DNA from: Desulfosporosinus sp.
GTDB taxonomy: Bacteria; Bacillota; Desulfitobacteriia; Desulfitobacteriales; Desulfitobacteriaceae
NCBI GenBank assembly: GCA_020692355.1
Contig: JAIMKP010000005.1
Coordinates: 1-64,000, forward strand
Length of the DNA stretch: 64,000 bases
Direction of reading: 5' to 3'
Part shown: positions 1 to 64,000 of the stretch, one piece after another
How positions within the stretch are numbered: position 1 is the stretch's first letter
How the letters are laid out: every line of letters starts with the position of its first letter
The notes under the pieces: model-generated
Seen by the model: the letters and a program-made list of their open reading frames with translations, nothing else
Told to the model about the DNA's origin: nothing
Databases searched by the model: none
Made by a program: the position numbers and the translations under genes

Positions 1-148
1 GGATAAATTGATAGGGAACTAAGGTGACTTGGGCTTTTGTCTAATGCTGACTTAAACAGGACGTTTGAGATTAGAGCATCGCTATTGAGGGCTAGATGCC
101 GGCGGTTTGACACAGACTAAGTTTTCTTTATCCCTTGGGGATGGGTGC

Positions 149-1522
149 ATGAAGTCAACTGGGTTGGACGATACGATTGTCGCGTTGGCCACAGCGTTAG
201 GGGAAGCGGGCATACATATTATTCGATTAAGTGGTCCTCAGAGTAAAGAAATCTTGGATCGTTGTTTTGAGCCGCATAATTCGGTGCGGTGGCTTAATAA
301 TGAGAGTCATACCCTCCATTTAGGCTGGTTTCGGCAAGGGGATCAACGGATTGATCAGGTTCTGGTGGGGAGGATGCATGCGCCTCATTCTTACACAGGG
401 GAAGACGTTTATGAGATAAACTGTCACGGTGGGGCTTGGGTGGCACAGTCGATTATCCAATCGTGCATACGTGAGGGAGCGCGTTTAGCTGAACCCGGTG
501 AATTTACAAAAAGAGCATTTTTAAATGGTAAACTGGATCTGGTTCAAGCAGAGGCTGTCATTGATTTAATCAGTGCACGAACCAGGGCGGCGGCTGATCA
601 GGCATTGACTCAACTTTCGGGAAGGCTCTCCGAGGAAATCTTGGCGCTGCGAGACAATATCCTGGAAATATTAGCCTTTATCGAGGCCAGTATCGATTTT
701 CCAGAGGACGATGTAGAAAGTTTGGACTGGACTGCTCTGAAAGGGCGTTTGGAGGATGCTTTAAGGTTAGCTGGAGAACTACTTCTGGGAAGTAAGAGCG
801 GTCGGATCGTAAGAGAAGGGTTGACGACGGTCATTGTAGGACGACCGAATGTTGGCAAGTCGAGTTTGTTGAATGCCTTGCTTCAGGAAGAACGTGCGAT
901 TGTCACGGACGTTCCGGGAACGACACGGGATGAAATACGTGAGTTTGTCAGCCTTGGTGGAATACTTTTACAGCTTATTGATACGGCGGGGATTCGTGAG
1001 AGTGCTGATCCGGTTGAACAGATGGGGATTCGTCGTTCATGGGAGGCGTTGGATCGGGCTGATTTGATTTTGCTCGTGGTGGATGCCGGGGTGCCCCTTA
1101 ATGTCGATGAACGCGAGGTTTTACGCCAGTACGGGGAAAGAGTCTTGGTGCTATTGAATAAGATTGATCTTCATCCACAGTCTGCGGTGAGGTCAACTGA
1201 GGTACCTGGGGTCTGCATTCCGTTTTCGGTTGTTCGTCATGAGGGATTTGATGCTTTGGAGGCGGAGATTCGCAGACTTGTTTTTAATGAACATCTGGAT
1301 AGTGCGCGCCCATTATTATCGAATGTGCGGCAGATTGCTGCCCTGGAAGGTTCTGCAGAGTCTCTAAAAAATGCATTGTCAGCGTTAGAGGCTGGGTATC
1401 CATGGGATATTCTTTCTATCGACGTACGACGGGCGTTACAAGAGGTATCCGAAATAACGGGGCACAATGTTCAGAAATCGTTGTTAGAGGTTATATTTTC
1501 TCGATTTTGTATTGGAAAGTAG
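149..1522 (+). CDS. mnmE: tRNA uridine-5-carboxymethylaminomethyl modification GTPase MnmE
   Basis: MnmE works with MnmG to modify the wobble uridine (cmnm5U) of certain tRNAs in the cytoplasm. The 457-residue protein has the N-terminal tetrahydrofolate-binding region, a helical region and an inserted G domain: G1 GRPNVGKSS near residue 231, G3 DTAG near 278 and G4 NKID. It ends in the family's C-terminal FCIGK motif carrying the catalytic Cys. I chose ATG at 149 because [15 protein letters not shown] matches the usual MnmE start and a GGGGATGG stretch precedes it. A TTG at 107 would add 14 atypical residues. The gene is 8 bases upstream of mnmG, the order normally seen near the replication origin of Firmicutes. 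Confidence 0.95.
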
Positions 1523-1530
1523 GCACGACA

Positions 1531-3447
1531 GTGGAGTATTTGGCTGGAACATATGGGGTTATTGTTGTGGGAGCTGGGCATGCAGGGTGTGAAGCAGCAT
1601 TGGCAGCAGCGCGCATGGGATGTGAAACACTTTTGCTGACCTTGAATTTGGATACGGTGGCTCATATGCCGTGTAATCCATCGGTAGGTGGACCGGCTAA
1701 AGGACATTTAGTAAGGGAAATTGATGCACTTGGCGGCCAGATGGGGATTACTGCTGATGAGACATCTTTGCAGGCCAGGATGCTTAATACCGGGAAGGGA
1801 CCGGCTGTTCATGCTCTCCGGATTCAGTCCGATAAGCGAGCTTACCATCAGAATATGCTTCATGTTTTATTGAATCAGCCAAATTTAACCGTGGCTCAGG
1901 GGTGTGTGGAGAGCCTTATTGTTGAAGATTCAAGGGTTAAAGGGGTTTGGGCTCGAGGCGGGGCCCGGTTTGAATCTGAGAGCGTTGTTTTGACAAGCGG
2001 TACCTATTTAAAAGGGAGAATTATTATTGGTTCTTCCGCTTTCGCCGGTGGCCCAAATGGGCAAATGCCTGTGCCATTGTTATCAGAGTCCTTACGTGCT
2101 TTAGGAATCGAATTAGGACGGTTTAAGACAGGAACTCCACCAAGGATACAGAAAAATTCAGTGGACTTTTCTAAATTTATTATTCAGCCGGGGGATGACC
2201 AAGCTTGGCATTTTTCTTTTTTGCCTACGAAGAGTATGTTTTGGCAGGATGATACCAGTAAACAGGAGCCCTGTTGGTTGGGATATACTACTTCTGAGAC
2301 GCATGAGATCATCCGTGCCAATCTTTTTAGGGCGCCTTTGTTTACAGGTGAAATCGAGGGGATCGGCCCTCGCTATTGTCCTTCTATCGAAGATAAGGTG
2401 GTTCGCTTTGCTCAGAGAGAAGCACATCAAATTTTTTTAGAGCCTGAAGGGTGGCAGAGTGAAGAGTATTATGTCGCAGGGTTGTCCACCAGCATGCCAG
2501 AAGAAGTTCAGATCGAGATCTTGAGAAGTATTTCTGGACTCGAAAAGGTTAACATGCTACGGCCAGGCTATGCGATTGAATACGACTATGTCAAGCCTCA
2601 TCAGTTGTCGCTCTGCTTAGAGATGCGTGGGCTGAATGGATTATTCACGGCCGGCCAGCTTAACGGAACCTCGGGGTATGAGGAGGCGGCGGCACAAGGG
2701 CTGATAGCCGGAATTAATGCGGCCCTGCGCGTCTTGGATAGAGAGCCGTTTGTTTTAAGACGCTCTGATGGTTATTTGGGCGTATTGGTGGATGATTTGG
2801 TTACCAAAGGGATTGAAGAACCATATCGACTTTTAACCTCTAGAGCGGAGCATCGTCTACTTTTAAGGCAAGACAATGCCGATTTGCGTTTAACGGCCAG
2901 GGGAAGGGCGATTGGTTTGGTTGATGAATCCCGCTGGGTACGGTATGAAAACAAAACACGGGATTTGGAAGGCGTTCGCAGGTTATGGAAGGAGACGAGT
3001 CTAAGCCCCCTGCGCGAGGATGTTCAGCTTGTCCTCAACCGTGTAGCGTCGCATCCGCTCCGGTCGGGGATCAAAGTTGAAGAATTGATTAAAAGACCAG
3101 AAATTTCGCTACGGGAAATAGAAACGTTATTTCCCGAGCTTCAGCATCTTGATTCTGAAGTTTTAGAAGAAGCTTTGATTGATATTAAATATGAAGGATA
3201 TATTGAAAAGCAAAAGATTGAGGTTGAGCGTTTTGCCAAGCTTGAAGACAGGGTGATTCCAGCGCAGTTCGATTTTGATCGGGTACGGGGTTTGTCCACT
3301 GAGGGTCGGCAACGTCTTAAGGAAAGGGAACCGGTTAATTTGGGGCAAGCCTCCCGGATTACGGGTGTCACCCCTGCTGATATTTCCGTGCTCATGGTAT
3401 ATCTGGAGCAGAGGCAACGGGGAGGTGCGGGTCGTGTTTCAGGATAA
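1531..3447 (+). CDS. mnmG: tRNA uridine modification enzyme MnmG (GidA)
   Basis: This FAD-dependent partner of MnmE forms the complex that installs the 5-aminomethyl side chain on U34 of tRNA. The 638-residue protein begins [19 protein letters not shown], with the GxGxxG dinucleotide-binding loop (VGAGHAG) around residue 15. It carries the [13 protein letters not shown] and [18 protein letters not shown] signatures of the GidA family. The GTG at 1531 gives the canonical N terminus and lies 8 bases after the mnmE stop. A longer in-frame reading from 1402 overlaps mnmE and does not resemble the family. The last 14 bases overlap rsmG, indicating one transcript. Confidence 0.96.
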
Positions 3448-4162
3448 GGTGGGTGAACTGGGTGCGTTGGCCGAAGAGAAATTAGGGTTGGTTCTGACCA
3501 AGGAGCAGCTTGACCAATTTGCACTTTATGGGCGTTTACTGTTGGCGTGGAATGAGAAAGTTAATTTGACCCGGATTACGGAGCCTAGTGAGGTAATTAT
3601 CAAGCATTTTTTGGATTCCTTAGTCGCACTTCCTTATTTATCAGGTCTAAATGTGTGCGATGTGGGGACGGGTGCTGGTTTTCCAGGAATTCCCTTAGCC
3701 ATCGCCAAGCCTGATTTGAACGGGGTGTTATTTGATTCGCTGGGCAAACGCGTTGAATTCTTGAAATTTGTTGTGGCTGAACTGGGTTTGAGGGTCGAAG
3801 CGGTTCATGCCCGCGCTGAAGACTTCGGAAGAGTTGAGCGATTTCGGGGGTCTTTTGATGCCGTTGTTTCCAGGGCTGTAGCTGCACTTCCGGTTTTGTC
3901 TGAGTATGCGCTTCCTCTTTTAAAAAGAGGTGGTCTGTTTTTTGCTTATAAAGGGTTACAGGCACCCGAAGAAGTGCAGGCTAGTCAGAGAGCCTTAGAG
4001 ATTCTTGGGGGAGCCTGTGAGCAAGTGGTAGAAATTAATCTGGGGGCCCTGGCGGAACATCGCTCTCTTATCATGATTCGCAAGGTCAAGGAGACGCCGC
4101 CTGGGTATCCGCGTAAAGCCGGGCAGCCTGAACGGAAGCCTTTAGTTCAGATTCTGCAGTAG
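3434..4162 (+). CDS. rsmG: 16S rRNA (guanine-527-N7)-methyltransferase RsmG
   Basis: RsmG methylates N7 of G527 in 16S rRNA using S-adenosylmethionine. The 242-residue protein matches the usual length of about 240. The SAM-binding motif [15 protein letters not shown] is near residues 75-90, and the downstream [15 protein letters not shown] segment is typical. The start GTG at 3434 follows a strong GGGGAGGT ribosome binding site at 3419-3426, which sits inside the mnmG 3' end. This suggests translational coupling. A terminator hairpin follows at 4204-4228, closing the mnmE-mnmG-rsmG unit. Confidence 0.95.
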
Positions 4163-4203
4163 CAAGACGACTGCTTTTCTTGTTTCACACGCCAAAATTA
4201 TTC

Positions 4204-4228
4204 AAAAGCGCCTTCTAGCGCTTTTTTT
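4204..4228 (+). terminator. Rho-independent terminator after rsmG
   Basis: An 8-bp stem AAAAGCGC / GCGCTTTT with a 6-base loop is followed by a run of seven T. It separates the mnmE-mnmG-rsmG unit from parA. Confidence 0.85.
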
Positions 4229-4302
4229 CTTGCTTTGGTTTTGGTAGTATAAATGAGAGGTTCCTCGTTGGAGCTGTAAGGAAGGAAGTAGGTGGGCACT
4301 TT

Positions 4303-5064
4303 ATGGGTAGGATCGTAGCCATCGCTAATCAGAAGGGTGGAGTCGCGAAGACGACGACTGCCGTCAATCTCAGTGCTTGTTTGGCAGAAATGGGGAAAGA
4401 GGTGATTTTAATTGACCTTGATCCGCAGGGGAATGCGACAAGTGGGATTGGGATTGACAAGAATAAACTCACGCGCTCAGTCTACGATGTTTTGATTAAT
4501 GAGATTCCCTTGGATCAGGTCCTTTTGAAGACTGATATCAAGAATTTGAAGGTCGCTCCAGCTCAAATAGAGCTGGCCGGGGCCGAGATTGAGTTGGTCT
4601 CACAGCCCTCGCGGGAGATGAAGTTGGCCAAAGCGATTCAGGAATTGGGCGTGGAGTTTGATTTTATGTTTATCGATTGCCCTCCTTCATTGGGCTTGTT
4701 GACGTTGAATGCGCTGACGGCTGCAAGTGATGTTTTGATACCGGTACAATGCGAGTATTATGCTTTAGAAGGCTTGACTTTATTGATGCATACGCTGCAG
4801 CGCGTGACACGTTCGCTTAATCCGAAGCTTCAGATTTTAGGCGCTGTGCTGACGATGTTTGATGCGAGGACGAACTTGAGCATTCAAGTGGTTGATGAGG
4901 TTAAGAAATTCTTTCAGGCCAAGGTTTTTCGGACGATTATTCCTCGGAATGTGCGTCTGGGTGAGGCCCCTAGCCATGGTAAGCCCATTGTGCTTTATGA
5001 TCCTCGTTCCCGGGGTGCGGAAGTTTATTCGGATTTGGCGAAGGAGGTTTTGGAGCGTGTCTAA
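4303..5064 (+). CDS. parA: chromosome partitioning ATPase ParA (Soj)
   Basis: ParA/Soj is the Walker-type ATPase that works with ParB and parS in origin segregation, and in Bacillus also regulates DnaA. The 253-residue protein has the deviant Walker A KGGVAKTT at residues 11-18, including the signature first lysine. It has the DLDPQGNATSG switch region and FIDCPPSLGLLT near residue 125. A GGAAGGAAGTAGG stretch precedes the ATG at 4303. The last 8 bases overlap the parB start. The neighbours mnmE-mnmG-rsmG upstream and parS sites downstream support the chromosomal rather than plasmid form. Confidence 0.96.
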   Translation: MGRIVAIANQKGGVAKTTTAVNLSACLAEMGKEVILIDLDPQGNATSGIGIDKNKLTRSVYDVLINEIPLDQVLLKTDIKNLKVAPAQIELAGAEIELVSQPSREMKLAKAIQELGVEFDFMFIDCPPSLGLLTLNALTAASDVLIPVQCEYYALEGLTLLMHTLQRVTRSLNPKLQILGAVLTMFDARTNLSIQVVDEVKKFFQAKVFRTIIPRNVRLGEAPSHGKPIVLYDPRSRGAEVYSDLAKEVLERV

Positions 5065-5905
5065 ACGCGGTTTGGGTAGGGGATTGGATGCTTTAATGGA
5101 GAGTTCCGGTGGGTTGGAAGGAAAGGAAGTGTTTGAGATCCCGCTGCGTGAGATTGAGGCCAATCCGGATCAACCGCGCAAAGGATTTGGTGAAGATGAG
5201 TTGAGAGAGTTGGCGGATTCTTTAAAGCGACACGGATTGCTGCAGCCCATTTTGGTGAGAAAAAGGCAAGGACGCTATGTGATTGTGGCCGGTGAAAGGC
5301 GCTTTCGAGCCGCAATGTTGGCTGGCTTTGAGAGTATTTCCTGCCTGATTCAGGAAGGTGACGATTTGCAGATGGCTGAGAGGGCGCTGGTGGAAAACCT
5401 CCAGCGCTCTGATTTGTCACCTGTCGAGGAGGGTCGTGCCTATGCCCGCCTAATGTCCGAACACGGGTTAACTCAGGAAGAGGTTGCGAAGAAGGTGGGC
5501 AAGGGTCGGGCTACAGTGGCTAATCTTTTGCGCATTATTCAACTACCGGACGCGGTACTGGAGTTGATTCAGGGGGGTCAATTGACGTTGGGACATGCGA
5601 AGTTGCTGGCCGGGTTGGAGGACAGCTCACTCCAGGTTTTGATGGGGCGGAAGGCTGCCGCTTCAGGTTTATCGGTGCGTGATATGGAGGATTTGCTGGG
5701 TAGGCTGCAGAAGAACCGTAAAGTACAGAAAGTGAGAAAGACTGAATTTGCGGGCATGGGTGCCTTGGAGGAGAGGCTGAGAACGTCATTCCAGACTAAG
5801 GTCCGCTTGAAGGGAAGTGAGCACAGGGGTAGAATTGAGATTGAGTATTTTTCTGAAGAGGAATTAAGCCGCCTGTTAGAGCTATGGAATATCATTGTTG
5901 AGTGA
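5057..5905 (+). CDS. parB: chromosome partitioning protein ParB (Spo0J)
   Basis: ParB binds parS, loads and spreads as a CTP-dependent clamp and recruits ParA and SMC. The 282-residue protein has the CTP/box motif GERRFRA at residues 79-85, the ENLQRSDLSPVEEG segment near 104, and a helix-turn-helix (LTQEEVAKKVGKGRATV) near 128-145. A C-terminal dimerisation region follows. The GTG at 5057 is preceded by AAGGAGG at 5041-5047, which lies within the end of parA. Its stop codon is immediately followed by the first parS copy at 5906. Confidence 0.96.
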   Translation: MSKRGLGRGLDALMESSGGLEGKEVFEIPLREIEANPDQPRKGFGEDELRELADSLKRHGLLQPILVRKRQGRYVIVAGERRFRAAMLAGFESISCLIQEGDDLQMAERALVENLQRSDLSPVEEGRAYARLMSEHGLTQEEVAKKVGKGRATVANLLRIIQLPDAVLELIQGGQLTLGHAKLLAGLEDSSLQVLMGRKAAASGLSVRDMEDLLGRLQKNRKVQKVRKTEFAGMGALEERLRTSFQTKVRLKGSEHRGRIEIEYFSEEELSRLLELWNIIVE

Positions 5906-5921
5906 TGTTCCACGTGGAACA
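5906..5921. promoter_or_regulatory. parS centromere site 1
   Basis: The perfect 16-bp palindrome TGTTCCACGTGGAACA matches the parS consensus (TGTTTCACGTGAAACA) with one symmetric T:A to C:G substitution per arm, a form known from other bacteria. It starts one base after the parB stop codon and sits in a longer 24-bp palindrome (5902-5925). Confidence 0.93.
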
Positions 5922-5964
5922 TCACTCTGATCACGATCATGCAAAAAGACCTGATGGGTCAAAC

Positions 5965-5980
5965 TGTTCCACGTGGAACA
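5965..5980. promoter_or_regulatory. parS centromere site 2
   Basis: A second perfect TGTTCCACGTGGAACA lies 43 bases after the first. The paired sites next to parB mark this as the origin-proximal partition locus. Confidence 0.93.
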
Positions 5981-6087
5981 TATCGATAATTAATTCCTCC
6001 AAGAATAGAGCGCGATAATACGAAGCGGTTCGATGAGGTAAACCTCACATGGAAACATCATTGCAGTAAATATAAGGGAGATAGAGG

Positions 6088-6783
6088 ATGTTAGGGACAA
6101 TTGTTAATGCCCTATCGATTATCTTAGGAGCACTATTGGGTATGGGCTTTGGACGGGCTTTGCCGGAAAAGATGAAGGATACCGTGATTCAGGGAATCGG
6201 CCTAGCGGTTCTCCTCATCGGCGGAAGCATGGCCCTACAAACCAAGAACCCTCTGATTGTTATCGCCAGCCTGGTCGCGGGCGGCATCCTCGGAGAATGG
6301 ATAGATATCGAGCTGAGGCTGCAACAACTTGGCAATCGGTTGGAACGGCAATTCTCAGGGCCAAACAGTAAGGGGCATTTTAGTAAGGCCTTTGTAACCA
6401 CGAGCTTAATTTACTGTGTGGGGGCAATGGCAATCATGGGCGCCCTAGAGAGCGGCCTAAAAGGGAATCATAGCATTCTATACGCCAAATCGCTGCTGGA
6501 CGGGATATCTGCCGTCGTTTTTGCTTCAACAATGGGAGTTGGGGTAATGGCTTCGGCCCTCCCAGTATTCATCTATCAAGGTTCAATTACACTGGCAGCA
6601 GGACTCCTCCAGGGAGTGTTGTCCAACACCGTCGTTGCAGAAATGAGCGCAACTGGAGGGCTGCTCATTGTTGGCATCGGCTTAAACATCTTAGCAATTA
6701 AAGAAATAAAAGTGGGCAACCTATTACCGGGCATATTTTTAAGTATCCCATTCACCCTATGGTTCACCCACATGGGCATCTAA
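6088..6783 (+). CDS. DUF554 family membrane protein
   Basis: This 231-residue integral membrane protein belongs to the DUF554 (YdfK/YqgA-type) family, whose transport function is not established. Visible features are the N-terminal MLGTIVNALSIILGALLG segment, a GGILGEWIDIE motif near residue 70, and six or so hydrophobic segments. The GAMAIMGALESGLKGNHSIL and FIYQGSITLAAG signatures are also present. AAGGGAGATAGAGG precedes the ATG. It lies downstream of the parS sites and appears to start a new unit with the DUF4446 gene. Confidence 0.85.
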   Translation: MLGTIVNALSIILGALLGMGFGRALPEKMKDTVIQGIGLAVLLIGGSMALQTKNPLIVIASLVAGGILGEWIDIELRLQQLGNRLERQFSGPNSKGHFSKAFVTTSLIYCVGAMAIMGALESGLKGNHSILYAKSLLDGISAVVFASTMGVGVMASALPVFIYQGSITLAAGLLQGVLSNTVVAEMSATGGLLIVGIGLNILAIKEIKVGNLLPGIFLSIPFTLWFTHMGI

Positions 6784-6836
6784 CGGTAATGTGGAGAGGT
6801 TCAAAATAACCCAAATCAAAAAGGGAGGTATGATTC

Positions 6837-7337
6837 GTGGGAGTTTTTCAAACGGGAATACCGGTGGAGTGGATGCTTGGGGCCATGGGAATGTTGCTTG
6901 CCCTAACTTGGATTTTGTTAATTTTTGTTTATAGCAGACTAAGAGAATTTCAACGATCCTATCTATCTCTCCAGACTCTAATTTCAGGGGGAACACTGGA
7001 TTCACTTTTACGGGATGCACTCGAGCACAATCGGGACTTAGGGGCCGGTCTCGAACAGGTAGACAGTCGCTTGAAAAAGGTTGAGCATAAACTGAGGCTC
7101 TCGTTTACCCATACGGGGATCATTCGATTTAATGCATTCGACAACATGGGGAGCGACTTAAGTTTCGCCATTGCATTTACAAATCAGGAAGGAGACGGGC
7201 TGGTCCTTTCCTCAATTAACAGCAGGGAAGAGTCGCGAGTTTACGCTAAACCTCTTGCTAAAGGAGAATCGAGTTATCCTCTGAGCGCAGAGGAGAAAGA
7301 GGCAATAAATAAGGCCCTTGACGGGTCTAAATTGTGA
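6837..7337 (+). CDS. DUF4446 family protein with one N-terminal membrane anchor
   Basis: This 166-residue protein has one hydrophobic segment at about residues 12-32 (WMLGAMGMLLALTWILLIFV). A predicted coiled region follows (ALEHNRDLGAGLEQVDSRLKKVEHKL). The conserved globular domain contains GIIRFNAFDNMGSDLSFAIA and VLSSINSREESRVYAKP, diagnostic of DUF4446, which is common next to parB in Clostridia. The function is unknown. The GTG at 6837 is preceded by AAGGGAGG. Confidence 0.85.
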   Translation: MGVFQTGIPVEWMLGAMGMLLALTWILLIFVYSRLREFQRSYLSLQTLISGGTLDSLLRDALEHNRDLGAGLEQVDSRLKKVEHKLRLSFTHTGIIRFNAFDNMGSDLSFAIAFTNQEGDGLVLSSINSREESRVYAKPLAKGESSYPLSAEEKEAINKALDGSKL

Positions 7338-7341
7338 TCTT

Positions 7342-7914
7342 CTAATAATAAAGCCGTGAACGCCAGAATGATTGACCGATCACCTCGCTGATAACCTCCG
7401 ACATGCGCCAGACGAGGTTCAAACGAGTATTCTGCAAAATCATATATTCCATGAATCCTCCCACGTTAACGATTCCAGTTAAATGGACATTTCCCACTTC
7501 CGGAAGCTGTTTATGTACGCCCGCACCAGGTTTGAGAGGCCCTTCGGCCAGGGTGATGTACCCTACGGAGTCCAATCGTCCGAGACAGGCGTCAATAGCC
7601 AAGATGTAAGGGTTGACTAAGGTACTGCCGATATGATGAATGTTCTCTTCTAAATTGGTTGCATGCACCGGATCATCCAGTGTTCCCAAAACATGAAGCT
7701 TGGGAATGCCTTGGCGTAACAACTGGGTACCAATTAAAGGCCCCAAGGCATCCCCTGTTGAGCGATCCGTGCCGATGCATAAGACAAGGACGGGCCGATG
7801 GTGAACTTCACGAAATAGTTCAGTTAACCGATGGCGGAGATCCTCCCTGCCATTAAGATCATCAATATGTATTTTTAGTTTACGGGGTTCAGTAAATACG
7901 GATAATAAACTCAA
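7342..7914 (-). CDS. yyaC: spore protease YyaC
   Basis: The 190-residue protein belongs to the YyaC family, forespore-expressed proteins structurally related to the GPR spore protease. The hallmark segment LVLCIGTDRSTGDALGPLIG lies near residues 41-60. ILAIDACLGRLDSVGYI and PLKPGAGVHKQLPEVGNVHLTGIVNVGGF follow. The start appears to be TTG at 7914 (minus strand), preceded by an AGGGGG site 9 bases away. A forespore sigma-type promoter at 7948-7977 supports sporulation expression. It is convergent with the DUF4446 gene. Confidence 0.88.
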   Translation of the reverse strand: MSLLSVFTEPRKLKIHIDDLNGREDLRHRLTELFREVHHRPVLVLCIGTDRSTGDALGPLIGTQLLRQGIPKLHVLGTLDDPVHATNLEENIHHIGSTLVNPYILAIDACLGRLDSVGYITLAEGPLKPGAGVHKQLPEVGNVHLTGIVNVGGFMEYMILQNTRLNLVWRMSEVISEVIGQSFWRSRLYY

Positions 7915-7947
7915 GAGCCAGGCCCCCTGTCAAATCCTATTCCTTTA

Positions 7948-7977
7948 AAATATTCCCATTCAACCCAGAGTTTATGC
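7948..7977 (-). promoter_or_regulatory. forespore sigma-F/G-type promoter of yyaC
   Basis: On the minus strand, GCATA (7973-7977) is followed after 15 bases by GGGAATATTT (7948-7957). This fits the published sigma-F consensus GYATA and GGNNANANTW. It lies 34 bases upstream of the yyaC start. Confidence 0.6.
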
Positions 7978-8024
7978 ATGAAGGTGCATCCTAAGCCATA
8001 AGCATGTGGCAAGGAGGGATGCCC

Positions 8025-9053
8025 ATGCTGAAAACGTCGTTTCAAGTTGCGGCGACTTATGTAGGAGCCGTCATGGGGGCTGGATTTGCTTCTGGACAGG
8101 AGATTCAACAGTTTTTCGCCCGTTTTGGCCTGTGGGGTTTACTGGGTATTATAGCGAGTGCTGCTTTATTTGCTTGGCTCGGATGGGTTATGCTCGATCT
8201 GCAAGAAAACTGGCGAAGCGCAACCTATCCGGAATTCTTTCGTAGCCTCTTTGGAGATCGTCTGGGAAAAGTGGCCGATATTTTGGTTAGTATTCTTCTC
8301 TTGTTAGGAATGTTGGCGATGCTTTCAGGAAGTGGCGCACTCTTCAATGAATATTTTGGTCTATCGCGCTGGCTTGGTATTTGGCTTACTGCTGGGGTTA
8401 TTGAGTTGGCGCTTTGGTATCGGGGGGAAGGCGTTCTCTGGATCAATTCCGTGTTAATTCCTCTGAAATTTGCCTTTTGCTTGGGAATTGTACTCCTGGC
8501 TTTCATTTGGGCTAAATCAGGCGATGGTGAAGGCCTTCCGCTGGAACCATCGTTGTTATTAGGCCATTGGTTGGTCGCAGCGATTTTATATGTTTCTTTT
8601 AATCTTACCTTGGCCATGGTTGTTTTTGCCTCATTAGGCAGGACAATTCAAAAACCGGGTGCCCGCCTGGGCGCGGTAGCAGGTGGCGTGGCTCTGGGGC
8701 TATTTGCGATGGTGATCGGTGCTGCACTGTTGCGATTCCCAGAAGTATCTGGACTAGAAATTCCCATGGTAGCTGTGGCCGCAAAGTTGGGGGATTGGCC
8801 TGCCTTTCTCTATGTCGTTGTCTTATGGCTAGCGATGCTGACGGCAGCTATAGGTAATGGATTCAGTCTGGTCAGCAGAATCGTTGATTCCGGATTTACC
8901 TCATATCATTGGGCATCCTTTTTGGTATTATCTGCTGTCGTTCCTCTAGCAGGTATGCGTTTCTCGCAGATTGTCAAGATTGGATATCCGATCTTTGGGT
9001 ATATGGGCCTGGTTTTTTTGCCCGTTCTTTTCTATCATTGGCATCGTGGGTAA
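8025..9053 (+). CDS. YkvI family membrane transporter
   Basis: This 342-residue polytopic membrane protein of the YkvI family is related to amino-acid/cation transporters of the LeuT/APC fold. The N terminus MLKTSFQVAATYVGAVMGAG followed by FASGQEIQQFF is a strong family signature. About ten hydrophobic segments follow. The substrate is unknown. The ATG at 8025 has an AAGGAGGG site 6 bases upstream; the earlier in-frame ATG at 8019 would have no spacing. It starts just upstream of selB, which begins 22 bases after its stop. Confidence 0.8.
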   Translation: MLKTSFQVAATYVGAVMGAGFASGQEIQQFFARFGLWGLLGIIASAALFAWLGWVMLDLQENWRSATYPEFFRSLFGDRLGKVADILVSILLLLGMLAMLSGSGALFNEYFGLSRWLGIWLTAGVIELALWYRGEGVLWINSVLIPLKFAFCLGIVLLAFIWAKSGDGEGLPLEPSLLLGHWLVAAILYVSFNLTLAMVVFASLGRTIQKPGARLGAVAGGVALGLFAMVIGAALLRFPEVSGLEIPMVAVAAKLGDWPAFLYVVVLWLAMLTAAIGNGFSLVSRIVDSGFTSYHWASFLVLSAVVPLAGMRFSQIVKIGYPIFGYMGLVFLPVLFYHWHRG

Positions 9054-9075
9054 ATATGAAGTCTTGAGGTGGAAT

Positions 9076-10968
9076 ATGGAAAGGCACTATCTGGTAGGTA
9101 CGGCAGGACACGTTGACCACGGAAAAACTGAGTTGATTCGGGCGCTTTCGGGAATGGATACGGATCGTCTTAAGGAGGAAAAGCAAAGAGGGATTTCTAT
9201 TGAACTGGGTTTTGCTCACATGAATCTGCCCAGCGGGAGAGATGTGGGAATTGTCGACGTGCCTGGGCATGAACGTTTTGTCAGGCAAATGTTAGCGGGT
9301 GCTGGGGGCATGGATGTAGTGCTGCTCGTGATAGCTGCAGATGAAGGAATAATGCCCCAGACAAGGGAACATCTGGACATACTTACATTGCTCGGGATCC
9401 CACGCGGGATTATTGTTTTGAACAAAATCGATCTTGTGGATCAAGAATGGCTTGAACTGGTCGAAGAAGAGATTAAAGAGGAATTGACAGGGACATCCTT
9501 TGCTAATTCCCCTCTTTTCAAGGTTTCTGCGCTGAGTGGGCAAGGGATTTCTGAGCTTAAGCGCGGGATCGACACAGCTTTGGATGCAGGGCAGAGCAAG
9601 AAGGCAGCGGGCCCTGCTAGAATGCCGCTTGACCGTGTGTTCAGCGTTCAGGGGTTTGGAACAGTCGTGACCGGAACGCTCTATAGCGGGAGCATTGAAA
9701 TAGGACAAGATGTTGTGATCGAGCCCGCACACCGCATTGCAAAAGTTCGTACGCTACAAGTGCACGGGAAAAAAGTAGTTAAGGCCCAAGCTGGACAGCG
9801 CGTGGCTGTTAATCTGGCCGGGGTAGAAGTGTCAGAGGTGGAAAAAGGAACCGTTTTGGCGGAGCTGAATGCCTTCTCGGTAGGAAATATCTTGGATCTA
9901 AAGGTTCAAAGCCTCGCTTCTATGGACAAGCCGATTATTCAAAGACAGCGGATGCGTTTTCATTTGGGGACGGCAGAAATCCTCGGCCGCATCCATCTGC
10001 TCGACCGGGAGCAAATTCAACCGGGAGAGGAGGTCTATGCCCAGATTCTCCTTGAGGAGCCGACATTAGCAGCGCCTCAGGATCGATTTGTCATGCGTTT
10101 TTATTCTCCTGCCCATACGATTGCCGGCGGCAAAGTCTTGGGAGTTGCTAAGTTTAAACAAAAACGTTTTAAAGAAAGTACGCTTTCTGTCATGCACCTA
10201 AAAGACATAGGGAATCCGCAAGAACTTTTAGTTCGAGAGTTGAATGAACCCAAGAGTATGAACGAATTGGTCGGGGTATTTCATGTTACTGCGAGTGAAA
10301 TCGAAACTTGGCTAGCAGAGCTTCGGGACAACGAGCGTATTGAGGTCTGGCTGGAAGGATCCCAGCTGCACTACTGGGCTAAGGAAACAGCAGAAGCGTG
10401 GCGTCAGAAAGTCCTCGATATCGTCCGGGGTTATGTAAAGTCCAACCCCCTGCGGCGCGGTATCGGCAGAGAGGAGCTTAAAAACCGGATGAAGATCGCT
10501 TGGCCGCATCCTCTTTGGCAGGCTCTTTTGGAAGAAGGGGCCGGGCGTGGTTACTATCGTCTGGAAGGCGGAAAAATCCAAGCACCGGAAGGAGCAGACC
10601 TTCCGATCGGACTTGCTCAACGGGTGGATTGTCTAGCACGGGAATGGATTTCTGCCGGCTTAACCCCTCCGGATCTGACTCATGCAGCTTCTGTCTGTCA
10701 AATAAATCTGCAAGACGCCGGGGAATATGCTGGGTATTTTTGCGAGCTTGGGGAATGGATTGTGACGAATGGAATTTATTTTAGCCGGCAGGCCATGGGT
10801 GAAGCACAGACCTCTCTTGAGCACTATCTTAAGGAGCACGGGGAAGCCAGCGTCGCAGAAATCCGGGAACTATGGGGCGTTTCACGGAAATTTGCGGTGC
10901 CTTTATTGGAATACTTTGATGAACATCACCTAACACGCCGGGTTGGAGACAAGCGCACTCTATATTAG
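9076..10968 (+). CDS. selB: selenocysteine-specific translation elongation factor SelB
   Basis: SelB delivers Sec-tRNA(Sec) to the ribosome at UGA codons marked by a SECIS hairpin. The 630-residue protein has an EF-Tu-like GTPase domain: G1 [11 protein letters not shown] at residues 8-18, DVPGHE at 61-66 and NKID at 116-119. Translation-factor beta-barrels follow, and the C terminus has the winged-helix repeats that read SECIS (for example [23 protein letters not shown]). The ATG at 9076 follows TTGAGGTGGA. The matching tRNA-Sec gene lies at 22085. selA and selD are not in this window. Confidence 0.95.
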
Positions 10969-10984
10969 GATGTAAAGACGATGT

Positions 10985-11135
10985 AACTAGTCAGAAGTCA
11001 GAAGTCAGAATAAGAGAACCAGCGAAAACATTTGAAGACTTACTGGTATGGCAGAAGGCGCACTTGTTCGTGCTTATATTGATGCTCGATGAAGATAATT
11101 ATATTGACAAAGAACGCCATTTAACTTTAATATAG
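10985..11135 (+). pseudogene. remnant of a four-helix-bundle (23S rRNA intervening sequence type) protein gene
   Basis: Reading from about 11000 in the frame of F at 11031, the translation gives KTFEDLLVWQKAH, the highly conserved opening of TIGR02436 four-helix-bundle proteins. It loses similarity after LFVL and stops at 11133-11135. Upstream is a direct repeat of GTCAGAA (10990-11010), often seen before this gene family. The remainder of the usual protein of about 120 residues is missing, so it is a decayed fragment. Confidence 0.6.
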
Positions 11136-11185
11136 AAACAACTGAATAGTGGTAGTGTGGTAGGACAGTAGGAAATGGGCATTGG

Positions 11186-11208
11186 CACTTCCTGCGGAAG
11201 TGTTTTTT
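11186..11208 (+). terminator. terminator-like hairpin upstream of the TrpX-like gene
   Basis: The stem CACTTCC / GGAAGTG with a TGC loop is followed by six T. An outer GGGCA / TGCCC pairing can enclose it. It lies 27 bases upstream of the lipoprotein gene, so it may end upstream transcription or act as an attenuator. I see no T-box or other known riboswitch core. Confidence 0.7.
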
Positions 11209-11234
11209 ATTGCCCAAAATAGGGAGGCGTATTT

Positions 11235-12236
11235 ATGAAAAAGTTTCTTGCGTTGTTTAGTGCCCTCATGCTCTTAACAGTCGCTCTAGCCGGCTGTGGG
11301 ACGACAGCCTCGACCGCTGGTTCCGGGGGGAATGCGGGTCAAAAGATGATTAAGGTCGGCATTATTCAGATCGTAGAACATCCGGCACTGGATGCTGCCC
11401 GGCAAGGATTTTTGGAAACACTCAAAGCCAATGGTTATGAAGAAGGGAAGAATCTCAAGGTCGAATACAAGAACGCCCAAGGGGATGCATCAACACTGAA
11501 CACGATTGCTCAGCAATTTGCGTCAGACAAGCTGGATATCGTTTTGGCGATTGCCACTCCTTCGGCACAGGCCATGGCCGGAGCGAGCAAGGACGTTCCG
11601 ATTTTGATTACGGCGGTTACGGATCCCGTAGCGGCTAAGCTCGTGAATAGTAACGAAAAACCTGGAACCAATGTCACCGGGACCACGGATATGAATCCCT
11701 TGAAGCAACAGTTTGATCTTCTCAAAAAACTCATTCCCCAGGCCAAGAAAGTTGGCATAATTTACAACGCCGGAGAAGTCAATTCTCAAGTCCAAGTTAA
11801 AATGGCGAAGGATGTTGCCGTCACGATGGGCCTGCAAATTGTAGAAGCGACGGTAGCCAGCACGGCTGACGTGCAGCAGGCTACCCAGTCGCTGGTTGGC
11901 AAGGTGGATGTCATTTATGTCCCAACGGACAACATGGTTGTGTCCGCTTCCCCCACCGTGCTTCAGGTTACGGACAAGGCAAAGATTCCGGTGATTTCCG
12001 GGGAAAGCAGCGTCGTTGAAAAGGGCGCTTTGGGAACAATTGGGATAAACTATAAAAACCTGGGCAAACAGACGGGCGAGATGGCCCTGAAGGTGTTAAA
12101 AGGTTCCAAACCGCAAGACATGGCCATTGAAAGCCAAAAGGATTTTGATACTGTTATCAATAAAACCGATGCCGCCCTCCTGGGAATCAAGATTCCGGAT
12201 GACTTAAAAGGCGTTCATTTGATCGAAACGAAATAA
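11235..12236 (+). CDS. ABC transporter substrate-binding lipoprotein, TrpX-like (PF04392 family)
   Basis: The 333-residue lipoprotein has a signal peptide ending in the lipobox LAGC, with Cys21 as the lipidated residue, and a low-complexity linker TTASTAGSGG. The body matches the ABC_sub_bind family: VGIIQIVEHPALDAARQGF, the VTDPVAAKLV segment and GTIGINYKNLGKQTG. In Streptococcus the related TrpXYZ system imports tryptophan; other members take other small molecules, so the substrate here is inferred. AGGGAGGCG precedes the ATG. Permease and ATPase genes follow directly. Confidence 0.88.
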   Translation: MKKFLALFSALMLLTVALAGCGTTASTAGSGGNAGQKMIKVGIIQIVEHPALDAARQGFLETLKANGYEEGKNLKVEYKNAQGDASTLNTIAQQFASDKLDIVLAIATPSAQAMAGASKDVPILITAVTDPVAAKLVNSNEKPGTNVTGTTDMNPLKQQFDLLKKLIPQAKKVGIIYNAGEVNSQVQVKMAKDVAVTMGLQIVEATVASTADVQQATQSLVGKVDVIYVPTDNMVVSASPTVLQVTDKAKIPVISGESSVVEKGALGTIGINYKNLGKQTGEMALKVLKGSKPQDMAIESQKDFDTVINKTDAALLGIKIPDDLKGVHLIETK

Positions 12237-12313
12237 CGCCTGGAAAACGGCACGAAAGTCGTCAGGGAAGACCGGGAAACACGGCAGGAAATACGAACCG
12301 ATGAGGTGTAATA

Positions 12314-13216
12314 ATGTCCTGGCAAGTCTTTTCTGGAACGTTAGAACAAGGTTTAATGTACGCGATCATGGTTCTTGGTGTTTATCTGACCTTCCGTGTC
12401 CTTGATTATGCAGATCTAACGGTCGATGGCAGCTTCACCCTTGGAGCTGCCATTGCCGCGCGTTTAATCTTTTCGGGTCAAAATCCCTGGTTGGCTTCAG
12501 GGCTGGCTTTTCTCGGAGGATTGTTGGCAGGGGCCTTCACAGGTGTTCTGCATACGAAGTTCAAGATTACGCCTTTGCTTTCCGGGATCCTAACCATGAC
12601 AGCACTCTACTCCGTCAACTTGAGGATCATGGGCAGACCCAATATTCCCCTCTTGCGTTTGCGCACAATTTTTAGCGATGTTGCTCAACTCCCATTCATG
12701 GAGCGGTATGGGGTCTTAGTTTTGAGTCTGATCACGGTGTTGATCTTAGGACATTTTCTTTATCTCTTTTTAGAAACAGAGATCGGGATTGCTCTACGTG
12801 CGACGGGGGATAATGAAGTGATGATCCGTAGCCAGGGTGTCAATACGGACCGGATGAAAATTCTTGGTTTATCATTGTCCAATGGTATGGTGGCGTTTGC
12901 AGGGAGCTATGTAGCCCAGAACCAACAATTTGCCGATGCGAGCATGGGCATTGGAATGATCATTGCTGGCCTGGCCTCAGTCATCATAGGGGAAGTCCTG
13001 ATCGGGACAACTACGATCCGACGCACTATTTTAGCGGTTATTTTCGGAGCCGTCGTTTATCGGGTCATCATCGCCCTGGTCCTCCAACTGGGCCTGGCTC
13101 CGACGGATCTAAAACTGGTCACATCCATCATCGTCATTATTGCCTTAACTTCCCCCGGTATTAAGAAGAGAATTTTTACACGTTCTGGCTCTCGTGTTGG
13201 AAAGGAGGAAAACTGA
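12314..13216 (+). CDS. ABC transporter permease, TrpY-like
   Basis: The 300-residue membrane protein has about nine hydrophobic segments and the branched-chain-permease-like features of this family. VYLTFRVLDYADLTVDGSFTLGAA-type sequence spans about residues 24-46, and ALRATGDNEVMIRSQGVNTD near 163 is the cytoplasmic ATPase-contact loop. GATGAGGTG precedes the ATG at 12314. The stop codon overlaps the next start (TGATG), so it is translationally coupled to the ATPase. Confidence 0.88.
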   Translation: MSWQVFSGTLEQGLMYAIMVLGVYLTFRVLDYADLTVDGSFTLGAAIAARLIFSGQNPWLASGLAFLGGLLAGAFTGVLHTKFKITPLLSGILTMTALYSVNLRIMGRPNIPLLRLRTIFSDVAQLPFMERYGVLVLSLITVLILGHFLYLFLETEIGIALRATGDNEVMIRSQGVNTDRMKILGLSLSNGMVAFAGSYVAQNQQFADASMGIGMIIAGLASVIIGEVLIGTTTIRRTILAVIFGAVVYRVIIALVLQLGLAPTDLKLVTSIIVIIALTSPGIKKRIFTRSGSRVGKEEN

Positions 13217-14010
13217 TGCTCAGCGTTCGGAAAATACTCAAGACATTTAACAAAGGAACGATCAATGAAAAACAGGCACTTAACGGAATTTCCTTGCAGT
13301 TGGCAGCAGGCGACTTTGTCACGGTCATTGGCAGCAACGGAGCAGGCAAGTCGACCTTGTTAAACTCTATTGCCGGAGATTTCTTGATCGATCAGGGAGA
13401 AATCCGAATCGCTAGCTACGAGATTACAGGATGGCCGCAGTATAAGCGGGCAAGCTTGGTTAGCCGGGTTTTCCAAGATCCGATGCGGGGTACGGCGGCA
13501 TCGATGACGATTGAGGAAAACATGGTTATGGCCTTGCGCCGCGGGCAGTCCCGGCGTTTGCGCCGGGCGATATCCGTGAAAGAACGAGAGTATTTTCGAG
13601 GCGAACTTAGGAAACTGGGTTTAGGCTTAGAAGATCGTTTAACCAATAAGGTCAGCCTTTTGTCAGGCGGGCAGCGGCAAGCCTTAACGCTATTAATGGC
13701 GACTTTGCGGGAACCAAAGCTCATCCTTCTCGATGAGCACACTGCGGCTCTCGATCCGAAGACCGCAGAAAAAGTCCTGGATTTGACCTGTCGCGTCGCG
13801 GCGGAAAATCGGCTCACAACCCTGATGATTACGCATAACCTTGATCATGCCTTAAGTGTGGGCAACCGTACAATCATGATGCATGAAGGCAGGATTATCC
13901 TCGATCTCCGCGAAGGGGAGCGGGCTAACATGACGATTAACCGCCTCTTCGAGATGTTCGAGAAGGCGAGCGGCTCACACATTCATAATGACCGCATGAT
14001 TTTGGCCTAG
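13216..14010 (+). CDS. ABC transporter ATP-binding protein, TrpZ-like
   Basis: The 264-residue ATPase of the import system has Walker A GSNGAGKST near residue 39. The ABC signature appears as LLSGGQRQAL near 153. Walker B LILLDEHTAALDP follows, with H of MITHNLDHAL as the switch histidine. AAGGAGG at 13202-13208 lies inside the permease end. The unit ends at the hairpin at 14061-14097. Confidence 0.92.
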   Translation: MLSVRKILKTFNKGTINEKQALNGISLQLAAGDFVTVIGSNGAGKSTLLNSIAGDFLIDQGEIRIASYEITGWPQYKRASLVSRVFQDPMRGTAASMTIEENMVMALRRGQSRRLRRAISVKEREYFRGELRKLGLGLEDRLTNKVSLLSGGQRQALTLLMATLREPKLILLDEHTAALDPKTAEKVLDLTCRVAAENRLTTLMITHNLDHALSVGNRTIMMHEGRIILDLREGERANMTINRLFEMFEKASGSHIHNDRMILA

Positions 14011-14060
14011 CACGGAATATATTTTAGTTCAATATATCATTGATCTCGGATCACAGGAGG

Positions 14061-14097
14061 CTCCGTATCACGCTTTTACGTGACGCGGAGTTCTTTC
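14061..14097 (+). terminator. terminator after the TrpXYZ-like operon
   Basis: The long stem CTCCGTATCACG / CGTGACGCGGAG (one mismatch and one G-T pair), with loop CTTTTA, is followed by TTCTTTCT. Confidence 0.75.
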
Positions 14098-14146
14098 TAT
14101 TGAAAATATTCGCAATACGAAAGTTTGTACTAAAACAGGTTAGTGA

Positions 14147-14175
14147 TTGACACCTTAATATATAAAATATAAAAT
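14147..14175 (+). promoter_or_regulatory. sigma-A-type promoter of the liv operon
   Basis: TTGACA at 14147 and TAAAAT at 14170 are separated by exactly 17 bases. It lies about 195 bases upstream of the livJ-like start, leaving a long untranslated leader. Confidence 0.75.
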
Positions 14176-14181
14176 ATGTTT

Positions 14182-14368
14182 AAAATTAGAAAGCATAAAG
14201 TTTTCTAATTTGAGGAGAAGGGGTCTCTGTCTATATCTATCGGTTCGTAGGCGGAGGCTTTTTTGCACGGACGATAGGGGGAATTGCGGAAAAAAGACTA
14301 GAATGACAGAACGACAGTGGCTAGGTGTAGTGGCTAGGTGTTCTAAAAAGAGGGAGGAATACGGACAA
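14182..14368 (+). promoter_or_regulatory. long leader of the branched-chain amino acid transporter mRNA
   Basis: The leader holds a 10-bp hairpin (AAATTAGAAA / TTTTCTAATTT, 14184-14212) and a region ending GGAGGCTTTTTTGC that could form a weak terminator near 14250-14264. A tandem GTGGCTAGGTGT repeat lies near 14320-14341. There is no T-box core, no obvious leader peptide and no riboswitch I recognise. Confidence 0.4.
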
Positions 14369-15544
14369 ATGAAGAAAATTCTCAGTTTGGCCTTGGTGGG
14401 AATTCTAGGAGTAACGCTTGTTTCCGGATGTGGAACGACGGGTGGTGCCAGTACATCAAGTGGCGGCTCGGGTGGTACGATTAAGATTGGGGCTAACTTA
14501 GAGCTGACCGGTGGTACAGCCATGTTCGGTCAAGAAGCTAAAAATGGCATTAACTTGGCCTTTGAGCAACAAAATGCCAAAGGTGGCGTATTGGGTAAGA
14601 AATTGGAACTTGTTGCGGCGGACAACAAATCGGATGCTGGAGAATCAACGGCTGCCGTCACCAAGCTTGTAACGCAAGACAAAGTGGTTGCTGTGATTGG
14701 AAGTATGACCAGTTCTGTAACTTTGGCTGCAGTTCCGGTTGTGACAGATAATAAGATCCCAATGGTTTCCCCCAGTGGTACGAACGCAAAAGTAACGGTT
14801 GATAATGGTCAAGTTAGGCCTTGGGTTTTTAGAGCTTGCTTTATTGATCCTTTCCAAGGAAAAGTAGGTGCAAAGTTTGCGCTGAATACGTTAAAAGCTA
14901 AAACGGCTGCGATTATTATTGACCAAAAGAGCGACTATTCCAAGGGTTTGGCTGATGCTTTCGTTACCAATTTCAAACAAGGTGGCGGACAAATTACCGG
15001 AACTGAGCAATATGTTGCTGGCAGTGACAAAGACTTCCGTCCAATCTTAACCCGGATAAAATCCCAAAACCCAGATCTAATTTGGGTACCGGGCTATTAC
15101 CAAGAAGTCGGTTTAATTGTAAAACAAGCTCGCGAACTCGGTATGAATCAACCATTTGCCGGCGGGGACGGCTGGGATGATGCCAAACTGTTTGAAATTG
15201 GTACTCCTGCGGCTCTGAACAACACCTATTATGTTGACCACGTTGCGACAGCTGCGCCGGATATGGTACAATTTGTCAAAGACTATCAAGCCAAATTCGG
15301 GCATGAGCCGAATGCTATGTCTGCTTTAGCTTACGATGCAGCCAACATGATCGCTAAAGCGATTGAGACGGCTGGTTCTGCAGATTCCTCAAAAATTCGG
15401 GATGCTTTAGAAAAACTCAAAGACTTTAAAGGTGTAACCGGTGGGATCACAATTGATCCGGCGACCCATAATCCCACCAAGAGTGCAGTAATTAAACAAA
15501 ATAAAGAGGGTAAGACCGTATATCTGACCACCGTAACACCGTAA
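14369..15544 (+). CDS. branched-chain amino acid ABC transporter substrate-binding lipoprotein
   Basis: The 391-residue type I periplasmic-binding-fold lipoprotein has a signal peptide ending VSGC (Cys21) and a Gly/Ser-rich linker. The start of the mature domain, IKIGANLELTGGTAMFGQEAKNGINLAFEQ, shows the LivJ family pattern of the G-x-P/L-LTG-x-x-A/F-x-G type in broken form. VIGSMTSSVTLAAVPV and WVPGYYQEVGLIVKQARELG follow. The start at 14369 is supported by AGGGAGGA 8 bases upstream; longer in-frame readings lack a signal sequence at the N terminus. It heads the livJHMGF cluster. Confidence 0.92.
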   Translation: MKKILSLALVGILGVTLVSGCGTTGGASTSSGGSGGTIKIGANLELTGGTAMFGQEAKNGINLAFEQQNAKGGVLGKKLELVAADNKSDAGESTAAVTKLVTQDKVVAVIGSMTSSVTLAAVPVVTDNKIPMVSPSGTNAKVTVDNGQVRPWVFRACFIDPFQGKVGAKFALNTLKAKTAAIIIDQKSDYSKGLADAFVTNFKQGGGQITGTEQYVAGSDKDFRPILTRIKSQNPDLIWVPGYYQEVGLIVKQARELGMNQPFAGGDGWDDAKLFEIGTPAALNNTYYVDHVATAAPDMVQFVKDYQAKFGHEPNAMSALAYDAANMIAKAIETAGSADSSKIRDALEKLKDFKGVTGGITIDPATHNPTKSAVIKQNKEGKTVYLTTVTP

Positions 15545-15555
15545 CAAAAACCTTA

Positions 15556-15633
15556 CACATAAATAACCTGTGATTGGTTATGTGCGGTGTTCCTGCAATA
15601 GGAGGGGGGGGACAAAACTGCCCCCCCCTCTCC
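15556..15633 (+). promoter_or_regulatory. intercistronic hairpins between livJ-like and livH-like genes
   Basis: A first hairpin uses CACATA / TATGTG and AACC / GGTT arms (15557-15583). A second (15601-15633) has an eight-G run pairing with an eight-C run, flanked by GGA / TCC. No T-run follows. This is likely an mRNA stabiliser or processing barrier that raises binding-protein expression over the permease. Confidence 0.6.
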
Positions 15634-15643
15634 TTTGGAATAA

Positions 15644-15683
15644 CAGAAAGTATCACTTTGTCTCGATCACCGGGTTTTCTTTA
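15644..15683 (+). repeat. short copy of repeat family A
   Basis: The 40-bp segment begins CAGAAAGTA and ends CCGGGTTTTCTTTA, the same termini as the longer copies at 19879, 20470 (inverted) and 55537. The interior is reduced. This is the weakest copy. Confidence 0.4.
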
Positions 15684-15711
15684 CCAATCTAATCGGTATA
15701 GGAGTGAAAAC

Positions 15712-16602
15712 ATGGGACATATCCTTCAACAATTTAGTCAGCAGGCTGTCAATGGTCTCTCCTTGGGAAGTATCTATGCTTTGATTGCCCTTGGCTATAC
15801 GATGGTTTACGGAATCGTTAAATTAATTAACTTCGCGCACGGTGACGTGATGATGGTTGGAGCCTATTTGGGCTGGATTGTAACGACTCAGTTACACTGG
15901 TCCTTTTTGCCTGCTTTGTTTTTCGCCATGGTCGTCAGTGCCATCCTTGGGATGCTCATTGAGCGCATTGCCTATAAACCATTGCGGAATGCCTCTCGCA
16001 TTGCGGCACTGATCACAGCCATTGGGGTATCATTATTTTTGGAATATGGCGGGATGTTGCTTGTTACGGCCCAAGTTCGGACCTATCCTCCTGTTTTTCC
16101 GGAGACAGTGTACAACGTAGCCGGGATTATGTTTAAGTACGGGGATGTTGTTATGCTTGTTACTTCCGTTGTTCTGATGTTTCTTCTACAATTTACAGTG
16201 CAATATACAAAAGTGGGTAAATCGATGCGTGCTGTGTCTTTTGATAAAGATGCCGCTTTACTCATGGGAGTAAACGTCAACAATACCATTTCCGCTACGT
16301 TTGCCATCGGCTCTGCTTTGGCTGGCGCAGCCGGTGTTCTCATGGGGGTGTATTTTAATACCATCGATCCTCTCATGGGGATTATTCCCGGCTTAAAGGC
16401 ATTTGTTGCCGCAGTATTGGGCGGGATCGGTATTATCCCTGGAGCCATGGTTGGAGGATTAGTTTTGGGTCTTACCGAAGCATTCGTCAGCGGATTAGGT
16501 GCTTCAACCTGGCGGGATGCTGTGGCATTTCTAATTTTAATTCTCGTTTTGATCATTAAGCCAACAGGGCTTTTTGGTAAGAACGTGCGTGAGAAAGTGT
16601 AG
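15712..16602 (+). CDS. branched-chain amino acid ABC permease LivH
   Basis: The 296-residue inner membrane permease begins MGHILQQFSQQAVNGLSLGS. The LivH signature YALIALGYTMVYGIVKLINF followed by AHGDVMMVGAY lies near residues 20-50, and the cytoplasmic loop GKSMRAVSFDKDAALLMGVN near 170. The ATG at 15712 follows ATAGGAGTG; longer readings run through the intergenic hairpins and repeat. It forms the channel with LivM. Confidence 0.92.
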   Translation: MGHILQQFSQQAVNGLSLGSIYALIALGYTMVYGIVKLINFAHGDVMMVGAYLGWIVTTQLHWSFLPALFFAMVVSAILGMLIERIAYKPLRNASRIAALITAIGVSLFLEYGGMLLVTAQVRTYPPVFPETVYNVAGIMFKYGDVVMLVTSVVLMFLLQFTVQYTKVGKSMRAVSFDKDAALLMGVNVNNTISATFAIGSALAGAAGVLMGVYFNTIDPLMGIIPGLKAFVAAVLGGIGIIPGAMVGGLVLGLTEAFVSGLGASTWRDAVAFLILILVLIIKPTGLFGKNVREKV

Positions 16603-16611
16603 GTGATGATA

Positions 16612-17556
16612 GTGAGCAAATGGTTAAATCGTAAAAATGTGTTTGTTCTTCTTGGGGCCACATTGTTTTATGCTGTGATTCAAGGCTCGATTCTCACCGA
16701 TATTTTGCCGCCGTTCTATAAACTCAACTTGATCCTCATCTGTATCTATATTATTTTGGCAACCAGTCTGAATTTGATTAACGGAATCACGGGGCAGTTT
16801 TCAATTGGCCATGCCGGATTTATGGCGATTGGAGCATACCTATCGGCTATCATTACCGCCAAACTGCATGGGCCCCTGGCGCTTGGTCTCCTTGTTGGAG
16901 CCTTAGTGGCTGCTGCGGTAGGATTCTTAGTCGGCTTACCAACGCTTCGTTTAAAAGGAGACTATCTAGCAATTGCTACCTTAGGAGTGGGTGAAGTTGT
17001 CCGGATTGTATTCCTTAATACGGAGTACGTCGGCGGTGCAGCTGGCTTTACACTATCCAGCAAAATTACTTGGTCATGGTCCTTTTGGTTGATGGTTCTT
17101 AGTATTGTGGTTATGCATAACTTAATCAATTCCACCCATGGGCGCGCCTGTATCTCTGTGCGAGAAAATGAAATCGCTGCTGAAGCTATGGGTATTAACA
17201 CAACGAAGTATAAAGTGCTAGCTTTTACTTTCGGCGCTTTCTTTGCCGGATTGGCCGGAGGAATTTATGCCAACTATATGTATATCATCCAACCCATGAC
17301 CTTCAGTTTCTTAAAGTCTTTTGACATTTTGGTTATGGTCGTATTGGGCGGTCTTGGAAGTCTCACCGGAAGCATTTTTGGCGCTATTTTCATGACGGTC
17401 ATATCGGCTCTTCTGGCTGGTTTCCCAGAATGGCGCATGGTTATTACTGCTTCGCTCCTTGTGGTCATGATGGTGTTTAGGCCGATCGGTTTAATGGGGA
17501 CGAAGGAGTTTAGCCTTAATTTCTTGGGAAAGAAGGGTGAGAGAAATGTTACTTGA
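16612..17556 (+). CDS. branched-chain amino acid ABC permease LivM
   Basis: This second membrane subunit has 314 residues from the GTG at 16612, whose AGGTGAT site overlaps the end of livH. ATG at 16606 is a possible alternative. Family signatures include ILATSLNLINGITGQFSIGH followed by AGFMAIGAY, then LPTLRLKGDYLAIATLGVGE. The cytoplasmic loop GRACISVRENEIAAEAMGIN and VLGGLGSLTGSIFGA are also seen. Its last 11 bases overlap the start of the LivG gene. Confidence 0.92.
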   Translation: MSKWLNRKNVFVLLGATLFYAVIQGSILTDILPPFYKLNLILICIYIILATSLNLINGITGQFSIGHAGFMAIGAYLSAIITAKLHGPLALGLLVGALVAAAVGFLVGLPTLRLKGDYLAIATLGVGEVVRIVFLNTEYVGGAAGFTLSSKITWSWSFWLMVLSIVVMHNLINSTHGRACISVRENEIAAEAMGINTTKYKVLAFTFGAFFAGLAGGIYANYMYIIQPMTFSFLKSFDILVMVVLGGLGSLTGSIFGAIFMTVISALLAGFPEWRMVITASLLVVMMVFRPIGLMGTKEFSLNFLGKKGERNVT

Positions 17557-18310
17557 GATCGAAAACCTCTCAAAATCTTTCGGCGGCCTAAAAGCAGTTT
17601 CTAATTTGAATATTGAGATCCGTGAAGGGGAACTCATCGGCTTGATCGGTCCAAACGGTGCCGGAAAAACAACAGTGTTTAATTTGTTAACCGGGGTTTA
17701 CGATCCCACTGAGGGTAAAATGCTGTTTCAAGGTAAAGATGTCAGCGGCCTCAAACCCTACCAAGTGACGCACCGTGGAATGGCGCGGACATTTCAGAAT
17801 ATCCGCTTGTTTGGTGACCTCAGTGTGATCGATAATGTTAAGATTGCCTTTCATCAGCATGCCAAGTATTCGACGTTAAGCGCAATACTCCGAATGCCTG
17901 GTTACTTTAGCGGGGAAGAAGAAATGGAGCAAAAGGCACTTGAACTGCTTGAGGTGTTCCATTTGCAGGGTAAGGCTAGGGAAATCGCTAAAAACCTACC
18001 ATATGGTGAACAACGGCGTTTAGAAATCGCGCGTGCTTTGGCCGCAAAGCCAAAGCTTCTGCTTCTGGATGAACCTGCAGCTGGTATGAATCCGCAAGAG
18101 ACGCATGAACTCATGGAACTCATTCGCTGGATCCGTGAACATTTCCAGATTACAATTTTGCTCATTGAACATGATATGTCCCTGGTGATGGGGGTTTGTG
18201 AACGGATTTACGTCTTGGACTACGGCATAGTTATAGCTCATGGCAATCCGGCAGAGATCAAGAGTAATCCGAAAGTCATCGAAGCATACCTGGGAGAGGA
18301 GGCTATTTAA
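17546..18310 (+). CDS. branched-chain amino acid ABC ATPase LivG
   Basis: The 254-residue ATPase has Walker A GPNGAGKTT near residue 36. The LivG-specific NIRLFGDLSVIDNV segment follows. The signature is LPYGEQRRLEIARAL and Walker B LLLLDEPAAGMNP. I prefer ATG at 17546, with AGAAGGG 8 bases upstream, over GTG at 17537. The stop overlaps the next ATG (TAATG), coupling it to LivF. Confidence 0.93.
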   Translation: MLLEIENLSKSFGGLKAVSNLNIEIREGELIGLIGPNGAGKTTVFNLLTGVYDPTEGKMLFQGKDVSGLKPYQVTHRGMARTFQNIRLFGDLSVIDNVKIAFHQHAKYSTLSAILRMPGYFSGEEEMEQKALELLEVFHLQGKAREIAKNLPYGEQRRLEIARALAAKPKLLLLDEPAAGMNPQETHELMELIRWIREHFQITILLIEHDMSLVMGVCERIYVLDYGIVIAHGNPAEIKSNPKVIEAYLGEEAI

Positions 18311-19014
18311 TGCTTGTACTTGAAGATGTGCATGTTTATTATGGCGCAATCCATGCGCTCAAAGGGATCTCCTTCCAGGTAAACCAAGGGGAAATTGTGA
18401 CACTCATTGGTTCCAATGGTGCCGGGAAAAGCACTTCTTTAAAAACAATTTCGGGTTTACTCCGTCCCAAACAAGGAAAACTAACCTTCAATAGCGAAGA
18501 CTTAAGCAGTATTCCACCTCAAAACGTTGTCGCCAAAGGGATATCCCAAGTTCCTGAAGGCCGGCGGGTATTTGCCAATATGACGGTTATGGAGAACTTG
18601 GATATGGGTGCCTTCTTGCGCAAGGACAAGAGCGGTATCAAAAAAGATGTCGAGCGGGTATTCGAACTTTTTCCACGCTTAAAGGAGCGTAAAAGTCAAG
18701 TGGCCGGGACACTTTCCGGTGGTGAACAACAAATGCTAGCCATGGGAAGGGCATTAATGTCTAAACCACAACTCATGCTTTTAGATGAGCCTTCTATGGG
18801 CCTTGCCCCAATACTCGTTAAGCAAATCTTTGATATTATTAAAGAAATTAATGCGCAAGGCACGACCATTCTACTCGTTGAGCAAAATGCGCATATGGCG
18901 TTGTCCGTTGCCAACCGCGCTTACGTTTTAGAAACTGGCAAAATTGTTCTGAGCGGTGAGGCCAGAGAACTAGCTGCCAGCGAAGAGGTTCGTAAGGCGT
19001 ATTTAGGAGGCTAG
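18310..19014 (+). CDS. branched-chain amino acid ABC ATPase LivF
   Basis: The 234-residue partner ATPase of LivG has Walker A GSNGAGKST, the LivF hallmark VPEGRRVFANMTVMENL, signature LSGGEQQMLAMGRALM and Walker B LMLLDEPSMGLAP. The preceding GGGAGAGGAGG sits in the livG end. It closes the five-gene transporter; no clear terminator hairpin follows before the CBS-domain gene. Confidence 0.93.
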   Translation: MLVLEDVHVYYGAIHALKGISFQVNQGEIVTLIGSNGAGKSTSLKTISGLLRPKQGKLTFNSEDLSSIPPQNVVAKGISQVPEGRRVFANMTVMENLDMGAFLRKDKSGIKKDVERVFELFPRLKERKSQVAGTLSGGEQQMLAMGRALMSKPQLMLLDEPSMGLAPILVKQIFDIIKEINAQGTTILLVEQNAHMALSVANRAYVLETGKIVLSGEARELAASEEVRKAYLGG

Positions 19015-19166
19015 TGAACAGTCCATTCTCCAGGGTATGCATAATGTAGAACATCCATAACCATCTTGCTAAATTCCTGAATAAATTTTCCGCTGCCCGG
19101 GTCAAAAGTGTTAAATCTGTGGCAGCGGGCTATAATGATAAAGAGGCAAGAAAGGGGCTGGTTTAC

Positions 19167-19790
19167 ATGTATGTAAAGAATTTCATGTCTACCCCGGTTG
19201 TATCAGTCAGTCCGAATGATACGATTGCAGACACGTTGGCACTGATGCGGGAGAAACAAATCAATCGGATGCCAGTCGTCGACAAGGGAAAGGTTGTCGG
19301 ATTGGTTACGGATGGTGATCTGAGAGAGATTTCCCCTTCTCCGGCCACAACTCTAAGTATTTTCGAGTTAAATTATTTGGTAGCCAAGACTGCAATCCGC
19401 GAGGTAGCCGTTAAACACGTTATTTCGTGCACTCCTAACACAAAAATTGAAGATGCGGCCCTTTTAATGAGGGAACACAAAATCGGCGGGCTGCCCGTAG
19501 TGGAAGATGGTCAGCTTGTCGGCATAATCACGCAGACCGATATTTTTGATGCGTTTCTCGATACTCTGGGTTTCCGTAGCCCTGGCCAGCGGGTTGTTGT
19601 GGAAACGAAGGATGAAGTAGGAGTTATCTCCGATATGTCCGCTATAATCAAGGGTTACAATGTCAATATCGCCAGTTTGGCCCTTTTTCATCGGTCCAAT
19701 ACCATGGTTCAAATTTTAGCGCGCTTGAATGGGGAACAGGCTACGGAAGCGATCAATGCGCTGAAGGCTAAGGGGTATCAAATCGAATAG
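19167..19790 (+). CDS. AcuB-like protein with paired CBS domains and a C-terminal ACT domain
   Basis: The 207-residue cytoplasmic protein has CBS 1 starting MYVKNFMSTPVVSVSPNDTI. CBS 2 is near residues 80-140 (VISCTPNTKIEDAALLM, GLPVVEDGQLVGIITQTD). The ACT-type domain from about 145 (DEVGVISDMSAIIKGYNVNI) points to adenine-nucleotide and amino-acid sensing. AcuB in Bacillus is linked to acetoin catabolism, but nothing here supports that role. The ATG at 19167 follows GAAAGGGG. A TATAAT at 19131 may belong to its promoter. A terminator follows at 19842. Confidence 0.82.
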   Translation: MYVKNFMSTPVVSVSPNDTIADTLALMREKQINRMPVVDKGKVVGLVTDGDLREISPSPATTLSIFELNYLVAKTAIREVAVKHVISCTPNTKIEDAALLMREHKIGGLPVVEDGQLVGIITQTDIFDAFLDTLGFRSPGQRVVVETKDEVGVISDMSAIIKGYNVNIASLALFHRSNTMVQILARLNGEQATEAINALKAKGYQIE

Positions 19791-19841
19791 TCGGCTGAGT
19801 TTTAAAGGCTGATGTCAGTAGGGGCTTTCGTCTGAGCGGAG

Positions 19842-19867
19842 AGGCTTAGGCGTAAGCCTTAGTTTTT
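19842..19867 (+). terminator. terminator after the CBS-ACT gene
   Basis: The perfect 7-bp stem AGGCTTA / TAAGCCT with loop GGCG is followed by TAGTTTTTC. Confidence 0.75.
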
Positions 19868-19878
19868 CTCGTACCAGT

Positions 19879-19962
19879 CAGAAAGTATATCTTTGTGGTG
19901 GCATAAGTGCAACCTCGGCTTCTGCTGTCGCCAAAGGCTCGGCACAAGCCGGGTTTTCTTTA
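19879..19962 (+). repeat. repeat family A, copy 2
   Basis: It begins CAGAAAGTATATC, contains GTGGCATAAGTGCAACC and ends AAGCCGGGTTTTCTTTA. The arms AACC(T)CGGCTT and AAGCCGGGTT pair, giving a terminator-like structure with a T-rich tail. It lies upstream of the DUF2889 gene, with an inverted copy downstream. Confidence 0.65.
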
Positions 19963-20022
19963 GCAAAATGTATAGGCTGAAGATAGCTTCTGGGGTTCGA
20001 TACGAATAAGGGGAGATGTAAG

Positions 20023-20469
20023 GTGTACCTGTTTAACCGTTCTATTACAGTCAATGTTCAGACCGATGATTACAAGACGGCGCTAGTCAGTGGGGTGTTT
20101 CTCGATAGCCATCATGAGTGGTGTTTAAATCTTAGCGTGGATCTAGAGACTTACGAAGTTACAATGGCTTATGGGGAGTTGCGCCGGGCCCCTCACCCAG
20201 ATTGCCTTAAAGTAGAGGAGCGGGTCAAGGAATTGGTTGGCTTGAAACTGGTTCATGGGGTGCGGAAAAAGATCGAGGCAGCGGTTGGCAAGGGAATGGG
20301 TTGTACACATTTAACCGACTTGACGTTAGAATGTGTCAAAGGGCTTGTCCAGGCTCGTTTCAATCTGATGGAACGGCAATTGCCAGCAGAGGAAATGACA
20401 AACTATGTAAAGGATTATCTGAAAGGTTCCTGCTATCATTTTCGTGAGGATTCGGAAATCTATGGCTGA
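20023..20469 (+). CDS. DUF2889 family protein
   Basis: This 148-residue soluble protein of unknown function shows the DUF2889 pattern. It has an N-terminal VNVQTDDYKTALVSGVFLDSHHEW region, acidic beta-rich middle (LETYEVTMAYGELRRAPH) and a conserved GMGCTHLTDLTLECVKGL near residue 90. It ends with YHFRED. The GTG at 20023 follows AAGGGGAGATG. The gene sits exactly between two inverted copies of repeat family A; its TGA stop abuts the downstream copy. Confidence 0.75.
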   Translation: MYLFNRSITVNVQTDDYKTALVSGVFLDSHHEWCLNLSVDLETYEVTMAYGELRRAPHPDCLKVEERVKELVGLKLVHGVRKKIEAAVGKGMGCTHLTDLTLECVKGLVQARFNLMERQLPAEEMTNYVKDYLKGSCYHFREDSEIYG

Positions 20470-20618
20470 TAAAGAAAACCCGGCTTGGGCTGCGATTGTC
20501 CCAGTGGGACAATCGGGCGAAGGCGGTCGCTTCACGCCATCCATGGCTTCAGCGACACTAGGCCATCCTTGGACGTCGGAAGCCGAGGTTGCACTTATGC
20601 CACCCGAAATTACTTTCT
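20470..20618 (-). repeat. repeat family A, copy 3 (inverted)
   Basis: Read on the minus strand it starts AGAAAGTAATTTC, shares GTGGCATAAGTGCAACC with copy 2 and ends AAGCCGGGTTTTCTTTA. In between it carries the palindrome CGATTGTCCC / GGGACAATCG, whose counterpart in copy 4 has compensating changes. Confidence 0.7.
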
Positions 20619-20640
20619 ACCGTGAATGGTAAAAGTGAAA

Positions 20641-20660
20641 GCCCACATGTAGAAGTGGGC
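20641..20660 (+). repeat. CCCAC-type hairpin, repeat family C
   Basis: GCCCACATGTAGAAGTGGGC is an imperfect hairpin like those ending the elements at 35161 and 55399. It resembles the terminal hairpin of IS200/IS605-type elements, but no transposase gene is attached. Confidence 0.5.
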
Positions 20661-20667
20661 ATCATAA

Positions 20668-20711
20668 ATCACAGCCCAGCGTTCTTTAAACGATCTAGGC
20701 TGCGATTTTTT
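20668..20711 (+). terminator. terminator downstream of the DUF2889 gene
   Basis: The arms ATCACAGCC and GGCTGCGAT (one mismatch) are followed by TTTTTT. It may also end the minus-strand small gene at 20730, although that direction lacks a T-run. Confidence 0.55.
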
Positions 20712-20729
20712 GGGTACTTTCTGGGAATA

Positions 20730-20855
20730 CTACTTTTTAGTATAAGCAATCAGTACTTTTTCGGTTAAAGAGTGTTTTTGATTCAGTTCTTGTTCCAATG
20801 ATTTGATGTGCTGCAGCTCATCTTGACTAAGGTTGGCAATGGGATATTTGTCCAC
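20730..20855 (-). CDS. 41-residue protein of unknown function
   Basis: On the minus strand a GTG at 20855 is preceded by AAAGGAGGATTTTCTA and opens a 41-residue frame. It begins VDKYPIANLSQDELQHIKSL, then EQELNQKHSLTEKVLIAYTKK. The product is charged and mostly helical, with no signal peptide or membrane segment. The ideal ribosome binding site and sensible composition support a real gene. I do not recognise the family. It is divergent from the DUF2600 gene, whose N terminus begins about 100 bases away. Confidence 0.65.
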   Translation of the reverse strand: MDKYPIANLSQDELQHIKSLEQELNQKHSLTEKVLIAYTKK

Positions 20856-20973
20856 TAGAAAATCCTCCTTTCTAAACATCTTAAAAGGTATTACTTCTAG
20901 CCTTGACGAAAGATTTCCAATTTATACCTGGAGAGGGGTTATTCTAAACTTGCCCGAGGAAAGGTGGTTGTCT

Positions 20974-22035
20974 GTGCTTTCTCAGATTCGTCAAACGTGG
21001 CTCATTATTCGTTTTATGCGGACGGTCTTTCCTGTGGTTAAGCAGGAACTCACGATCTGGCGGCAGCAGGCTCAGCAGATTCCCGATACCCTGCTCAAAG
21101 AACAAGCCTTGGCCAGCCTGCAGGCCAAGCGTTTCCACGCCCAAGGAGGAGCCATTTATGGATTGTATCCTGCTTTAAGTGAGACGGCGCAAACAGAAAT
21201 CCTGCGCTTTATTGTGGCCTATCAAACCATCAGCGATTATTTGGACAATCTCTGTGATCGAGCCGGGGTTGAGGATGCAAAAGCCTTTCGGCAGCTTCAT
21301 ATAGCGATGGATGAGGCATTTACCCTAGAAAAACCTTTGTCAGACTACTATCGTTTTTATCCTTTCACAGAGGATGGGGGATATCTTGTAAGCCTGGTGA
21401 AAGGCTGCCAGGAGGCTCTGGCTTCTCCGGCTCTTACGGGGGTTCTGCCAGTCCTTCGCCGTTATGCTGAACGCTATGCCAACCTGCAGACGTATAAACA
21501 TATCCGTAAGTCGGAGCGCAATGCCGCCATGCAACAATGGTTGCAACCCCTGATGGCTGAGTATCCTGGATTCAGGCCGTGGGAGCTGGCGGCAGCTTCT
21601 GGCTCTACTCTCGGAATCTTTTACTTTGCAGCTTTAGCCAAGGCAGAGCATCAGGGATCTTGGCTTTCGGAGGCTGAGGCGGCTTATTATCCATGGGTGA
21701 ATGCTTTCCACATCTTGCTAGACTATTTTATCGATCGGCTGGAAGATGTGGAAAACGGGGATCTCAACCTAGTTGCTGATTACGTTACGGATGTAGAAAT
21801 GGCCGAACGAATGACCTTTATCTATCGGACAGGACGAGAACAGATCGGCAAGCTCCCTTTCCCTAATTTCCACAGAGCAGTCTTAGATGGGCTCTTGGCG
21901 ATGTATCTGTCGGATCCGAAAGCACACGTGACTATTAATCAGAAGACGACTGAGGCACTTCTGGCTGCAGGAGGTTGGTATCCGCGTTTTTTGCTCCGGG
22001 TGATAACTATGCTACGTAGAAAGCAGGTTATTTGA
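20974..22035 (+). CDS. DUF2600 family (YtpB-like) tetraprenyl-beta-curcumene synthase
   Basis: YtpB of Bacillus cyclises a C35 prenyl diphosphate to tetraprenyl-beta-curcumene in sesquarterpene synthesis. This 353-residue protein matches throughout: TVFPVVKQELTIWRQQAQQI near residue 15, KRFHAQGGAIYGLYP, DYLDNLCDRAG and HILLDYFIDRLEDVENGD. The last two are Asp-rich segments likely to bind the metal-diphosphate. No DXDD class II motif is needed in this family. The start is uncertain: GTG 20974 (AAAGGTGG upstream), TTG 20968 or TTG 20950. A reading from 20833 would overlap the divergent small gene. selC follows. Confidence 0.8.
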   Translation: MLSQIRQTWLIIRFMRTVFPVVKQELTIWRQQAQQIPDTLLKEQALASLQAKRFHAQGGAIYGLYPALSETAQTEILRFIVAYQTISDYLDNLCDRAGVEDAKAFRQLHIAMDEAFTLEKPLSDYYRFYPFTEDGGYLVSLVKGCQEALASPALTGVLPVLRRYAERYANLQTYKHIRKSERNAAMQQWLQPLMAEYPGFRPWELAAASGSTLGIFYFAALAKAEHQGSWLSEAEAAYYPWVNAFHILLDYFIDRLEDVENGDLNLVADYVTDVEMAERMTFIYRTGREQIGKLPFPNFHRAVLDGLLAMYLSDPKAHVTINQKTTEALLAAGGWYPRFLLRVITMLRRKQVI

Positions 22036-22084
22036 TCAAAACTTTTCATCGCGAATGGTTTATGTTAAACTGTAAGAGTCAGCT

Positions 22085-22182
22085 GGGGATGGATGGTGGC
22101 TGGTGCTGCCCCCGGACTTCAAATCCGCGTGTCGGGACGCAGAACGTTCCGAGGTGTGTTCGATTCGCACGCATCCCCGCCA
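22085..22182 (+). tRNA. selC: tRNA-Sec (UCA anticodon)
   Basis: The 98-base gene has a long acceptor arm (GGGGATG pairing CATCCCC) and an anticodon loop CTTCAAA giving UCA. It has a long variable arm, a T arm GTGTG / CGCAC around TTCGATT, and an encoded GCCA end. The length and UCA anticodon identify tRNA-Sec, the partner of SelB at 9076. A candidate -10 TAAACT lies at 22067. Confidence 0.93.
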
Positions 22183-22218
22183 AAGGCTTTCGTCATTCAA
22201 AGTAGTCAATATGAATTT

Positions 22219-22242
22219 AAAGCGGCCTAAGGCTGCTTTTTT
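22219..22242 (+). terminator. terminator after selC
   Basis: The stem AAAGCGGCC / GGCTGCTTT with a TAA loop is followed by TTT. Confidence 0.8.
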
Positions 22243-22334
22243 CTGCCCTTTTTGCGCTTTCTTTGTTTGAAAATAAGCTTGGGGGCAGGATTTTCAGGTG
22301 TTGAAAACGAATCATTTATGAAAGGAGGGAGCCC

Positions 22335-23075
22335 ATGAACATTGTTGACGTGTTGATTCTTGGACTCATATTGCTTGGAGCGTTGCAAGGGTATCGCCGT
22401 GGGCTCTTGAGCGGACTGGTTAATTTTATTGGGTCGCTTGGTGGTTTTGTCTTGGCGGCCCATAATTATGAAGCGGTGCTTAAGGCACTGGAGAAAAGGT
22501 TTCCGCTCCAGGTTTGGGTTGAACCCTTTGTATACAAAGTCGTCTGGGCTCAGATACAGACCCAGGCACAGGTGCTCAATGGGAGTATCCTGGAGCAGAT
22601 CCTCAGCCTGTTTCCCTTGGAACTCCGTTCCTTTGTGACGAATGGCAAGGGGGCATTACAATCGGTCACCCAGGGGGTTTTGGAAGAAGCAGCACACCGA
22701 ATGGCGGTCTCGTTGGCGGAAAACCTATTAAGGCTGTTTGCTTTTGCCCTGGTCTTTTATGGGGTTTACCTTCTCGTACATCTGGCAGTCGGAATTTTCC
22801 TGCGGCCCTTGGGCGCGTACAGCGGCACACTCAATCATGGAGGTGGCTTGGTTTTTGGGGGACTTTCCGTACTTGTGGCCTTGGCTGTTTTGATTGGAAT
22901 TTTTTCACCGGTACTCGCATTCGGAATCAGTCCTAAGCTTGTTTTGATTCAGGAGAGCTGGTTTTATCCGCAGTTCCTTCAACTGTTCAAGCTGCTGGAT
23001 CAGGTTTTGGCGGCTCAAGTTGTGCCGAGACTTTTGGACCCTTTGCAGCTAAAGAATATTTTCCCGGCAAAGTGA
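22335..23075 (+). CDS. CvpA family membrane protein
   Basis: This 246-residue protein has four or more hydrophobic segments. The CvpA signature at its N terminus is MNIVDVLILGLILLGALQGY then RRGLLSGLVNFIGSLGGFVLA. Family members are linked to envelope stress and, in enterics, colicin V production. The role here is unknown. AAAGGAGGGAGCCC gives an ideal ribosome binding site. The C-terminal part is family-variable. Confidence 0.85.
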   Translation: MNIVDVLILGLILLGALQGYRRGLLSGLVNFIGSLGGFVLAAHNYEAVLKALEKRFPLQVWVEPFVYKVVWAQIQTQAQVLNGSILEQILSLFPLELRSFVTNGKGALQSVTQGVLEEAAHRMAVSLAENLLRLFAFALVFYGVYLLVHLAVGIFLRPLGAYSGTLNHGGGLVFGGLSVLVALAVLIGIFSPVLAFGISPKLVLIQESWFYPQFLQLFKLLDQVLAAQVVPRLLDPLQLKNIFPAK

Positions 23076-23079
23076 CGTC

Positions 23080-23118
23080 AAGTGAACGCTTACGGGTAGA
23101 AGTGGGCCTTTTGAACGA
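23080..23118 (+). repeat. degraded copy of repeat family C
   Basis: CAAGTGAACGCTTACGGGTAG and the AAGTGGGCC that follows align with the minus-strand copy at 60307-60340 (CAAGTGAACGCCCACTTC, then GAAGTGGGCG). The stem is broken by substitutions. Confidence 0.4.
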
Positions 23119-23139
23119 GGATAAGCGGGAGGGAATGCT

Positions 23140-23343
23140 TTGGTTGAGCTAAACCTTGGGGACACTGTTCGTTTACGCAAGCCCCATCCGTGCGGGAGTA
23201 CGGATTGGAAAATTATGCGAACCGGAATGGATTTTCGGATTCAATGTTTGGGTTGCGGGCATCAAGCATGGATTGCGCGCGTTAAATTAGAACGACAGCT
23301 TAAAACTGTTTTAAGCTGTGCTGAAAAAAGCCCGGAAAGGTAA
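23140..23343 (+). CDS. DUF951 family protein
   Basis: This 67-residue protein has the family pattern: VELNLGDTVRLRKPHPCGST, then WKIMRTGMDFRIQCLGCGH. The Cys of HPCGS and the CLGC pair may bind metal or contact nucleic acid. The function is unknown, though the gene often lies next to ychF in Firmicutes, as here. The start is TTG at 23140 after GGGAGGGAA. Confidence 0.85.
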   Translation: MVELNLGDTVRLRKPHPCGSTDWKIMRTGMDFRIQCLGCGHQAWIARVKLERQLKTVLSCAEKSPER

Positions 23344-23387
23344 CCGATGGTCTCGAACGACCTTTTAATAACACGAGGAGGAACACC

Positions 23388-24488
23388 ATGACCTTACATG
23401 TAGGAATTGTCGGATTGCCAAATGTTGGCAAATCGACCTTGTTTAATGCCATCACGCAAGCTGGAGCAGAGGCGGCTAACTACCCATTCTGTACGATTGA
23501 ACCCAATGTAGGGATTGTTCAAGTTCCTGATGAGCGTCTGCAGGTGCTGGCAACGATGGTTCACCCTGATCGGATCGTGCCAGCGACGGTTGAATTTGTC
23601 GACATTGCCGGACTTGTGAAAGGCGCGAGCCAAGGGGAGGGGCTAGGCAATAAGTTTCTCTCCCATATTCGCGAGGTGGATGCGATCGTGCACGTCGTGC
23701 GTTGTTTTGAAGACAGTAACGTTGTCCATGTGGAGGGCAGCGTCAATCCCCAGCGGGACATCGAAATCATCGATCTGGAATTGATCCTTTCTGACCTGGA
23801 GAGTGTAGAGAAACGCAAGGAACGCGCAGCCAAACTTTTGAAGGCGGGTGACAAGAAGGCCCTCATCGAAGTCAACTTACTGAACCGTCTGCAAGCGGTT
23901 TTCGAACAAGGACGGGGTGCCCGAACTTTGTCCTTCGATCAGGATGAGAAGGAAATTCTCAAGAGCTTTCCGCTTTTGACAAATAAACCGATTCTCTATG
24001 CGGCTAATATCAGTGAAGCGGAAGTCGCCGACGCTGCAGACAATCTATTCGTTCAGAAGGTGCGCGCAATTGCTGCGGCTGAGAGTGCCGAAGTGGTGGT
24101 GATCTGTGCCAAGATTGAAGCTGAGATCGCTGAGTTGCCACAGGAAGAGAAGGGGTTGTTTCTTGCCGATCTTGGTCTCCAGGAATCGGGTTTGGATCGT
24201 TTGATTCGGGCTGCGTTTCATCTCTTAGGGCTTATGACCTTCTTTACTGCGGGACCGATGGAAGTCAAGGCTTGGACGATTTATCGGGGAACGAAGGCTC
24301 CCCAGGCGGCCGGGACCATCCATAGCGATTTCGAGCGGGGCTTCATCCGGGCGGAGATCGTGTCCTACCCTGATTTTACGGAGAATGGAGGGCTCGCGGG
24401 GGCACGGGACAAGGGCCTTGTCCGGCTGGAAGGAAAAGAGTATGTCATGCAAGATGGGGATATCGTGCATTTCCGTTTTAATGTTTGA
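23388..24488 (+). CDS. ychF: redox-regulated ATPase YchF
   Basis: This 366-residue Obg-like P-loop protein prefers ATP to GTP and associates with ribosomes. It has G1 GLPNVGKST near residue 8, switch VEFVDIAGLVKGASQGEGLG near 65, and NISE in place of the usual NKxD, which explains the ATP preference. A helical insertion and the C-terminal TGS domain (YRGTKAPQAAGTIHSDFERG) complete the family layout. CGAGGAGGAA precedes the ATG. Confidence 0.95.
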   Translation: MTLHVGIVGLPNVGKSTLFNAITQAGAEAANYPFCTIEPNVGIVQVPDERLQVLATMVHPDRIVPATVEFVDIAGLVKGASQGEGLGNKFLSHIREVDAIVHVVRCFEDSNVVHVEGSVNPQRDIEIIDLELILSDLESVEKRKERAAKLLKAGDKKALIEVNLLNRLQAVFEQGRGARTLSFDQDEKEILKSFPLLTNKPILYAANISEAEVADAADNLFVQKVRAIAAAESAEVVVICAKIEAEIAELPQEEKGLFLADLGLQESGLDRLIRAAFHLLGLMTFFTAGPMEVKAWTIYRGTKAPQAAGTIHSDFERGFIRAEIVSYPDFTENGGLAGARDKGLVRLEGKEYVMQDGDIVHFRFNV

Positions 24489-24496
24489 AACATTGC

Positions 24497-24525
24497 TTGA
24501 TTTTCGAGTCAAGAAATGGTATAAT
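24497..24525 (+). promoter_or_regulatory. promoter of the rpsF-ssb-rpsR operon
   Basis: TTGATT at 24497 and a perfect TATAAT at 24520 are separated by 17 bases. The predicted start is near 24532, giving a leader of about 60 bases. Confidence 0.8.
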
Positions 24526-24539
24526 TTCTGCCTGTAAGT

Positions 24540-24592
24540 TAACATCCCTGCTCCGTGAAATACGGGGCCAATAGTCCGGGGGGAGGTGCAGT
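24540..24592 (+). promoter_or_regulatory. candidate S6:S18-binding leader of rpsF
   Basis: The leader contains a 7-bp hairpin GCTCCGT / ACGGGGC (24550-24568), then TCCGGGGGGAGG next to the start. Firmicute rpsF leaders carry an S6:S18 autoregulatory RNA with CCG elements. The match here is by position and rough shape only. Confidence 0.4.
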
Positions 24593-24880
24593 ATGAAAGC
24601 GTACGAAAATCTTTATATCATCCGGCCTGATCTGGATGATGAAGCGGTTGCTGTGACTGTGGACAAGTTCACCAACGTGCTCGCCAACAATGGCGGGGCC
24701 GATGTGATGGTGGACAAGTGGGGCAAACGCCGCTTGGCTTATGAGATCAAAGATTATCGGGAAGGTTTTTACGTCCTGATGAGCTTTGAAGGAGAGGCCC
24801 GTACCGCCGAGGAATTGGAGCGGACGATGAAAATCTCCGACGATATTCTTCGCTATCTGACGACGAAGAAGGAAGACTAG
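24593..24880 (+). CDS. rpsF: 30S ribosomal protein S6
   Basis: S6 pairs with S18 on the platform of the 30S subunit. The 95-residue protein starts MKAYENLYIIRPDLDDEAVA, has GKRRLAYEIKDYREGFYVLM and ends in an acidic or charged tail. GGGGGGAGGTG precedes the ATG. It heads the conserved rpsF-ssb-rpsR operon. Confidence 0.97.
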   Translation: MKAYENLYIIRPDLDDEAVAVTVDKFTNVLANNGGADVMVDKWGKRRLAYEIKDYREGFYVLMSFEGEARTAEELERTMKISDDILRYLTTKKED

Positions 24881-24892
24881 GAGGGGTTTCAG

Positions 24893-25309
24893 GTGTTGAA
24901 CCGTGTCGTTTTGATTGGCCGTTTAACCAAAGACCCCGAATTGCGCTACACTCAAAGCGGAGTGGCTGTGGCAACCTTTACATTGGCTGTAGATCGGAAG
25001 TTCAAGAACGCCCAGGGAGAGAGGGAGACTGACTTTATCCCCTGTGTGGCCTACCGCCAGCTGGCTGAACTCTGTTCCAACTACCTATCAAAAGGGAAAT
25101 TAGCTGCAGTTGAAGGCCGTATTCAGGTCAGTTCCTTTACTGGCAAGGACGGTCAGAGGCGTTGGTCGACGGAAGTCATCGCTGAGGATGTCCGTTTTTT
25201 AAGCCCGAAAGACAGTGCTGCGACTGGAGCGTCCGGTAGCGGGGAATCCTACAGCGGTGCGGGTTCTTTTGGCCATGAAGTGAGTTTGGATGACGACATT
25301 CCATTCTAA
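24893..25309 (+). CDS. ssb: single-stranded DNA-binding protein
   Basis: The 138-residue SSB has the OB fold ([39 protein letters not shown]) at residues 1-105. A Gly/Ser-rich linker follows, ending in the acidic tip DDDIPF that recruits partner proteins. GTG at 24893 follows GGAGGGG. A near-duplicate of the last coding bases (GATGAC, then CATTCTAA) is repeated just after the stop. Confidence 0.96.
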
Positions 25310-25347
25310 GATGACATCCCATTCTAATTAGGAAGGGGAGAAATGAC

Positions 25348-25578
25348 ATGAAGCGTGAACGTGGACGCCGCCCGAAGAAACGGGTGTGCAGCTTCTGTGT
25401 GGATAAAGTCGAAGCGATAGACTACAAAGAAACACATAAATTGCGCAAGTATATTACCGAGCGGGGCAAAATCTTGCCGCGCCGGATTTCCGGAAACTGT
25501 GCCAAGCACCAACGCCAGGTGACATTGGCCATCAAAAGAGCCCGCAGCATTGCCTTGCTGCCATATGCGGTTGACTAA
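25348..25578 (+). CDS. rpsR: 30S ribosomal protein S18
   Basis: The 76-residue S18 has [22 protein letters not shown] and the ending [20 protein letters not shown]. It keeps a CxxC pair and a third Cys (GNCAKH), the zinc-binding C+ type of S18. GGAAGGGGAG precedes the ATG. Confidence 0.97.
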
Positions 25579-25583
25579 GGCCT

Positions 25584-25609
25584 AAAGGGGAGCGAGGTGC
25601 TCTCCTTTT
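25584..25609 (+). terminator. terminator after rpsR
   Basis: The 10-bp stem AAAGGGGAGC / GCTCTCCTTT (one G-T pair) with loop GAGGT runs into TTTTG. Confidence 0.8.
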
Positions 25610-25734
25610 GCTTTATCAGCAGTGCAGGAGTTTTAGCCCCTATAGCGAATCTAATCATGTGGCTAGTTTTGACCGCAGGTTGGAAATGCTGCCGGGATCA
25701 GCCCAGAACCCGGTTTTAAGGAGGCCTGGAATCA

Positions 25735-26046
25735 GTGGAACCGATCGAAGTAGATGTTGTCAGAGGGATGAAAGCGATTGAAGCGCTTAAGGTGGATCTT
25801 CTAAAAGCGCAGTGGCAATTGCAAAACGGGGCATTATCAGGGTCAGATGCTGAAATGTTGGAGGCTTTGGCAGATTTAGTCGGCTTGAGTTACTTAATGA
25901 CCAGGCGTTTAGGATTTGATTTTGCCCGTCTCGATCGCATGCTCTTGCAGCGCCTTGAGAGTTGGCGCACAGATGATAAAGTCGATTTGGAGAACCATTG
26001 GGGGGATCTGAGCCTTCTGCTTAGTTATCTCGCCCCTGATGAATAG
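25735..26046 (+). CDS. MazG-like family protein
   Basis: This 103-residue all-helical protein, MEPIEVDVVRGMKAIEALKV onward, resembles MazG-like proteins found between rpsR and yybS in many Clostridia. The catalytic EExxE-type motif of true MazG pyrophosphohydrolases is not evident, so enzymatic activity is doubtful. GTG at 25735 follows TAAGGAGG. Confidence 0.65.
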   Translation: MEPIEVDVVRGMKAIEALKVDLLKAQWQLQNGALSGSDAEMLEALADLVGLSYLMTRRLGFDFARLDRMLLQRLESWRTDDKVDLENHWGDLSLLLSYLAPDE

Positions 26047-26061
26047 ATTGGAGCGCAGAGG

Positions 26062-26988
26062 ATGTATTGGAGCGACCGCAAAAGCTTGGATTTTCTCGCT
26101 GGAATGGCCGTGATTTTCTTTCCACTGGCCGGAATGGTTCGAGGACTTTGGTTTTTGGAATTTCTGTTGTTGCTGGCGGTGTTTTGGCTGGGCATCCAGA
26201 GAGGCTTGAGGACAGCGGCCGCAATACTCGTGCTAGGCTACGGCTTGGCCATGCTTTTCTATTGGCCTGGACCGATAAGTTATCTTCCCTGGGTTGGGCT
26301 TTTTTCGGTTTTCGCTTGGGAACGGGGCTGGACCCTGAGGGTGAACGCCTTTTGGAGTTTGCTCTTGGCAGGGCTTTTAGGGGCTATTCCAGTGATTGGG
26401 CTGGCGCAACAGGGTCTGCAGCCTCAGCTGTTACATGATGCCGTCAATGCCAGTATGGAGTCTTACAAGGCATTGGGCATGCTGGATGCGGCTCAGCAAC
26501 TAGGAGTTTCAGAAGGGGATTTGCGCAGTGCCCTTGAGCAAATGCTCCCTGTCTATATTTCGTTATTACCGAGTCTGGCTGCCTTGACCAGCCTGTTTGA
26601 GTATACTGCCATGGGATATCTGGCCTTAAGGTGGATTCCTGCAGTTCGTGCAGGGCGAGCTCCTTTCTCGCACTGGCGTTTGCCGTGGTATGCGGTTTGG
26701 GGGGCCATTTTGGGCCTGGCAGCCTATCTTGGCGGGGATGAATTCGCTTTGGCTTTCTTGAAAGGATTGGGCACAAACCTGCTGGTCGTCTATGCCGGGG
26801 TGGCTTTAGTTTTGGGGCTCGCTGTTTATGTTCACTTTTTGAGATCTCCGCGTATACCGCTGCTGCTTAAATGGGCGATGCTTTTTGTGAACCTGTTTTA
26901 CTTCTTATTCAGCATCGTGGCCATCGTTGTTTTTGGCTTGTTTGATTTGGTGTTTAATTTCCGCAAACTGCCGGATACATCGGTTTAA
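26062..26988 (+). CDS. DUF2232 (YybS) family membrane protein
   Basis: This 308-residue integral membrane protein has about eight hydrophobic segments, MAVIFFPLAGMVRGLWFLEF at the N terminus and a central soluble loop with YISLLPSLAALTSLFEYTAM. It corresponds to YybS, typically encoded before rplI, as here. The family may be a substrate-binding membrane component, but its function is unproven. GGAGCGCAGAGG precedes the ATG. Confidence 0.8.
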   Translation: MYWSDRKSLDFLAGMAVIFFPLAGMVRGLWFLEFLLLLAVFWLGIQRGLRTAAAILVLGYGLAMLFYWPGPISYLPWVGLFSVFAWERGWTLRVNAFWSLLLAGLLGAIPVIGLAQQGLQPQLLHDAVNASMESYKALGMLDAAQQLGVSEGDLRSALEQMLPVYISLLPSLAALTSLFEYTAMGYLALRWIPAVRAGRAPFSHWRLPWYAVWGAILGLAAYLGGDEFALAFLKGLGTNLLVVYAGVALVLGLAVYVHFLRSPRIPLLLKWAMLFVNLFYFLFSIVAIVVFGLFDLVFNFRKLPDTSV

Positions 26989-27016
26989 TCGCGAGTTCAC
27001 ATGAGGAGGGATGACC

Positions 27017-27463
27017 GTGAAAATTATATTGAAAGTTGATGTCAAAGGGACAGGCAAGAAGGGCCAAATTTTCGAGGTGGCCGATGGGTATGCCCGTAAT
27101 TTTCTTTTCCCCAGAGGATTAGCCATCGAAGCGACCAGTGGCAATATCCAAGATCTATCGAATAAGAAAGCTTCAGAGGAGAAACGCAAAGCACGCGAAA
27201 AACAGATTGCCGAAGCATTGGCGGCTAAGCTACAGACCCTGACTATCGAAGTAGCGTCGAAAACCGGGGAGGGAGGTCGTTTGTTTGGTTCGGTGACGAA
27301 TAAGGAGATAGCAGAGACGCTTAAGAAAGACTATTCTGTAGAGATTGATAAGCGCAAGATTGAACTGAAAGAGCCAATTAAAACGCTGGGGACGTATACA
27401 GTGCATGCCAAACTGCACCCGGACGTCAGCGCGAACTTTCAGGTTCATGTTACGGGAGCCTAA
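27017..27463 (+). CDS. rplI: 50S ribosomal protein L9
   Basis: The 148-residue L9, [20 protein letters not shown] onward, has [17 protein letters not shown], a long connecting helix ([20 protein letters not shown]) and a C-terminal RNA-binding domain. GTG at 27017 sits 6 bases after AGGAGGG; an ATG at 27011 has no spacing. The length equals the family norm. Confidence 0.95.
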
Positions 27464-27494
27464 GATAGCTTGATGTTTGGGAAGGAGACCCCCT

Positions 27495-29405
27495 ATGAAA
27501 GGGCTATTAAGCAAATGGCTGCAGCATCATGATTTAACAGAACGTTTAGCCGATGAAGAACAATGGCAGCGGGAAGTCGATGCCCTTTATTCTTTGCTTG
27601 CGAGCTTTTACGGGGCGGACAAACTGGTGTTGAAAGCCAGCAAACTGGAGGCCCTTGGCTTAATGCGTTCAGAAACGCTCGCTGAACGGGTTGCAGGGCT
27701 CGCAAAGATTATTCGTGATGATCCCACGGCACATCCCCTTCCCTCCTTGGCAGAGGTGCCTGAGGTCTTGGATAAGATTGAGGGTGAGATTGCTGATTTG
27801 ATTGCCCGCCGTTCAGTTGAAGAGCGGTTAGACAAGCAAATAGCGGACAAGATGCAGGAGCGGCACGAAGACTATGTACAAGAAATAAAGATGCAGATTA
27901 TAAAAGATTCGTCTGGGCCGGAAAATGCACAAACCCTTAAAAAGTTGGCCTTTTTGGAAAAGATGAATCTGACCAAGCTGGCTAGTCCGGCTGCAGAAGT
28001 GTTGCGGCCGCAAACGGTGGAGGAAATCATAGGGCAAGAGAGTGCAGTCCAGTCCTTGTTGGCCAAACTCGCAACCCCGTATCCCCAACACATTCTCATG
28101 TATGGGCCTCCAGGGGTTGGCAAGACCTCAGCCGCACGGGTGGCGCTTGAAACCGTTAAAAAACATGCGAATTCTCCATTCGCTGCCAATGCTCCCTTTA
28201 TCGAAGTGGATGGGACAACCTTGCGTTGGGATCCCAGGGACGTGACGAACCCGCTTTTGGGTTCTGTCCATGATCCAATTTATCAGGGAGCTAAACGAGA
28301 ACTCGCAGATACAGGGATTCCGGAACCCAAGCCGGGGCTGGTGACCGATGCTCACGGGGGCATTCTATTTATTGATGAGATTGGGGAAATGGATCCGCTG
28401 CTGCTCAGCAAATTGTTGAAGGTTTTGGAAGACAAGCGGGTTTTTTTTGACTCATCGTATTATGACCCCTCGGATGCAAATATTCCACAGTACATTAAAA
28501 ATCTTTTTGAAGAGGGTGCTCCGGCGGACTTTGTCTTGATTGGTGCCACGACAAGGGATCCAGTGGAGGTAAGTCCTGCCTTGCGCTCGCGCGTGGCGGA
28601 GGTGTATTTTGTACCTTTGGAACCGGAGGATGTGCGGACGATTGTGCACCAAGCTGCTGTCAAGTTGGGGGTGGAATTGGAAGTTGGCGTTCCTGAACTT
28701 ATCAGTGAATATGTGATTGAAGGCCGGAAGGCGAACACCCTCTTGACTGATGCTTATGGGCTGGTGCGTTTCCGGGAACCAGAGGTGGAAAAGGTTCAGA
28801 TTCGGGTCGAGGATATTCGCGAAGTGTTGCGTTCAGCCCGTCTCATTCCGTATGTGGTGCGCAAAGCTCGTTCTGGATGGGAAGTGGGCCGGATCCTCGG
28901 GTTGGGAGTGGCAGGCTTTTTGGGTTCAGTCTTGGAAATTGAGGCTGCTGCCTTTCCGGGGCAAAACGGTAAGGGCACGATTCGCTTTAATGAGACGGCG
29001 GGAAGCATGGCACGTGATGCTGTTTTTAATGCCACAGCCGTGATACGCAACCTGGCCGGAGTCGATCTGCGGGATTTTGACGTGCATGTGAATGTAGTGG
29101 GCGGAGGGAGAATCGATGGCCCCTCTGCAGGCTTAGCGACCACCCTTGCTATTTACAGTGCTTTAAAGAACCTGCCTATTAGGCAAGATTTGGCGATAAC
29201 GGGTGAAATCTCTATTCAGGGAAAAGTGAGACCAGTAGGCGGTATTTATGAAAAGATCTTTGGCGCCAAGCAGGCCGAAGTGAGAAGCGTCTTGATTCCG
29301 GTCGATAATTCCCCTGATGTGCCGTCAGGCTTAAAAGGGATTGAGGTCCTGCCGGTCGGAAGTATCGAGGAAGCAATGGCCTATGTTTTTGAAAGAGGAG
29401 AGTGA
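27495..29405 (+). CDS. ATP-dependent protease LonC, Lon family
   Basis: The 636-residue AAA+ protease has an N-terminal helical region, then the ATPase domain with Walker A MYGPPGVGKTS near residue 200. Walker B-like GGILFIDEIGEMDPLLL follows near 287. The Lon-type peptidase has the serine in DGPSAGLATTLAI near 545 and lysine in GKVRPVGGIYEKIFGAKQA. The long insert and the position between rplI and dnaB match LonC of Clostridia rather than LonA. GAAGGAG precedes the ATG at 27495. dnaB starts one base after its stop. Confidence 0.88.
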   Translation: MKGLLSKWLQHHDLTERLADEEQWQREVDALYSLLASFYGADKLVLKASKLEALGLMRSETLAERVAGLAKIIRDDPTAHPLPSLAEVPEVLDKIEGEIADLIARRSVEERLDKQIADKMQERHEDYVQEIKMQIIKDSSGPENAQTLKKLAFLEKMNLTKLASPAAEVLRPQTVEEIIGQESAVQSLLAKLATPYPQHILMYGPPGVGKTSAARVALETVKKHANSPFAANAPFIEVDGTTLRWDPRDVTNPLLGSVHDPIYQGAKRELADTGIPEPKPGLVTDAHGGILFIDEIGEMDPLLLSKLLKVLEDKRVFFDSSYYDPSDANIPQYIKNLFEEGAPADFVLIGATTRDPVEVSPALRSRVAEVYFVPLEPEDVRTIVHQAAVKLGVELEVGVPELISEYVIEGRKANTLLTDAYGLVRFREPEVEKVQIRVEDIREVLRSARLIPYVVRKARSGWEVGRILGLGVAGFLGSVLEIEAAAFPGQNGKGTIRFNETAGSMARDAVFNATAVIRNLAGVDLRDFDVHVNVVGGGRIDGPSAGLATTLAIYSALKNLPIRQDLAITGEISIQGKVRPVGGIYEKIFGAKQAEVRSVLIPVDNSPDVPSGLKGIEVLPVGSIEEAMAYVFERGE

Positions 29406-29406
29406 C

Positions 29407-30741
29407 ATGGCACTCCCAAAAGTTCCGCCCCATAATTTAGAAGCAGAACAGTCTGTTCTTGGCGCTTTAATGCTAGACTCGGGAACGGCGAGTACTGTTT
29501 TTGAGATTCTGCAGCCGGAAGATTTTTACCGGGACAGCCATCGCTTGATTTTTACTGCCATTCGTGATTTGTTTGAAAAAGGGGATCCCATTGATCTTGT
29601 TGCTGTGGCGGAGATGCTCAGTCGTCAGGACAAACTGATCCAGGTTGGCGGGACATCCACCATTGCTGACATCGCTAAAGGGGTGCCATCCAGTGCCAGT
29701 GTGGAATACTATGCCAGGGTTGTTGCGGAAAAGTCACTTTTGCGCCAACTCATCAAGACGACGAGCCAGATTGCCGAACGGGGGTATGAGCCCGGTGAAG
29801 AGGTTCAGGCTTTACTTTCTGATGCAGAAAAGATGATTCTAGAACTTTCCCAGCGCCGAACGCGGGATGGATTTAGCTCGATACGCACGATTTTGTTGGA
29901 GACGTTTGAGAAAATTGAGTATCTCTATGCTAATAAAGGAAAGTTAACGGGGATTCCGACCTTTTTCTCTCAGCTGGATCGATTGACTTCCGGTTGGCAG
30001 GCTTCTGATCTCGTGATCATCGCGGCACGACCGTCCATGGGTAAGACCGCGCTCGTGTTGAACATGGCGCAAAATGCGTCGGTGCGTGCGCAAATTCCTG
30101 TGGCCGTGTTCAGTCTGGAAATGTCCAAGGAACAGCTCGTGCAGCGCATGCTGTGTTCAGAAGCGATGGTGGATCAGCAGCGTGTGCGGACAGGGGAACT
30201 GTTAGACACGGATTGGCCTAAGTTGACACGGGCGGTTGGTCCGCTTTCAGATGCGCCTATTTTTATTGATGATACAGTGGGGATTTCTTTGACTGAGCTG
30301 CGCTCGAAAGCCAGACGTCTGAAAGTGGAGAGCGACTTGGGAATGATTATTATCGATTATCTTCAGCTGATGACCCTTGGTCGCAAGGCGGAAAGCCGCC
30401 AGCAGGAAGTGGCCCAGATTTCACGGGGCTTAAAAGGGATTGCGCGAGAGTTAAAAGTGCCTGTTGTCGCGCTGTCGCAGTTGAATCGGGGAGTGGAGCA
30501 GCGCCAGGATAAACGTCCGATTATGTCGGATTTATTAGAGTCTGGAGCCATTGAGGCAGATGCGGATGTGATTTCCTTTATCTATCGGGACGAGTATTAT
30601 CATCCGGAATCGGAGAAGAAGGGAATCGCTGAAATCATCGTGGCCAAACACCGGAATGGGCCAGTGGGCACGGTCGAACTTGGATATCTGAAAGAATTCA
30701 CTAAGTTTGTCAACCTGGATCGGCAGCATACAACGGGATGA
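29407..30741 (+). CDS. dnaB: replicative DNA helicase DnaB
   Basis: The 444-residue hexameric helicase has an N-terminal domain (PPHNLEAEQSVLGALMLDSG). The RecA-like domain has Walker A ARPSMGKTAL near residue 206, Walker B MIIIDYLQLM near 315 and the LNRGVEQRQDKRPIMSDLLE element followed by SGAIE. It unwinds DNA ahead of the fork. Its start follows the lonC stop by one base, with GAAAGAGGAGAG inside lonC. Confidence 0.96.
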   Translation: MALPKVPPHNLEAEQSVLGALMLDSGTASTVFEILQPEDFYRDSHRLIFTAIRDLFEKGDPIDLVAVAEMLSRQDKLIQVGGTSTIADIAKGVPSSASVEYYARVVAEKSLLRQLIKTTSQIAERGYEPGEEVQALLSDAEKMILELSQRRTRDGFSSIRTILLETFEKIEYLYANKGKLTGIPTFFSQLDRLTSGWQASDLVIIAARPSMGKTALVLNMAQNASVRAQIPVAVFSLEMSKEQLVQRMLCSEAMVDQQRVRTGELLDTDWPKLTRAVGPLSDAPIFIDDTVGISLTELRSKARRLKVESDLGMIIIDYLQLMTLGRKAESRQQEVAQISRGLKGIARELKVPVVALSQLNRGVEQRQDKRPIMSDLLESGAIEADADVISFIYRDEYYHPESEKKGIAEIIVAKHRNGPVGTVELGYLKEFTKFVNLDRQHTTG

Positions 30742-30865
30742 TTCTCCATTGACAACCCTTTCGGCGGTTGTTAAGATTAAACTGTTTGTGTCAGACGAAC
30801 TAGGTAAATGGTGGAAATGAATAATTTTTTAACCGTTGGCGGTAAATCTCTGGTATAAGATTTAG

Positions 30866-32206
<1,341 letters not shown>

Positions 32207-32295
32207 GAATCCTTGTGTCGGGCGGTTCGATTTCGTCCTAAGGCACCATGAGGATGTCGCTTCAAAGAAAAGTGCTTCAAGTACTTCGCAGGGTC

Positions 32296-32324
32296 TTGAC
32301 TTTTTAAAAGTTGTATAATACACT
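32296..32324 (+). promoter_or_regulatory. promoter of the tRNA-Gly gene
   Basis: TTGACT at 32296 and TACACT at 32319 are separated by 17 bases, about 40 bases before the tRNA. Confidence 0.6.
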
Positions 32325-32363
32325 ATATAGTGTCGCTAGAAATGGAGCTTTTTAGTGGCTCAT

Positions 32364-32438
32364 GCGGATGTGGCTCAGCGGTAGAGCATTGGCTTCCCAA
32401 GCCGAGGATCGCGAGTTCGAATCTCGTCATCCGCTCCA
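32364..32438 (+). tRNA. tRNA-Gly (CCC anticodon)
   Basis: The acceptor stem GCGGATG / CATCCGC, D arm with AGCGGTA, anticodon loop TTCCCAA (CCC, reading GGG), and T arm GCGAG / CTCGT around TTCGAAT are all visible. The 3' CCA is encoded. Confidence 0.95.
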
Positions 32439-32451
32439 GATGGAATGTAGG

Positions 32452-32476
32452 CGCTGCAAGGGTTTGCGGCGTTTTT
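32452..32476 (+). terminator. terminator after tRNA-Gly
   Basis: The 8-bp stem CGCTGCAA / TTGCGGCG (one G-T pair) is followed by TTTTTT. Confidence 0.8.
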
Positions 32477-32618
32477 TGTTTTTGTTATGAGGCTTGAGTT
32501 CCTTAGCATGACGACAATTTGATGACAAGCAGCATTTTATAAAGGAAAAGGCCGGTTGTATCTACGAATCGTGAGTAAAATCAAGTTAAACGTACTCACG
32601 AAACGTGAATGGAAGTGA
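32477..32618. other. gene-free debris between tRNA-Gly and the IS3 remnant
   Basis: No gene is visible. There is an 8-bp inverted repeat CGTGAGTA / TACTCACG (32569-32600) and ATGACGACA / GATGACA repeats at 32508-32526. The position just after a tRNA 3' end fits an old integration scar, but no duplicated tRNA end was found. Confidence 0.35.
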
Positions 32619-32793
32619 AAACCAAAGAACTGGATATCCTCCGAACCAGCAAAGCGTTTACGAGTTAGGCATCCGCGTAGAATTCCAAGAAACAGGGAAA
32701 TAACAGGCCCGGATCAACTCTGGGAAATGGACATCAAATACGGATACATTGCAGAAGAAGATCGATTTTTCTACCTAATGGGCATCCTAAAAA
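32619..32793 (+). pseudogene. fragment of an IS3-family (IS150-like) OrfB transposase
   Basis: The open frame without a start reads RRIPRNREITGPDQLWEMD then IKYGYIAEEDRFFYLMG, the region around the first catalytic Asp of the DDE integrase core in IS3-family OrfB. Both the N-terminal part and the rest of the catalytic domain are gone. Similarity ends at the regulator's operator and promoter at 32796. Confidence 0.75.
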
Positions 32794-32795
32794 AA

Positions 32796-32831
32796 TGTGG
32801 TCTAGACAATATAATATATACATGCTATAAT
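32796..32831 (+). promoter_or_regulatory. promoter and DasR/NagR-like operator of the amino-sugar locus
   Basis: TAGACA (32803) and TATAAT (32826) are separated by 17 bases. Overlapping the -35 is TGTGGTCTAGACAATA (32796-32811), close to the dre operator of DasR/NagR regulators (core TGGTCTAGACCA). Binding there would block the promoter. Confidence 0.65.
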
Positions 32832-32925
32832 GTGCTTACATTCATAATTTACTGAGATATATATGGTTTTTCGTTCATTCCGATTGTACTAGGGTACATG
32901 AAAAGAAGACGGGGGTGTCATCTTC

Positions 32926-33663
32926 TTGAATATTGATAAGTCGAGCGTTGTACCCATCTACTATCAACTCAAGATGGTCATTCAGGAGAGGATTAAATCA
33001 GGTCAGTATGCTGTCGGGATGTGTCTGCCCTCGGAACGAGAATTTTGTGAAGAATATGGTATAAGCAGAATGACGGTGCGTCAGGCTATTTCCGACTTAG
33101 TCAAAGAAGGGTTACTTTATCGTGAACGTGGGAAAGGAACGTATGTTGCTTCTCCTAAGATTGAGCAGGGGCTGACTAAGCTAACGAGTTTTACTGAGGA
33201 TATGCTCAACAGAAATGTCAAGCCCGGGGTGCGTCTCGTTGAACTCAAACAGATTAAAGCAGATGAGCATTTGGAAAAAATATTGCAAGTCGAGCCAGGA
33301 ACCTTGCTACATGAGCTTTCCCGCGTACGTTTAGCCGATGACGAACCGATGGCGATTGAAAGAGTCTATGTTCCAGTGCATTTTTATCCGGCTCTCTCAG
33401 CGGAACAAGTTGCCCATGGCTCGTTGTACGAAGTATTAAGGAAAGAAGCTCATCTGACGATTCATGAAGCCGTACAGTCTATTGAAGCGACTTTAGCTGG
33501 TCCCCATGAGGCAGAACTTTTAAATATCAAACCCAAGTCTGCGGTGATGCTAATGAAGCGCATTACGCAAAATGCCAATGGAGAGATATTTGAATATGCT
33601 GAATCCATCTATCGTGGGGATCGATATATTTTTAAGACCAAATTGTATGCAAATACACCATAA
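32926..33663 (+). CDS. GntR-family regulator, NagR/DasR (HutC-UTRA) type
   Basis: The 245-residue protein has an N-terminal winged helix-turn-helix (MCLPSEREFCEEYGISRMTV then RQAISDLVKEGLL, about residues 28-65). A UTRA effector domain lies at about 90-235 (GTLLHELSRVRLADDEPMAIERVYVP type). NagR/DasR proteins sense phosphorylated GlcNAc species and repress amino-sugar genes, which matches the genes downstream. The start is TTG at 32926 after GGGGGTG. A dre-like operator lies over its own promoter, suggesting autoregulation. Confidence 0.88.
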   Translation: MNIDKSSVVPIYYQLKMVIQERIKSGQYAVGMCLPSEREFCEEYGISRMTVRQAISDLVKEGLLYRERGKGTYVASPKIEQGLTKLTSFTEDMLNRNVKPGVRLVELKQIKADEHLEKILQVEPGTLLHELSRVRLADDEPMAIERVYVPVHFYPALSAEQVAHGSLYEVLRKEAHLTIHEAVQSIEATLAGPHEAELLNIKPKSAVMLMKRITQNANGEIFEYAESIYRGDRYIFKTKLYANTP

Positions 33664-33727
33664 GGCGTATTTCAAATACCTTTGAAAAAAGGGGGGATTT
33701 AGCTGAGTCTTGAAGTTTGTTAACATC

Positions 33728-33756
33728 TTGTTACTTTTGTCAAAAGGGAAGATAAT
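33728..33756 (+). promoter_or_regulatory. promoter before the sugar-binding lipoprotein gene
   Basis: TTGTTA at 33728 and GATAAT at 33751 are separated by 17 bases; the start codon is at 33781. Confidence 0.55.
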
Positions 33757-33780
33757 GATCAAAAGGGGAGGCGTAACTTA

Positions 33781-35148
33781 ATGAGAGCCAGAAAGGTTAT
33801 GGCGGGAACATTATCGGTGATCTTGGCGGGATCTTTATTACTTACCGGGTGTGGTAGCAATACTACTCAAATAGCAAAAGAGGATATTGTTAAGGTTTGG
33901 ACATTCCCGGTAGAGAAAAATTATGCCAAAAACTTTGACGCGGTTAAGGCAGACTTCGAAGCTAAGAACCCCAATATCAAAATTCAAAAGGAAGAGTTAA
34001 CCTGGGCTGAAGGCGGCAAAAAATTTGATACTACGGTTAACGCTGGTAATCCACCGGATATCATGTTTATCGCTCCTTCTGCAAAATATATTTCAACGGG
34101 TCTCGAAGTTCCCGTGGAAAATTACCTTGATGCCAAGACCTTAGCGGATTATTATCCGAGTGGCTTGGAGTATATGAAAGTGGATGGAAAGCTCTATGGT
34201 CTTCCTTTATACATGAAGATTCAAACCATGGGGGGGAACAAAAAGCTATTAGAGGAAGCGGGTATCGATTGGAAATCAATTCAGCAAAATGGTTGGACAT
34301 GGGATCAGTTTAAACAGCTTGTCAAAAAAGGAACCAAAACAAACGCAGACGGTAAACAACAATATGGATTTGTGTTTAACGGTTCTGGTGTTGACTTTTC
34401 AGAGTTGCTTGACCACCTGAATATGAATAACGGTTTACCTTATGCGCTGGACAAGAATAGCAAATACACCTACACCAATCCCAAGTTCCTGGATACTTTA
34501 AAATTTATCCGTTCTTTAATTACCGAAGGAATTTCGCCTAAAGAAGCCAATCAAATCACACCGCAAAAGCGGATGGATTACCTGTATTCAGAACAGGCTA
34601 TGATTATCTTTAAAGCGATGCCTTATTACGAAGTCGTAATTGCGGACAATAACAAGAAGGTTGCCGATAAAACCGCTCCGGCCGGACAAAAACAAATAGA
34701 TTTCGTACTATTACCTGAACCTCATGCCGACGGGCAGCAAGCGGCCGTCTTGGGCGGAGTTGATGGTTATACCATGTTTAAGCAGAAAAGTTACAACGGG
34801 GATCAAGAACAACACTTAAAAAATATAGCTAAGGTCATGGTTGCATTAACTTCCAGCAAAGCCGGTGCATCAGCCGTTACACTTAACTTGCCTCAAGTGA
34901 CGAAATCCGGTGAGGACATGTGGAAAGATAAATATACGATGAGTCCGGAAAACAAAGCCGAGGTTGACCGTTTATTCAAGACCATCGTTCCGCCGACTCA
35001 GGTTAATCCGGACAAATCTCTGAAGGCAATTAAAATCTATGATGAAGTGATTAAGCCGGATTATCAAGCACTCCTTGGCGGAGATAAAACGCCAGAGCGG
35101 ATGTTCCAGGATGTTCAAAACAAAGCGAAAGAACTCTTCGGTCAATAA
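33781..35148 (+). CDS. carbohydrate ABC transporter substrate-binding lipoprotein
   Basis: The 455-residue family 1 extracellular solute-binding protein has a signal peptide with lipobox LTGC (Cys24). Mature-domain features include VKVWTFPVEKNYAKNFDAVKADF, PPDIMFIAPSAKY and a GGVDGYTMFKQKSYNG segment near residue 325. Members bind oligosaccharides. Next to namZ, nagZ and murQ, the best guess is a peptidoglycan-derived or chitin-derived amino-sugar disaccharide, by inference only. AAAAGGGGAGGCG precedes the ATG. The structured element at 35161 and a hairpin separate it from the permeases. Confidence 0.88.
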   Translation: MRARKVMAGTLSVILAGSLLLTGCGSNTTQIAKEDIVKVWTFPVEKNYAKNFDAVKADFEAKNPNIKIQKEELTWAEGGKKFDTTVNAGNPPDIMFIAPSAKYISTGLEVPVENYLDAKTLADYYPSGLEYMKVDGKLYGLPLYMKIQTMGGNKKLLEEAGIDWKSIQQNGWTWDQFKQLVKKGTKTNADGKQQYGFVFNGSGVDFSELLDHLNMNNGLPYALDKNSKYTYTNPKFLDTLKFIRSLITEGISPKEANQITPQKRMDYLYSEQAMIIFKAMPYYEVVIADNNKKVADKTAPAGQKQIDFVLLPEPHADGQQAAVLGGVDGYTMFKQKSYNGDQEQHLKNIAKVMVALTSSKAGASAVTLNLPQVTKSGEDMWKDKYTMSPENKAEVDRLFKTIVPPTQVNPDKSLKAIKIYDEVIKPDYQALLGGDKTPERMFQDVQNKAKELFGQ

Positions 35149-35160
35149 GTCGATAGAGGA

Positions 35161-35331
35161 GTGAACTCGTTCAGCTAAAGCTGAACATCGAGACTTCGGT
35201 GGGGGAGTCTACCTCCGTCGCCGCTAAGTGTTTCTATTGCGAAAGGCGGCTCGGCGATACTCTCCACTGGAGACTATCGTCACCGAAGCAGAGAACAGAA
35301 TTCCCACTCCCACTTATAGAAGTGGGAGTCT
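35161..35331 (+). repeat. repeat family B, long copy
   Basis: It begins GTGAACTCGTTCAGC, forms the hairpin TTCAGC / GCTGAA, then GACTTCGGTGGGGGAG, and ends with the hairpin ACTCCCACTT / AAGTGGGAGT. Compared with the copy at 55399 it carries about 60 extra internal bases. The ends look like IS200/IS605-type termini, without a transposase gene. Confidence 0.65.
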
Positions 35332-35350
35332 TAAATGCTTGGATAAAATG

Positions 35351-35404
35351 AGCCACCCGGTTTGAGTCATTTCTAATAGTGAAATAATTTTAAGCCGGGT
35401 GGCT
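35351..35404 (+). promoter_or_regulatory. hairpin between binding-protein and permease genes
   Basis: The 10-bp GC-rich stem AGCCACCCGG / CCGGGTGGCT encloses a smaller ATTTC / GAAAT hairpin; a weak TTAATTC follows. It is a probable attenuator or mRNA stabiliser favouring the binding protein. Confidence 0.6.
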
Positions 35405-35424
35405 TAATTCTAAGGAGAGTCCAC

Positions 35425-36339
35425 ATGAAGAAAATGGCAGATGCAGACAATAGATGGGCTCGGAACCGTCAATTTATCCAGGATTACGGCTGGAGTTATA
35501 TATTTATTGCTCTGCCGATCCTGATCTTCTTAACTTTTACCTTATATCCACTTCTTCGTGCGTTAGTCATGAGCTTTCAAACCTATCACGTCATGGGCTC
35601 AGAGTGGGTAGGCTTCAAGAACTACGCCTATGTATTTCACCGAGAGTTGTTTAGCAAAGCTTTGATTAACACGCTGCTTTATACACTGGGTACCGTACCG
35701 ATTAATATCATAATTTCCCTGGGGTTAGCCTTGGCAATTTTTCAATTAGGTAAAAAATCACAAACATTTTTTAAAGCGTCTTTCTATTTACCGGCTGTGG
35801 CCTCCGGTGTGACGATTTCTTTAGTCTGGTTATTTATTTATGACCCTATGCCTGAGGGCTTGATGAACCAGTTTATCCATCTTTTTGGTTTTGCCAATGT
35901 TAACTGGCTGGGAAAGGTGGACACGGCTCTTCTCTCGCTCATGTTTTTGACGTTTCTCGGTGGGCATGGTAGTGGACTCATCCTTTATCTGGCTTCACTG
36001 GGGGGAATCCCTAAAACCATTTACGAGGCTGCAGATATCGACGCAGCATCAACGTGGTCGAAGTTTAGAAATATTACTTGGCCTCTGCTTAAACCGACAA
36101 CCTTATATATGCTGGTGATCAATGTAATCGGTTCGTTCCAAGTCTTTATGTCCGCATACCTCATGACGAGCGGAGGCCCCGATCATGCCACAACGACGAT
36201 TGCTTATTTGATCTATCAGGATGCTTTTGAGTATTTTGAATTTGGTGTAGCGGCGGCAGAGTCTTTTATCCTTGCGCTAATTATTGTGGCTATATCTGTG
36301 TTGCAATTTAAATACATGGGTTCAGATGTTGAATATTAG
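35425..36339 (+). CDS. carbohydrate ABC permease, MalF-type
   Basis: The 304-residue protein has six membrane segments. The N-terminal segment is YIFIALPILIFLTFTLYPLL, and the EAA loop is YEAADIDAASTWSKFRNITW then PLLKPT near residue 200, which contacts the ATPase. CTAAGGAGAG precedes the ATG. It pairs with the next permease. Confidence 0.92.
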   Translation: MKKMADADNRWARNRQFIQDYGWSYIFIALPILIFLTFTLYPLLRALVMSFQTYHVMGSEWVGFKNYAYVFHRELFSKALINTLLYTLGTVPINIIISLGLALAIFQLGKKSQTFFKASFYLPAVASGVTISLVWLFIYDPMPEGLMNQFIHLFGFANVNWLGKVDTALLSLMFLTFLGGHGSGLILYLASLGGIPKTIYEAADIDAASTWSKFRNITWPLLKPTTLYMLVINVIGSFQVFMSAYLMTSGGPDHATTTIAYLIYQDAFEYFEFGVAAAESFILALIIVAISVLQFKYMGSDVEY

Positions 36340-36347
36340 GGGGGGCC

Positions 36348-37208
36348 ATGATGAAGGGTGAAATTAAAGATTTAAAAGGGGCTTCCTTTTACATCAAAAG
36401 GGGCTTGATTTATATGGTGCTTATTCTCTGGTCCCTATTTACGTTTTTACCATTATACTGGATGCTTGTATCTTCCTTTATTGATCCAAACTCCTCGGCG
36501 AGTTTGCAGTTTACTTTGGTGCCTAAGGAATTTACCTTAGCGTCCTACTCGTACTTTTTTACCTTTAATAAGAATGTTTTGCGTTGGTTGTTCAATTCAC
36601 TCCTTATTTCCGGCGTGGTGACATTGGCAAATGTTTTCTTTGCCTCGATGGCCGGATATGCCTTCTCCAAACTCCGGTTTCCTGGACGTAACGCTTTTTT
36701 CTGGACATTGATGAGTTCAATCATGATTCCGGGACAAGTGACGCTGATCCCGCTTTATATCCTCGTGGTTAACGTTTTCAATATGTCGGATACCTATTTC
36801 GCGATCATTCTGCCGGGCGTGGTATCGGTTTATAACATTTTCCTTATGAAACAATATATGACATCGATCCCTTCGACACTCATCGATGCGGCTCGTATTG
36901 ACGCTTGTTCCGAATTTGGCATTTTTCGGAAGGTCATCTTCCCGATGGCTAAACCTGGAGTGGCGGTCATGGCCATTTTTACCTTTGTCGGACAATGGAA
37001 CGATTTCTTCTGGCCGTTTTTGGTGACCAAGACCAGTACGATGCGTACGATTCAAGTCGGGTTGTCTTCATTTAAGTTTGCGGACAGTACGCAATTTGGC
37101 CCCATGATGGCAGGCGCAGTCATTGCTTCAATTCCAATGTTTATACTATTTTTCGCTTTACAAAAATATTTTCTGCAAGGGATAACGATTGGGGCTATCA
37201 AAGGCTAA
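36348..37208 (+). CDS. carbohydrate ABC permease, MalG-type
   Basis: The 286-residue second permease has six hydrophobic segments. The EAA loop is STLIDAARIDACSEFGIFRK then VIFPMAKPG near residue 180. The C-terminal QKYFLQGITIGAIKG is typical of MalG/UgpE proteins. TTAGGGGGGG precedes the ATG at 36348. Confidence 0.92.
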   Translation: MMKGEIKDLKGASFYIKRGLIYMVLILWSLFTFLPLYWMLVSSFIDPNSSASLQFTLVPKEFTLASYSYFFTFNKNVLRWLFNSLLISGVVTLANVFFASMAGYAFSKLRFPGRNAFFWTLMSSIMIPGQVTLIPLYILVVNVFNMSDTYFAIILPGVVSVYNIFLMKQYMTSIPSTLIDAARIDACSEFGIFRKVIFPMAKPGVAVMAIFTFVGQWNDFFWPFLVTKTSTMRTIQVGLSSFKFADSTQFGPMMAGAVIASIPMFILFFALQKYFLQGITIGAIKG

Positions 37209-37224
37209 TGAGGAGGATAGAGAC

Positions 37225-38331
37225 ATGGCCAAAATAATCTTTGATCACGTGACGAAAGAGTTTGTGGATGACAAGAAAGGAAGAGTAAAGGCCGTTGACG
37301 ATAGTTGTTTCACGGTGGAAGACCAGGAATTTATGGTCTTTGTCGGACCCTCCGGCTGTGGCAAGACGACTTCACTACGTATGATCGCTGGCTTGGAACG
37401 GCAAACGAGCGGCAATATCTATATCGGCGACCGGGTGGTTAATAACCTTCACCCTAAGGAACGAGATATTGCCATGGTGTTTCAGGATTATGCTCTCTAT
37501 CCTCATATGACGATCTATGAAAATCTTGCCTTCGGGCTCAAGAATTTGAAAACACCGAAACTTGAAATCGAAGCCAAAGTTAAGCGGGCCTCAGAAATCC
37601 TCGGACTGGGAGATTTGTTGGAGCGCAGGCCAAGGGAGTTGTCGGGGGGACAACGTCAACGGGTGGCTCTGGGCCGGGCAATTGTACGTAATCCCAAAGT
37701 CTTTCTGTTTGATGAGCCCTTATCGAACCTGGATGCCAAACTGCGGGTTCAGATGAGGGTCGAGATTGCCGAATTGCACAAGGCATTAGGGACAACCATT
37801 GTCTATGTTACTCATGATCAGGTGGAAGCAATGACGTTAGGACAGCGAATTGTGGTAATGAACCGGGGAGTTATCCAACAAATTGCCACGCCTGATAATT
37901 TGTACAATAAGCCGGCAAATATGTTTGTGGCAGGATTTATTGGTGCCCCGGCCATGAACTTTCTCAATTGCCGCATTGAGCAGAAGCACTTTGTGATTGA
38001 CCAGGATACCGTGTTTGGTATTTCTCAGGAGTATCAAAAGTTATGTAAACCCTTGATCGGAAGGGAAATTGTCTTGGGCATTCGTCCGGAAGACATTTAT
38101 GATCCCCATTTGGCGCCCAATCTAAAAAACCCGGGCACCCTACATGCGGCAGTCAAAGTGGTGGAAAAACTCGGAGCGGAAAACCTATTTTATTTTGACC
38201 GTGCCGGGGTCACGGTGACGGCAAGAATCAGTGCACAGAGCCGTGTCATGGCAGGGGAGCATGTCGAACTCTTAATGGATTTGGACAAGGTGCACCTATT
38301 TGATAAGGAGAGCGGTATGGCAATTCGTTAA
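37225..38331 (+). CDS. carbohydrate ABC ATP-binding protein, MsmK/UgpC type
   Basis: The 368-residue ATPase has Walker A GPSGCGKTT at residues 41-49, signature LSGGQRQRVALGRAI near 137 and Walker B VFLFDEPLSNLDAKLR. A C-terminal regulatory TOBE domain (LGIRPEDIYDPHLAPN) is present. Having a dedicated ATPase in the cluster means the importer does not depend on a shared MsmX. GAGGAGGATAG precedes the ATG at 37225. Confidence 0.93.
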   Translation: MAKIIFDHVTKEFVDDKKGRVKAVDDSCFTVEDQEFMVFVGPSGCGKTTSLRMIAGLERQTSGNIYIGDRVVNNLHPKERDIAMVFQDYALYPHMTIYENLAFGLKNLKTPKLEIEAKVKRASEILGLGDLLERRPRELSGGQRQRVALGRAIVRNPKVFLFDEPLSNLDAKLRVQMRVEIAELHKALGTTIVYVTHDQVEAMTLGQRIVVMNRGVIQQIATPDNLYNKPANMFVAGFIGAPAMNFLNCRIEQKHFVIDQDTVFGISQEYQKLCKPLIGREIVLGIRPEDIYDPHLAPNLKNPGTLHAAVKVVEKLGAENLFYFDRAGVTVTARISAQSRVMAGEHVELLMDLDKVHLFDKESGMAIR

Positions 38332-38352
38332 GGAATCGCCCAGGGGGTCGGA

Positions 38353-39009
38353 ATGAATACTTTAAGTAACGTACTGAAAACAAGTGCGCATGATATCTAT
38401 GAAAATATCGTTCGGGTGGTGGTGGTCAATGTCTTATGGTTTATCGTTGTATCACCCGCCCTGTTTCTATTATCCTGGCCTGTTGCTATTGTCTATTTGT
38501 TTTTTACTTTGATTCCAGGTTTTGTTGGGGTCATTTATGCCATGAAATCGATAGTTAACCGTGAAAGATTCAAGTACAGTCTCTTTTTCGTGGGAGTCTA
38601 TAGATATTATGGACGGGCTTTAATCTTGAGTTTGGTTACAGGAGTTTTTCTGGCTATTCTTTTTTCCTCATGGTGGTACTACCTTAGGGTTAGGACAAAT
38701 CTCACCTTCTTGATTGCAATCGTGCAAACCTACTTTTTTCTGATGGTGAGTCTAGCACAGGTCTACACGATTCCTATCCTGGTTACGAGTGAGAAAAAAT
38801 TGTGGCGAAGTATGGCGATCTCGCTCCGTTTATTTTTGGAGAACGGGTTCTATACGTTCTTGGCCTTTCTCCAAATTGTAACAGTGAATACTCTGCTCCT
38901 AGTGACGGTTGTCAGTTTTCCCTTGCTATTTGCAGGGATGGCTTCGATCTTCCTCCTTCATGTCTATTACAATGTAATGCTTAAGTATACGGCAAAGCAG
39001 AGCGATTAA
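38353..39009 (+). CDS. YesL-like (DUF624-type) membrane protein
   Basis: This 218-residue protein has five hydrophobic segments, beginning with VVVVNVLWFIVVSPALFLLS. Its length and topology resemble YesL/DUF624 proteins that accompany sugar ABC importers in Firmicutes, although the assignment is by layout rather than a firm motif. The function is unknown. It lies 21 bases after the ATPase gene, within the operon. Confidence 0.6.
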   Translation: MNTLSNVLKTSAHDIYENIVRVVVVNVLWFIVVSPALFLLSWPVAIVYLFFTLIPGFVGVIYAMKSIVNRERFKYSLFFVGVYRYYGRALILSLVTGVFLAILFSSWWYYLRVRTNLTFLIAIVQTYFFLMVSLAQVYTIPILVTSEKKLWRSMAISLRLFLENGFYTFLAFLQIVTVNTLLLVTVVSFPLLFAGMASIFLLHVYYNVMLKYTAKQSD

Positions 39010-39060
39010 ACTATGGCATCGAGCTAAGTGTCAGAACAAAGCTTAAAGGGGGGCTCCCGG

Positions 39061-40209
39061 GTGGGAACGGCACAGGTGAAAAACGGGATTGATCTTATAG
39101 CGAATTATGCTGATTTGTTTAAACGGAAGAGAGTGGGTTTGATTACCAGCCCCACCGGTTTAACCCGGGAATTTAAATCCAGTATTGATGTATTTCACGA
39201 GAGTTTTGAACTGGTGGCTTTATACTCTCCTGAACATGGAGTGAGGGGAAACCTCCAGGCTGGAGTAATTGTCGATACCTATGTCGATGAAAAGACCGGT
39301 ATCATGGTCTATAGTCTATACGGGAAAAATAAGAAACCTTCAGCGGAAGTGTTATTGCCGATTGATATTATGGTAATGGATGTTCAGGATGTGGGTTCGC
39401 GTTATTATACCTTTCTATCGACCATGGCCTATACCATGGAGGCTTGTGCAGAGTTCAACAAGCCTTTTGTCATTCTGGACAGGCCGAATCCTTTGGGAGG
39501 AGTCAAAGTCGAAGGGAATATTCTCGATCCGGCCTACAAATCGTTTGTGGGAGCCTATCCAATCCCTATCCGTCATGGTCTGACCATTGGTGAATTGGCA
39601 GTTTTTCTGAACCGGGAATTTACCCTGAAATGTGACCTGCAGGTCGTTAAGATGCAGGGGTGGAAGCGGGAGATATTTTTTAACGATACAGATTTGTTCT
39701 GGGTGAATCCTTCACCGAACATCCCTACGTTTAAGACCAGCCTATTATATAATGGAACTTGTCTTTTTGAGGGAACAAATATCTCTGAAGGGCGGGGAAC
39801 GACCAAACCTTTTGAGATGATTGGAGCCCCTTGGTTGGATGGAGATGAATTGGCTGGTCTGATGAATGCCAAAAAACTGCCTGGAGTGATTTTTCGTTCG
39901 GTCTGTTTTGAACCGACATTTTCCAAACATCAGGGGAAACTCTGTTTCGGAGTACAGATTCATGTCACTGACAAACGAGCTCTCAATGCGGTAACCATTG
40001 GTTTAGAACTGCTTGATGAAGTCATCCGGATGAGCAAGGATTCTTTTGAGTGGCTTCCCCCTTTTAAAGGCAGAAACTATTTTATTGACCATCTGGCAGG
40101 AACTGATGATATCCGGATGCGCCGCTACTCAGCAAGCGAGTTCACGGAAAAATGGGACGAAGATCGCCGGGGCTATGAGAACATCAAATCTCAGTATCAC
40201 CTGTATTAA
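39061..40209 (+). CDS. exo-beta-N-acetylmuramidase NamZ-like (DUF1343, GH171)
   Basis: NamZ of Bacillus subtilis (YbbC) releases MurNAc from the non-reducing end of peptidoglycan fragments. This 382-residue homologue has KRKRVGLITSPTG near residue 20, LYSPEHGVRGNLQAG near 60, the IMVMDVQDVGSRYYTFLSTM core, and DRPNPLGG. GTG at 39061 follows AAAGGGGGG. The Bacillus enzyme is secreted, whereas this one lacks any signal peptide, so it probably acts on imported MurNAc-GlcNAc. A GTG at 39028 would also give no signal sequence. Confidence 0.88.
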   Translation: MGTAQVKNGIDLIANYADLFKRKRVGLITSPTGLTREFKSSIDVFHESFELVALYSPEHGVRGNLQAGVIVDTYVDEKTGIMVYSLYGKNKKPSAEVLLPIDIMVMDVQDVGSRYYTFLSTMAYTMEACAEFNKPFVILDRPNPLGGVKVEGNILDPAYKSFVGAYPIPIRHGLTIGELAVFLNREFTLKCDLQVVKMQGWKREIFFNDTDLFWVNPSPNIPTFKTSLLYNGTCLFEGTNISEGRGTTKPFEMIGAPWLDGDELAGLMNAKKLPGVIFRSVCFEPTFSKHQGKLCFGVQIHVTDKRALNAVTIGLELLDEVIRMSKDSFEWLPPFKGRNYFIDHLAGTDDIRMRRYSASEFTEKWDEDRRGYENIKSQYHLY

Positions 40210-40222
40210 CGGAGGCGTAAAA

Positions 40223-41818
40223 ATGGATATTAACTCCATGACCTTGTCACAAAAGATCGGACAGATGATGATGGTGGGGTTTCCAAGTGATCAGATTGAC
40301 GGTCACTTTAAGGAGATTGTGGGAAGATACAAAGCCGGAAATATCATCCTCTTTACCCGGAATCTGAAGAAGAAACGGGACATTGCCAATCTGAACAGAG
40401 AAATTCAAGCCTTCATGATGGAGCACATCGGGATTCCAGCCCTGATTTCCACCGACCAAGAAGGGGGTATGGTCACGCGGCTTCCCGGTGAGGCAACCTT
40501 TTTATCTGGTCATATGGCTATTGCAGCCACCACGGACCCGGAGAACGCCTATCGAATAGGGCAAATTGCCGGACGAGAACTTCGGGCTTTGGGAATCAAT
40601 ATGAATCTGGCTCCTGTATTGGATGTCAATAACAATTCGGCGAATCCGGTCATTGGGGTACGCTCTTTTGGGGAAGACCCGCAGTGGGTGGCGGAATATG
40701 GAACTAAATTTCTGCAAGGTTTGCAGCAGGCGGGTATCATTACAACCGCCAAGCACTTTCCCGGCCATGGGGATACGATGGTCGATTCACATTTGGATCT
40801 GCCCTGTATTCCCCATCCTCTGGAACGTTTAGAAACCGTGGAATTTCTTCCTTTCCAGGCAGCGATTCGTGCAGGAGTCGATGCCATCATGAGTGCGCAT
40901 ATCCTCTTTCCGGCCTTAGAGCCGCAAAAAGTTCCTGCAACTCTATCGAAAAACATTTTGACGGGTTTATTGCGGGAGAAGATGGGGTTTGGTGGCGTGG
41001 TTATCACGGATTGTCTAGAGATGCAAGCAATCGCCACTTATTTTGGTACGGCCCAAGGTGCGATGAGGGCGATTAAAGCCGGAGCGGATCTGGTTTGTGT
41101 CTCACACACTTTAGAATTGCAGATTGAAACGGCCGAAGAAATCCGCAAAGCAGTTATTTCCGGTGAAATCCCGGAGGCTCGGATTGATGAAGCGGTAGCG
41201 CGAATCCTGGCCCTCAAAGAACGTTACGGGATTCTTAATAATCCTTATCCGGACGAACAAGCGGTTGCGCGTGTAGTTGGGTGTGATGAACATATCAACC
41301 TTGCGGAAAGTATCAGTACCAAAAGTATCACGGTAGTCAAAAATACGGAGAACTTGGTTCCAGTGCGGGAGAGTGATGTATTTGTAATTTCTCCGGAGCC
41401 AGCTAGCTTGACGATTGTTGAGGATGAATCCAAACGTCAAACCCTATTTACTGAGGTTGTCGCTAGGGGTCTTGGCGGGATAGGTGCTAGCATCCCTCTC
41501 GATCCAACGGAGGAAGTGATCGAGGAATTGGTGAACCGGGCGAAGAAGCATGCCTTGATCATTATAGGGACCTATAACGCAAATTTATATCTTGGACAAC
41601 AGGAACTGGTCACGCGTTTGGGTGAACAGGGAAAGGTTGTAGCTGTGAGTTTGCGTAATCCTTATGATTTGGAGACGTTTCCCGAAATTACGGCTTACCT
41701 CTGTGCCTATGAATATACGCCTTTATCTGTAAAAAGCCTGCTCAAGGTTTTAAAAGGAGAAGTTCCGGGGCAAGGCAAGTTACCGATTACTTTGAGGATT
41801 GTGGAAACAGAGGGATGA
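40223..41818 (+). CDS. beta-N-acetylhexosaminidase NagZ-like (GH3)
   Basis: NagZ removes GlcNAc from muropeptide GlcNAc-MurNAc. This 531-residue protein has MTLSQKIGQMMMVGFPSDQI at the N terminus and ISTDQEGGMVTRLPG. The catalytic His-Asp loop KHFPGHGDTMVDSHLDLP is near residue 177. The nucleophile Asp is in ITDCLEMQAI near 262, where most homologues have DD or DA, so the Cys is unusual. The C-terminal half is a GH3 C domain. There is no signal peptide. ACGGAGGCG precedes the ATG at 40223. Confidence 0.88.
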   Translation: MDINSMTLSQKIGQMMMVGFPSDQIDGHFKEIVGRYKAGNIILFTRNLKKKRDIANLNREIQAFMMEHIGIPALISTDQEGGMVTRLPGEATFLSGHMAIAATTDPENAYRIGQIAGRELRALGINMNLAPVLDVNNNSANPVIGVRSFGEDPQWVAEYGTKFLQGLQQAGIITTAKHFPGHGDTMVDSHLDLPCIPHPLERLETVEFLPFQAAIRAGVDAIMSAHILFPALEPQKVPATLSKNILTGLLREKMGFGGVVITDCLEMQAIATYFGTAQGAMRAIKAGADLVCVSHTLELQIETAEEIRKAVISGEIPEARIDEAVARILALKERYGILNNPYPDEQAVARVVGCDEHINLAESISTKSITVVKNTENLVPVRESDVFVISPEPASLTIVEDESKRQTLFTEVVARGLGGIGASIPLDPTEEVIEELVNRAKKHALIIIGTYNANLYLGQQELVTRLGEQGKVVAVSLRNPYDLETFPEITAYLCAYEYTPLSVKSLLKVLKGEVPGQGKLPITLRIVETEG

Positions 41819-41819
41819 T

Positions 41820-43010
41820 ATGAACAAGCTGATGCAGATTCTGTCTAAGGAGACTCGTTTAGTCGTGGGTCTAATGTCCGGGACGTCTTTGGATGGAATT
41901 GACGCTGCTCTCGTCCAAATCAGCGGAAGCGGTTTGGCTTCTGTGGTTGAACTTCTGGAATTCGTTAAGGTTCCGTACAGTCCGGAATTGCGGGCTAAGA
42001 TTCTTGAACTCTGTCAGCCGGAGACGGGTACGGTAGAGAAAATATCCCGACGCAACTTTCTCTTGGGAGAATTGTTTGCCGAGGCAGCGCTTCAAGTGAT
42101 TAAAAAGGCCGGGCTTACTCCAGAGGATATCGATCTTATTGGTTCACATGGTCAAACGATTTACCATCAGCCGCAGGCACAAGAAGAAGGTGGATATTCG
42201 CTAACTTCCACTCTACAAATCGGCGAACCAGCAGTTATTTCTGAACGGACAGGCATCTTAACGGTAGCGGATTTCCGGGTTAGGGATATGGCTGCGGGCG
42301 GGCAAGGTGCTCCCCTTGTCCCCTATACGGAATACATCTTATACCGGGAACCTGCAGAAACCGTGGGCTTGCAGAACATCGGAGGAATTGCCAATGTAAC
42401 GGTCTTACCCGCCGGTCAGGGTTTAGATCAGGTCTGGGCTTTTGATAACGGTCCGGGAAATATGATCATGGATCAAGTAGTTCAAAGGATCACGCACGGC
42501 GGGAAGATCTATGACGAAGGGGGCGAGATGGCCCATACAGGAATGGTGAACCGGACTTTACTGGAAAAACTTATGCAGGATCCTTACTTACACCTCCTAC
42601 CGCCCAAAACGACAGGACGTGAATATTTTGGTGCCCCGTATGTCGAAGGTTTAATGCGAGAAGCTGAAAAATTGGCTGTTCACGGGGAAGATTTAGTGGC
42701 GACGGTGACAGCCTTTACGGCAAGGGCGATCGCCGAAAGTTATCGGGAGTTTGTGATTCCACGTAACGGGTTGGACAAAGTCTTGCTGGGCGGCGGAGGC
42801 AGTTATAACCAAACCTTGGTAACAATGCTTCGGGGATACCTACCGGAGATTAAGGTTGTCACTCACGAGGAGATTGGATTCAATAGTGATGCCAAGGAGG
42901 CTGTTGCGTTCGCTTTACTGGCAAACGAGACCATCAACGGGAGTTTCAATAATGTTCCTAGTGCCACAGGGGCTTTGCACTCTGCTGTCATGGGAAAAAT
43001 TTCGATGTAA
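41820..43010 (+). CDS. anmK: anhydro-N-acetylmuramic acid kinase
   Basis: AnmK hydrolyses and phosphorylates 1,6-anhydro-MurNAc to MurNAc-6-phosphate. The 396-residue protein has the ATP motif VGLMSGTSLDGIDAAL near residue 15, VADFRVRDMAAGGQGAPLVP near 155 and NIGGIANVTVLP. FDNGPGNMIMDQVV and LGGGGSYN also match the family. GAGGGAT precedes the ATG at 41820, one base after the nagZ stop. Gram-positives usually make few anhydro-muropeptides, so its presence is of note. Confidence 0.93.
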   Translation: MNKLMQILSKETRLVVGLMSGTSLDGIDAALVQISGSGLASVVELLEFVKVPYSPELRAKILELCQPETGTVEKISRRNFLLGELFAEAALQVIKKAGLTPEDIDLIGSHGQTIYHQPQAQEEGGYSLTSTLQIGEPAVISERTGILTVADFRVRDMAAGGQGAPLVPYTEYILYREPAETVGLQNIGGIANVTVLPAGQGLDQVWAFDNGPGNMIMDQVVQRITHGGKIYDEGGEMAHTGMVNRTLLEKLMQDPYLHLLPPKTTGREYFGAPYVEGLMREAEKLAVHGEDLVATVTAFTARAIAESYREFVIPRNGLDKVLLGGGGSYNQTLVTMLRGYLPEIKVVTHEEIGFNSDAKEAVAFALLANETINGSFNNVPSATGALHSAVMGKISM

Positions 43011-43047
43011 AGGACGAACGACTGTTTCAGAAAGGAGGGGCTTGCCC

Positions 43048-44475
43048 ATGGTATCAGAAATGAAAAGTTATCTGAGAATGACGGAAAAAACTCCACTTTA
43101 CCGTGCGCCGGGTGAAGGGCTCAATGAGCGTCATGCTGTCCCAGGTAAAGTCTATGAGATTTTGCAACAAGTCAATGGCTGGGCCAATATTCGCTTTGGA
43201 AAGATAAGGGGCTGGATTCCGGAATTTACTTTCGAAGTGTGCAAAAAAAATCCGAACTATCGATTGACAGTGGCCTGGGATTATGTTGCCGAGCTAAAGG
43301 ATAACGAAGCCCATTATGCGCAATACATCAATACAGATAGCTTTATACAAGGACTGGATGTGATTTCCCCTACCTGGATTACACGTGAAGGGGATCCAAA
43401 GGACACGGAAAGTATCCAGGTGCTTGGACGCGGAGACAGAGAGTATGTTAGAAGGGCGCATGAACATGGGTACGAGGTCTGGGGGCTCATTGCGGATTTT
43501 AATTATGATCGAAATTTTGCGGTTTATCATAACCCGGAGATAGTAAAATGGGAAATCCAAGCGATTGTGGGCTATGCTCTTGCCTTGGATCTGGATGGAA
43601 TCAACATTGATTTCGAGGGTTTCGGAAGTCGTTGCCGTAAGGCCTATTCGGCTTACGTGCGTGAATTGGCTGCTCGCCTCCGGGAACATAACTTGTGGGT
43701 ATCGATCGATATGACGAAGGAATCTCCTTCAGATGCCTGGGGGCAATGTTACGACCGTGTCGAAATCGCAAACGATGTAGACTATCTGGTTTTGATGGCT
43801 TACGACGAGCACGGGCGCCTGGATGTGCTTCCCGGATCGACGGGTTCGTTGCCTTGGGTCGAAGAGGGAATCCAAGAGCTTTTAGGTACGGGTATTCCCA
43901 AAGAAAAAATCTTGTTGGGAGTACCTTTTTATACTCGGAATTGGGAGGAACGGCTTGTTCAAGCTGAGAAACTGTCTGTACTCGTTAATCAATGGGAAGG
44001 GATTGCCCTCTATGAAACGCCGGATAATTTGGAAAGGAATCTCCCCTTGTCACCCGGAGAGCTGCTAGGGCTGGTGGAACAGCGGGGTGAATGGTTTCTG
44101 ATAGAAAAAAATAACCAACACTTCTATCTACCGGTTTCCTTCGGCCAGATTCTTAAACCGGGTGAAACGATGTATATCACGCGCTCGGTTGATCCTTTGC
44201 CCGCGAACGGAATTCAAGAGATCCTTTTGAGTTACGAACCAAGAGCCGAATTTGATTTGGGAACAGGTCAGGAACGGTTGACCTACCTGGATGAGTCAGG
44301 CTCACGCCATGAGATTTGGGTTGAAGATGAAAGATCGTTAGCGGCCAGAATCAATCTTGTACACAAATATGATTTACCCGGAATCGCGGCTTGGATGCTT
44401 ACCCAAGAAAAACAGGAAATGTGGACGGTTATTCAACGAGGCTTGCACCCAGACGACACGTTTAAGTTGGAGTGA
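43048..44475 (+). CDS. SH3-like plus GH18 glycosidase, SleL/YaaH type
   Basis: The 475-residue protein has an N-terminal bacterial SH3-like domain at about residues 1-70 ([36 protein letters not shown]). A GH18 barrel follows, with the DGxNxDxE motif as [12 protein letters not shown] (catalytic Glu190). This layout resembles spore cortex-lytic N-acetylglucosaminidases, but with SH3 in place of LysM. No signal peptide is seen, so it may act on imported fragments or in spores. AAAGGAGGGG precedes the ATG. A longer in-frame reading would overlap anmK. Confidence 0.8.
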
Positions 44476-44479
44476 AAAC

Positions 44480-45379
44480 ATGGATCTAGAAAAACTCATG
44501 ACGGAGTCCCGTAATGCTAATACCGTGGACATTGATGGACTGAGCACCTTGGATATTGTTACTCGTATTAATGAAGAAGACAAGAAGGTTGCTACGGCAG
44601 TAACCGACGTACTTCCCAATATTGCAGTGACGGTCGATCGAGTGGTTGAAAGTTTTATAAATGGAGGACGATTATTCTATATCGGTGCCGGGACAAGCGG
44701 TCGGTTAGGAATTCTCGACGCTTCAGAATGTCCTCCGACCTTTGGAACTAATGCTGAATTAGTTCAAGGGCTAATCGCTGGGGGGGCGGAGGCGGTTTTC
44801 AGAGCGCTCGAAGGAGCAGAGGATTTACCGGATTTGGGTGAGGAAGACCTTCGTTCCCATCTACTGAATGACCGGGATGTGGTTATCGGGGTGGCAGCCA
44901 GCGGGCGAACACCCTATGTGATCGGAGGACTTCGCTATGCGAAAAGCTTAGGGTGTTTTACCGCCGGAGTAACTTGTACATCGAATTCAGAGATTGGGGC
45001 GATTGTTGATGTCGAGATCAAGCCTCTGGTTGGACCGGAGGTCATCATGGGATCTACCCGGTTGAAAGCGGGAACCGCTCAAAAGATGGTTCTTAACATG
45101 ATCACAACGACGGCGATGATTCGCTGGGGAAAAGTCTATAGTAACTTGATGGTTGATGTCCAAGCGACGAATAAGAAGTTAATTGAACGGGCGAAAAGGA
45201 TCGTAAGTCTGGCGACTGGGGCTACTTTAGAAGAAGCAGAAAAGGTGCTTGAGGTCACGAAGGGGGCAGTAAAACCAGCCATCGTTATCTTGAAATGCCA
45301 AGTCTCACTGGACAAAGCGGAGGAGTTACTACGGCAAGCGGACGGACGTGTGGCTGTGGCTATTCAAATAGGAAGGTAG
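44480..45379 (+). CDS. murQ: N-acetylmuramic acid 6-phosphate etherase
   Basis: MurQ cleaves the D-lactyl ether of MurNAc-6-phosphate to give GlcNAc-6-phosphate. The 299-residue SIS-fold protein has [20 protein letters not shown] near residue 72, [19 protein letters not shown] and [16 protein letters not shown]-type loops. [20 protein letters not shown] then [10 protein letters not shown] also matches. ATG at 44480 follows GGAGTGA and lies 4 bases after the GH18 stop. Confidence 0.95.
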
Positions 45380-45412
45380 GACTGATATAAGGCTTGTTAG
45401 GAGGGTGTTGAT

Positions 45413-45692
45413 ATGCCGGATATGCTGGTGAGACTTTACGATCTACCCGATCTAGGATCGCGTTGCAGTAAACTAAAATCACGAGGTGTTGAAGTTCGCC
45501 GGGCAAGGGGAAGCCTTATTGGTAGATGCGCTCCAAGCCATGGCGGAACAAGGCTATGCTTACGCTATAATCGGGGGAGCAGGGCCGATGCAGTTTTATT
45601 CTAAGACGGTGGGCGCGGTGAAAATTGAAGATTCAGTCCCCGGGATTTATCGTGATATACTGAAAAAACCGCTGGCTTTAAACGATGAGTGA
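45413..45692 (+). pseudogene. GNAT acetyltransferase pseudogene, internally deleted and out of frame
   Basis: The first frame (45413 to about 45510) reads MPDMLVRLYDLPDLGSRCSK then LKSRGVEVRRA. The second frame (about 45490 to 45692) reads GEALLVDALQAMAEQGYAYA then IIGGAGPMQFYSKTVGA. These are the N- and C-terminal parts of a GNAT family protein of about 160 residues. Some 60-70 residues with the acetyl-CoA loop are missing and the frame shifts at the junction. GGAGGGTG still precedes the ATG. It overlaps the MFS gene start by 8 bases. Confidence 0.75.
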
Positions 45693-46911
45693 TATTCGCA
45701 GGAACATCCGGCTTTGTTATGGTGACGGAATTTTCTTTTCCGTTATGACGGCGTTGACGACACCTTATGTGGTGGTTTATGCTCTTTACTTGGGAGCGAG
45801 TGACTGGGCTGTTGGTCTGTTGACCTCTTTACCCGGAATCGTCTTGCTTATTTCTCAGGGTATTGCTGTTCGCTTGTCTGAAACGCTACCTCTGATGATA
45901 GTGACTCTTCGCACTGCGTTCATACAACGCATATTTTACTTCGGTTATGCAGCATTGACCTTCTTGCCTTTATCTTGGGGGTCGTTGCGCGCTTGGATTT
46001 TTGTGGCCGGGCTTTCCTTAGCCAGTGCACCGGGGGCCATTGCCGGAGTGGCTTGGACGACGATGATTGGAGATGCTTTCCCTGCCGAACAGAGAGGGCA
46101 AATTTTTGGACGACGGAATATGTTTATGACCGTAACGATTATGACGCTGACGCCACTTGCGGGATTTTGGATTGAAAGGGGCCCTTTTTGGCGCTTCAGT
46201 GCAAGTTACGTTATGGCGGGCATCTTTCTGCTTGGAAGCTTAGTTTGGATGTCCCGGATGGATATACCCTCAGCCAAGGTAAAACACCTACCGGAAAAGA
46301 TATCCCCGGGCGAACGCCACAAACGTTTTGACATTAACGCTAAGGTCCAGAACTTCCTTGGGATCATAGACAAACTTTGGAATGCAAAATCTTTTCGTTA
46401 CTTTGCCCTAGCGGTTTTTGTTTACCAGATTGGCGGGCAGATGCTTGGAGCAATTCAAACCCTATATTTAGTAAGAAATATTAATACGCCTGTACATTGG
46501 CTGGGTTGGTATGCGATGTTGGGTAACCTAGCGTCTATTCTCATGTATCCATTCTGGGGAAAGTGGACGGATATGCAGGGCTCTCAAGCGGTTTTACGTT
46601 ATAGTACCATTGGGGCTATCCTGTATCCCTTGGGTTTCATGACTTGGCGGGAACCATGGGGAATAGCGATTTTGGCCTTCTGGTTCGGTGGAATGGCTGC
46701 AGGGCTTACTTTGGCCACTTTTACACGCCTTTATGAAGTTGCCCCGCAGGAACATAGGGCTTTGTTTATTGCGGCGAACGCGATGGTGACATCTTTGGCT
46801 CAGTTCGTAGGCCCGCTGATAGGAATTGCCCTTTATCATTGGCAAGTGAACTCCATTTTCGTGGCCGTGGCTTTATGTTACGCTGGGACTGTTTTCCTGT
46901 TTTCGAGATAG
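45685..46911 (+). CDS. MFS transporter
   Basis: The 408-residue protein has about twelve hydrophobic segments. MSDIRRNIRLCYGDGIFFSV opens it, and a loop with GDAFPAEQRGQIFGRRNMFM near residue 125 resembles the A-motif region of major facilitators. The substrate is unknown. AmpG, the Gram-negative anhydro-muropeptide permease, is also MFS, so a role in amino-sugar or muropeptide transport is possible but unproven. It starts inside the GNAT pseudogene end. Confidence 0.8.
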   Translation: MSDIRRNIRLCYGDGIFFSVMTALTTPYVVVYALYLGASDWAVGLLTSLPGIVLLISQGIAVRLSETLPLMIVTLRTAFIQRIFYFGYAALTFLPLSWGSLRAWIFVAGLSLASAPGAIAGVAWTTMIGDAFPAEQRGQIFGRRNMFMTVTIMTLTPLAGFWIERGPFWRFSASYVMAGIFLLGSLVWMSRMDIPSAKVKHLPEKISPGERHKRFDINAKVQNFLGIIDKLWNAKSFRYFALAVFVYQIGGQMLGAIQTLYLVRNINTPVHWLGWYAMLGNLASILMYPFWGKWTDMQGSQAVLRYSTIGAILYPLGFMTWREPWGIAILAFWFGGMAAGLTLATFTRLYEVAPQEHRALFIAANAMVTSLAQFVGPLIGIALYHWQVNSIFVAVALCYAGTVFLFSR

Positions 46912-46957
46912 ACTAACACTGAGCTTTGAAGCGAAAGAGATTTGGAGGAAATTCATT

Positions 46958-47668
46958 ATGCGGATTATTGTCGCAGAAAACTATCAAGAATTCAGTCGTT
47001 GGGCAGCTCACTTTGTGGCAGGACTGGTCAGGGGCAAGCCCAACTGTGTTTTGGGTTTGCCAACAGGAAGCACTCCAGTCGGCATGTATTCAGAAATCGT
47101 TAGGATGCACCAACAAGGATTAGACTTACAAGATGTTCAGACATATAATCTGGATGAATACGTCGGTTTATCCCCTGCTCATCCGGAAAGTTATCATTAT
47201 TTTATGCGTCAGCACTTGTTTAACCATGTCAATGTTAATTCGGAACAGATTCATATTCCGAATGGTATGGCCCAAGATTTGAAGTTGGAATGCGAACAAT
47301 ATGAAGAAAGGATTCAAAATGCGGGCGGCATGGATTTAATGATTCTTGGCCTTGGCCCGAACGGGCATATCGGTTTCAATGAACCGGATTCCCAGTTGGG
47401 AACGAAGACTCATGTTGTTTACCTAACGCCGGAAACCATTCAGGCGAATGCAAGGTTTTTCCCAAACGTCGGCCAGGTTCCGCGCCAGGCGGTCACGATG
47501 GGGGTCGGAAGCATTATGCAAGCCAAGGAAATTCTCCTCCTGGTGAGTGGGGAAGCCAAGCGTGACGTTTTGAGAAAGGCCCTCTTGGGTGAAGTTACGA
47601 CTGCTGTGCCAGCTTCTATTTTGCAACTTCATCCGCATCTGGTAGTTGTTACGGATTTTGCGGTTTAG
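46958..47668 (+). CDS. nagB: glucosamine-6-phosphate deaminase
   Basis: NagB converts GlcN-6-phosphate to fructose-6-phosphate and ammonia. The 236-residue protein has LGLPTGSTPVGMY near residue 34, the catalytic Asp region YNLDEYVGLSPAHPESYHYF near 66, and ILGLGPNGHIGFNEP near 129. It is shorter than E. coli NagB and lacks the allosteric tail, as in other Firmicutes. TTTGGAGGAAA precedes the ATG. Confidence 0.95.
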   Translation: MRIIVAENYQEFSRWAAHFVAGLVRGKPNCVLGLPTGSTPVGMYSEIVRMHQQGLDLQDVQTYNLDEYVGLSPAHPESYHYFMRQHLFNHVNVNSEQIHIPNGMAQDLKLECEQYEERIQNAGGMDLMILGLGPNGHIGFNEPDSQLGTKTHVVYLTPETIQANARFFPNVGQVPRQAVTMGVGSIMQAKEILLLVSGEAKRDVLRKALLGEVTTAVPASILQLHPHLVVVTDFAV

Positions 47669-47685
47669 AATTTGGAGGGAAAACG

Positions 47686-48672
47686 ATGGGTTATCTTGGA
47701 ATCGACGGCGGTGGGACAAAGACCCGTGCCGTGATTGTGGATCAATTTGGACGAGTACTGGCTGACGTGGAATTGGGAGCTATGAATCCCCATGGCCTAC
47801 CCAAAGAGAGCGTCGTGCAAGAAATCTCTAAAATGCTGCGGCTTCTGGCTAAGCAATATCCCATTGAGAAGATTAAGACCGGCTTTGCCGGTATTTCCGG
47901 AGTGGATCATCCGGATGAAAGAAGAAAAATGACAGCTTTGTTCCACGAGGTGTTGCCCGATACGGTGCAACTGGAAGTTGGGAATGATGCGCTGATTGCT
48001 TTGTCGAGCGGGACTTTTGGTGAACCAGGTATTGTTCTGATTGCTGGGACGGGTTCGATCGCTTATGCCAGACTCTGGGATGGCACAATTCACCGGGTTG
48101 GGGGCTGGGGGTACCTGTTTGGGGATGAAGGTAGCGGTTATGCGATGGGGAGAAAAGCATTGGTCGCTGTGATGCAGGCGTATGATGGTCGTGGACCGGC
48201 CACGGCACTTACCGACAAGATCTTGGAGAAAGCAAACTGTGGGAACCCCGTGGACTTAATTCCAACAATCTATAGTCTTCCTGCGGTCAAACGTTGGATT
48301 GCAAGTTGTAGCCGGGAGGTCATGACCGCTTTAGACGAAGGGGATTTTGTTGCCCAGAATATTGTTCAAGGGACCGTCTTAGAACAGAAACTTCACATCG
48401 ATGTCTTGCTGAAAAAAACACAGGGTAACCCAGAGCGGCTATCGATCGTTCTAACGGGAGGGCTTTATCAACAGGTCGGGCATATTTTCTTACCCCGATT
48501 GCAGAAGATTTTTATTCAGGAGGGTCGGGAAGATATCGCTGCAGCTTGTTTGTTGCCGGAACTTCCTCCCGTGGCGGGAGCTGTCATTGAAGCGATGAAG
48601 CTGGATAATCGTCCGATCAGAAGCCTGGAAGCCAGAAGAGAATTTAGCGCGCATTGGACCCAAGCAAAGTAA
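47686..48672 (+). CDS. BadF/BadG-type N-acetylhexosamine kinase (GlcNAc/MurNAc kinase)
   Basis: The 328-residue ASKHA-fold kinase has phosphate-1 motif YLGIDGGGTKTRAVIVD at residue 3, GNDALIALSSGTFG near 103, IVLIAGTGSIAYAR and GWGYLFGDEGSGYAMG. Clostridial MurK of this family phosphorylates both MurNAc and GlcNAc, which would supply substrate for MurQ and NagA here. Specificity cannot be read from the sequence. TTTGGAGGG precedes the ATG. Confidence 0.85.
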   Translation: MGYLGIDGGGTKTRAVIVDQFGRVLADVELGAMNPHGLPKESVVQEISKMLRLLAKQYPIEKIKTGFAGISGVDHPDERRKMTALFHEVLPDTVQLEVGNDALIALSSGTFGEPGIVLIAGTGSIAYARLWDGTIHRVGGWGYLFGDEGSGYAMGRKALVAVMQAYDGRGPATALTDKILEKANCGNPVDLIPTIYSLPAVKRWIASCSREVMTALDEGDFVAQNIVQGTVLEQKLHIDVLLKKTQGNPERLSIVLTGGLYQQVGHIFLPRLQKIFIQEGREDIAAACLLPELPPVAGAVIEAMKLDNRPIRSLEARREFSAHWTQAK

Positions 48673-48685
48673 AGGAAGAATTTCA

Positions 48686-48952
48686 ATGTCCGCCGTATGT
48701 TGTCGATTCTACCAACCCGGTGATGAAGAACAGATTGTGACCCTTACCGAAGGACTCCATGGAGCATGGTTTTTGTGGACGGGTGAAAAGAGTTCGGCAG
48801 GTTACCTTTATAAAAAAGTGGGTTTCCAGGTCACTTGTAGATTTCACGTTAAAGCTTTAACGGTTGTGTGCGGGGCTCTCGCGGGTTTTAAACACGCCCA
48901 GGCATTTGCTGTACCTAAAGGAACCTTAAAACAACGGTTGCAATTTTTTTAA
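48686..48952 (+). pseudogene. probable GNAT acetyltransferase remnant with internal deletion
   Basis: The 88-codon frame begins CRFYQPGDEEQIVTL, like the start of a GNAT protein. It then jumps to AGYLYKKVGFQVTCRFHVKA, like the C-terminal strand-helix of the same fold; the central acetyl-CoA-binding motif is missing. The tail LAGFKHAQAFAVPKGTLKQR looks unrelated. It is in frame, so a short product might still be made. AAAGGAAGAA precedes the ATG. Confidence 0.6.
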
Positions 48953-48967
48953 AGGGGGCAAGAGAAG

Positions 48968-49855
48968 ATGCTCTCTTCAACGTCTAGCCAGTTACGACCC
49001 AAGCTTCGCTATAAGCTCATTGCTTTAGATATCGACGGTACGTTGTTGAATGAGAAAAAAGAGATAACACTGGCTAACTTGAAGGCTTTACAAGCTTTCA
49101 AGGCGGCTGGAGGGAAGGTTATCCTAACCAGTGGGAGAATATCTCAATCAACTCTTTGGCATGCCGAGCTTCTTGACTTGACTACACCGTTCGTCGCTCT
49201 GAATGGAGCTCTTGTCTGTTCCGGACGGGCAGTATGGTTTTCTTATCCTTTTACGACTGAGACAGTCTTAGAATGTTTGGAATATTGTCGGAAGAAGAAT
49301 ATCTATTGCCATATCTATACAGCTCATGAGATGATTTATGATACTCCGGCACGTTGGAATGCGCATTGGTCTAAACAAAATCTTGCTCAGATCGAGGGAC
49401 AGTCCATTCAGACCCAACTTCGTTTGCGGATTAAGGAATACTCCTTGGCACGCCGGGTTGTAAATTTAGCAGAAACTGTCCAGACCGAGAAATTGCAAAT
49501 TTTCAAAATGGCCATGCTGAGTGAACGATCTTTAGCTGGAGTAGCCAGCGACCTTGGCAGGATGCGGGGTTTGACAGTGACCAGTTCAGATCCACGTAAT
49601 CTGGAGATGTGCCCGGTCGGGGTTTCCAAGGGGACTGCTTTGCGACAGGTCACCCAAATGATGGGTGTGCAGTCTTCTGAAATCATGGCTATCGGTGATA
49701 ACTACAATGATTTGAGCCTTTTTGAAGTTGCCGGGTTGGGAGTTGCTATGGGCAATGCACCAGAACAAGTGCGTCATAGTGCCCATGTCGTGACGGACTC
49801 AAACAACGATTCAGGTGTAGCCGTAGCTATAATGCGTTGGGCTTTTTGGGGGTGA
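48968..49855 (+). CDS. Cof-type HAD-IIB phosphatase
   Basis: The 295-residue protein has HAD motif I ALDIDGTLLNEKK with nucleophile Asp21, motif II LTSGR near residue 55, and C-terminal KGTALRQVTQMMG with MAIGDNYNDLSLFEVAGLGV as motifs III and IV. These enzymes dephosphorylate sugar phosphates and cofactors. In this cluster it could act on an amino-sugar phosphate, by position only. The ATG at 48968 follows AAAGGGGGCAAG. Confidence 0.88.
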   Translation: MLSSTSSQLRPKLRYKLIALDIDGTLLNEKKEITLANLKALQAFKAAGGKVILTSGRISQSTLWHAELLDLTTPFVALNGALVCSGRAVWFSYPFTTETVLECLEYCRKKNIYCHIYTAHEMIYDTPARWNAHWSKQNLAQIEGQSIQTQLRLRIKEYSLARRVVNLAETVQTEKLQIFKMAMLSERSLAGVASDLGRMRGLTVTSSDPRNLEMCPVGVSKGTALRQVTQMMGVQSSEIMAIGDNYNDLSLFEVAGLGVAMGNAPEQVRHSAHVVTDSNNDSGVAVAIMRWAFWG

Positions 49856-49859
49856 ATAG

Positions 49860-51068
49860 ATGGACCGAGGAAGGCTATACCACGCCAAACTCGTTCTTCC
49901 TGACAGTATATGCCAAGATGGAACGATTAATTTTGCTGATGGAAAGATACAAGCTATTGATGCGGCAGAAGATCTACAAATTACCGGAACAAGTGGAGAA
50001 GAACAAAACATAGAGTGGGATCTGGGGGGAGATCTACTTATTCCCGGTTTAATCGACACTCATGTTCATGGAGCAGGCGGTTTCGATGTCATGGATGGAA
50101 CTCCTGAAAGCTTTGAGGCTTTAAGGATGGCATTGCTTAAGGAAGGAACAACAGGCTTTTTGCCGACAACTATGTCCAGCACCCGTGAAGAATTATTAAG
50201 GGTTCTTAAAAATGTTTCCTTCGTAATGAATAATCGTCAAAGTGGATTGACGGAAGCAGGTGCTGAAATTCTGGGTGTGCATATGGAAGGGCCGTTTCTG
50301 TCTCTAAAGTATAAAGGGGCCCAAGCCGCCGGAACAATTTGGGGACTTGATGCAGAAAGCGGTCCGGAGTTTTTCAAGCAGATCCTGCAAGATTTCCCAG
50401 ATTTAATCCGTATATTAACTTTTGCGCCGGAGCGGCCGGATGCTCACAAGCTAGCCGCCGTCTGCTTAGCAAACCGGTTGATTCCTTCAGTCGGTCATTC
50501 CGACGCAGATTATGAACGAATGCAAGAAGCAAGAAGATGGGGGATTCGCCATGTGACGCATGCTTTCAATGCTATGCCGGGCATCCATCACCGAAACCCG
50601 GGCTTGTTAACCCAAGCCTTATTAAATGATGAGACGATAATCGAGATCATTGCTGATGGCGTCCACATTCATCCGGCAGTCCTTGATCTGGTATTGCGCC
50701 TTAAGCCGGCAGGCTTGGTGTGTCTTATTTCTGATGGAAGCAGGGCCGTCGGCATGCCTGATGGAGAATATGAATTGGGTGGGCAGGAGACAACTGTACA
50801 CGAGGGAGTCGCCCGCTTGAGCGATGGGACGATTGCCGGTAGCGCATTTTCCCTGCTCCAGGGTTTACGAATCTTGGTTCAAAGTCTTCAATATCCGATA
50901 CAGCAAGCGGTCCGCTATGTCACGCTAAACCCAGCCCGACTTTTGGGAGTGGATAAGCGTCTGGGAAGTCTGGAAGTGGATAAAGATGCAACATTTATCC
51001 GACTTAGCTCTAATCTGGAGTTGAAACAAGTCTGGTTTAGGGGCAAGCTCGTGGTTGATTACGACTGA
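49860..51068 (+). CDS. nagA: N-acetylglucosamine-6-phosphate deacetylase
   Basis: NagA converts GlcNAc-6-phosphate to GlcN-6-phosphate for NagB. The 402-residue amidohydrolase has LIPGLIDTHVHGAGGFDVMD near residue 60, GVHMEGPFLSLKYKGAQ near 138, VGHSDADYERM, HAFNAMPGIHHRNPGL and the catalytic ISDGSRAVGMPDG. GGGGGTGAAT precedes the ATG. Its last codon and TGA stop lie in the hairpin arm of the adjoining IS605-type right end, so the terminal residues may differ from the original. Confidence 0.95.
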   Translation: MDRGRLYHAKLVLPDSICQDGTINFADGKIQAIDAAEDLQITGTSGEEQNIEWDLGGDLLIPGLIDTHVHGAGGFDVMDGTPESFEALRMALLKEGTTGFLPTTMSSTREELLRVLKNVSFVMNNRQSGLTEAGAEILGVHMEGPFLSLKYKGAQAAGTIWGLDAESGPEFFKQILQDFPDLIRILTFAPERPDAHKLAAVCLANRLIPSVGHSDADYERMQEARRWGIRHVTHAFNAMPGIHHRNPGLLTQALLNDETIIEIIADGVHIHPAVLDLVLRLKPAGLVCLISDGSRAVGMPDGEYELGGQETTVHEGVARLSDGTIAGSAFSLLQGLRILVQSLQYPIQQAVRYVTLNPARLLGVDKRLGSLEVDKDATFIRLSSNLELKQVWFRGKLVVDYD

Positions 51069-51460
51069 AGTCGCGGGATTCAGAAGAACCCCAAAATCCC
51101 AGCCGCTTCATTGATTCCTGTCTCATCGTCCTCAGCCCCCGTTGCGGGATAGGTCTTACAAAGACTCAACCAGGCTATCCCCGCAGTTCCTGCGGTTCAT
51201 CTTGATCGATAAGGTCAGGGGACACACCTCCTCATTAAGAAAACTCTCGAGTGGCTCGGAGGAATGTCCCCATTGGACACTGCCAATATCCGCAGGCCCT
51301 CATGGAGAATATTGATGGCCGCGTTCTCATCGCGGTCGTGGATTGTTCGGCATACCGGACATTGAATAGTTCTGGTGGATAGTATTTTCAAAACCCCATC
51401 GATTCTAAGTATATCTTCTTTGGTAGTCATCTTTTCTCTAATCGTATAGAGAATGGCCAA
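51060..51460 (-). pseudogene. IS200/IS605-type tnpB (OrfB) 3' remnant with right end
   Basis: On the minus strand the frame from 51460 includes CPVCRTIHDRDENAAINILH then EGLRIL, the C-terminal zinc ribbon and last catalytic Asp of TnpB. Shifted frames continue with DDETGINEAAGILGFF near 51075-51130, again typical of the TnpB tail. The first two-thirds of the gene are missing. The element ends at CCCGCGACTTCAGTCG (about 51060-51075), half of a terminal hairpin, at the nagA stop. The right-end region would also have been the guide-RNA part. Confidence 0.8.
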
Positions 51461-51593
51461 AATATCTTTTGGTTGATCCTCTAAGAGCTTATCAGGTTTT
51501 ATTTTATAAACACTTTATTTTTCGATCGTCCACATGATATAATCTCCATGTGTTTCAGTGATAAATGAAGAGACTGAAGGAGGGGATGTTTGA
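51461..51593 (+). promoter_or_regulatory. promoter region of the SCIFF peptide gene
   Basis: The AT-rich spacer holds a perfect TATAAT at about 51537. The -35 is poorly conserved. AAGGAGGGG at 51577-51585 is the ribosome binding site for the SCIFF start. Confidence 0.5.
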
Positions 51594-51743
51594 ATGGCTA
51601 ATCATATGAGTCACATTCAAACTGTTGTAAAGATGAACTTAAGCGCGACCCTGAAGACCGGAGGATGCGGCAACTGCCAAACGTCTTGCCAATCGGCTTG
51701 CAAGACGTCGTGCACGGTGGGGAATCAAGTTTGCGTGAAATAG
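51594..51743 (+). CDS. SCIFF six-cysteine ribosomal peptide
   Basis: This 49-residue RiPP precursor, too short for most gene finders, reads MANHMSHIQTVVKMNLSATL then KTGGCGNCQTSCQSACKTSC and TVGNQVCVK. Six Cys lie at 25, 28, 32, 36, 40 and 47, the SCIFF (six cysteines in forty-five) pattern nearly universal in Clostridia. Thioether crosslinks are installed by the radical SAM enzyme encoded next. AAGGAGGGG precedes the ATG. The mature role is not established. Confidence 0.95.
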   Translation: MANHMSHIQTVVKMNLSATLKTGGCGNCQTSCQSACKTSCTVGNQVCVK

Positions 51744-51793
51744 CCCAGACATATTCCCAAAACATTGGAGCCATGTTTTTGAACATAGGATTC

Positions 51794-51820
51794 AGAACCC
51801 ACCCTTTCGGGATGGGTTCT
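51794..51820 (+). terminator. attenuating hairpin between SCIFF gene and maturase gene
   Basis: AGAACCCA / TGGGTTCT extended by CCC / GGG with a bulge has loop TTTC and is followed by ATTTCTGTT. It probably limits read-through, so that peptide exceeds enzyme. Confidence 0.6.
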
Positions 51821-51865
51821 ATTTCTGTTGGCGTTGGCAGCGCTGTGATGAAAGAGAGGATTTGC

Positions 51866-53338
51866 ATGTTGAACTTAAATGGATATAATTTACAAAAGAA
51901 CATTCATGTTTTTCAACAGGGGCAACAATTCATCGCCTATGATGTAAACTCGGGCTCTTTACATCGTTTGGATGAGGCTGCGTATAGGGTCATTAAGGCA
52001 CTATTGAAGATTGAGAAGCGCGATCAAGAATTTACACCGGAGGTCTTGAATAAGACTCTGAGCCCAAGCCTTCTCCCATCTGAGGTAGAAGATATTTTAA
52101 GAGAATTAGAGAGTTTGCAAAAGGAGGGAACCCTTCTTTCCCCGGAAGCGGAAGAAAGGGGCCCGATTTATCCTTCGAAGCCTCTGGTCAAAGCGATTTG
52201 CCTGCATGTCGCCCATGATTGCAACCTTCGCTGTGAGTATTGTTTTGCCGGAACCGGAGCTTTTGGGGGAAACCGCGAGCTGATGGATTTTGAGACGGGG
52301 AAACGGGGGATTGATTTTGTCCTCGAAGCCTCTGGACACCGTTCGCACTGTGAGGTGGACTTTTTTGGGGGCGAACCGCTTTTGAACTTCGGCGTGGTGA
52401 AGGAATTGGTTCGCTACGGGAACAAGGCTGCCGCGAACAAGGGAAAGAGCGTGAAGTTTACGCTCACGACGAATGCAGTACTCCTGAGTGATGAAGTTCA
52501 GAGTTTTCTGGAGGAAGAAGACATTAGTGTGGTCTTAAGCTTGGATGGGCGGCCGGAAGTGCATGACCGCATGCGCCCTTATGCTAACGGGCGGGGAAGT
52601 TATGACAAAGTTGTCCCGTCAATCCAAAAGTTTGTACAAAAGCGCCCGGACAGTTCTCCTTATGCGATAGGCACGTATTACTATGTGCGAGGCACCTATA
52701 CGCATTTCAATTTGGATTTTGACCAGGATGTCATTCATATGCTTGATTTGGGAATTAGGCAAATTTCCTTAGAACCGGTCGTGGCCTCACCGGGGGAGCC
52801 CTACGCTTTCCAACCGGAAGACGTGGAGGTGATCAAGGAGACTTATGATCGTCTCGGGGAGGAGATAGCCAGGCGAAGGGCCGAAGGTGAGGAATTTAGC
52901 TTTTTTCATTTCAACACCGCTTTTGAACAGGGTCCCTGCCTTCCGAAGCGCCTTTCGGGTTGTGGGGCAGGGCATGAATATGTAGCTATTTCCCCAGAAG
53001 GGGATCTCTACCCTTGCCATCAGTTTGTGGGGCAAGAAAAATACAAGCTGGGTTCTCTCTACGCGGCGGATCCTCTGGCTTTGGAGCCTAGTTTAGTCGA
53101 GGCTTTTCGTTCAGCCCATGTTTATGCGAAGCCCGCCTGTCGGGAATGTTGGGCGCGTTTTTCCTGCAGCGGTGGCTGCCATGCAGCGAATTCAGCGGCG
53201 ACCGGAACGTTGACGGACGTATACCAGCTTGGGTGTGAGTTTCAAAAGAAACGCTTGGAAGTGGCCTTTTATCTTAAAATAAAAGAAATTGAGCCAGGAA
53301 AAGTGACAACTGAGGGCGAATTTCTCACTAACTGTTAA
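51866..53338 (+). CDS. radical SAM/SPASM thioether maturase of SCIFF
   Basis: The 490-residue protein has an N-terminal peptide-binding region (IHVFQQGQQFIAYDVNSGSL HRLDEAAYRVI split here). The radical SAM motif CNLRCEYC has its cysteines at 119, 123 and 126. The C-terminal SPASM domain (CGAGHEYVAISPEGDLYPCH, then CRECWARFSCSGGCH) would hold auxiliary Fe-S clusters. This is the scifRSM-type maturase, which forms Cys S-to-C-alpha bonds in SCIFF. ATG at 51866 follows GAGAGGA; a longer in-frame reading crosses the SCIFF gene and hairpin and is unlikely. Confidence 0.92.
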   Translation: MLNLNGYNLQKNIHVFQQGQQFIAYDVNSGSLHRLDEAAYRVIKALLKIEKRDQEFTPEVLNKTLSPSLLPSEVEDILRELESLQKEGTLLSPEAEERGPIYPSKPLVKAICLHVAHDCNLRCEYCFAGTGAFGGNRELMDFETGKRGIDFVLEASGHRSHCEVDFFGGEPLLNFGVVKELVRYGNKAAANKGKSVKFTLTTNAVLLSDEVQSFLEEEDISVVLSLDGRPEVHDRMRPYANGRGSYDKVVPSIQKFVQKRPDSSPYAIGTYYYVRGTYTHFNLDFDQDVIHMLDLGIRQISLEPVVASPGEPYAFQPEDVEVIKETYDRLGEEIARRRAEGEEFSFFHFNTAFEQGPCLPKRLSGCGAGHEYVAISPEGDLYPCHQFVGQEKYKLGSLYAADPLALEPSLVEAFRSAHVYAKPACRECWARFSCSGGCHAANSAATGTLTDVYQLGCEFQKKRLEVAFYLKIKEIEPGKVTTEGEFLTNC

Positions 53339-53425
53339 ATTTCTCGGGTTGGTTTAGTGCACATTGCCGTTAATGTTATTGAGTAAGAGCATAGCCGCGT
53401 TGTTTTAACGAGAGGAGCTTGTGCT

Positions 53426-55402
53426 GTGGTGGAAGTCCGTTCCGCATGTCCGCTGAATTGCCCAGACAGTTGCGCTTTTTGGGCTGAACCCACGGAACAA
53501 GGCTTGAAAGTGCGCGGGGATAAAGAAAATCGAATCACGCGGGGATTTATCTGTGAAAAGGGCCGGGCCTTAGCGAATCAGGCTTCGTCCCCAGAGCGTC
53601 TGTACTTTCCGTTGCTCCGGGAAGGACAGACATTTAAGCGCATTCGCTGGGATGAGGCTTATGCCCGCTTCGCTCAGGAAATCCGCCAAACACTGGCTGA
53701 GGTTGGGCCTTGGGGGATCCTGCATCATTATGATTATGGGCACAATGGAGTGCTGCGTGCGTTGGATCGCCGGTTTTTCCAAGCCTTAGGCGGAGTGACA
53801 GAACCTCGGGGAAGCATGTGCTGGGGTGCCGGCTACAGGGCCCAGGAACTGGATTTTGGTGGGGTGTACAGCAGTTCTTGGACGGATCTGCCTCATGCGA
53901 AAACCATCGTTTTGTGGGGTAAAGATCCGGCGGTTACCCATCCTCATCTGATGCCGTTTCTCCTGGAGGCCAAAGCAAAGGGCGCCAGGCTGATTGCCAT
54001 CAATCCGCTAAAAGTCAAAAGTGCGAAGTTTGTGGACGAATACCTGCAGGTTCGCCCCGGGACGGATGGGGCTTTGGCCTTGGGGCTTGCCCATATCCTC
54101 TTGAGCGAGGGATGGCTGGATCTGCCGTTCGTCCGGGAGCGTGTTTTAGGGCTGGAGGATTATGCGCAGCGGGTCAAAGCCTACCCACCTGAGAGGACGG
54201 CAGATATTACAGGGGTTGCTCCGGCGGCACTGCGGGCCTTGGCGCGGACGCTCGGCCATGAAAAGCCGGTTTCGATCCTCTTGGGCTATGGGTTGCAGCG
54301 CTACACGAATGGCGGGAATACGGTGAGGGCTATTGACGCTCTGGCTGCCGTCAGCGGGAACGTGGGACGGTCGGGTGCTGGGGTTCATTATGCACATCAA
54401 TACCACAGGGGCCGTTTTAACAGCCTCCTCCTGCCGACGGAGGGCTTGCATCCCCGTAGCTTTCCCCATGCCCAGATCGCTGAGAACATTCTACGGGCGG
54501 ATCCGCCCGTGCAACTTGCGGTTGTGACCCGTTCTAACCCTCTGGTGCAGCAGCCGGATTCCTATCTTTGGCGCGAGGCTTGGCAAAGCATGCGTTTTAA
54601 GGTGGTTCTGGATTGGGTGATGACGGAAACTGCGCGTCAGGCGGATTTAATCCTCCCGATCGCCTCCGTCTTTGAAGATGAAGATATCATCGCGACATCC
54701 TGGAGTCCTTTGATTCAATATGCGCAGAAGGTCATGGATCCCCCAGGAGAAGCTAAACCGGAATGGGAGATTTTCACTGAATGTGCCAAACGTCTAGGCT
54801 TGGATTCGCATTTTCCGTACTCAGGCAGGGAGTGGCTGGAATACGCTATAGAGCCGCTCGCCGCAGAAGGGACAACCCTAGAGCGGTTGCAAGAGGGGCC
54901 TGTTTGGGCACCTTATATTCCGGAGGTGGCCTGGGCGGATGGGCAGTTTCTTACTCCTTCGGGCAAGATTGAGCTAAGTTCTGCATTGGCCGCTAAGGAA
55001 TTAGGGGATGGGGTTGCGGATTATGTTCCCCTTCAAAGTGAGTCCGAGCTATCCGTTTTTCCCTATCTTCTCCTGACCCCCCATTTAGGGAAAGCACTTC
55101 ATTCCCAGTTTCAGGAGGATGAGGGGTTTAAGGCCTTTCTTCATCCGCAAACGGCGGCCAAGCACTATCTCTGGCAGGGGGATCGGGTTCTGGTCGAGAC
55201 CGCCTGGGGGAAACTCACTGCCGTGGTCCAGGTATCGGAAGCAATATATCCGGAAGCCGTGATGATCCCTGAGGGGAATACCGAGCAAGGGCTGGGTGTA
55301 AACCGTCTTATCCCGGGGCGTCTGTCTGATCTGGGAGAAAGTACAGCCTACTATGATGTGCGCTGTGCCCTGCGTAAGCCCGGCATGGTCGGAGGCAAGT
55401 GA
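53426..55402 (+). CDS. molybdopterin oxidoreductase of the DMSO reductase/formate dehydrogenase family
   Basis: The 658-residue protein has an N-terminal [4Fe-4S] site CPLNCPDSC (Cys8, 12, 16) and Cys43 in GFICEKGRA. The presumed Mo ligand is Cys132 in GSMCWGAGYRA, so no selenocysteine is needed. Molybdopterin-binding segments include LWGKDPAVTHPHLMPF, AVSGNVGRSGAGVHY, and the C-terminal domain LLLTPHLGKALHSQF. There is no Tat signal, so it is cytoplasmic. The substrate is unknown and no electron-transfer subunit is adjacent. Start GTG 53426 follows AGAGGAG. Its TGA stop lies in the first bases of a family B repeat. Confidence 0.85.
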   Translation: MVEVRSACPLNCPDSCAFWAEPTEQGLKVRGDKENRITRGFICEKGRALANQASSPERLYFPLLREGQTFKRIRWDEAYARFAQEIRQTLAEVGPWGILHHYDYGHNGVLRALDRRFFQALGGVTEPRGSMCWGAGYRAQELDFGGVYSSSWTDLPHAKTIVLWGKDPAVTHPHLMPFLLEAKAKGARLIAINPLKVKSAKFVDEYLQVRPGTDGALALGLAHILLSEGWLDLPFVRERVLGLEDYAQRVKAYPPERTADITGVAPAALRALARTLGHEKPVSILLGYGLQRYTNGGNTVRAIDALAAVSGNVGRSGAGVHYAHQYHRGRFNSLLLPTEGLHPRSFPHAQIAENILRADPPVQLAVVTRSNPLVQQPDSYLWREAWQSMRFKVVLDWVMTETARQADLILPIASVFEDEDIIATSWSPLIQYAQKVMDPPGEAKPEWEIFTECAKRLGLDSHFPYSGREWLEYAIEPLAAEGTTLERLQEGPVWAPYIPEVAWADGQFLTPSGKIELSSALAAKELGDGVADYVPLQSESELSVFPYLLLTPHLGKALHSQFQEDEGFKAFLHPQTAAKHYLWQGDRVLVETAWGKLTAVVQVSEAIYPEAVMIPEGNTEQGLGVNRLIPGRLSDLGESTAYYDVRCALRKPGMVGGK

Positions 55403-55503
55403 ACTCGTTCAACTAAAGTTGAACATCGAGACTTCGGTGGGGGAGTCTACCCCCACCGAAGCAAAGTACGAGGTACCACTCCCACTTGTAGAAGTGGGAG
55501 TCT
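55399..55503 (+). repeat. repeat family B, short copy
   Basis: GTGAACTCGTTCAAC begins it, overlapping the preceding gene's stop. Hairpin TTCAAC / GTTGAA follows, then a perfect long hairpin CTTCGGTGGGGG / CCCCCACCGAAG, and end hairpin ACTCCCACTT / AAGTGGGAGT. The first stem differs from the 35161 copy by a compensated base pair. Confidence 0.7.
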
Positions 55504-55536
55504 CACGATTGGATGAGGAGCGCCTCCTGATCCCGT

Positions 55537-55631
55537 CAGAAAGTAATCTGTGGGGGATAAGAAAACTAGCGGTGCTGCCTTCGCCCGATCGTCCCACCGG
55601 GACGATCGCAGCACCAGCCGAGTTTTCTTTA
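55537..55631 (+). repeat. repeat family A, copy 4
   Basis: CAGAAAGTAATCTG begins it and GAGTTTTCTTTA ends it. AAAACT / AGTTTT and GGTGCTG / CAGCACC arms enclose the palindrome CGATCGTCCC / GGGACGATCG. It lies just upstream of the TPR gene. Confidence 0.7.
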
Positions 55632-55653
55632 AAAATTCTAAGGGGGGAATCTA

Positions 55654-56283
55654 ATGAAACGTAAAACTCAACGCATAGCAGCCATTGTCATCGCAGTCTT
55701 AGTCAGCTTCAGTATGATCGGTACAGCGGCTTTCGGCTATTTCTATGGCAACTTTACCCCATCCTCCGCCAACCCGCCTTCGGCACCAACGCTCAGTGCA
55801 GGGGAACAGTTCAAACTTCAAAAAAGCCAAGTGCAGGCTCTAGAGGCCCAGGTGAAAGCAAATCCGGAGGATGCGGCCCTACAGCTTAATCTTGCCAATG
55901 CTTATTTTGATTTGGCGATCTCGGCACAGGGGACTGCTCCAGAGGAAATCAGCACCGATTTTGGCAAAGCCATCGCTGGGTATCAGATCGTCCTAAAGAC
56001 CAAGAAAGACATTGAGGTGTTAGTGGATATGGCCACGGCAGCGTTTTATGCAGGCCAGGATGATTTGGCCGAAAAAAGTTTCCAACAGGCCCTGGCCGAA
56101 CAGCCAAAATTCTTTAATACGCTTTATAATTATGGTGTGTTTCTCGCTCAGGCGAAGAAGGACAATGCGGGGGCCATTCGCCTCTGGCAACAGGCCTTGG
56201 CCGCCGAGCCCTCGAATCCGCGGGCTACTGATCTGAAGGCGCTCATCCAACAGGCACAACAAGCTGCAAAACCCTCCCCCTGA
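55654..56283 (+). CDS. membrane-anchored tetratricopeptide-repeat protein
   Basis: The 209-residue protein has an N-terminal membrane anchor or signal (residues 8-30, IAAIVIAVLVSFSMIGTAAF) and a Pro/Ser linker. A helical segment and three TPR-like repeats follow (ALQLNLANAYFDLAI, VLVDMATAAFYAGQDDLAEK, TLYNYGVFLAQAKKDNAGAI). Its role is probably protein-protein scaffolding outside the membrane; no partner is evident. AAGGGGGGAATCTA precedes the ATG. Confidence 0.8.
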   Translation: MKRKTQRIAAIVIAVLVSFSMIGTAAFGYFYGNFTPSSANPPSAPTLSAGEQFKLQKSQVQALEAQVKANPEDAALQLNLANAYFDLAISAQGTAPEEISTDFGKAIAGYQIVLKTKKDIEVLVDMATAAFYAGQDDLAEKSFQQALAEQPKFFNTLYNYGVFLAQAKKDNAGAIRLWQQALAAEPSNPRATDLKALIQQAQQAAKPSP

Positions 56284-56393
56284 ATCAAGTTACATAAATA
56301 CTCGGTGAATGTTAACAAGATGTTCACAAAATCATCACGCTTAGAATACGAACGCTAGGTATAATCAATTTGAAGCAAGAAGGTGACAACATC

Positions 56394-57203
56394 TTGCATT
56401 TTGCAACAATTGCAAGTGGAAGTTCTGGGAATGCTATTCTCGTTGGGGAGGGAGAAAAGAGTTTTTTAATTGATTGTGGTATTAGTGCCAAACGGCTGAT
56501 GGAAAACCTGAACTTAATTCAGGTGCCCCCAAGCCAAATTAAAGGGATCTTGGTTACCCATGAACATGTGGACCACATTAAAGGCATTGGAGTGCTCGCC
56601 CGTAAATTAAAAATCCCGATCCTAGCAACCCCAGGTCTTTGGGAAGAGATGGCTTCTCTCGTGGGAAAGATTGAAGCAGAGCAGCGCATTGAGATTGCAT
56701 CGGAGGTTGTGCTGGCAGGACTCCATGTCAAATTGTTTTCCACATCCCACGATAGTCGGGAAAGCTATGGCATGCGAATTGAACGTGAAGTCCTGGGGCA
56801 AAGGTTGCTTTCCTTAGGGATCGCTACAGATACCGGGATGATTACGGAGGAGATGCACCAGAACCTAAAAGGGTGTGATGCTCTGATCGTGGAAGCGAAC
56901 CATGACAAGGATCGCCTGTGGCAGGGGAGGTATCCTTGGCACTTGAAAAAGCGGATCAGTGGGAAATACGGACACTTAGAGAATAGCCAACTTGCGGAAG
57001 GGTTGGTAGAATGGGTGAAAGGAAACACCCAGAAAGTTGTTCTGGCTCACCTGAGCGAGGAAAACAACACCCCTGAAACAGCGTTAGCCACAGTCCTCAA
57101 CATTCTCCGGCACTCTGTAGTTTCTAAAGAAAATCCAGAACTGCGTTTGCGTGTCGCGCCCCGGCATATTCCGCATGAACTGATTTATTTGCGTGAACAC
57201 TAA
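56394..57203 (+). CDS. metallo-beta-lactamase fold hydrolase, YycJ/WalJ type
   Basis: The 269-residue protein starts LHFATIASGSSGNAILVGEG, has the metal motif HEHVDH at residues 56-61 and FSTSHDSRESYGM further on. IVEANHDKDRLWQGRYPWHL and the late VVLAHLSEENNTPE also match. YycJ has been proposed as an exonuclease in DNA repair and cell-wall linked processes. The TTG at 56394 follows AGAAGGTGA; an upstream TTG at 56370 is possible. It lies 20 bases before the HtrA gene, as in the yycJ-htrA order, but the walRK genes are absent. Confidence 0.88.
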   Translation: MHFATIASGSSGNAILVGEGEKSFLIDCGISAKRLMENLNLIQVPPSQIKGILVTHEHVDHIKGIGVLARKLKIPILATPGLWEEMASLVGKIEAEQRIEIASEVVLAGLHVKLFSTSHDSRESYGMRIEREVLGQRLLSLGIATDTGMITEEMHQNLKGCDALIVEANHDKDRLWQGRYPWHLKKRISGKYGHLENSQLAEGLVEWVKGNTQKVVLAHLSEENNTPETALATVLNILRHSVVSKENPELRLRVAPRHIPHELIYLREH

Positions 57204-57223
57204 ATGAGGAGGTATTTAAAGGT

Positions 57224-58369
57224 ATGAGCTATTATAATGAACCCAATTATCCTTCCCCCAAACGGCCACGCTTTTTTTCAACCGTCGCCGTTGCGTTGGT
57301 AAGCGCTTTGCTCGGCGGAATTCTGGCGATTGGCGTAAGTCCCTCCCTTTATGGCAACCGGCAGCCTGGAGTCAACCCAGTCACATTGACCCAGGGGGCC
57401 CCACCGCCTGTGAATGTGTCAGGACAGACTGATTTTCCGGTGGTTGAAATTGCCAAAAAGGTTGGACCCGCAGTGGTGGGAATTGCAAATTTCCAAATAA
57501 GCAGCGGGCTCTTAGGCGGGCGGGGTTTGAGTGAAGTCGGAAGTGGCTCTGGCTTTGTGATTGATGCTCAAAACGGTTACATTTTGACGAACTACCATGT
57601 CATTGATCAGGCACAAAAACTAGTCGTCAGCCTGGCTGACGGACGGAATCTTGAGGCCAAACCGGTTGGCGGGGATTCCCGGACTGACTTAGCCGTTATT
57701 AAGATCAGTGATACGAAGAATCTTACAGCCGTCCAATTTGGGGATTCAACCAAACTACAGGTAGGTGAACCTGTTGTGGCTATTGGGAATCCAGGGGGCC
57801 AGGAATTTGCTCGCTCCGTAACAACCGGGGTAGTTTCTGCCACGAATCGGATCCTTAATCTTCAGGGAGAATCCAGCTTTAACCTGATTCAGACCGATGC
57901 TGCGATTAACCCAGGAAACAGCGGGGGTCCACTCGTGAATTACGGCGGGCAGGTGATTGGCATCAATTCAGCAAAGAATCAAGAACCTGGTTTCGAAGGG
58001 ATGGGTTTTGCGATTCCGATCTCGGATGCCTTGCCGACGATTCAGCAGTTGATTCAGAAAGGGTATGCGAGCCACCCCGCCCTTTTGGTCAGCATTGATT
58101 CTCGCTATAATGCGGAATACGCTGCCCAGCAGGGATGGCCAGAAGGTGCCTATATAGCTAAGGTAAGCCCAGGCGGGCCTGCTGACAAGGCGGGAATTCA
58201 GAACGGGGATATTATTAGCAAGGTGAACGGCACCCCTATTCGCAATTCCTCCGAGCTAACGCACGAATTGTTCAAATATAAGGCAGGGGATAAAGTCAGT
58301 GTCACGATCTTCCGTAATGGCAAGACGACAGATGTGCAGGTTGTTTTAACAGAATTGAAATCGAGCTGA
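57224..58369 (+). CDS. HtrA-type serine protease with PDZ domain
   Basis: The 381-residue protein has one N-terminal membrane anchor (residues 19-39). The trypsin-like domain has the triad His in LTNYHVID, Asp in TDLAVIKI and Ser in NPGNSGGPLV. A C-terminal PDZ domain includes GAYIAKVSPGGPADKAGIQN then GDIISKVNG. It degrades misfolded proteins at the outer membrane face. ATGAGGAGG precedes the ATG region. It is convergent with the RNase J gene. Confidence 0.93.
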   Translation: MSYYNEPNYPSPKRPRFFSTVAVALVSALLGGILAIGVSPSLYGNRQPGVNPVTLTQGAPPPVNVSGQTDFPVVEIAKKVGPAVVGIANFQISSGLLGGRGLSEVGSGSGFVIDAQNGYILTNYHVIDQAQKLVVSLADGRNLEAKPVGGDSRTDLAVIKISDTKNLTAVQFGDSTKLQVGEPVVAIGNPGGQEFARSVTTGVVSATNRILNLQGESSFNLIQTDAAINPGNSGGPLVNYGGQVIGINSAKNQEPGFEGMGFAIPISDALPTIQQLIQKGYASHPALLVSIDSRYNAEYAAQQGWPEGAYIAKVSPGGPADKAGIQNGDIISKVNGTPIRNSSELTHELFKYKAGDKVSVTIFRNGKTTDVQVVLTELKSS

Positions 58370-58456
58370 TGCCCCAATCCTTTGGCAGCATATCAGACTC
58401 TCTGGCCGCCTCGGCGGCACTACTCAATCAGGTGAAGAAGGTTGTTGTAACGGAAA

Positions 58457-58482
58457 AGAAGGGAGGCTTGGGCCTCCCTTCT
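58457..58482. terminator. bidirectional terminator between htrA-like and RNase J genes
   Basis: The perfect 11-bp stem AGAAGGGAGGC / GCCTCCCTTCT has loop TTGG. It is followed by TAAAATT on plus and by TTTTCC on minus, and serves both convergent genes. Confidence 0.8.
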
Positions 58483-58522
58483 AAAATTCGCTCTTTTAGA
58501 TCACATCAACATCAAAACGCGT

Positions 58523-60187
58523 TTACTTAATTTCTTGCAGAATTGGGATAATCATGGGACGTCGCTTTGTTTTATCATAGAGATGTTTACTTAACACATC
58601 TCGGATCTGATTTTTTAGAGCAGCCCATTCCCGGATGCCGTTTTGCTGACAACGAACCATGGTTTTTCGTGTGATTTCTTTGATTTCATTTAGCATGATC
58701 TCTGATTCGCGAACGTAGACAAATCCTCGGGTGACGATATCAGGACCTGCTAAAATCCCTCCCGTTGCACCACTGAGGGTTATGACCACAATCAGGATTC
58801 CGTCTTGCGAGAGCTGTTTGCGATCTCTCAAGACAATGTTACCAACATCGCCTACCCCTAAGCCGTCGATGAGAGTGCGCCCAGAGGATACTTTATCTGC
58901 CATTTTGGCACCATGGTGCGTGAACTCAATGACACTGCCAATTTCGGCAACAAACGTGTTTTCACGGGGAATACCGAGTTGTTCGGCGAGCTCGGCATGT
59001 TTCATTAACATCCGATATTCTCCATGTACAGGAATAAAGTACTTTGGTTTAACCATGCTCAGCATGAGTTTGAGTTCTTCTTGGCTGGCGTGCCCAGATA
59101 CGTGCATTCCAGAGATAGACTCGTAGATCACTTTTGCTCCGAGCTTGAAGAGCATGTCAATATTTCGAGCGACCGCTTTCTCATTGCCCGGGATCGGTGT
59201 TGCCGAAATAATGACAGTATCTCCTGCACAAATGGATATTTGACGATGATCATGCATGGCCATGCGTGTCAAAGCAGACATCGGTTCGCCTTGGCTGCCG
59301 GTCGTCAGGATACATACCTCATTGACACGCAAGTTGACGATTTCATCTACTTCAATAAGGGTACCTTCAGGGATATTGAGATAGCCTAATTCGCTAGCAA
59401 TAGCAACGACATTGACCATACTGCGACCGACCACTGCAACCTTGCGATGGTATTTAAAGGCTGCTGTAATGGCTTGTTGAAGCCGATTGACATTCGAGGC
59501 AAAACTGGCAAAAATGACTCGTCCTTGAGCACTTTCAAAGGCTTCGTCGATATTTTGTCCGACCAACCGTTCGGAGCGAGTAAATCCTGGGCGTTCTACA
59601 TTCGTACTATCGGATAATAGACAAAGGACGCCTTTATCTCCGAGTTCGGAAAACTTATGCACGTCAAGTATGCCACCGCTGACTGGGGTATAATCTAACT
59701 TAAAATCTCCCGTATGCACGATCGTACCGAGCGGGGTATGAATCCCTAAACCAATGCTTCCGGGGATGCTGTGACTGCCATTGATGAATTCAACTTTAAA
59801 TACACCGAGTTTGACCGATTCCCGCGGTTTGATCTCATGAGTGACCACATGTCCTAATTTGGCCTCACTCAGTTTGGCTTGAATTAAGCCTAAGGTTAAG
59901 CGGGTGCCGTAGATAGGTACATTTAAATCCCTCAGCAGATAGGGGAGTGCTCCGATATGATCTTCATGTCCATGCGTAATAAGAATGCCCAGCACTAATT
60001 CCTTATTTTCGATGAGATACGTATAATCTGGAATAACCAGATCAATACCCGGCATCTCCTCATCCGGGAAAGAAAGACCGGCATCAACTAATAGAATCTG
60101 GTTGTTGTAGCGGATAACGGTCATATTCTTCCCGATTTCCCCTAGTCCGCCAAGGGGAATAATTTGTAATTTGTTTTCTTTGGTCAC
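58523..60187 (-). CDS. ribonuclease J
   Basis: RNase J is the 5'-3' exo- and endoribonuclease central to mRNA decay in Firmicutes. The 554-residue protein has the metallo-beta-lactamase motif HGHEDH at residues 72-77, PLGGLGEIGKNM at the N terminus, the beta-CASP segment, and KYFIPVHGEYRMLMKHAELA near 370. A C-terminal domain ends RRPMIIPILQEI. The GTG start at 60187 follows TAGGAGGAAAATC on the minus strand. Only one paralogue is in the window, so I do not separate J1 from J2. Confidence 0.95.
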   Translation of the reverse strand: MTKENKLQIIPLGGLGEIGKNMTVIRYNNQILLVDAGLSFPDEEMPGIDLVIPDYTYLIENKELVLGILITHGHEDHIGALPYLLRDLNVPIYGTRLTLGLIQAKLSEAKLGHVVTHEIKPRESVKLGVFKVEFINGSHSIPGSIGLGIHTPLGTIVHTGDFKLDYTPVSGGILDVHKFSELGDKGVLCLLSDSTNVERPGFTRSERLVGQNIDEAFESAQGRVIFASFASNVNRLQQAITAAFKYHRKVAVVGRSMVNVVAIASELGYLNIPEGTLIEVDEIVNLRVNEVCILTTGSQGEPMSALTRMAMHDHRQISICAGDTVIISATPIPGNEKAVARNIDMLFKLGAKVIYESISGMHVSGHASQEELKLMLSMVKPKYFIPVHGEYRMLMKHAELAEQLGIPRENTFVAEIGSVIEFTHHGAKMADKVSSGRTLIDGLGVGDVGNIVLRDRKQLSQDGILIVVITLSGATGGILAGPDIVTRGFVYVRESEIMLNEIKEITRKTMVRCQQNGIREWAALKNQIRDVLSKHLYDKTKRRPMIIPILQEIK

Positions 60188-60232
60188 GATTTTCCTCCTA
60201 ATATGTATTGATTAGCCCATGAAAAAACGCCA

Positions 60233-60264
60233 GTACGCCCGATTAAGTACGCCCGATTAAGTAC
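60233..60264. repeat. 14-bp tandem repeat upstream of the RNase J gene
   Basis: GTACGCCCGATTAA occurs twice head to tail (60233-60260) and a third partial copy begins GTAC. It lies about 45 bases upstream of the RNase J start and could be a regulatory or slippage site. Confidence 0.6.
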
Positions 60265-60306
60265 ACCCTGCTTCTAAAAGGTGACGATAGTCGTACTAGC
60301 TCAACA

Positions 60307-60340
60307 CGCCCACTTCTCGAAGTGGGCGTTCACTTGTTTT
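60307..60340 (-). repeat. repeat family C hairpin upstream of the RNase J gene
   Basis: CGCCCACTTC / GAAGTGGGCG is a perfect 10-bp hairpin next to GTTCACTTG. On the minus strand it reads CAAGTGAACGCCCACTTC, like the ends of family B elements. The rest of 60341-60585 holds AT-rich sequence without a gene. Confidence 0.6.
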
Positions 60341-60585
60341 TTGAAGGAATAATAGTTAGAGCTATACGCATAAACACAAACGCCCACGGCATTTATACGT
60401 ATATTCTAAGAGCCGCTATTTTCCGCACACAAACAATTATTACCATTATATCTTATTTTATTAGTTAAAGCAAGTTTTCCAAAATCATCCACATGTTTAA
60501 CTCAAGTTGGCGTAAGAAATTTCCAGCACCAGGTATAGTGGACTTAGGCCTACAAACTACCCTCATATTGGAACAGATTTACCGT

Positions 60586-60723
60586 TCATACCGTATTCTC
60601 AATCATCAACCCTACCATAAGTAAAAGAACGAATCCTGAATCTCCCCATGGTAAAGCCAGGGGCATGCGGCTAAGCCTTTTGGTCATCGCTCGATAAATC
60701 TGCTCTAACAGCACCCGGCGCAT
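60586..60723 (-). pseudogene. 45-codon unidentified gene fragment
   Basis: The minus-strand frame from ATG at 60723 gives MRRVLLEQIYRAMTKRLSRM then PLALPWGDSGFVLLLMVG and LMIENTV. It remains open upstream to about 60756. There is no ribosome binding site. It has one hydrophobic segment and looks like the tail of a lost gene. I do not recognise the family. Confidence 0.35.
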
Positions 60724-60765
60724 CAAGGGGTGGGGAAAAACTCTAATGGCTAAAGGATTAGTGCC

Positions 60766-62067
60766 TTACGAATGCTTTAAGCAAAACAAAGCATACAACG
60801 GAATGCTTTTAATTCCATTCTCAAAGCCAAAATTTTTGGCGGATACGCGAATAGAATAGGGTGGCTGGTACAATGAAACATAGCTTTTTAAGCTCTTTGC
60901 TTTAACATTGTCAGCTGATTTTCCCTCTAGAGGAATGATATTTCCCTGCTTATCCTGAAATACAAAATCCAATTCAGCTTTACCCGGAGAACTCCAGTAG
61001 TATGGAGCAAACCCGTTTGTAACAAGGGCTTGCATAATATAATTCTCTGCCAGAGCGCCTTTGAAACCACTAAAGCTTGTGGGGCTGTTTATAACAATAT
61101 TGGCCGCTATATCAAATTTGGAACACAAAAGTCCTGTATCCATCATATATACTTTGAATGAGCTATTATCAGCATAAGCACTAAGTGGCATTTTCCCTTC
61201 GGTAACACGGATACACTTATTTATAATCCCCGCTGTTTTAAGCCAGTCAAGCGGCGTTTCATATTCATAGGCTCTTGCACCGGACTTAATTACCTTATAC
61301 TGAAATTTGCGATTTTCTTTGGCAAGCTGCGCTGGAACACTTGTCCATGCCGCCATGATTTTGGTAGTTTCTTGCGGTGAGGCGTACTTTGCCATGTCAG
61401 CAATATAAGCATCATTCAACGTTTTTTGAGCCGCAACTACGAAGTTAAAGTCTTTTGTGTCTACATACTCCGATACGGCTCTCGGCATTCCACCGACTAC
61501 TAAATATGTTCTATACAAGTCCATTGCACTTTCATGCAACGACAAGGGCACAGAATCTTCAAAAGACTCTTTAATTAATTTACATAGTTCTTTATGACCG
61601 GTTGCCCACAGGAATTCCTCGAAATCAAGTGGGTACAAAGTCATCATATCTATCTTTCCAACAGGAAAAGAGTACTTTTCTCGATTGAGAGCAACACCTA
61701 ACATGCTGCCAGCGGCAATGATATGATATTCCGGTGCCTCTTCGCAGAAATACTTTAAAGCGGTTAATGCTCTTTCACAGGCTTGAATCTCATCAAAGAT
61801 AATTAACGTATCCCCTTTGAAAATCGTCTGTCCACTTTTGGCAGACAGCTCTCTGATAATTCGTTCAGGATTTAAATCCCGTTCAAAGATCGACGGAATC
61901 TCACCTGAGTTTTCCATATTGAAATACACAGTGTTTTTATAATTAGACTTGCCAAAGGTAAGCGCAGTGTAAGTTTTCCCTACTTGTCTGGCTCCATAAA
62001 TAAGGAGTGGCATTCTTTTGGGATTGTTTTTCCATGCGAATAATTGCTTAACGATTTTTCGTTCCAT
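60766..62067 (-). CDS. AAA ATPase with DUF4143 domain
   Basis: The 433-residue protein has Walker A GARQVGKT at residues 25-32, Walker B DTLIIFDEIQACERALTALK near 85, and the DUF4143 region with VVGGMPRAVSEYV near 190. The C-terminal nuclease-like core is ENYIMQALVTNGFAPYYWSS then PGKAELDFVFQ. Such genes are widespread, often transferred and of unknown function. It is more AT-rich than its neighbours. GTGAGGTGAAAG precedes the ATG on the minus strand. Confidence 0.88.
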   Translation of the reverse strand: MERKIVKQLFAWKNNPKRMPLLIYGARQVGKTYTALTFGKSNYKNTVYFNMENSGEIPSIFERDLNPERIIRELSAKSGQTIFKGDTLIIFDEIQACERALTALKYFCEEAPEYHIIAAGSMLGVALNREKYSFPVGKIDMMTLYPLDFEEFLWATGHKELCKLIKESFEDSVPLSLHESAMDLYRTYLVVGGMPRAVSEYVDTKDFNFVVAAQKTLNDAYIADMAKYASPQETTKIMAAWTSVPAQLAKENRKFQYKVIKSGARAYEYETPLDWLKTAGIINKCIRVTEGKMPLSAYADNSSFKVYMMDTGLLCSKFDIAANIVINSPTSFSGFKGALAENYIMQALVTNGFAPYYWSSPGKAELDFVFQDKQGNIIPLEGKSADNVKAKSLKSYVSLYQPPYSIRVSAKNFGFENGIKSIPLYALFCLKHS

Positions 62068-62089
62068 AAAATGCTTTCACCTCACACTT

Positions 62090-62117
62090 ATTATAACCTT
62101 AAACTAAAAAAACACAA
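62090..62117 (-). promoter_or_regulatory. promoter of the AAA/DUF4143 gene
   Basis: On the minus strand TTGTGT (62112-62117) and TATAAT (62090-62095) are separated by 16 bases, about 25 bases before the start codon. Confidence 0.6.
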
Positions 62118-62368
62118 CTCTTTTTATGCCGTACTCCTTTTTACAGCGAATCTGTGTAATTAATGAACATTAATCTTAAGCCGAGTGTAATTCACTTTGG
62201 TAAAGTCTGTATTACCTACAGGTAAAGAGAGTGTAAGACCATATGAAATTCTCGAAGAATTTTTGGATAAAGAGAAAGGAAATTCGACAGCAAACTCACT
62301 TTAAGCAGGATTTTCCGAGCTGAATCTGGAATATAAGCATAAAAAGCTTGGGGAGGATTGAGCAGTCG
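62118..62368. other. intergenic region without a recognised gene
   Basis: Between divergent genes there is AT-rich sequence with the palindrome ATTAATG...CATTAAT (62156-62172). A 26-codon frame from 62242 has no ribosome binding site and I do not call it. GGGGAGGATTG at 62350-62360 is the ribosome binding site of the glucosaminidase. Confidence 0.4.
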
Positions 62369-63889
62369 ATGGCTATGTCGAGACTGATTCAGCGGGTTTT
62401 CCCGGTTGCTCTAGTGGGTGCTTTTTTGCTGAGCCCGGTTCAGCCTGTGTTTGGCTTACCTTCCCTTTCAAGTGTCGCTGCGTCCACGTCCCCTGTTGCC
62501 AGTGTATCGACTGCAGCAATCACACCAGCAACTATTTTTCGTGTGCCGGATCGGGCCAGTCCGTATGGCCCAGACTTTTACAAAGTTGTGAATGGCCATC
62601 TCTATCATGTCTGGGGGACGCCGAACTTGGTGACGGCCTCGATTGATTTGGGGACTGCCCCGTCCTTTCTCGTTCAAGGGAACATCTATGTGAAAGACAA
62701 GGACTCCTTTTACCTGCGGGACACGAACGAGGATCGTTTGGTTGGGATCTATACGCCCCCCTACCAGGTTCTCGATTTACGCATGGCGGCGCACATGACG
62801 GCTCAGGATATCGACGACTATATTCGCCAAGCCAACCCTTCAAGCCCTCTGGTGGGACAAGGGGCGGCCTTCCTGGAGGCCCAGGAGAAATACGGTGTGA
62901 ACGCCCATTACCTGGCGGCCCATGCTATTTTGGAAAGCAACTGGGGGATGTCGGATATCGCCCGTGATAAGCACAATCTATTTGGCTTTCAGGCCTATGA
63001 TGACTCGCCCTATGATTCAGCAGCCTATTTTCCGGGGTTTAGAGAAAGTATTCTTTATGTTGCCTATTATGTTAGGGTTAATTACCTGGATGCGAGCGGG
63101 AGGTACTATACGAGTTCCAATCTCAAGGGGATGAATACGTATTATGCGAGTGACCCGGACTGGGCCGAAAAGATCGCTTCGGTAATGCAGCGGATGCGCG
63201 CTTACCAGGATGGGGAATATGATAAAGCAGCACTGCTGACGCTGACGGCCCCGCCGCCACCTTCTCCCGTTTCCATGCCGTCGCCCAGCCCCGTCATTCC
63301 GCCTGGCACGTCGCCACCGTCGAGAGGGACGACCCCTCCGACACCGGAATCGGGGTTGGCAGCAAGTTATCCGCCAGGCACTTTGGGCCGAGTAGCTACG
63401 GATCTCCTCAATTTCCGGGCCGAACCGAGCACAGGGGCTCAAAAGCTGGGCATGCTCTCGAGAGGTACACCGCTTGTCCTAATGGGAAAAAATACACAGG
63501 GTTGGTATCAGGCCAAGACAGGGGAAAAAACGGGCTGGGTTTACGGGAATTATGTCGATGCCGATGAGGCTCCGTCGGAACTTCCGGCGAGTACAGGGGT
63601 GGCGAAAGATAAAACCTGGACGATTAAGTTTAACCTTCCGCTCAGCTCACTTGGAACATCGCCAGATGTGTTGCAGGGCTATGTCAGCGTCGTCAATGCC
63701 CAGGATGGGTTTGTACCGATTCAGGTCGTGCCGGGTCCAAGTCCGGAGGTGCTTTTGGTAAAGCCTCCTGCGGGAGGGTATCTGCCCGGAGGGGAATATT
63801 ACCTGTATATCTATAAGGGTTTAACGCCGAAGAGCGGAGGGGCGCTTCCAGGCTCTGTCCGGATGAAATTCACGGTGAAGACAAAGTAA
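62369..63889 (+). CDS. secreted N-acetylglucosaminidase with SH3 domain
   Basis: The 506-residue protein has a signal peptide (about residues 8-35, FPVALVGAFLLSPVQPVFGL). A copper-amine-oxidase-like or anchor region follows. The glucosaminidase (GH73-type) domain lies at about residues 165-280, with catalytic Glu in AAHAILESNWGMS and the YYASDPDWAEKI motif. A Pro-rich linker follows, then SH3 near 335-395 (LLNFRAEPSTGAQKLGMLSR) and a C-terminal Ig-like domain (WTIKFNLPLSSLG). Autolysins of this type make the MurNAc-GlcNAc fragments that the 33-51 kb locus could salvage. ATG 62369 was chosen over TTG 62348. Confidence 0.85.
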   Translation: MAMSRLIQRVFPVALVGAFLLSPVQPVFGLPSLSSVAASTSPVASVSTAAITPATIFRVPDRASPYGPDFYKVVNGHLYHVWGTPNLVTASIDLGTAPSFLVQGNIYVKDKDSFYLRDTNEDRLVGIYTPPYQVLDLRMAAHMTAQDIDDYIRQANPSSPLVGQGAAFLEAQEKYGVNAHYLAAHAILESNWGMSDIARDKHNLFGFQAYDDSPYDSAAYFPGFRESILYVAYYVRVNYLDASGRYYTSSNLKGMNTYYASDPDWAEKIASVMQRMRAYQDGEYDKAALLTLTAPPPPSPVSMPSPSPVIPPGTSPPSRGTTPPTPESGLAASYPPGTLGRVATDLLNFRAEPSTGAQKLGMLSRGTPLVLMGKNTQGWYQAKTGEKTGWVYGNYVDADEAPSELPASTGVAKDKTWTIKFNLPLSSLGTSPDVLQGYVSVVNAQDGFVPIQVVPGPSPEVLLVKPPAGGYLPGGEYYLYIYKGLTPKSGGALPGSVRMKFTVKTK

Positions 63890-63894
63890 AATCG

Positions 63895-63927
63895 GCCACG
63901 GAGCCGTGAGGTTTCCGTGGCTTTTAT
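63895..63927 (+). terminator. terminator after the glucosaminidase gene
   Basis: The stem GCCACGGA / TCCGTGGC has a 12-base loop and is followed by TTTTATTTG. Confidence 0.75.
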
Positions 63928-63940
63928 TTGTCCAAAAAAG

Positions 63941-63966
63941 CCATGGTGGAATTCCCATGGTATAAT
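63941..63966 (+). promoter_or_regulatory. palindrome abutting a -10 box at the window end
   Basis: CCATGGTGGAATTCCCATGG is an imperfect palindrome centred on GGAATTCC, directly followed by TATAAT. It may be an operator over a promoter for a gene beyond the window. Confidence 0.4.
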
Positions 63967-64000
63967 CATGGTGGTTTTAAATAGGGCAAGATTTTGTCAA

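Follow-up and report, generated by a model that had tools for sequence, protein, structure and literature searches.

The gene for a SCIFF ranthipeptide precursor and that for its radical SAM maturase, which are neighbours on the forward strand of a 64,000-nucleotide stretch of a Desulfosporosinus genome (the window in what follows), probably constitute a single transcription unit with a leaky terminator between the two genes that would provide the peptide in excess over the enzyme; we place the probability of this reading at roughly 0.7. By comparison of sequences the hairpin between the genes is not a product of chance, and the layout, with a predicted hairpin separating SCIFF from the maturase, recurs in many relatives. 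The elements of the locus are:

51535-51543, forward strand: predicted extended -10 promoter TGATATAAT of the SCIFF transcript, of the form TGnTATAAT conserved in family f1, to which the window belongs
51577-51585, forward strand: SCIFF ribosome-binding site AAGGAGGGG, computed pairing -12.5 kcal/mol
51594-51743, forward strand: SCIFF ranthipeptide precursor, 49 residues, matching TIGR03973 and PF13165
51794-51820, forward strand: intercistronic hairpin of 11 pairs with one bulged A, dG -17.4 kcal/mol, z -4.9
51821-51829, forward strand: interrupted T-rich tail ATTTCTGTT
51854-51860, forward strand: maturase ribosome-binding site GAGAGGA, computed pairing -9.9 kcal/mol
51866-53338, forward strand: SCIFF maturase, radical SAM/SPASM, 490 residues, matching TIGR03974, PF04055 and PF13186
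53426-55402, forward strand: molybdopterin oxidoreductase (context only), matching PF00384, PF01568 and PF04879

The identity of both genes, as asserted in an earlier note on this DNA, is upheld by profile searches: 1) The 49-residue peptide with all six cysteines lies exactly where that note had placed it, scores 76.3 bits against TIGR03973 (cut-off 50) and 78.8 bits against PF13165 (cut-off 27), and is the one SCIFF match in the window's genome (G000, 101 contigs). Its cysteines are spaced CxxCx3Cx3Cx3Cx6C, a spacing found in 175 of 178 distinct SCIFF frames. 2) The maturase scores 561 bits against TIGR03974 (cut-off 425), exceeds the cut-offs of PF04055 (radical SAM) and PF13186 (SPASM), and carries the CxxxCxxC motif of radical SAM enzymes as CNLRCEYC in its translation. 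Its open frame extends upstream to 51665, and homology together with the ribosome-binding site places the start at the ATG at 51866. 3) The strong ribosome-binding site claimed for SCIFF was found as AAGGAGGGG, and it is stronger by computed pairing than that of the maturase not only in the window but in 111 of 129 loci (weaker in 17, equal in one), a comparison in which both starts were picked partly by this very site. Some SCIFF frames have lost cysteines, namely those of L052 (genome G010; C5 to S), L059 (G047; C2 to F and C4 to S) and L257 (G307; C5 to L), each with the maturase adjoining; these losses may reflect decay, an altered product or an assembly error, and G010 has no match to the f1 hairpin model described below. 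At L032 (G034) the maturase match falls into two pieces, perhaps owing to a frameshift in the draft assembly.

SCIFF was detected in 59 of the 61 genomes of the order, the window's own included, and in 313 of 398 genomes of at least 90% completeness sampled evenly across the phylum, so that the near-universality that had been ascribed to it holds within the order and less so in the phylum sample. In one of the two exceptions in the order (G002) the maturase and its adjoining hairpin are present and the contig ends there, and hence the unmatched SCIFF is probably just unassembled; in the other (G046) the maturase is present and SCIFF was not found. In two genomes of genus g14, G044 and G051, SCIFF and the maturase lie on separate contigs: in the former (L058) a terminator-like hairpin follows SCIFF and no maturase match was seen in the 4,982 bases behind it, and in the latter (L057) the contig ends 155 bases behind SCIFF, with no such hairpin found.

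The hairpin with a T-rich tail that the earlier note had drawn between peptide and maturase is present at the exact coordinates, and is both conserved and above chance. None of 200 shuffles is as stable as the segment 51794-51820, compared with 24 of 200 that fold as well as the entire SCIFF-maturase gap, which is not unusually structured as a whole (z -1.15). The T-tract behind the hairpin is interrupted, with a longest run of 3, and gives the window a terminator score of -10.6; since this is below zero the hairpin may terminate little here, and longer tracts occur in other lineages. A stock terminator scan of the window did not list this hairpin, probably because of its bulge. A covariance model (R1), built partly from the window's own hairpin, matched the window's genome at 51782-51833 and nowhere else at E <= 0.1.

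To compare loci we used a terminator score of the d'Aubenton-Carafa type, which combines stem energy per length with a weighted T-tail, and demands at least 3 T in 8 positions. The gaps from the SCIFF stop to the maturase start were taken from 129 of the 139 loci with a SCIFF frame, 123 of them being distinct. At a threshold of -20, the most lenient of four, 97 of the 123 distinct gaps score above the line as against 12 of 615 dinucleotide shuffles, and 50 score above 0 as against none of the 615. Maturase-coding stretches reach these levels in 2 and 1 of 123 cases, respectively, and stretches upstream of SCIFF in 7 and 2 of 123. In a sample of the phylum with one locus per family, 38 of 51 gaps exceed -20 (15 of 490 shuffles) and 20 of 51 exceed 0 (1 of 490 shuffles). 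This sample comprises 56 loci chosen by hand from the best-scoring SCIFF rows, and families with divergent SCIFF are therefore under-represented in it; 51 of the 56 have a maturase downstream within the stretch and in five none was found, and two of the 51 gaps have zero length by start call, L250 perhaps being mis-called. The gaps that miss the -20 threshold number 26 of 123 and 13 of 51 in the two sets. Position was controlled within the same loci of the order, with identical gaps included: 47 of 57 SCIFF-maturase gaps score above -20 compared with 2 of 62 of the next gaps, that is 2/20 between maturase and the TPR gene, 0/23 between TPR and MBL-fold genes and 0/19 between MBL-fold and HtrA genes. 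Many gaps of the latter two kinds are short, and among those of at least 40 nt the respective counts are 2/18, 0/11 and 0/5. The loci are related to one another, and the gap counts are thus not independent.

Different clades use unrelated stems at this one position, which indicates that structure is kept there rather than sequence. The stem is GAACCC..GGGTTC in f1, GCAGCG..CGCTGC in 25 loci that belong mostly to Lachnospiraceae, and of a CCTTCCC..GGGAAGG-like form in Selenomonas. Since the 25 GCAGCG stems were chosen by their motif, six of their pairs are fixed by construction and four others vary; in this set 16 cells are changed on both sides yet paired, compared with 5.0 in shuffles (none of 500 had as many), a count inflated by the relatedness of the loci, and the 4 pairs with such double changes are within what shuffling yields (137 of 500 shuffles). 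The f1 stem is highly conserved, with two of its ten pairs changed on both sides. At E <= 0.1 a covariance model built on 33 f1 sequences finds matches in all f1 genomes save G010 (36 of 37), and in 35 of them its best match is the SCIFF locus, by construction or nearly so; in G002, whose sequence did not enter the model, the best match lies next to the maturase, at the edge of the contig. The order's remaining 24 genomes gave no match, with filters that lose weak ones, and further matches of the model either have poor E-values (0.0025 or worse) or are this hairpin read on the other strand. We considered whether the arms by themselves are specific to the locus and rejected this: AGAACCC..GGGTTCT turns up at other sites too, 0 to 7 times per genome and in 45 of 61 genomes, and among 10 genomes searched GCAGCG..CGCTGC occurs once in five and 2 to 11 times in the other five, with 0 to 7 occurrences of its reversed control.

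Transcription of the locus would start near 51550, behind the extended -10 element. The TGnTATAAT motif is present upstream of SCIFF in all 33 f1 loci examined, each with a score of at least 8, a level attained by 8% of shuffles; these 33 are the f1 set used throughout, from which L037 and L038 were dropped, their gap being the same as that of L035, as was L052 with its degenerate SCIFF and lack of an f1-type hairpin. At L046 the SCIFF promoter lies unusually far upstream, and a piece of the SCIFF-maturase gap is repeated upstream of SCIFF, as if a small mobile repeat had been inserted twice. Between nagA and the SCIFF promoter of the window lies a short frame on the reverse strand (51215-51460), apparently a transposon remnant, in which PF07282 is above cut-off and TnpB models are below, only the TnpB-like C-terminal end being matched.

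Consensus scans depict the window as having a promoter before SCIFF, a hairpin after it and no recognisable promoter for the maturase. In the reading that we favour, TGATATAAT would drive an RNA from which SCIFF is translated by way of its strong ribosome-binding site; RNA polymerase would then meet a stable hairpin followed by a poor, interrupted U-tract and often terminate, leaving an abundant transcript of about 275 nt with SCIFF as its sole coding region, and a fraction of polymerases would read through and allow the maturase to be translated from its weaker site. Partial read-through and the weaker maturase ribosome-binding site would together set the SCIFF peptide in molar excess over the maturase. 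Termination at the hairpin, the amount of read-through and selection on the stoichiometry are, like the transcription start, what we infer from the sequence. The weakness of the tract is a consistent feature of the family: the longest T-run behind the hairpin is 2-3 in all 33 f1 loci and reaches 4 in none, as compared with runs of at least 4 in 23 of 25 terminators behind S20 genes and 27 of 28 behind L31 genes of the same family (30 loci each, with only hairpins scoring above -30 counted). The GCAGCG set has weak tracts as well, with a T-run of at least 4 in 6 of 25 hairpins.

A stable hairpin without a good U-tract also fits a different role, in which a bicistronic RNA would be cut between the genes and the hairpin would serve as a 3' stabiliser of the SCIFF part; RNA-seq would show the same surplus of SCIFF over maturase RNA in either case. 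We consider this unlikely, in that T-rich tails stand behind the hairpin in many lineages (the score itself needs at least 3 T in 8) and most scored loci of f3, a sister family in the same order, have a long tract and then a promoter-like site, as termination predicts. Of the 17 f3 loci scored, 14 have a perfect TATAAT in the interval from hairpin to maturase; 13 of these score at least 8 (shuffles 4%), 12 have the TG extension and 13 of the 14 have a T-run of at least 5. The three loci without TATAAT all belong to genus g16. The f3 list, drawn up by hand, comprises the 14 loci and leaves out four of g16, of which L053-L055 passed the hairpin filter and scored below 7 and L056 failed it, as well as the two of g14 in which the maturase is not adjacent (L057 and L058). 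In most of f3 a strong stop thus seems to be followed by a promoter that belongs to the maturase, and as these loci are related the pattern may stem from a single evolutionary event.

This f3 arrangement, a full stop at the hairpin with the maturase transcribed from a separate promoter, is hard to extend to the window and we hold it to be quite improbable there. A promoter scan between hairpin and maturase, carried out at L012 only behind its second hairpin, found a score of at least 8 in none of the 33 f1 loci, and the window offers only 45 nt between hairpin and maturase start codon. The sole consensus match in the window (51861-51889) overlaps Tyr-Asn codons, and an RNA from it would start inside the maturase frame. 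The f3 variant, with its long T-tract and promoter-like site, is a natural comparison for f1. A general rule by which a weak tract goes with the lack of a promoter, which holds between f1 and most of f3, was discarded, as it fails in the phylum sample, where 26 of 42 hairpins have a T-run of at least 5 and 3 of 42 a promoter, against a shuffle rate of 3.8%.

The earlier note had called the hairpin an attenuator. What stands of this is a hairpin conserved in position that very likely lowers transcription of the maturase; the conditional switch is not supported, no alternative structure having been found in the alignment and the pairing described below. Such a switch, in which a ligand, a protein or translation of SCIFF would control read-through by way of a competing RNA structure, could draw on the conservation in most loci of the f1 hairpin, of AACATAGG upstream and of TTTCTRTTT downstream, and on strong covariance-model matches that occur only at the SCIFF-maturase locus. 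We regard it as very doubtful: RNAalifold on a 60-column alignment returned the hairpin alone without a competing structure; the stop-to-hairpin distance ranges from 20 to 109 nt in f1 (a value of 148 belongs to the second hairpin of L012), which argues against tight coupling to SCIFF translation; and the L31 terminators look conserved to an equal degree. The single candidate for a competing pairing, an outer stem of AACATAGGA with the T-rich tail, is attractive in single folds and failed a permutation test: pairing inside a sequence (mean -3.31) is no better than pairing across different sequences (mean -3.17; p 0.24).

Conservation of the hairpin sequence was also set aside as a sign of a special RNA, the L31 terminators of f1 being equally conserved by eye; S20 terminators share 7-mers at 0.108 as against 0.25 for the SCIFF hairpin. 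Downstream of the L31 gene (L175-L204) the terminator GCAGAGCGCAAGCTCTGC and its T-run are near-identical in most of the 30 loci, which is unexpectedly high conservation for a plain terminator.

If the leaky terminator is as widespread as the gaps suggest, it predicts an excess of peptide over maturase; this matters for deciding whether the peptide is a signal, resembles a cofactor or is produced in bulk. It would be a long shot that the RNA of some 275 nt is abundant and conserved in many Clostridia and that its read-through is regulated, switching maturase supply, and with it SCIFF modification, by cell state; were it so, the sequence conservation of the f1 hairpin and its flanks would mark a factor-binding site. 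SCIFFs are described in the reviews PMC8326336 and PMC8102284 as widespread in Clostridia, with beta or gamma thioether links. The statement that their function is unknown is partly dated: in the same reviews quorum sensing is listed as a role of SCIFF (PMC8326336; PMC8102284, citing Chen et al. 2020), and gene disruption in C. beijerinckii is stated to lower sporulation genes (PMC8102284, citing Chen et al. 2020).

In the order the maturase is usually followed by TPR (23/25 loci), MBL-fold (23/25) and HtrA (20/25) genes, counted where the downstream flank is 1.5 kb or longer (25 loci). These four form a conserved block, which in the window extends over 53338-58369 with the molybdoenzyme inserted behind the maturase. 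The latter had been put forward as a possible redox context for SCIFF; it stands behind the maturase in only 4 of the 25 loci (L041, L043, L044 and L055, in genera of two families) and hence is not a general partner. It is also found at L061 and L078, whose flanks are too short for the 25-locus count. Elsewhere in the window, 22085-22178 on the forward strand is a selenocysteine tRNA gene (Rfam RF01852, 66.8 bits), and the organism therefore probably makes selenoproteins.

In the nisin operons, a leaky terminator between nisA and nisB separates a small precursor gene from the gene of its modification enzyme; these operons differ from the SCIFF locus in their lanthipeptide chemistry and in their regulation by NisRK. 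Among SCIFF systems themselves, PMC5300114 reports that all 234 radical SAM genes located at most 500 bp from a SCIFF gene were assigned as SCIFF maturases by model. The window's pair, which satisfies the SCIFF and maturase models, resembles the pairs Tte1186a/Tte1186 of Caldanaerobacter and CteA/CteB of Clostridium thermocellum, described as SCIFF precursors and their maturases of the radical SAM kind (PMC8326336, PMC8172795). The accessible sections on these two systems mention no intergenic hairpin, and the word "terminator" occurs 0 times in the main text of PMC8172795. Similarly, among the matches listed in the literature searched, which was accessible in part and did not include Haft and Basu 2011 or Chen et al. 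2020, neither a terminator nor an attenuator is mentioned for SCIFF loci, which is a weak indication. The layout is real and widespread and, as far as we have seen in that literature, undescribed. A precedent for it is the streptolysin S cluster, which is transcribed from a single promoter and has a Rho-independent terminator behind sagA (as given in the available part of PMC4786598): there too the terminator follows the precursor gene, as it is predicted to do at SCIFF, with a precursor and enzymes that are unrelated.
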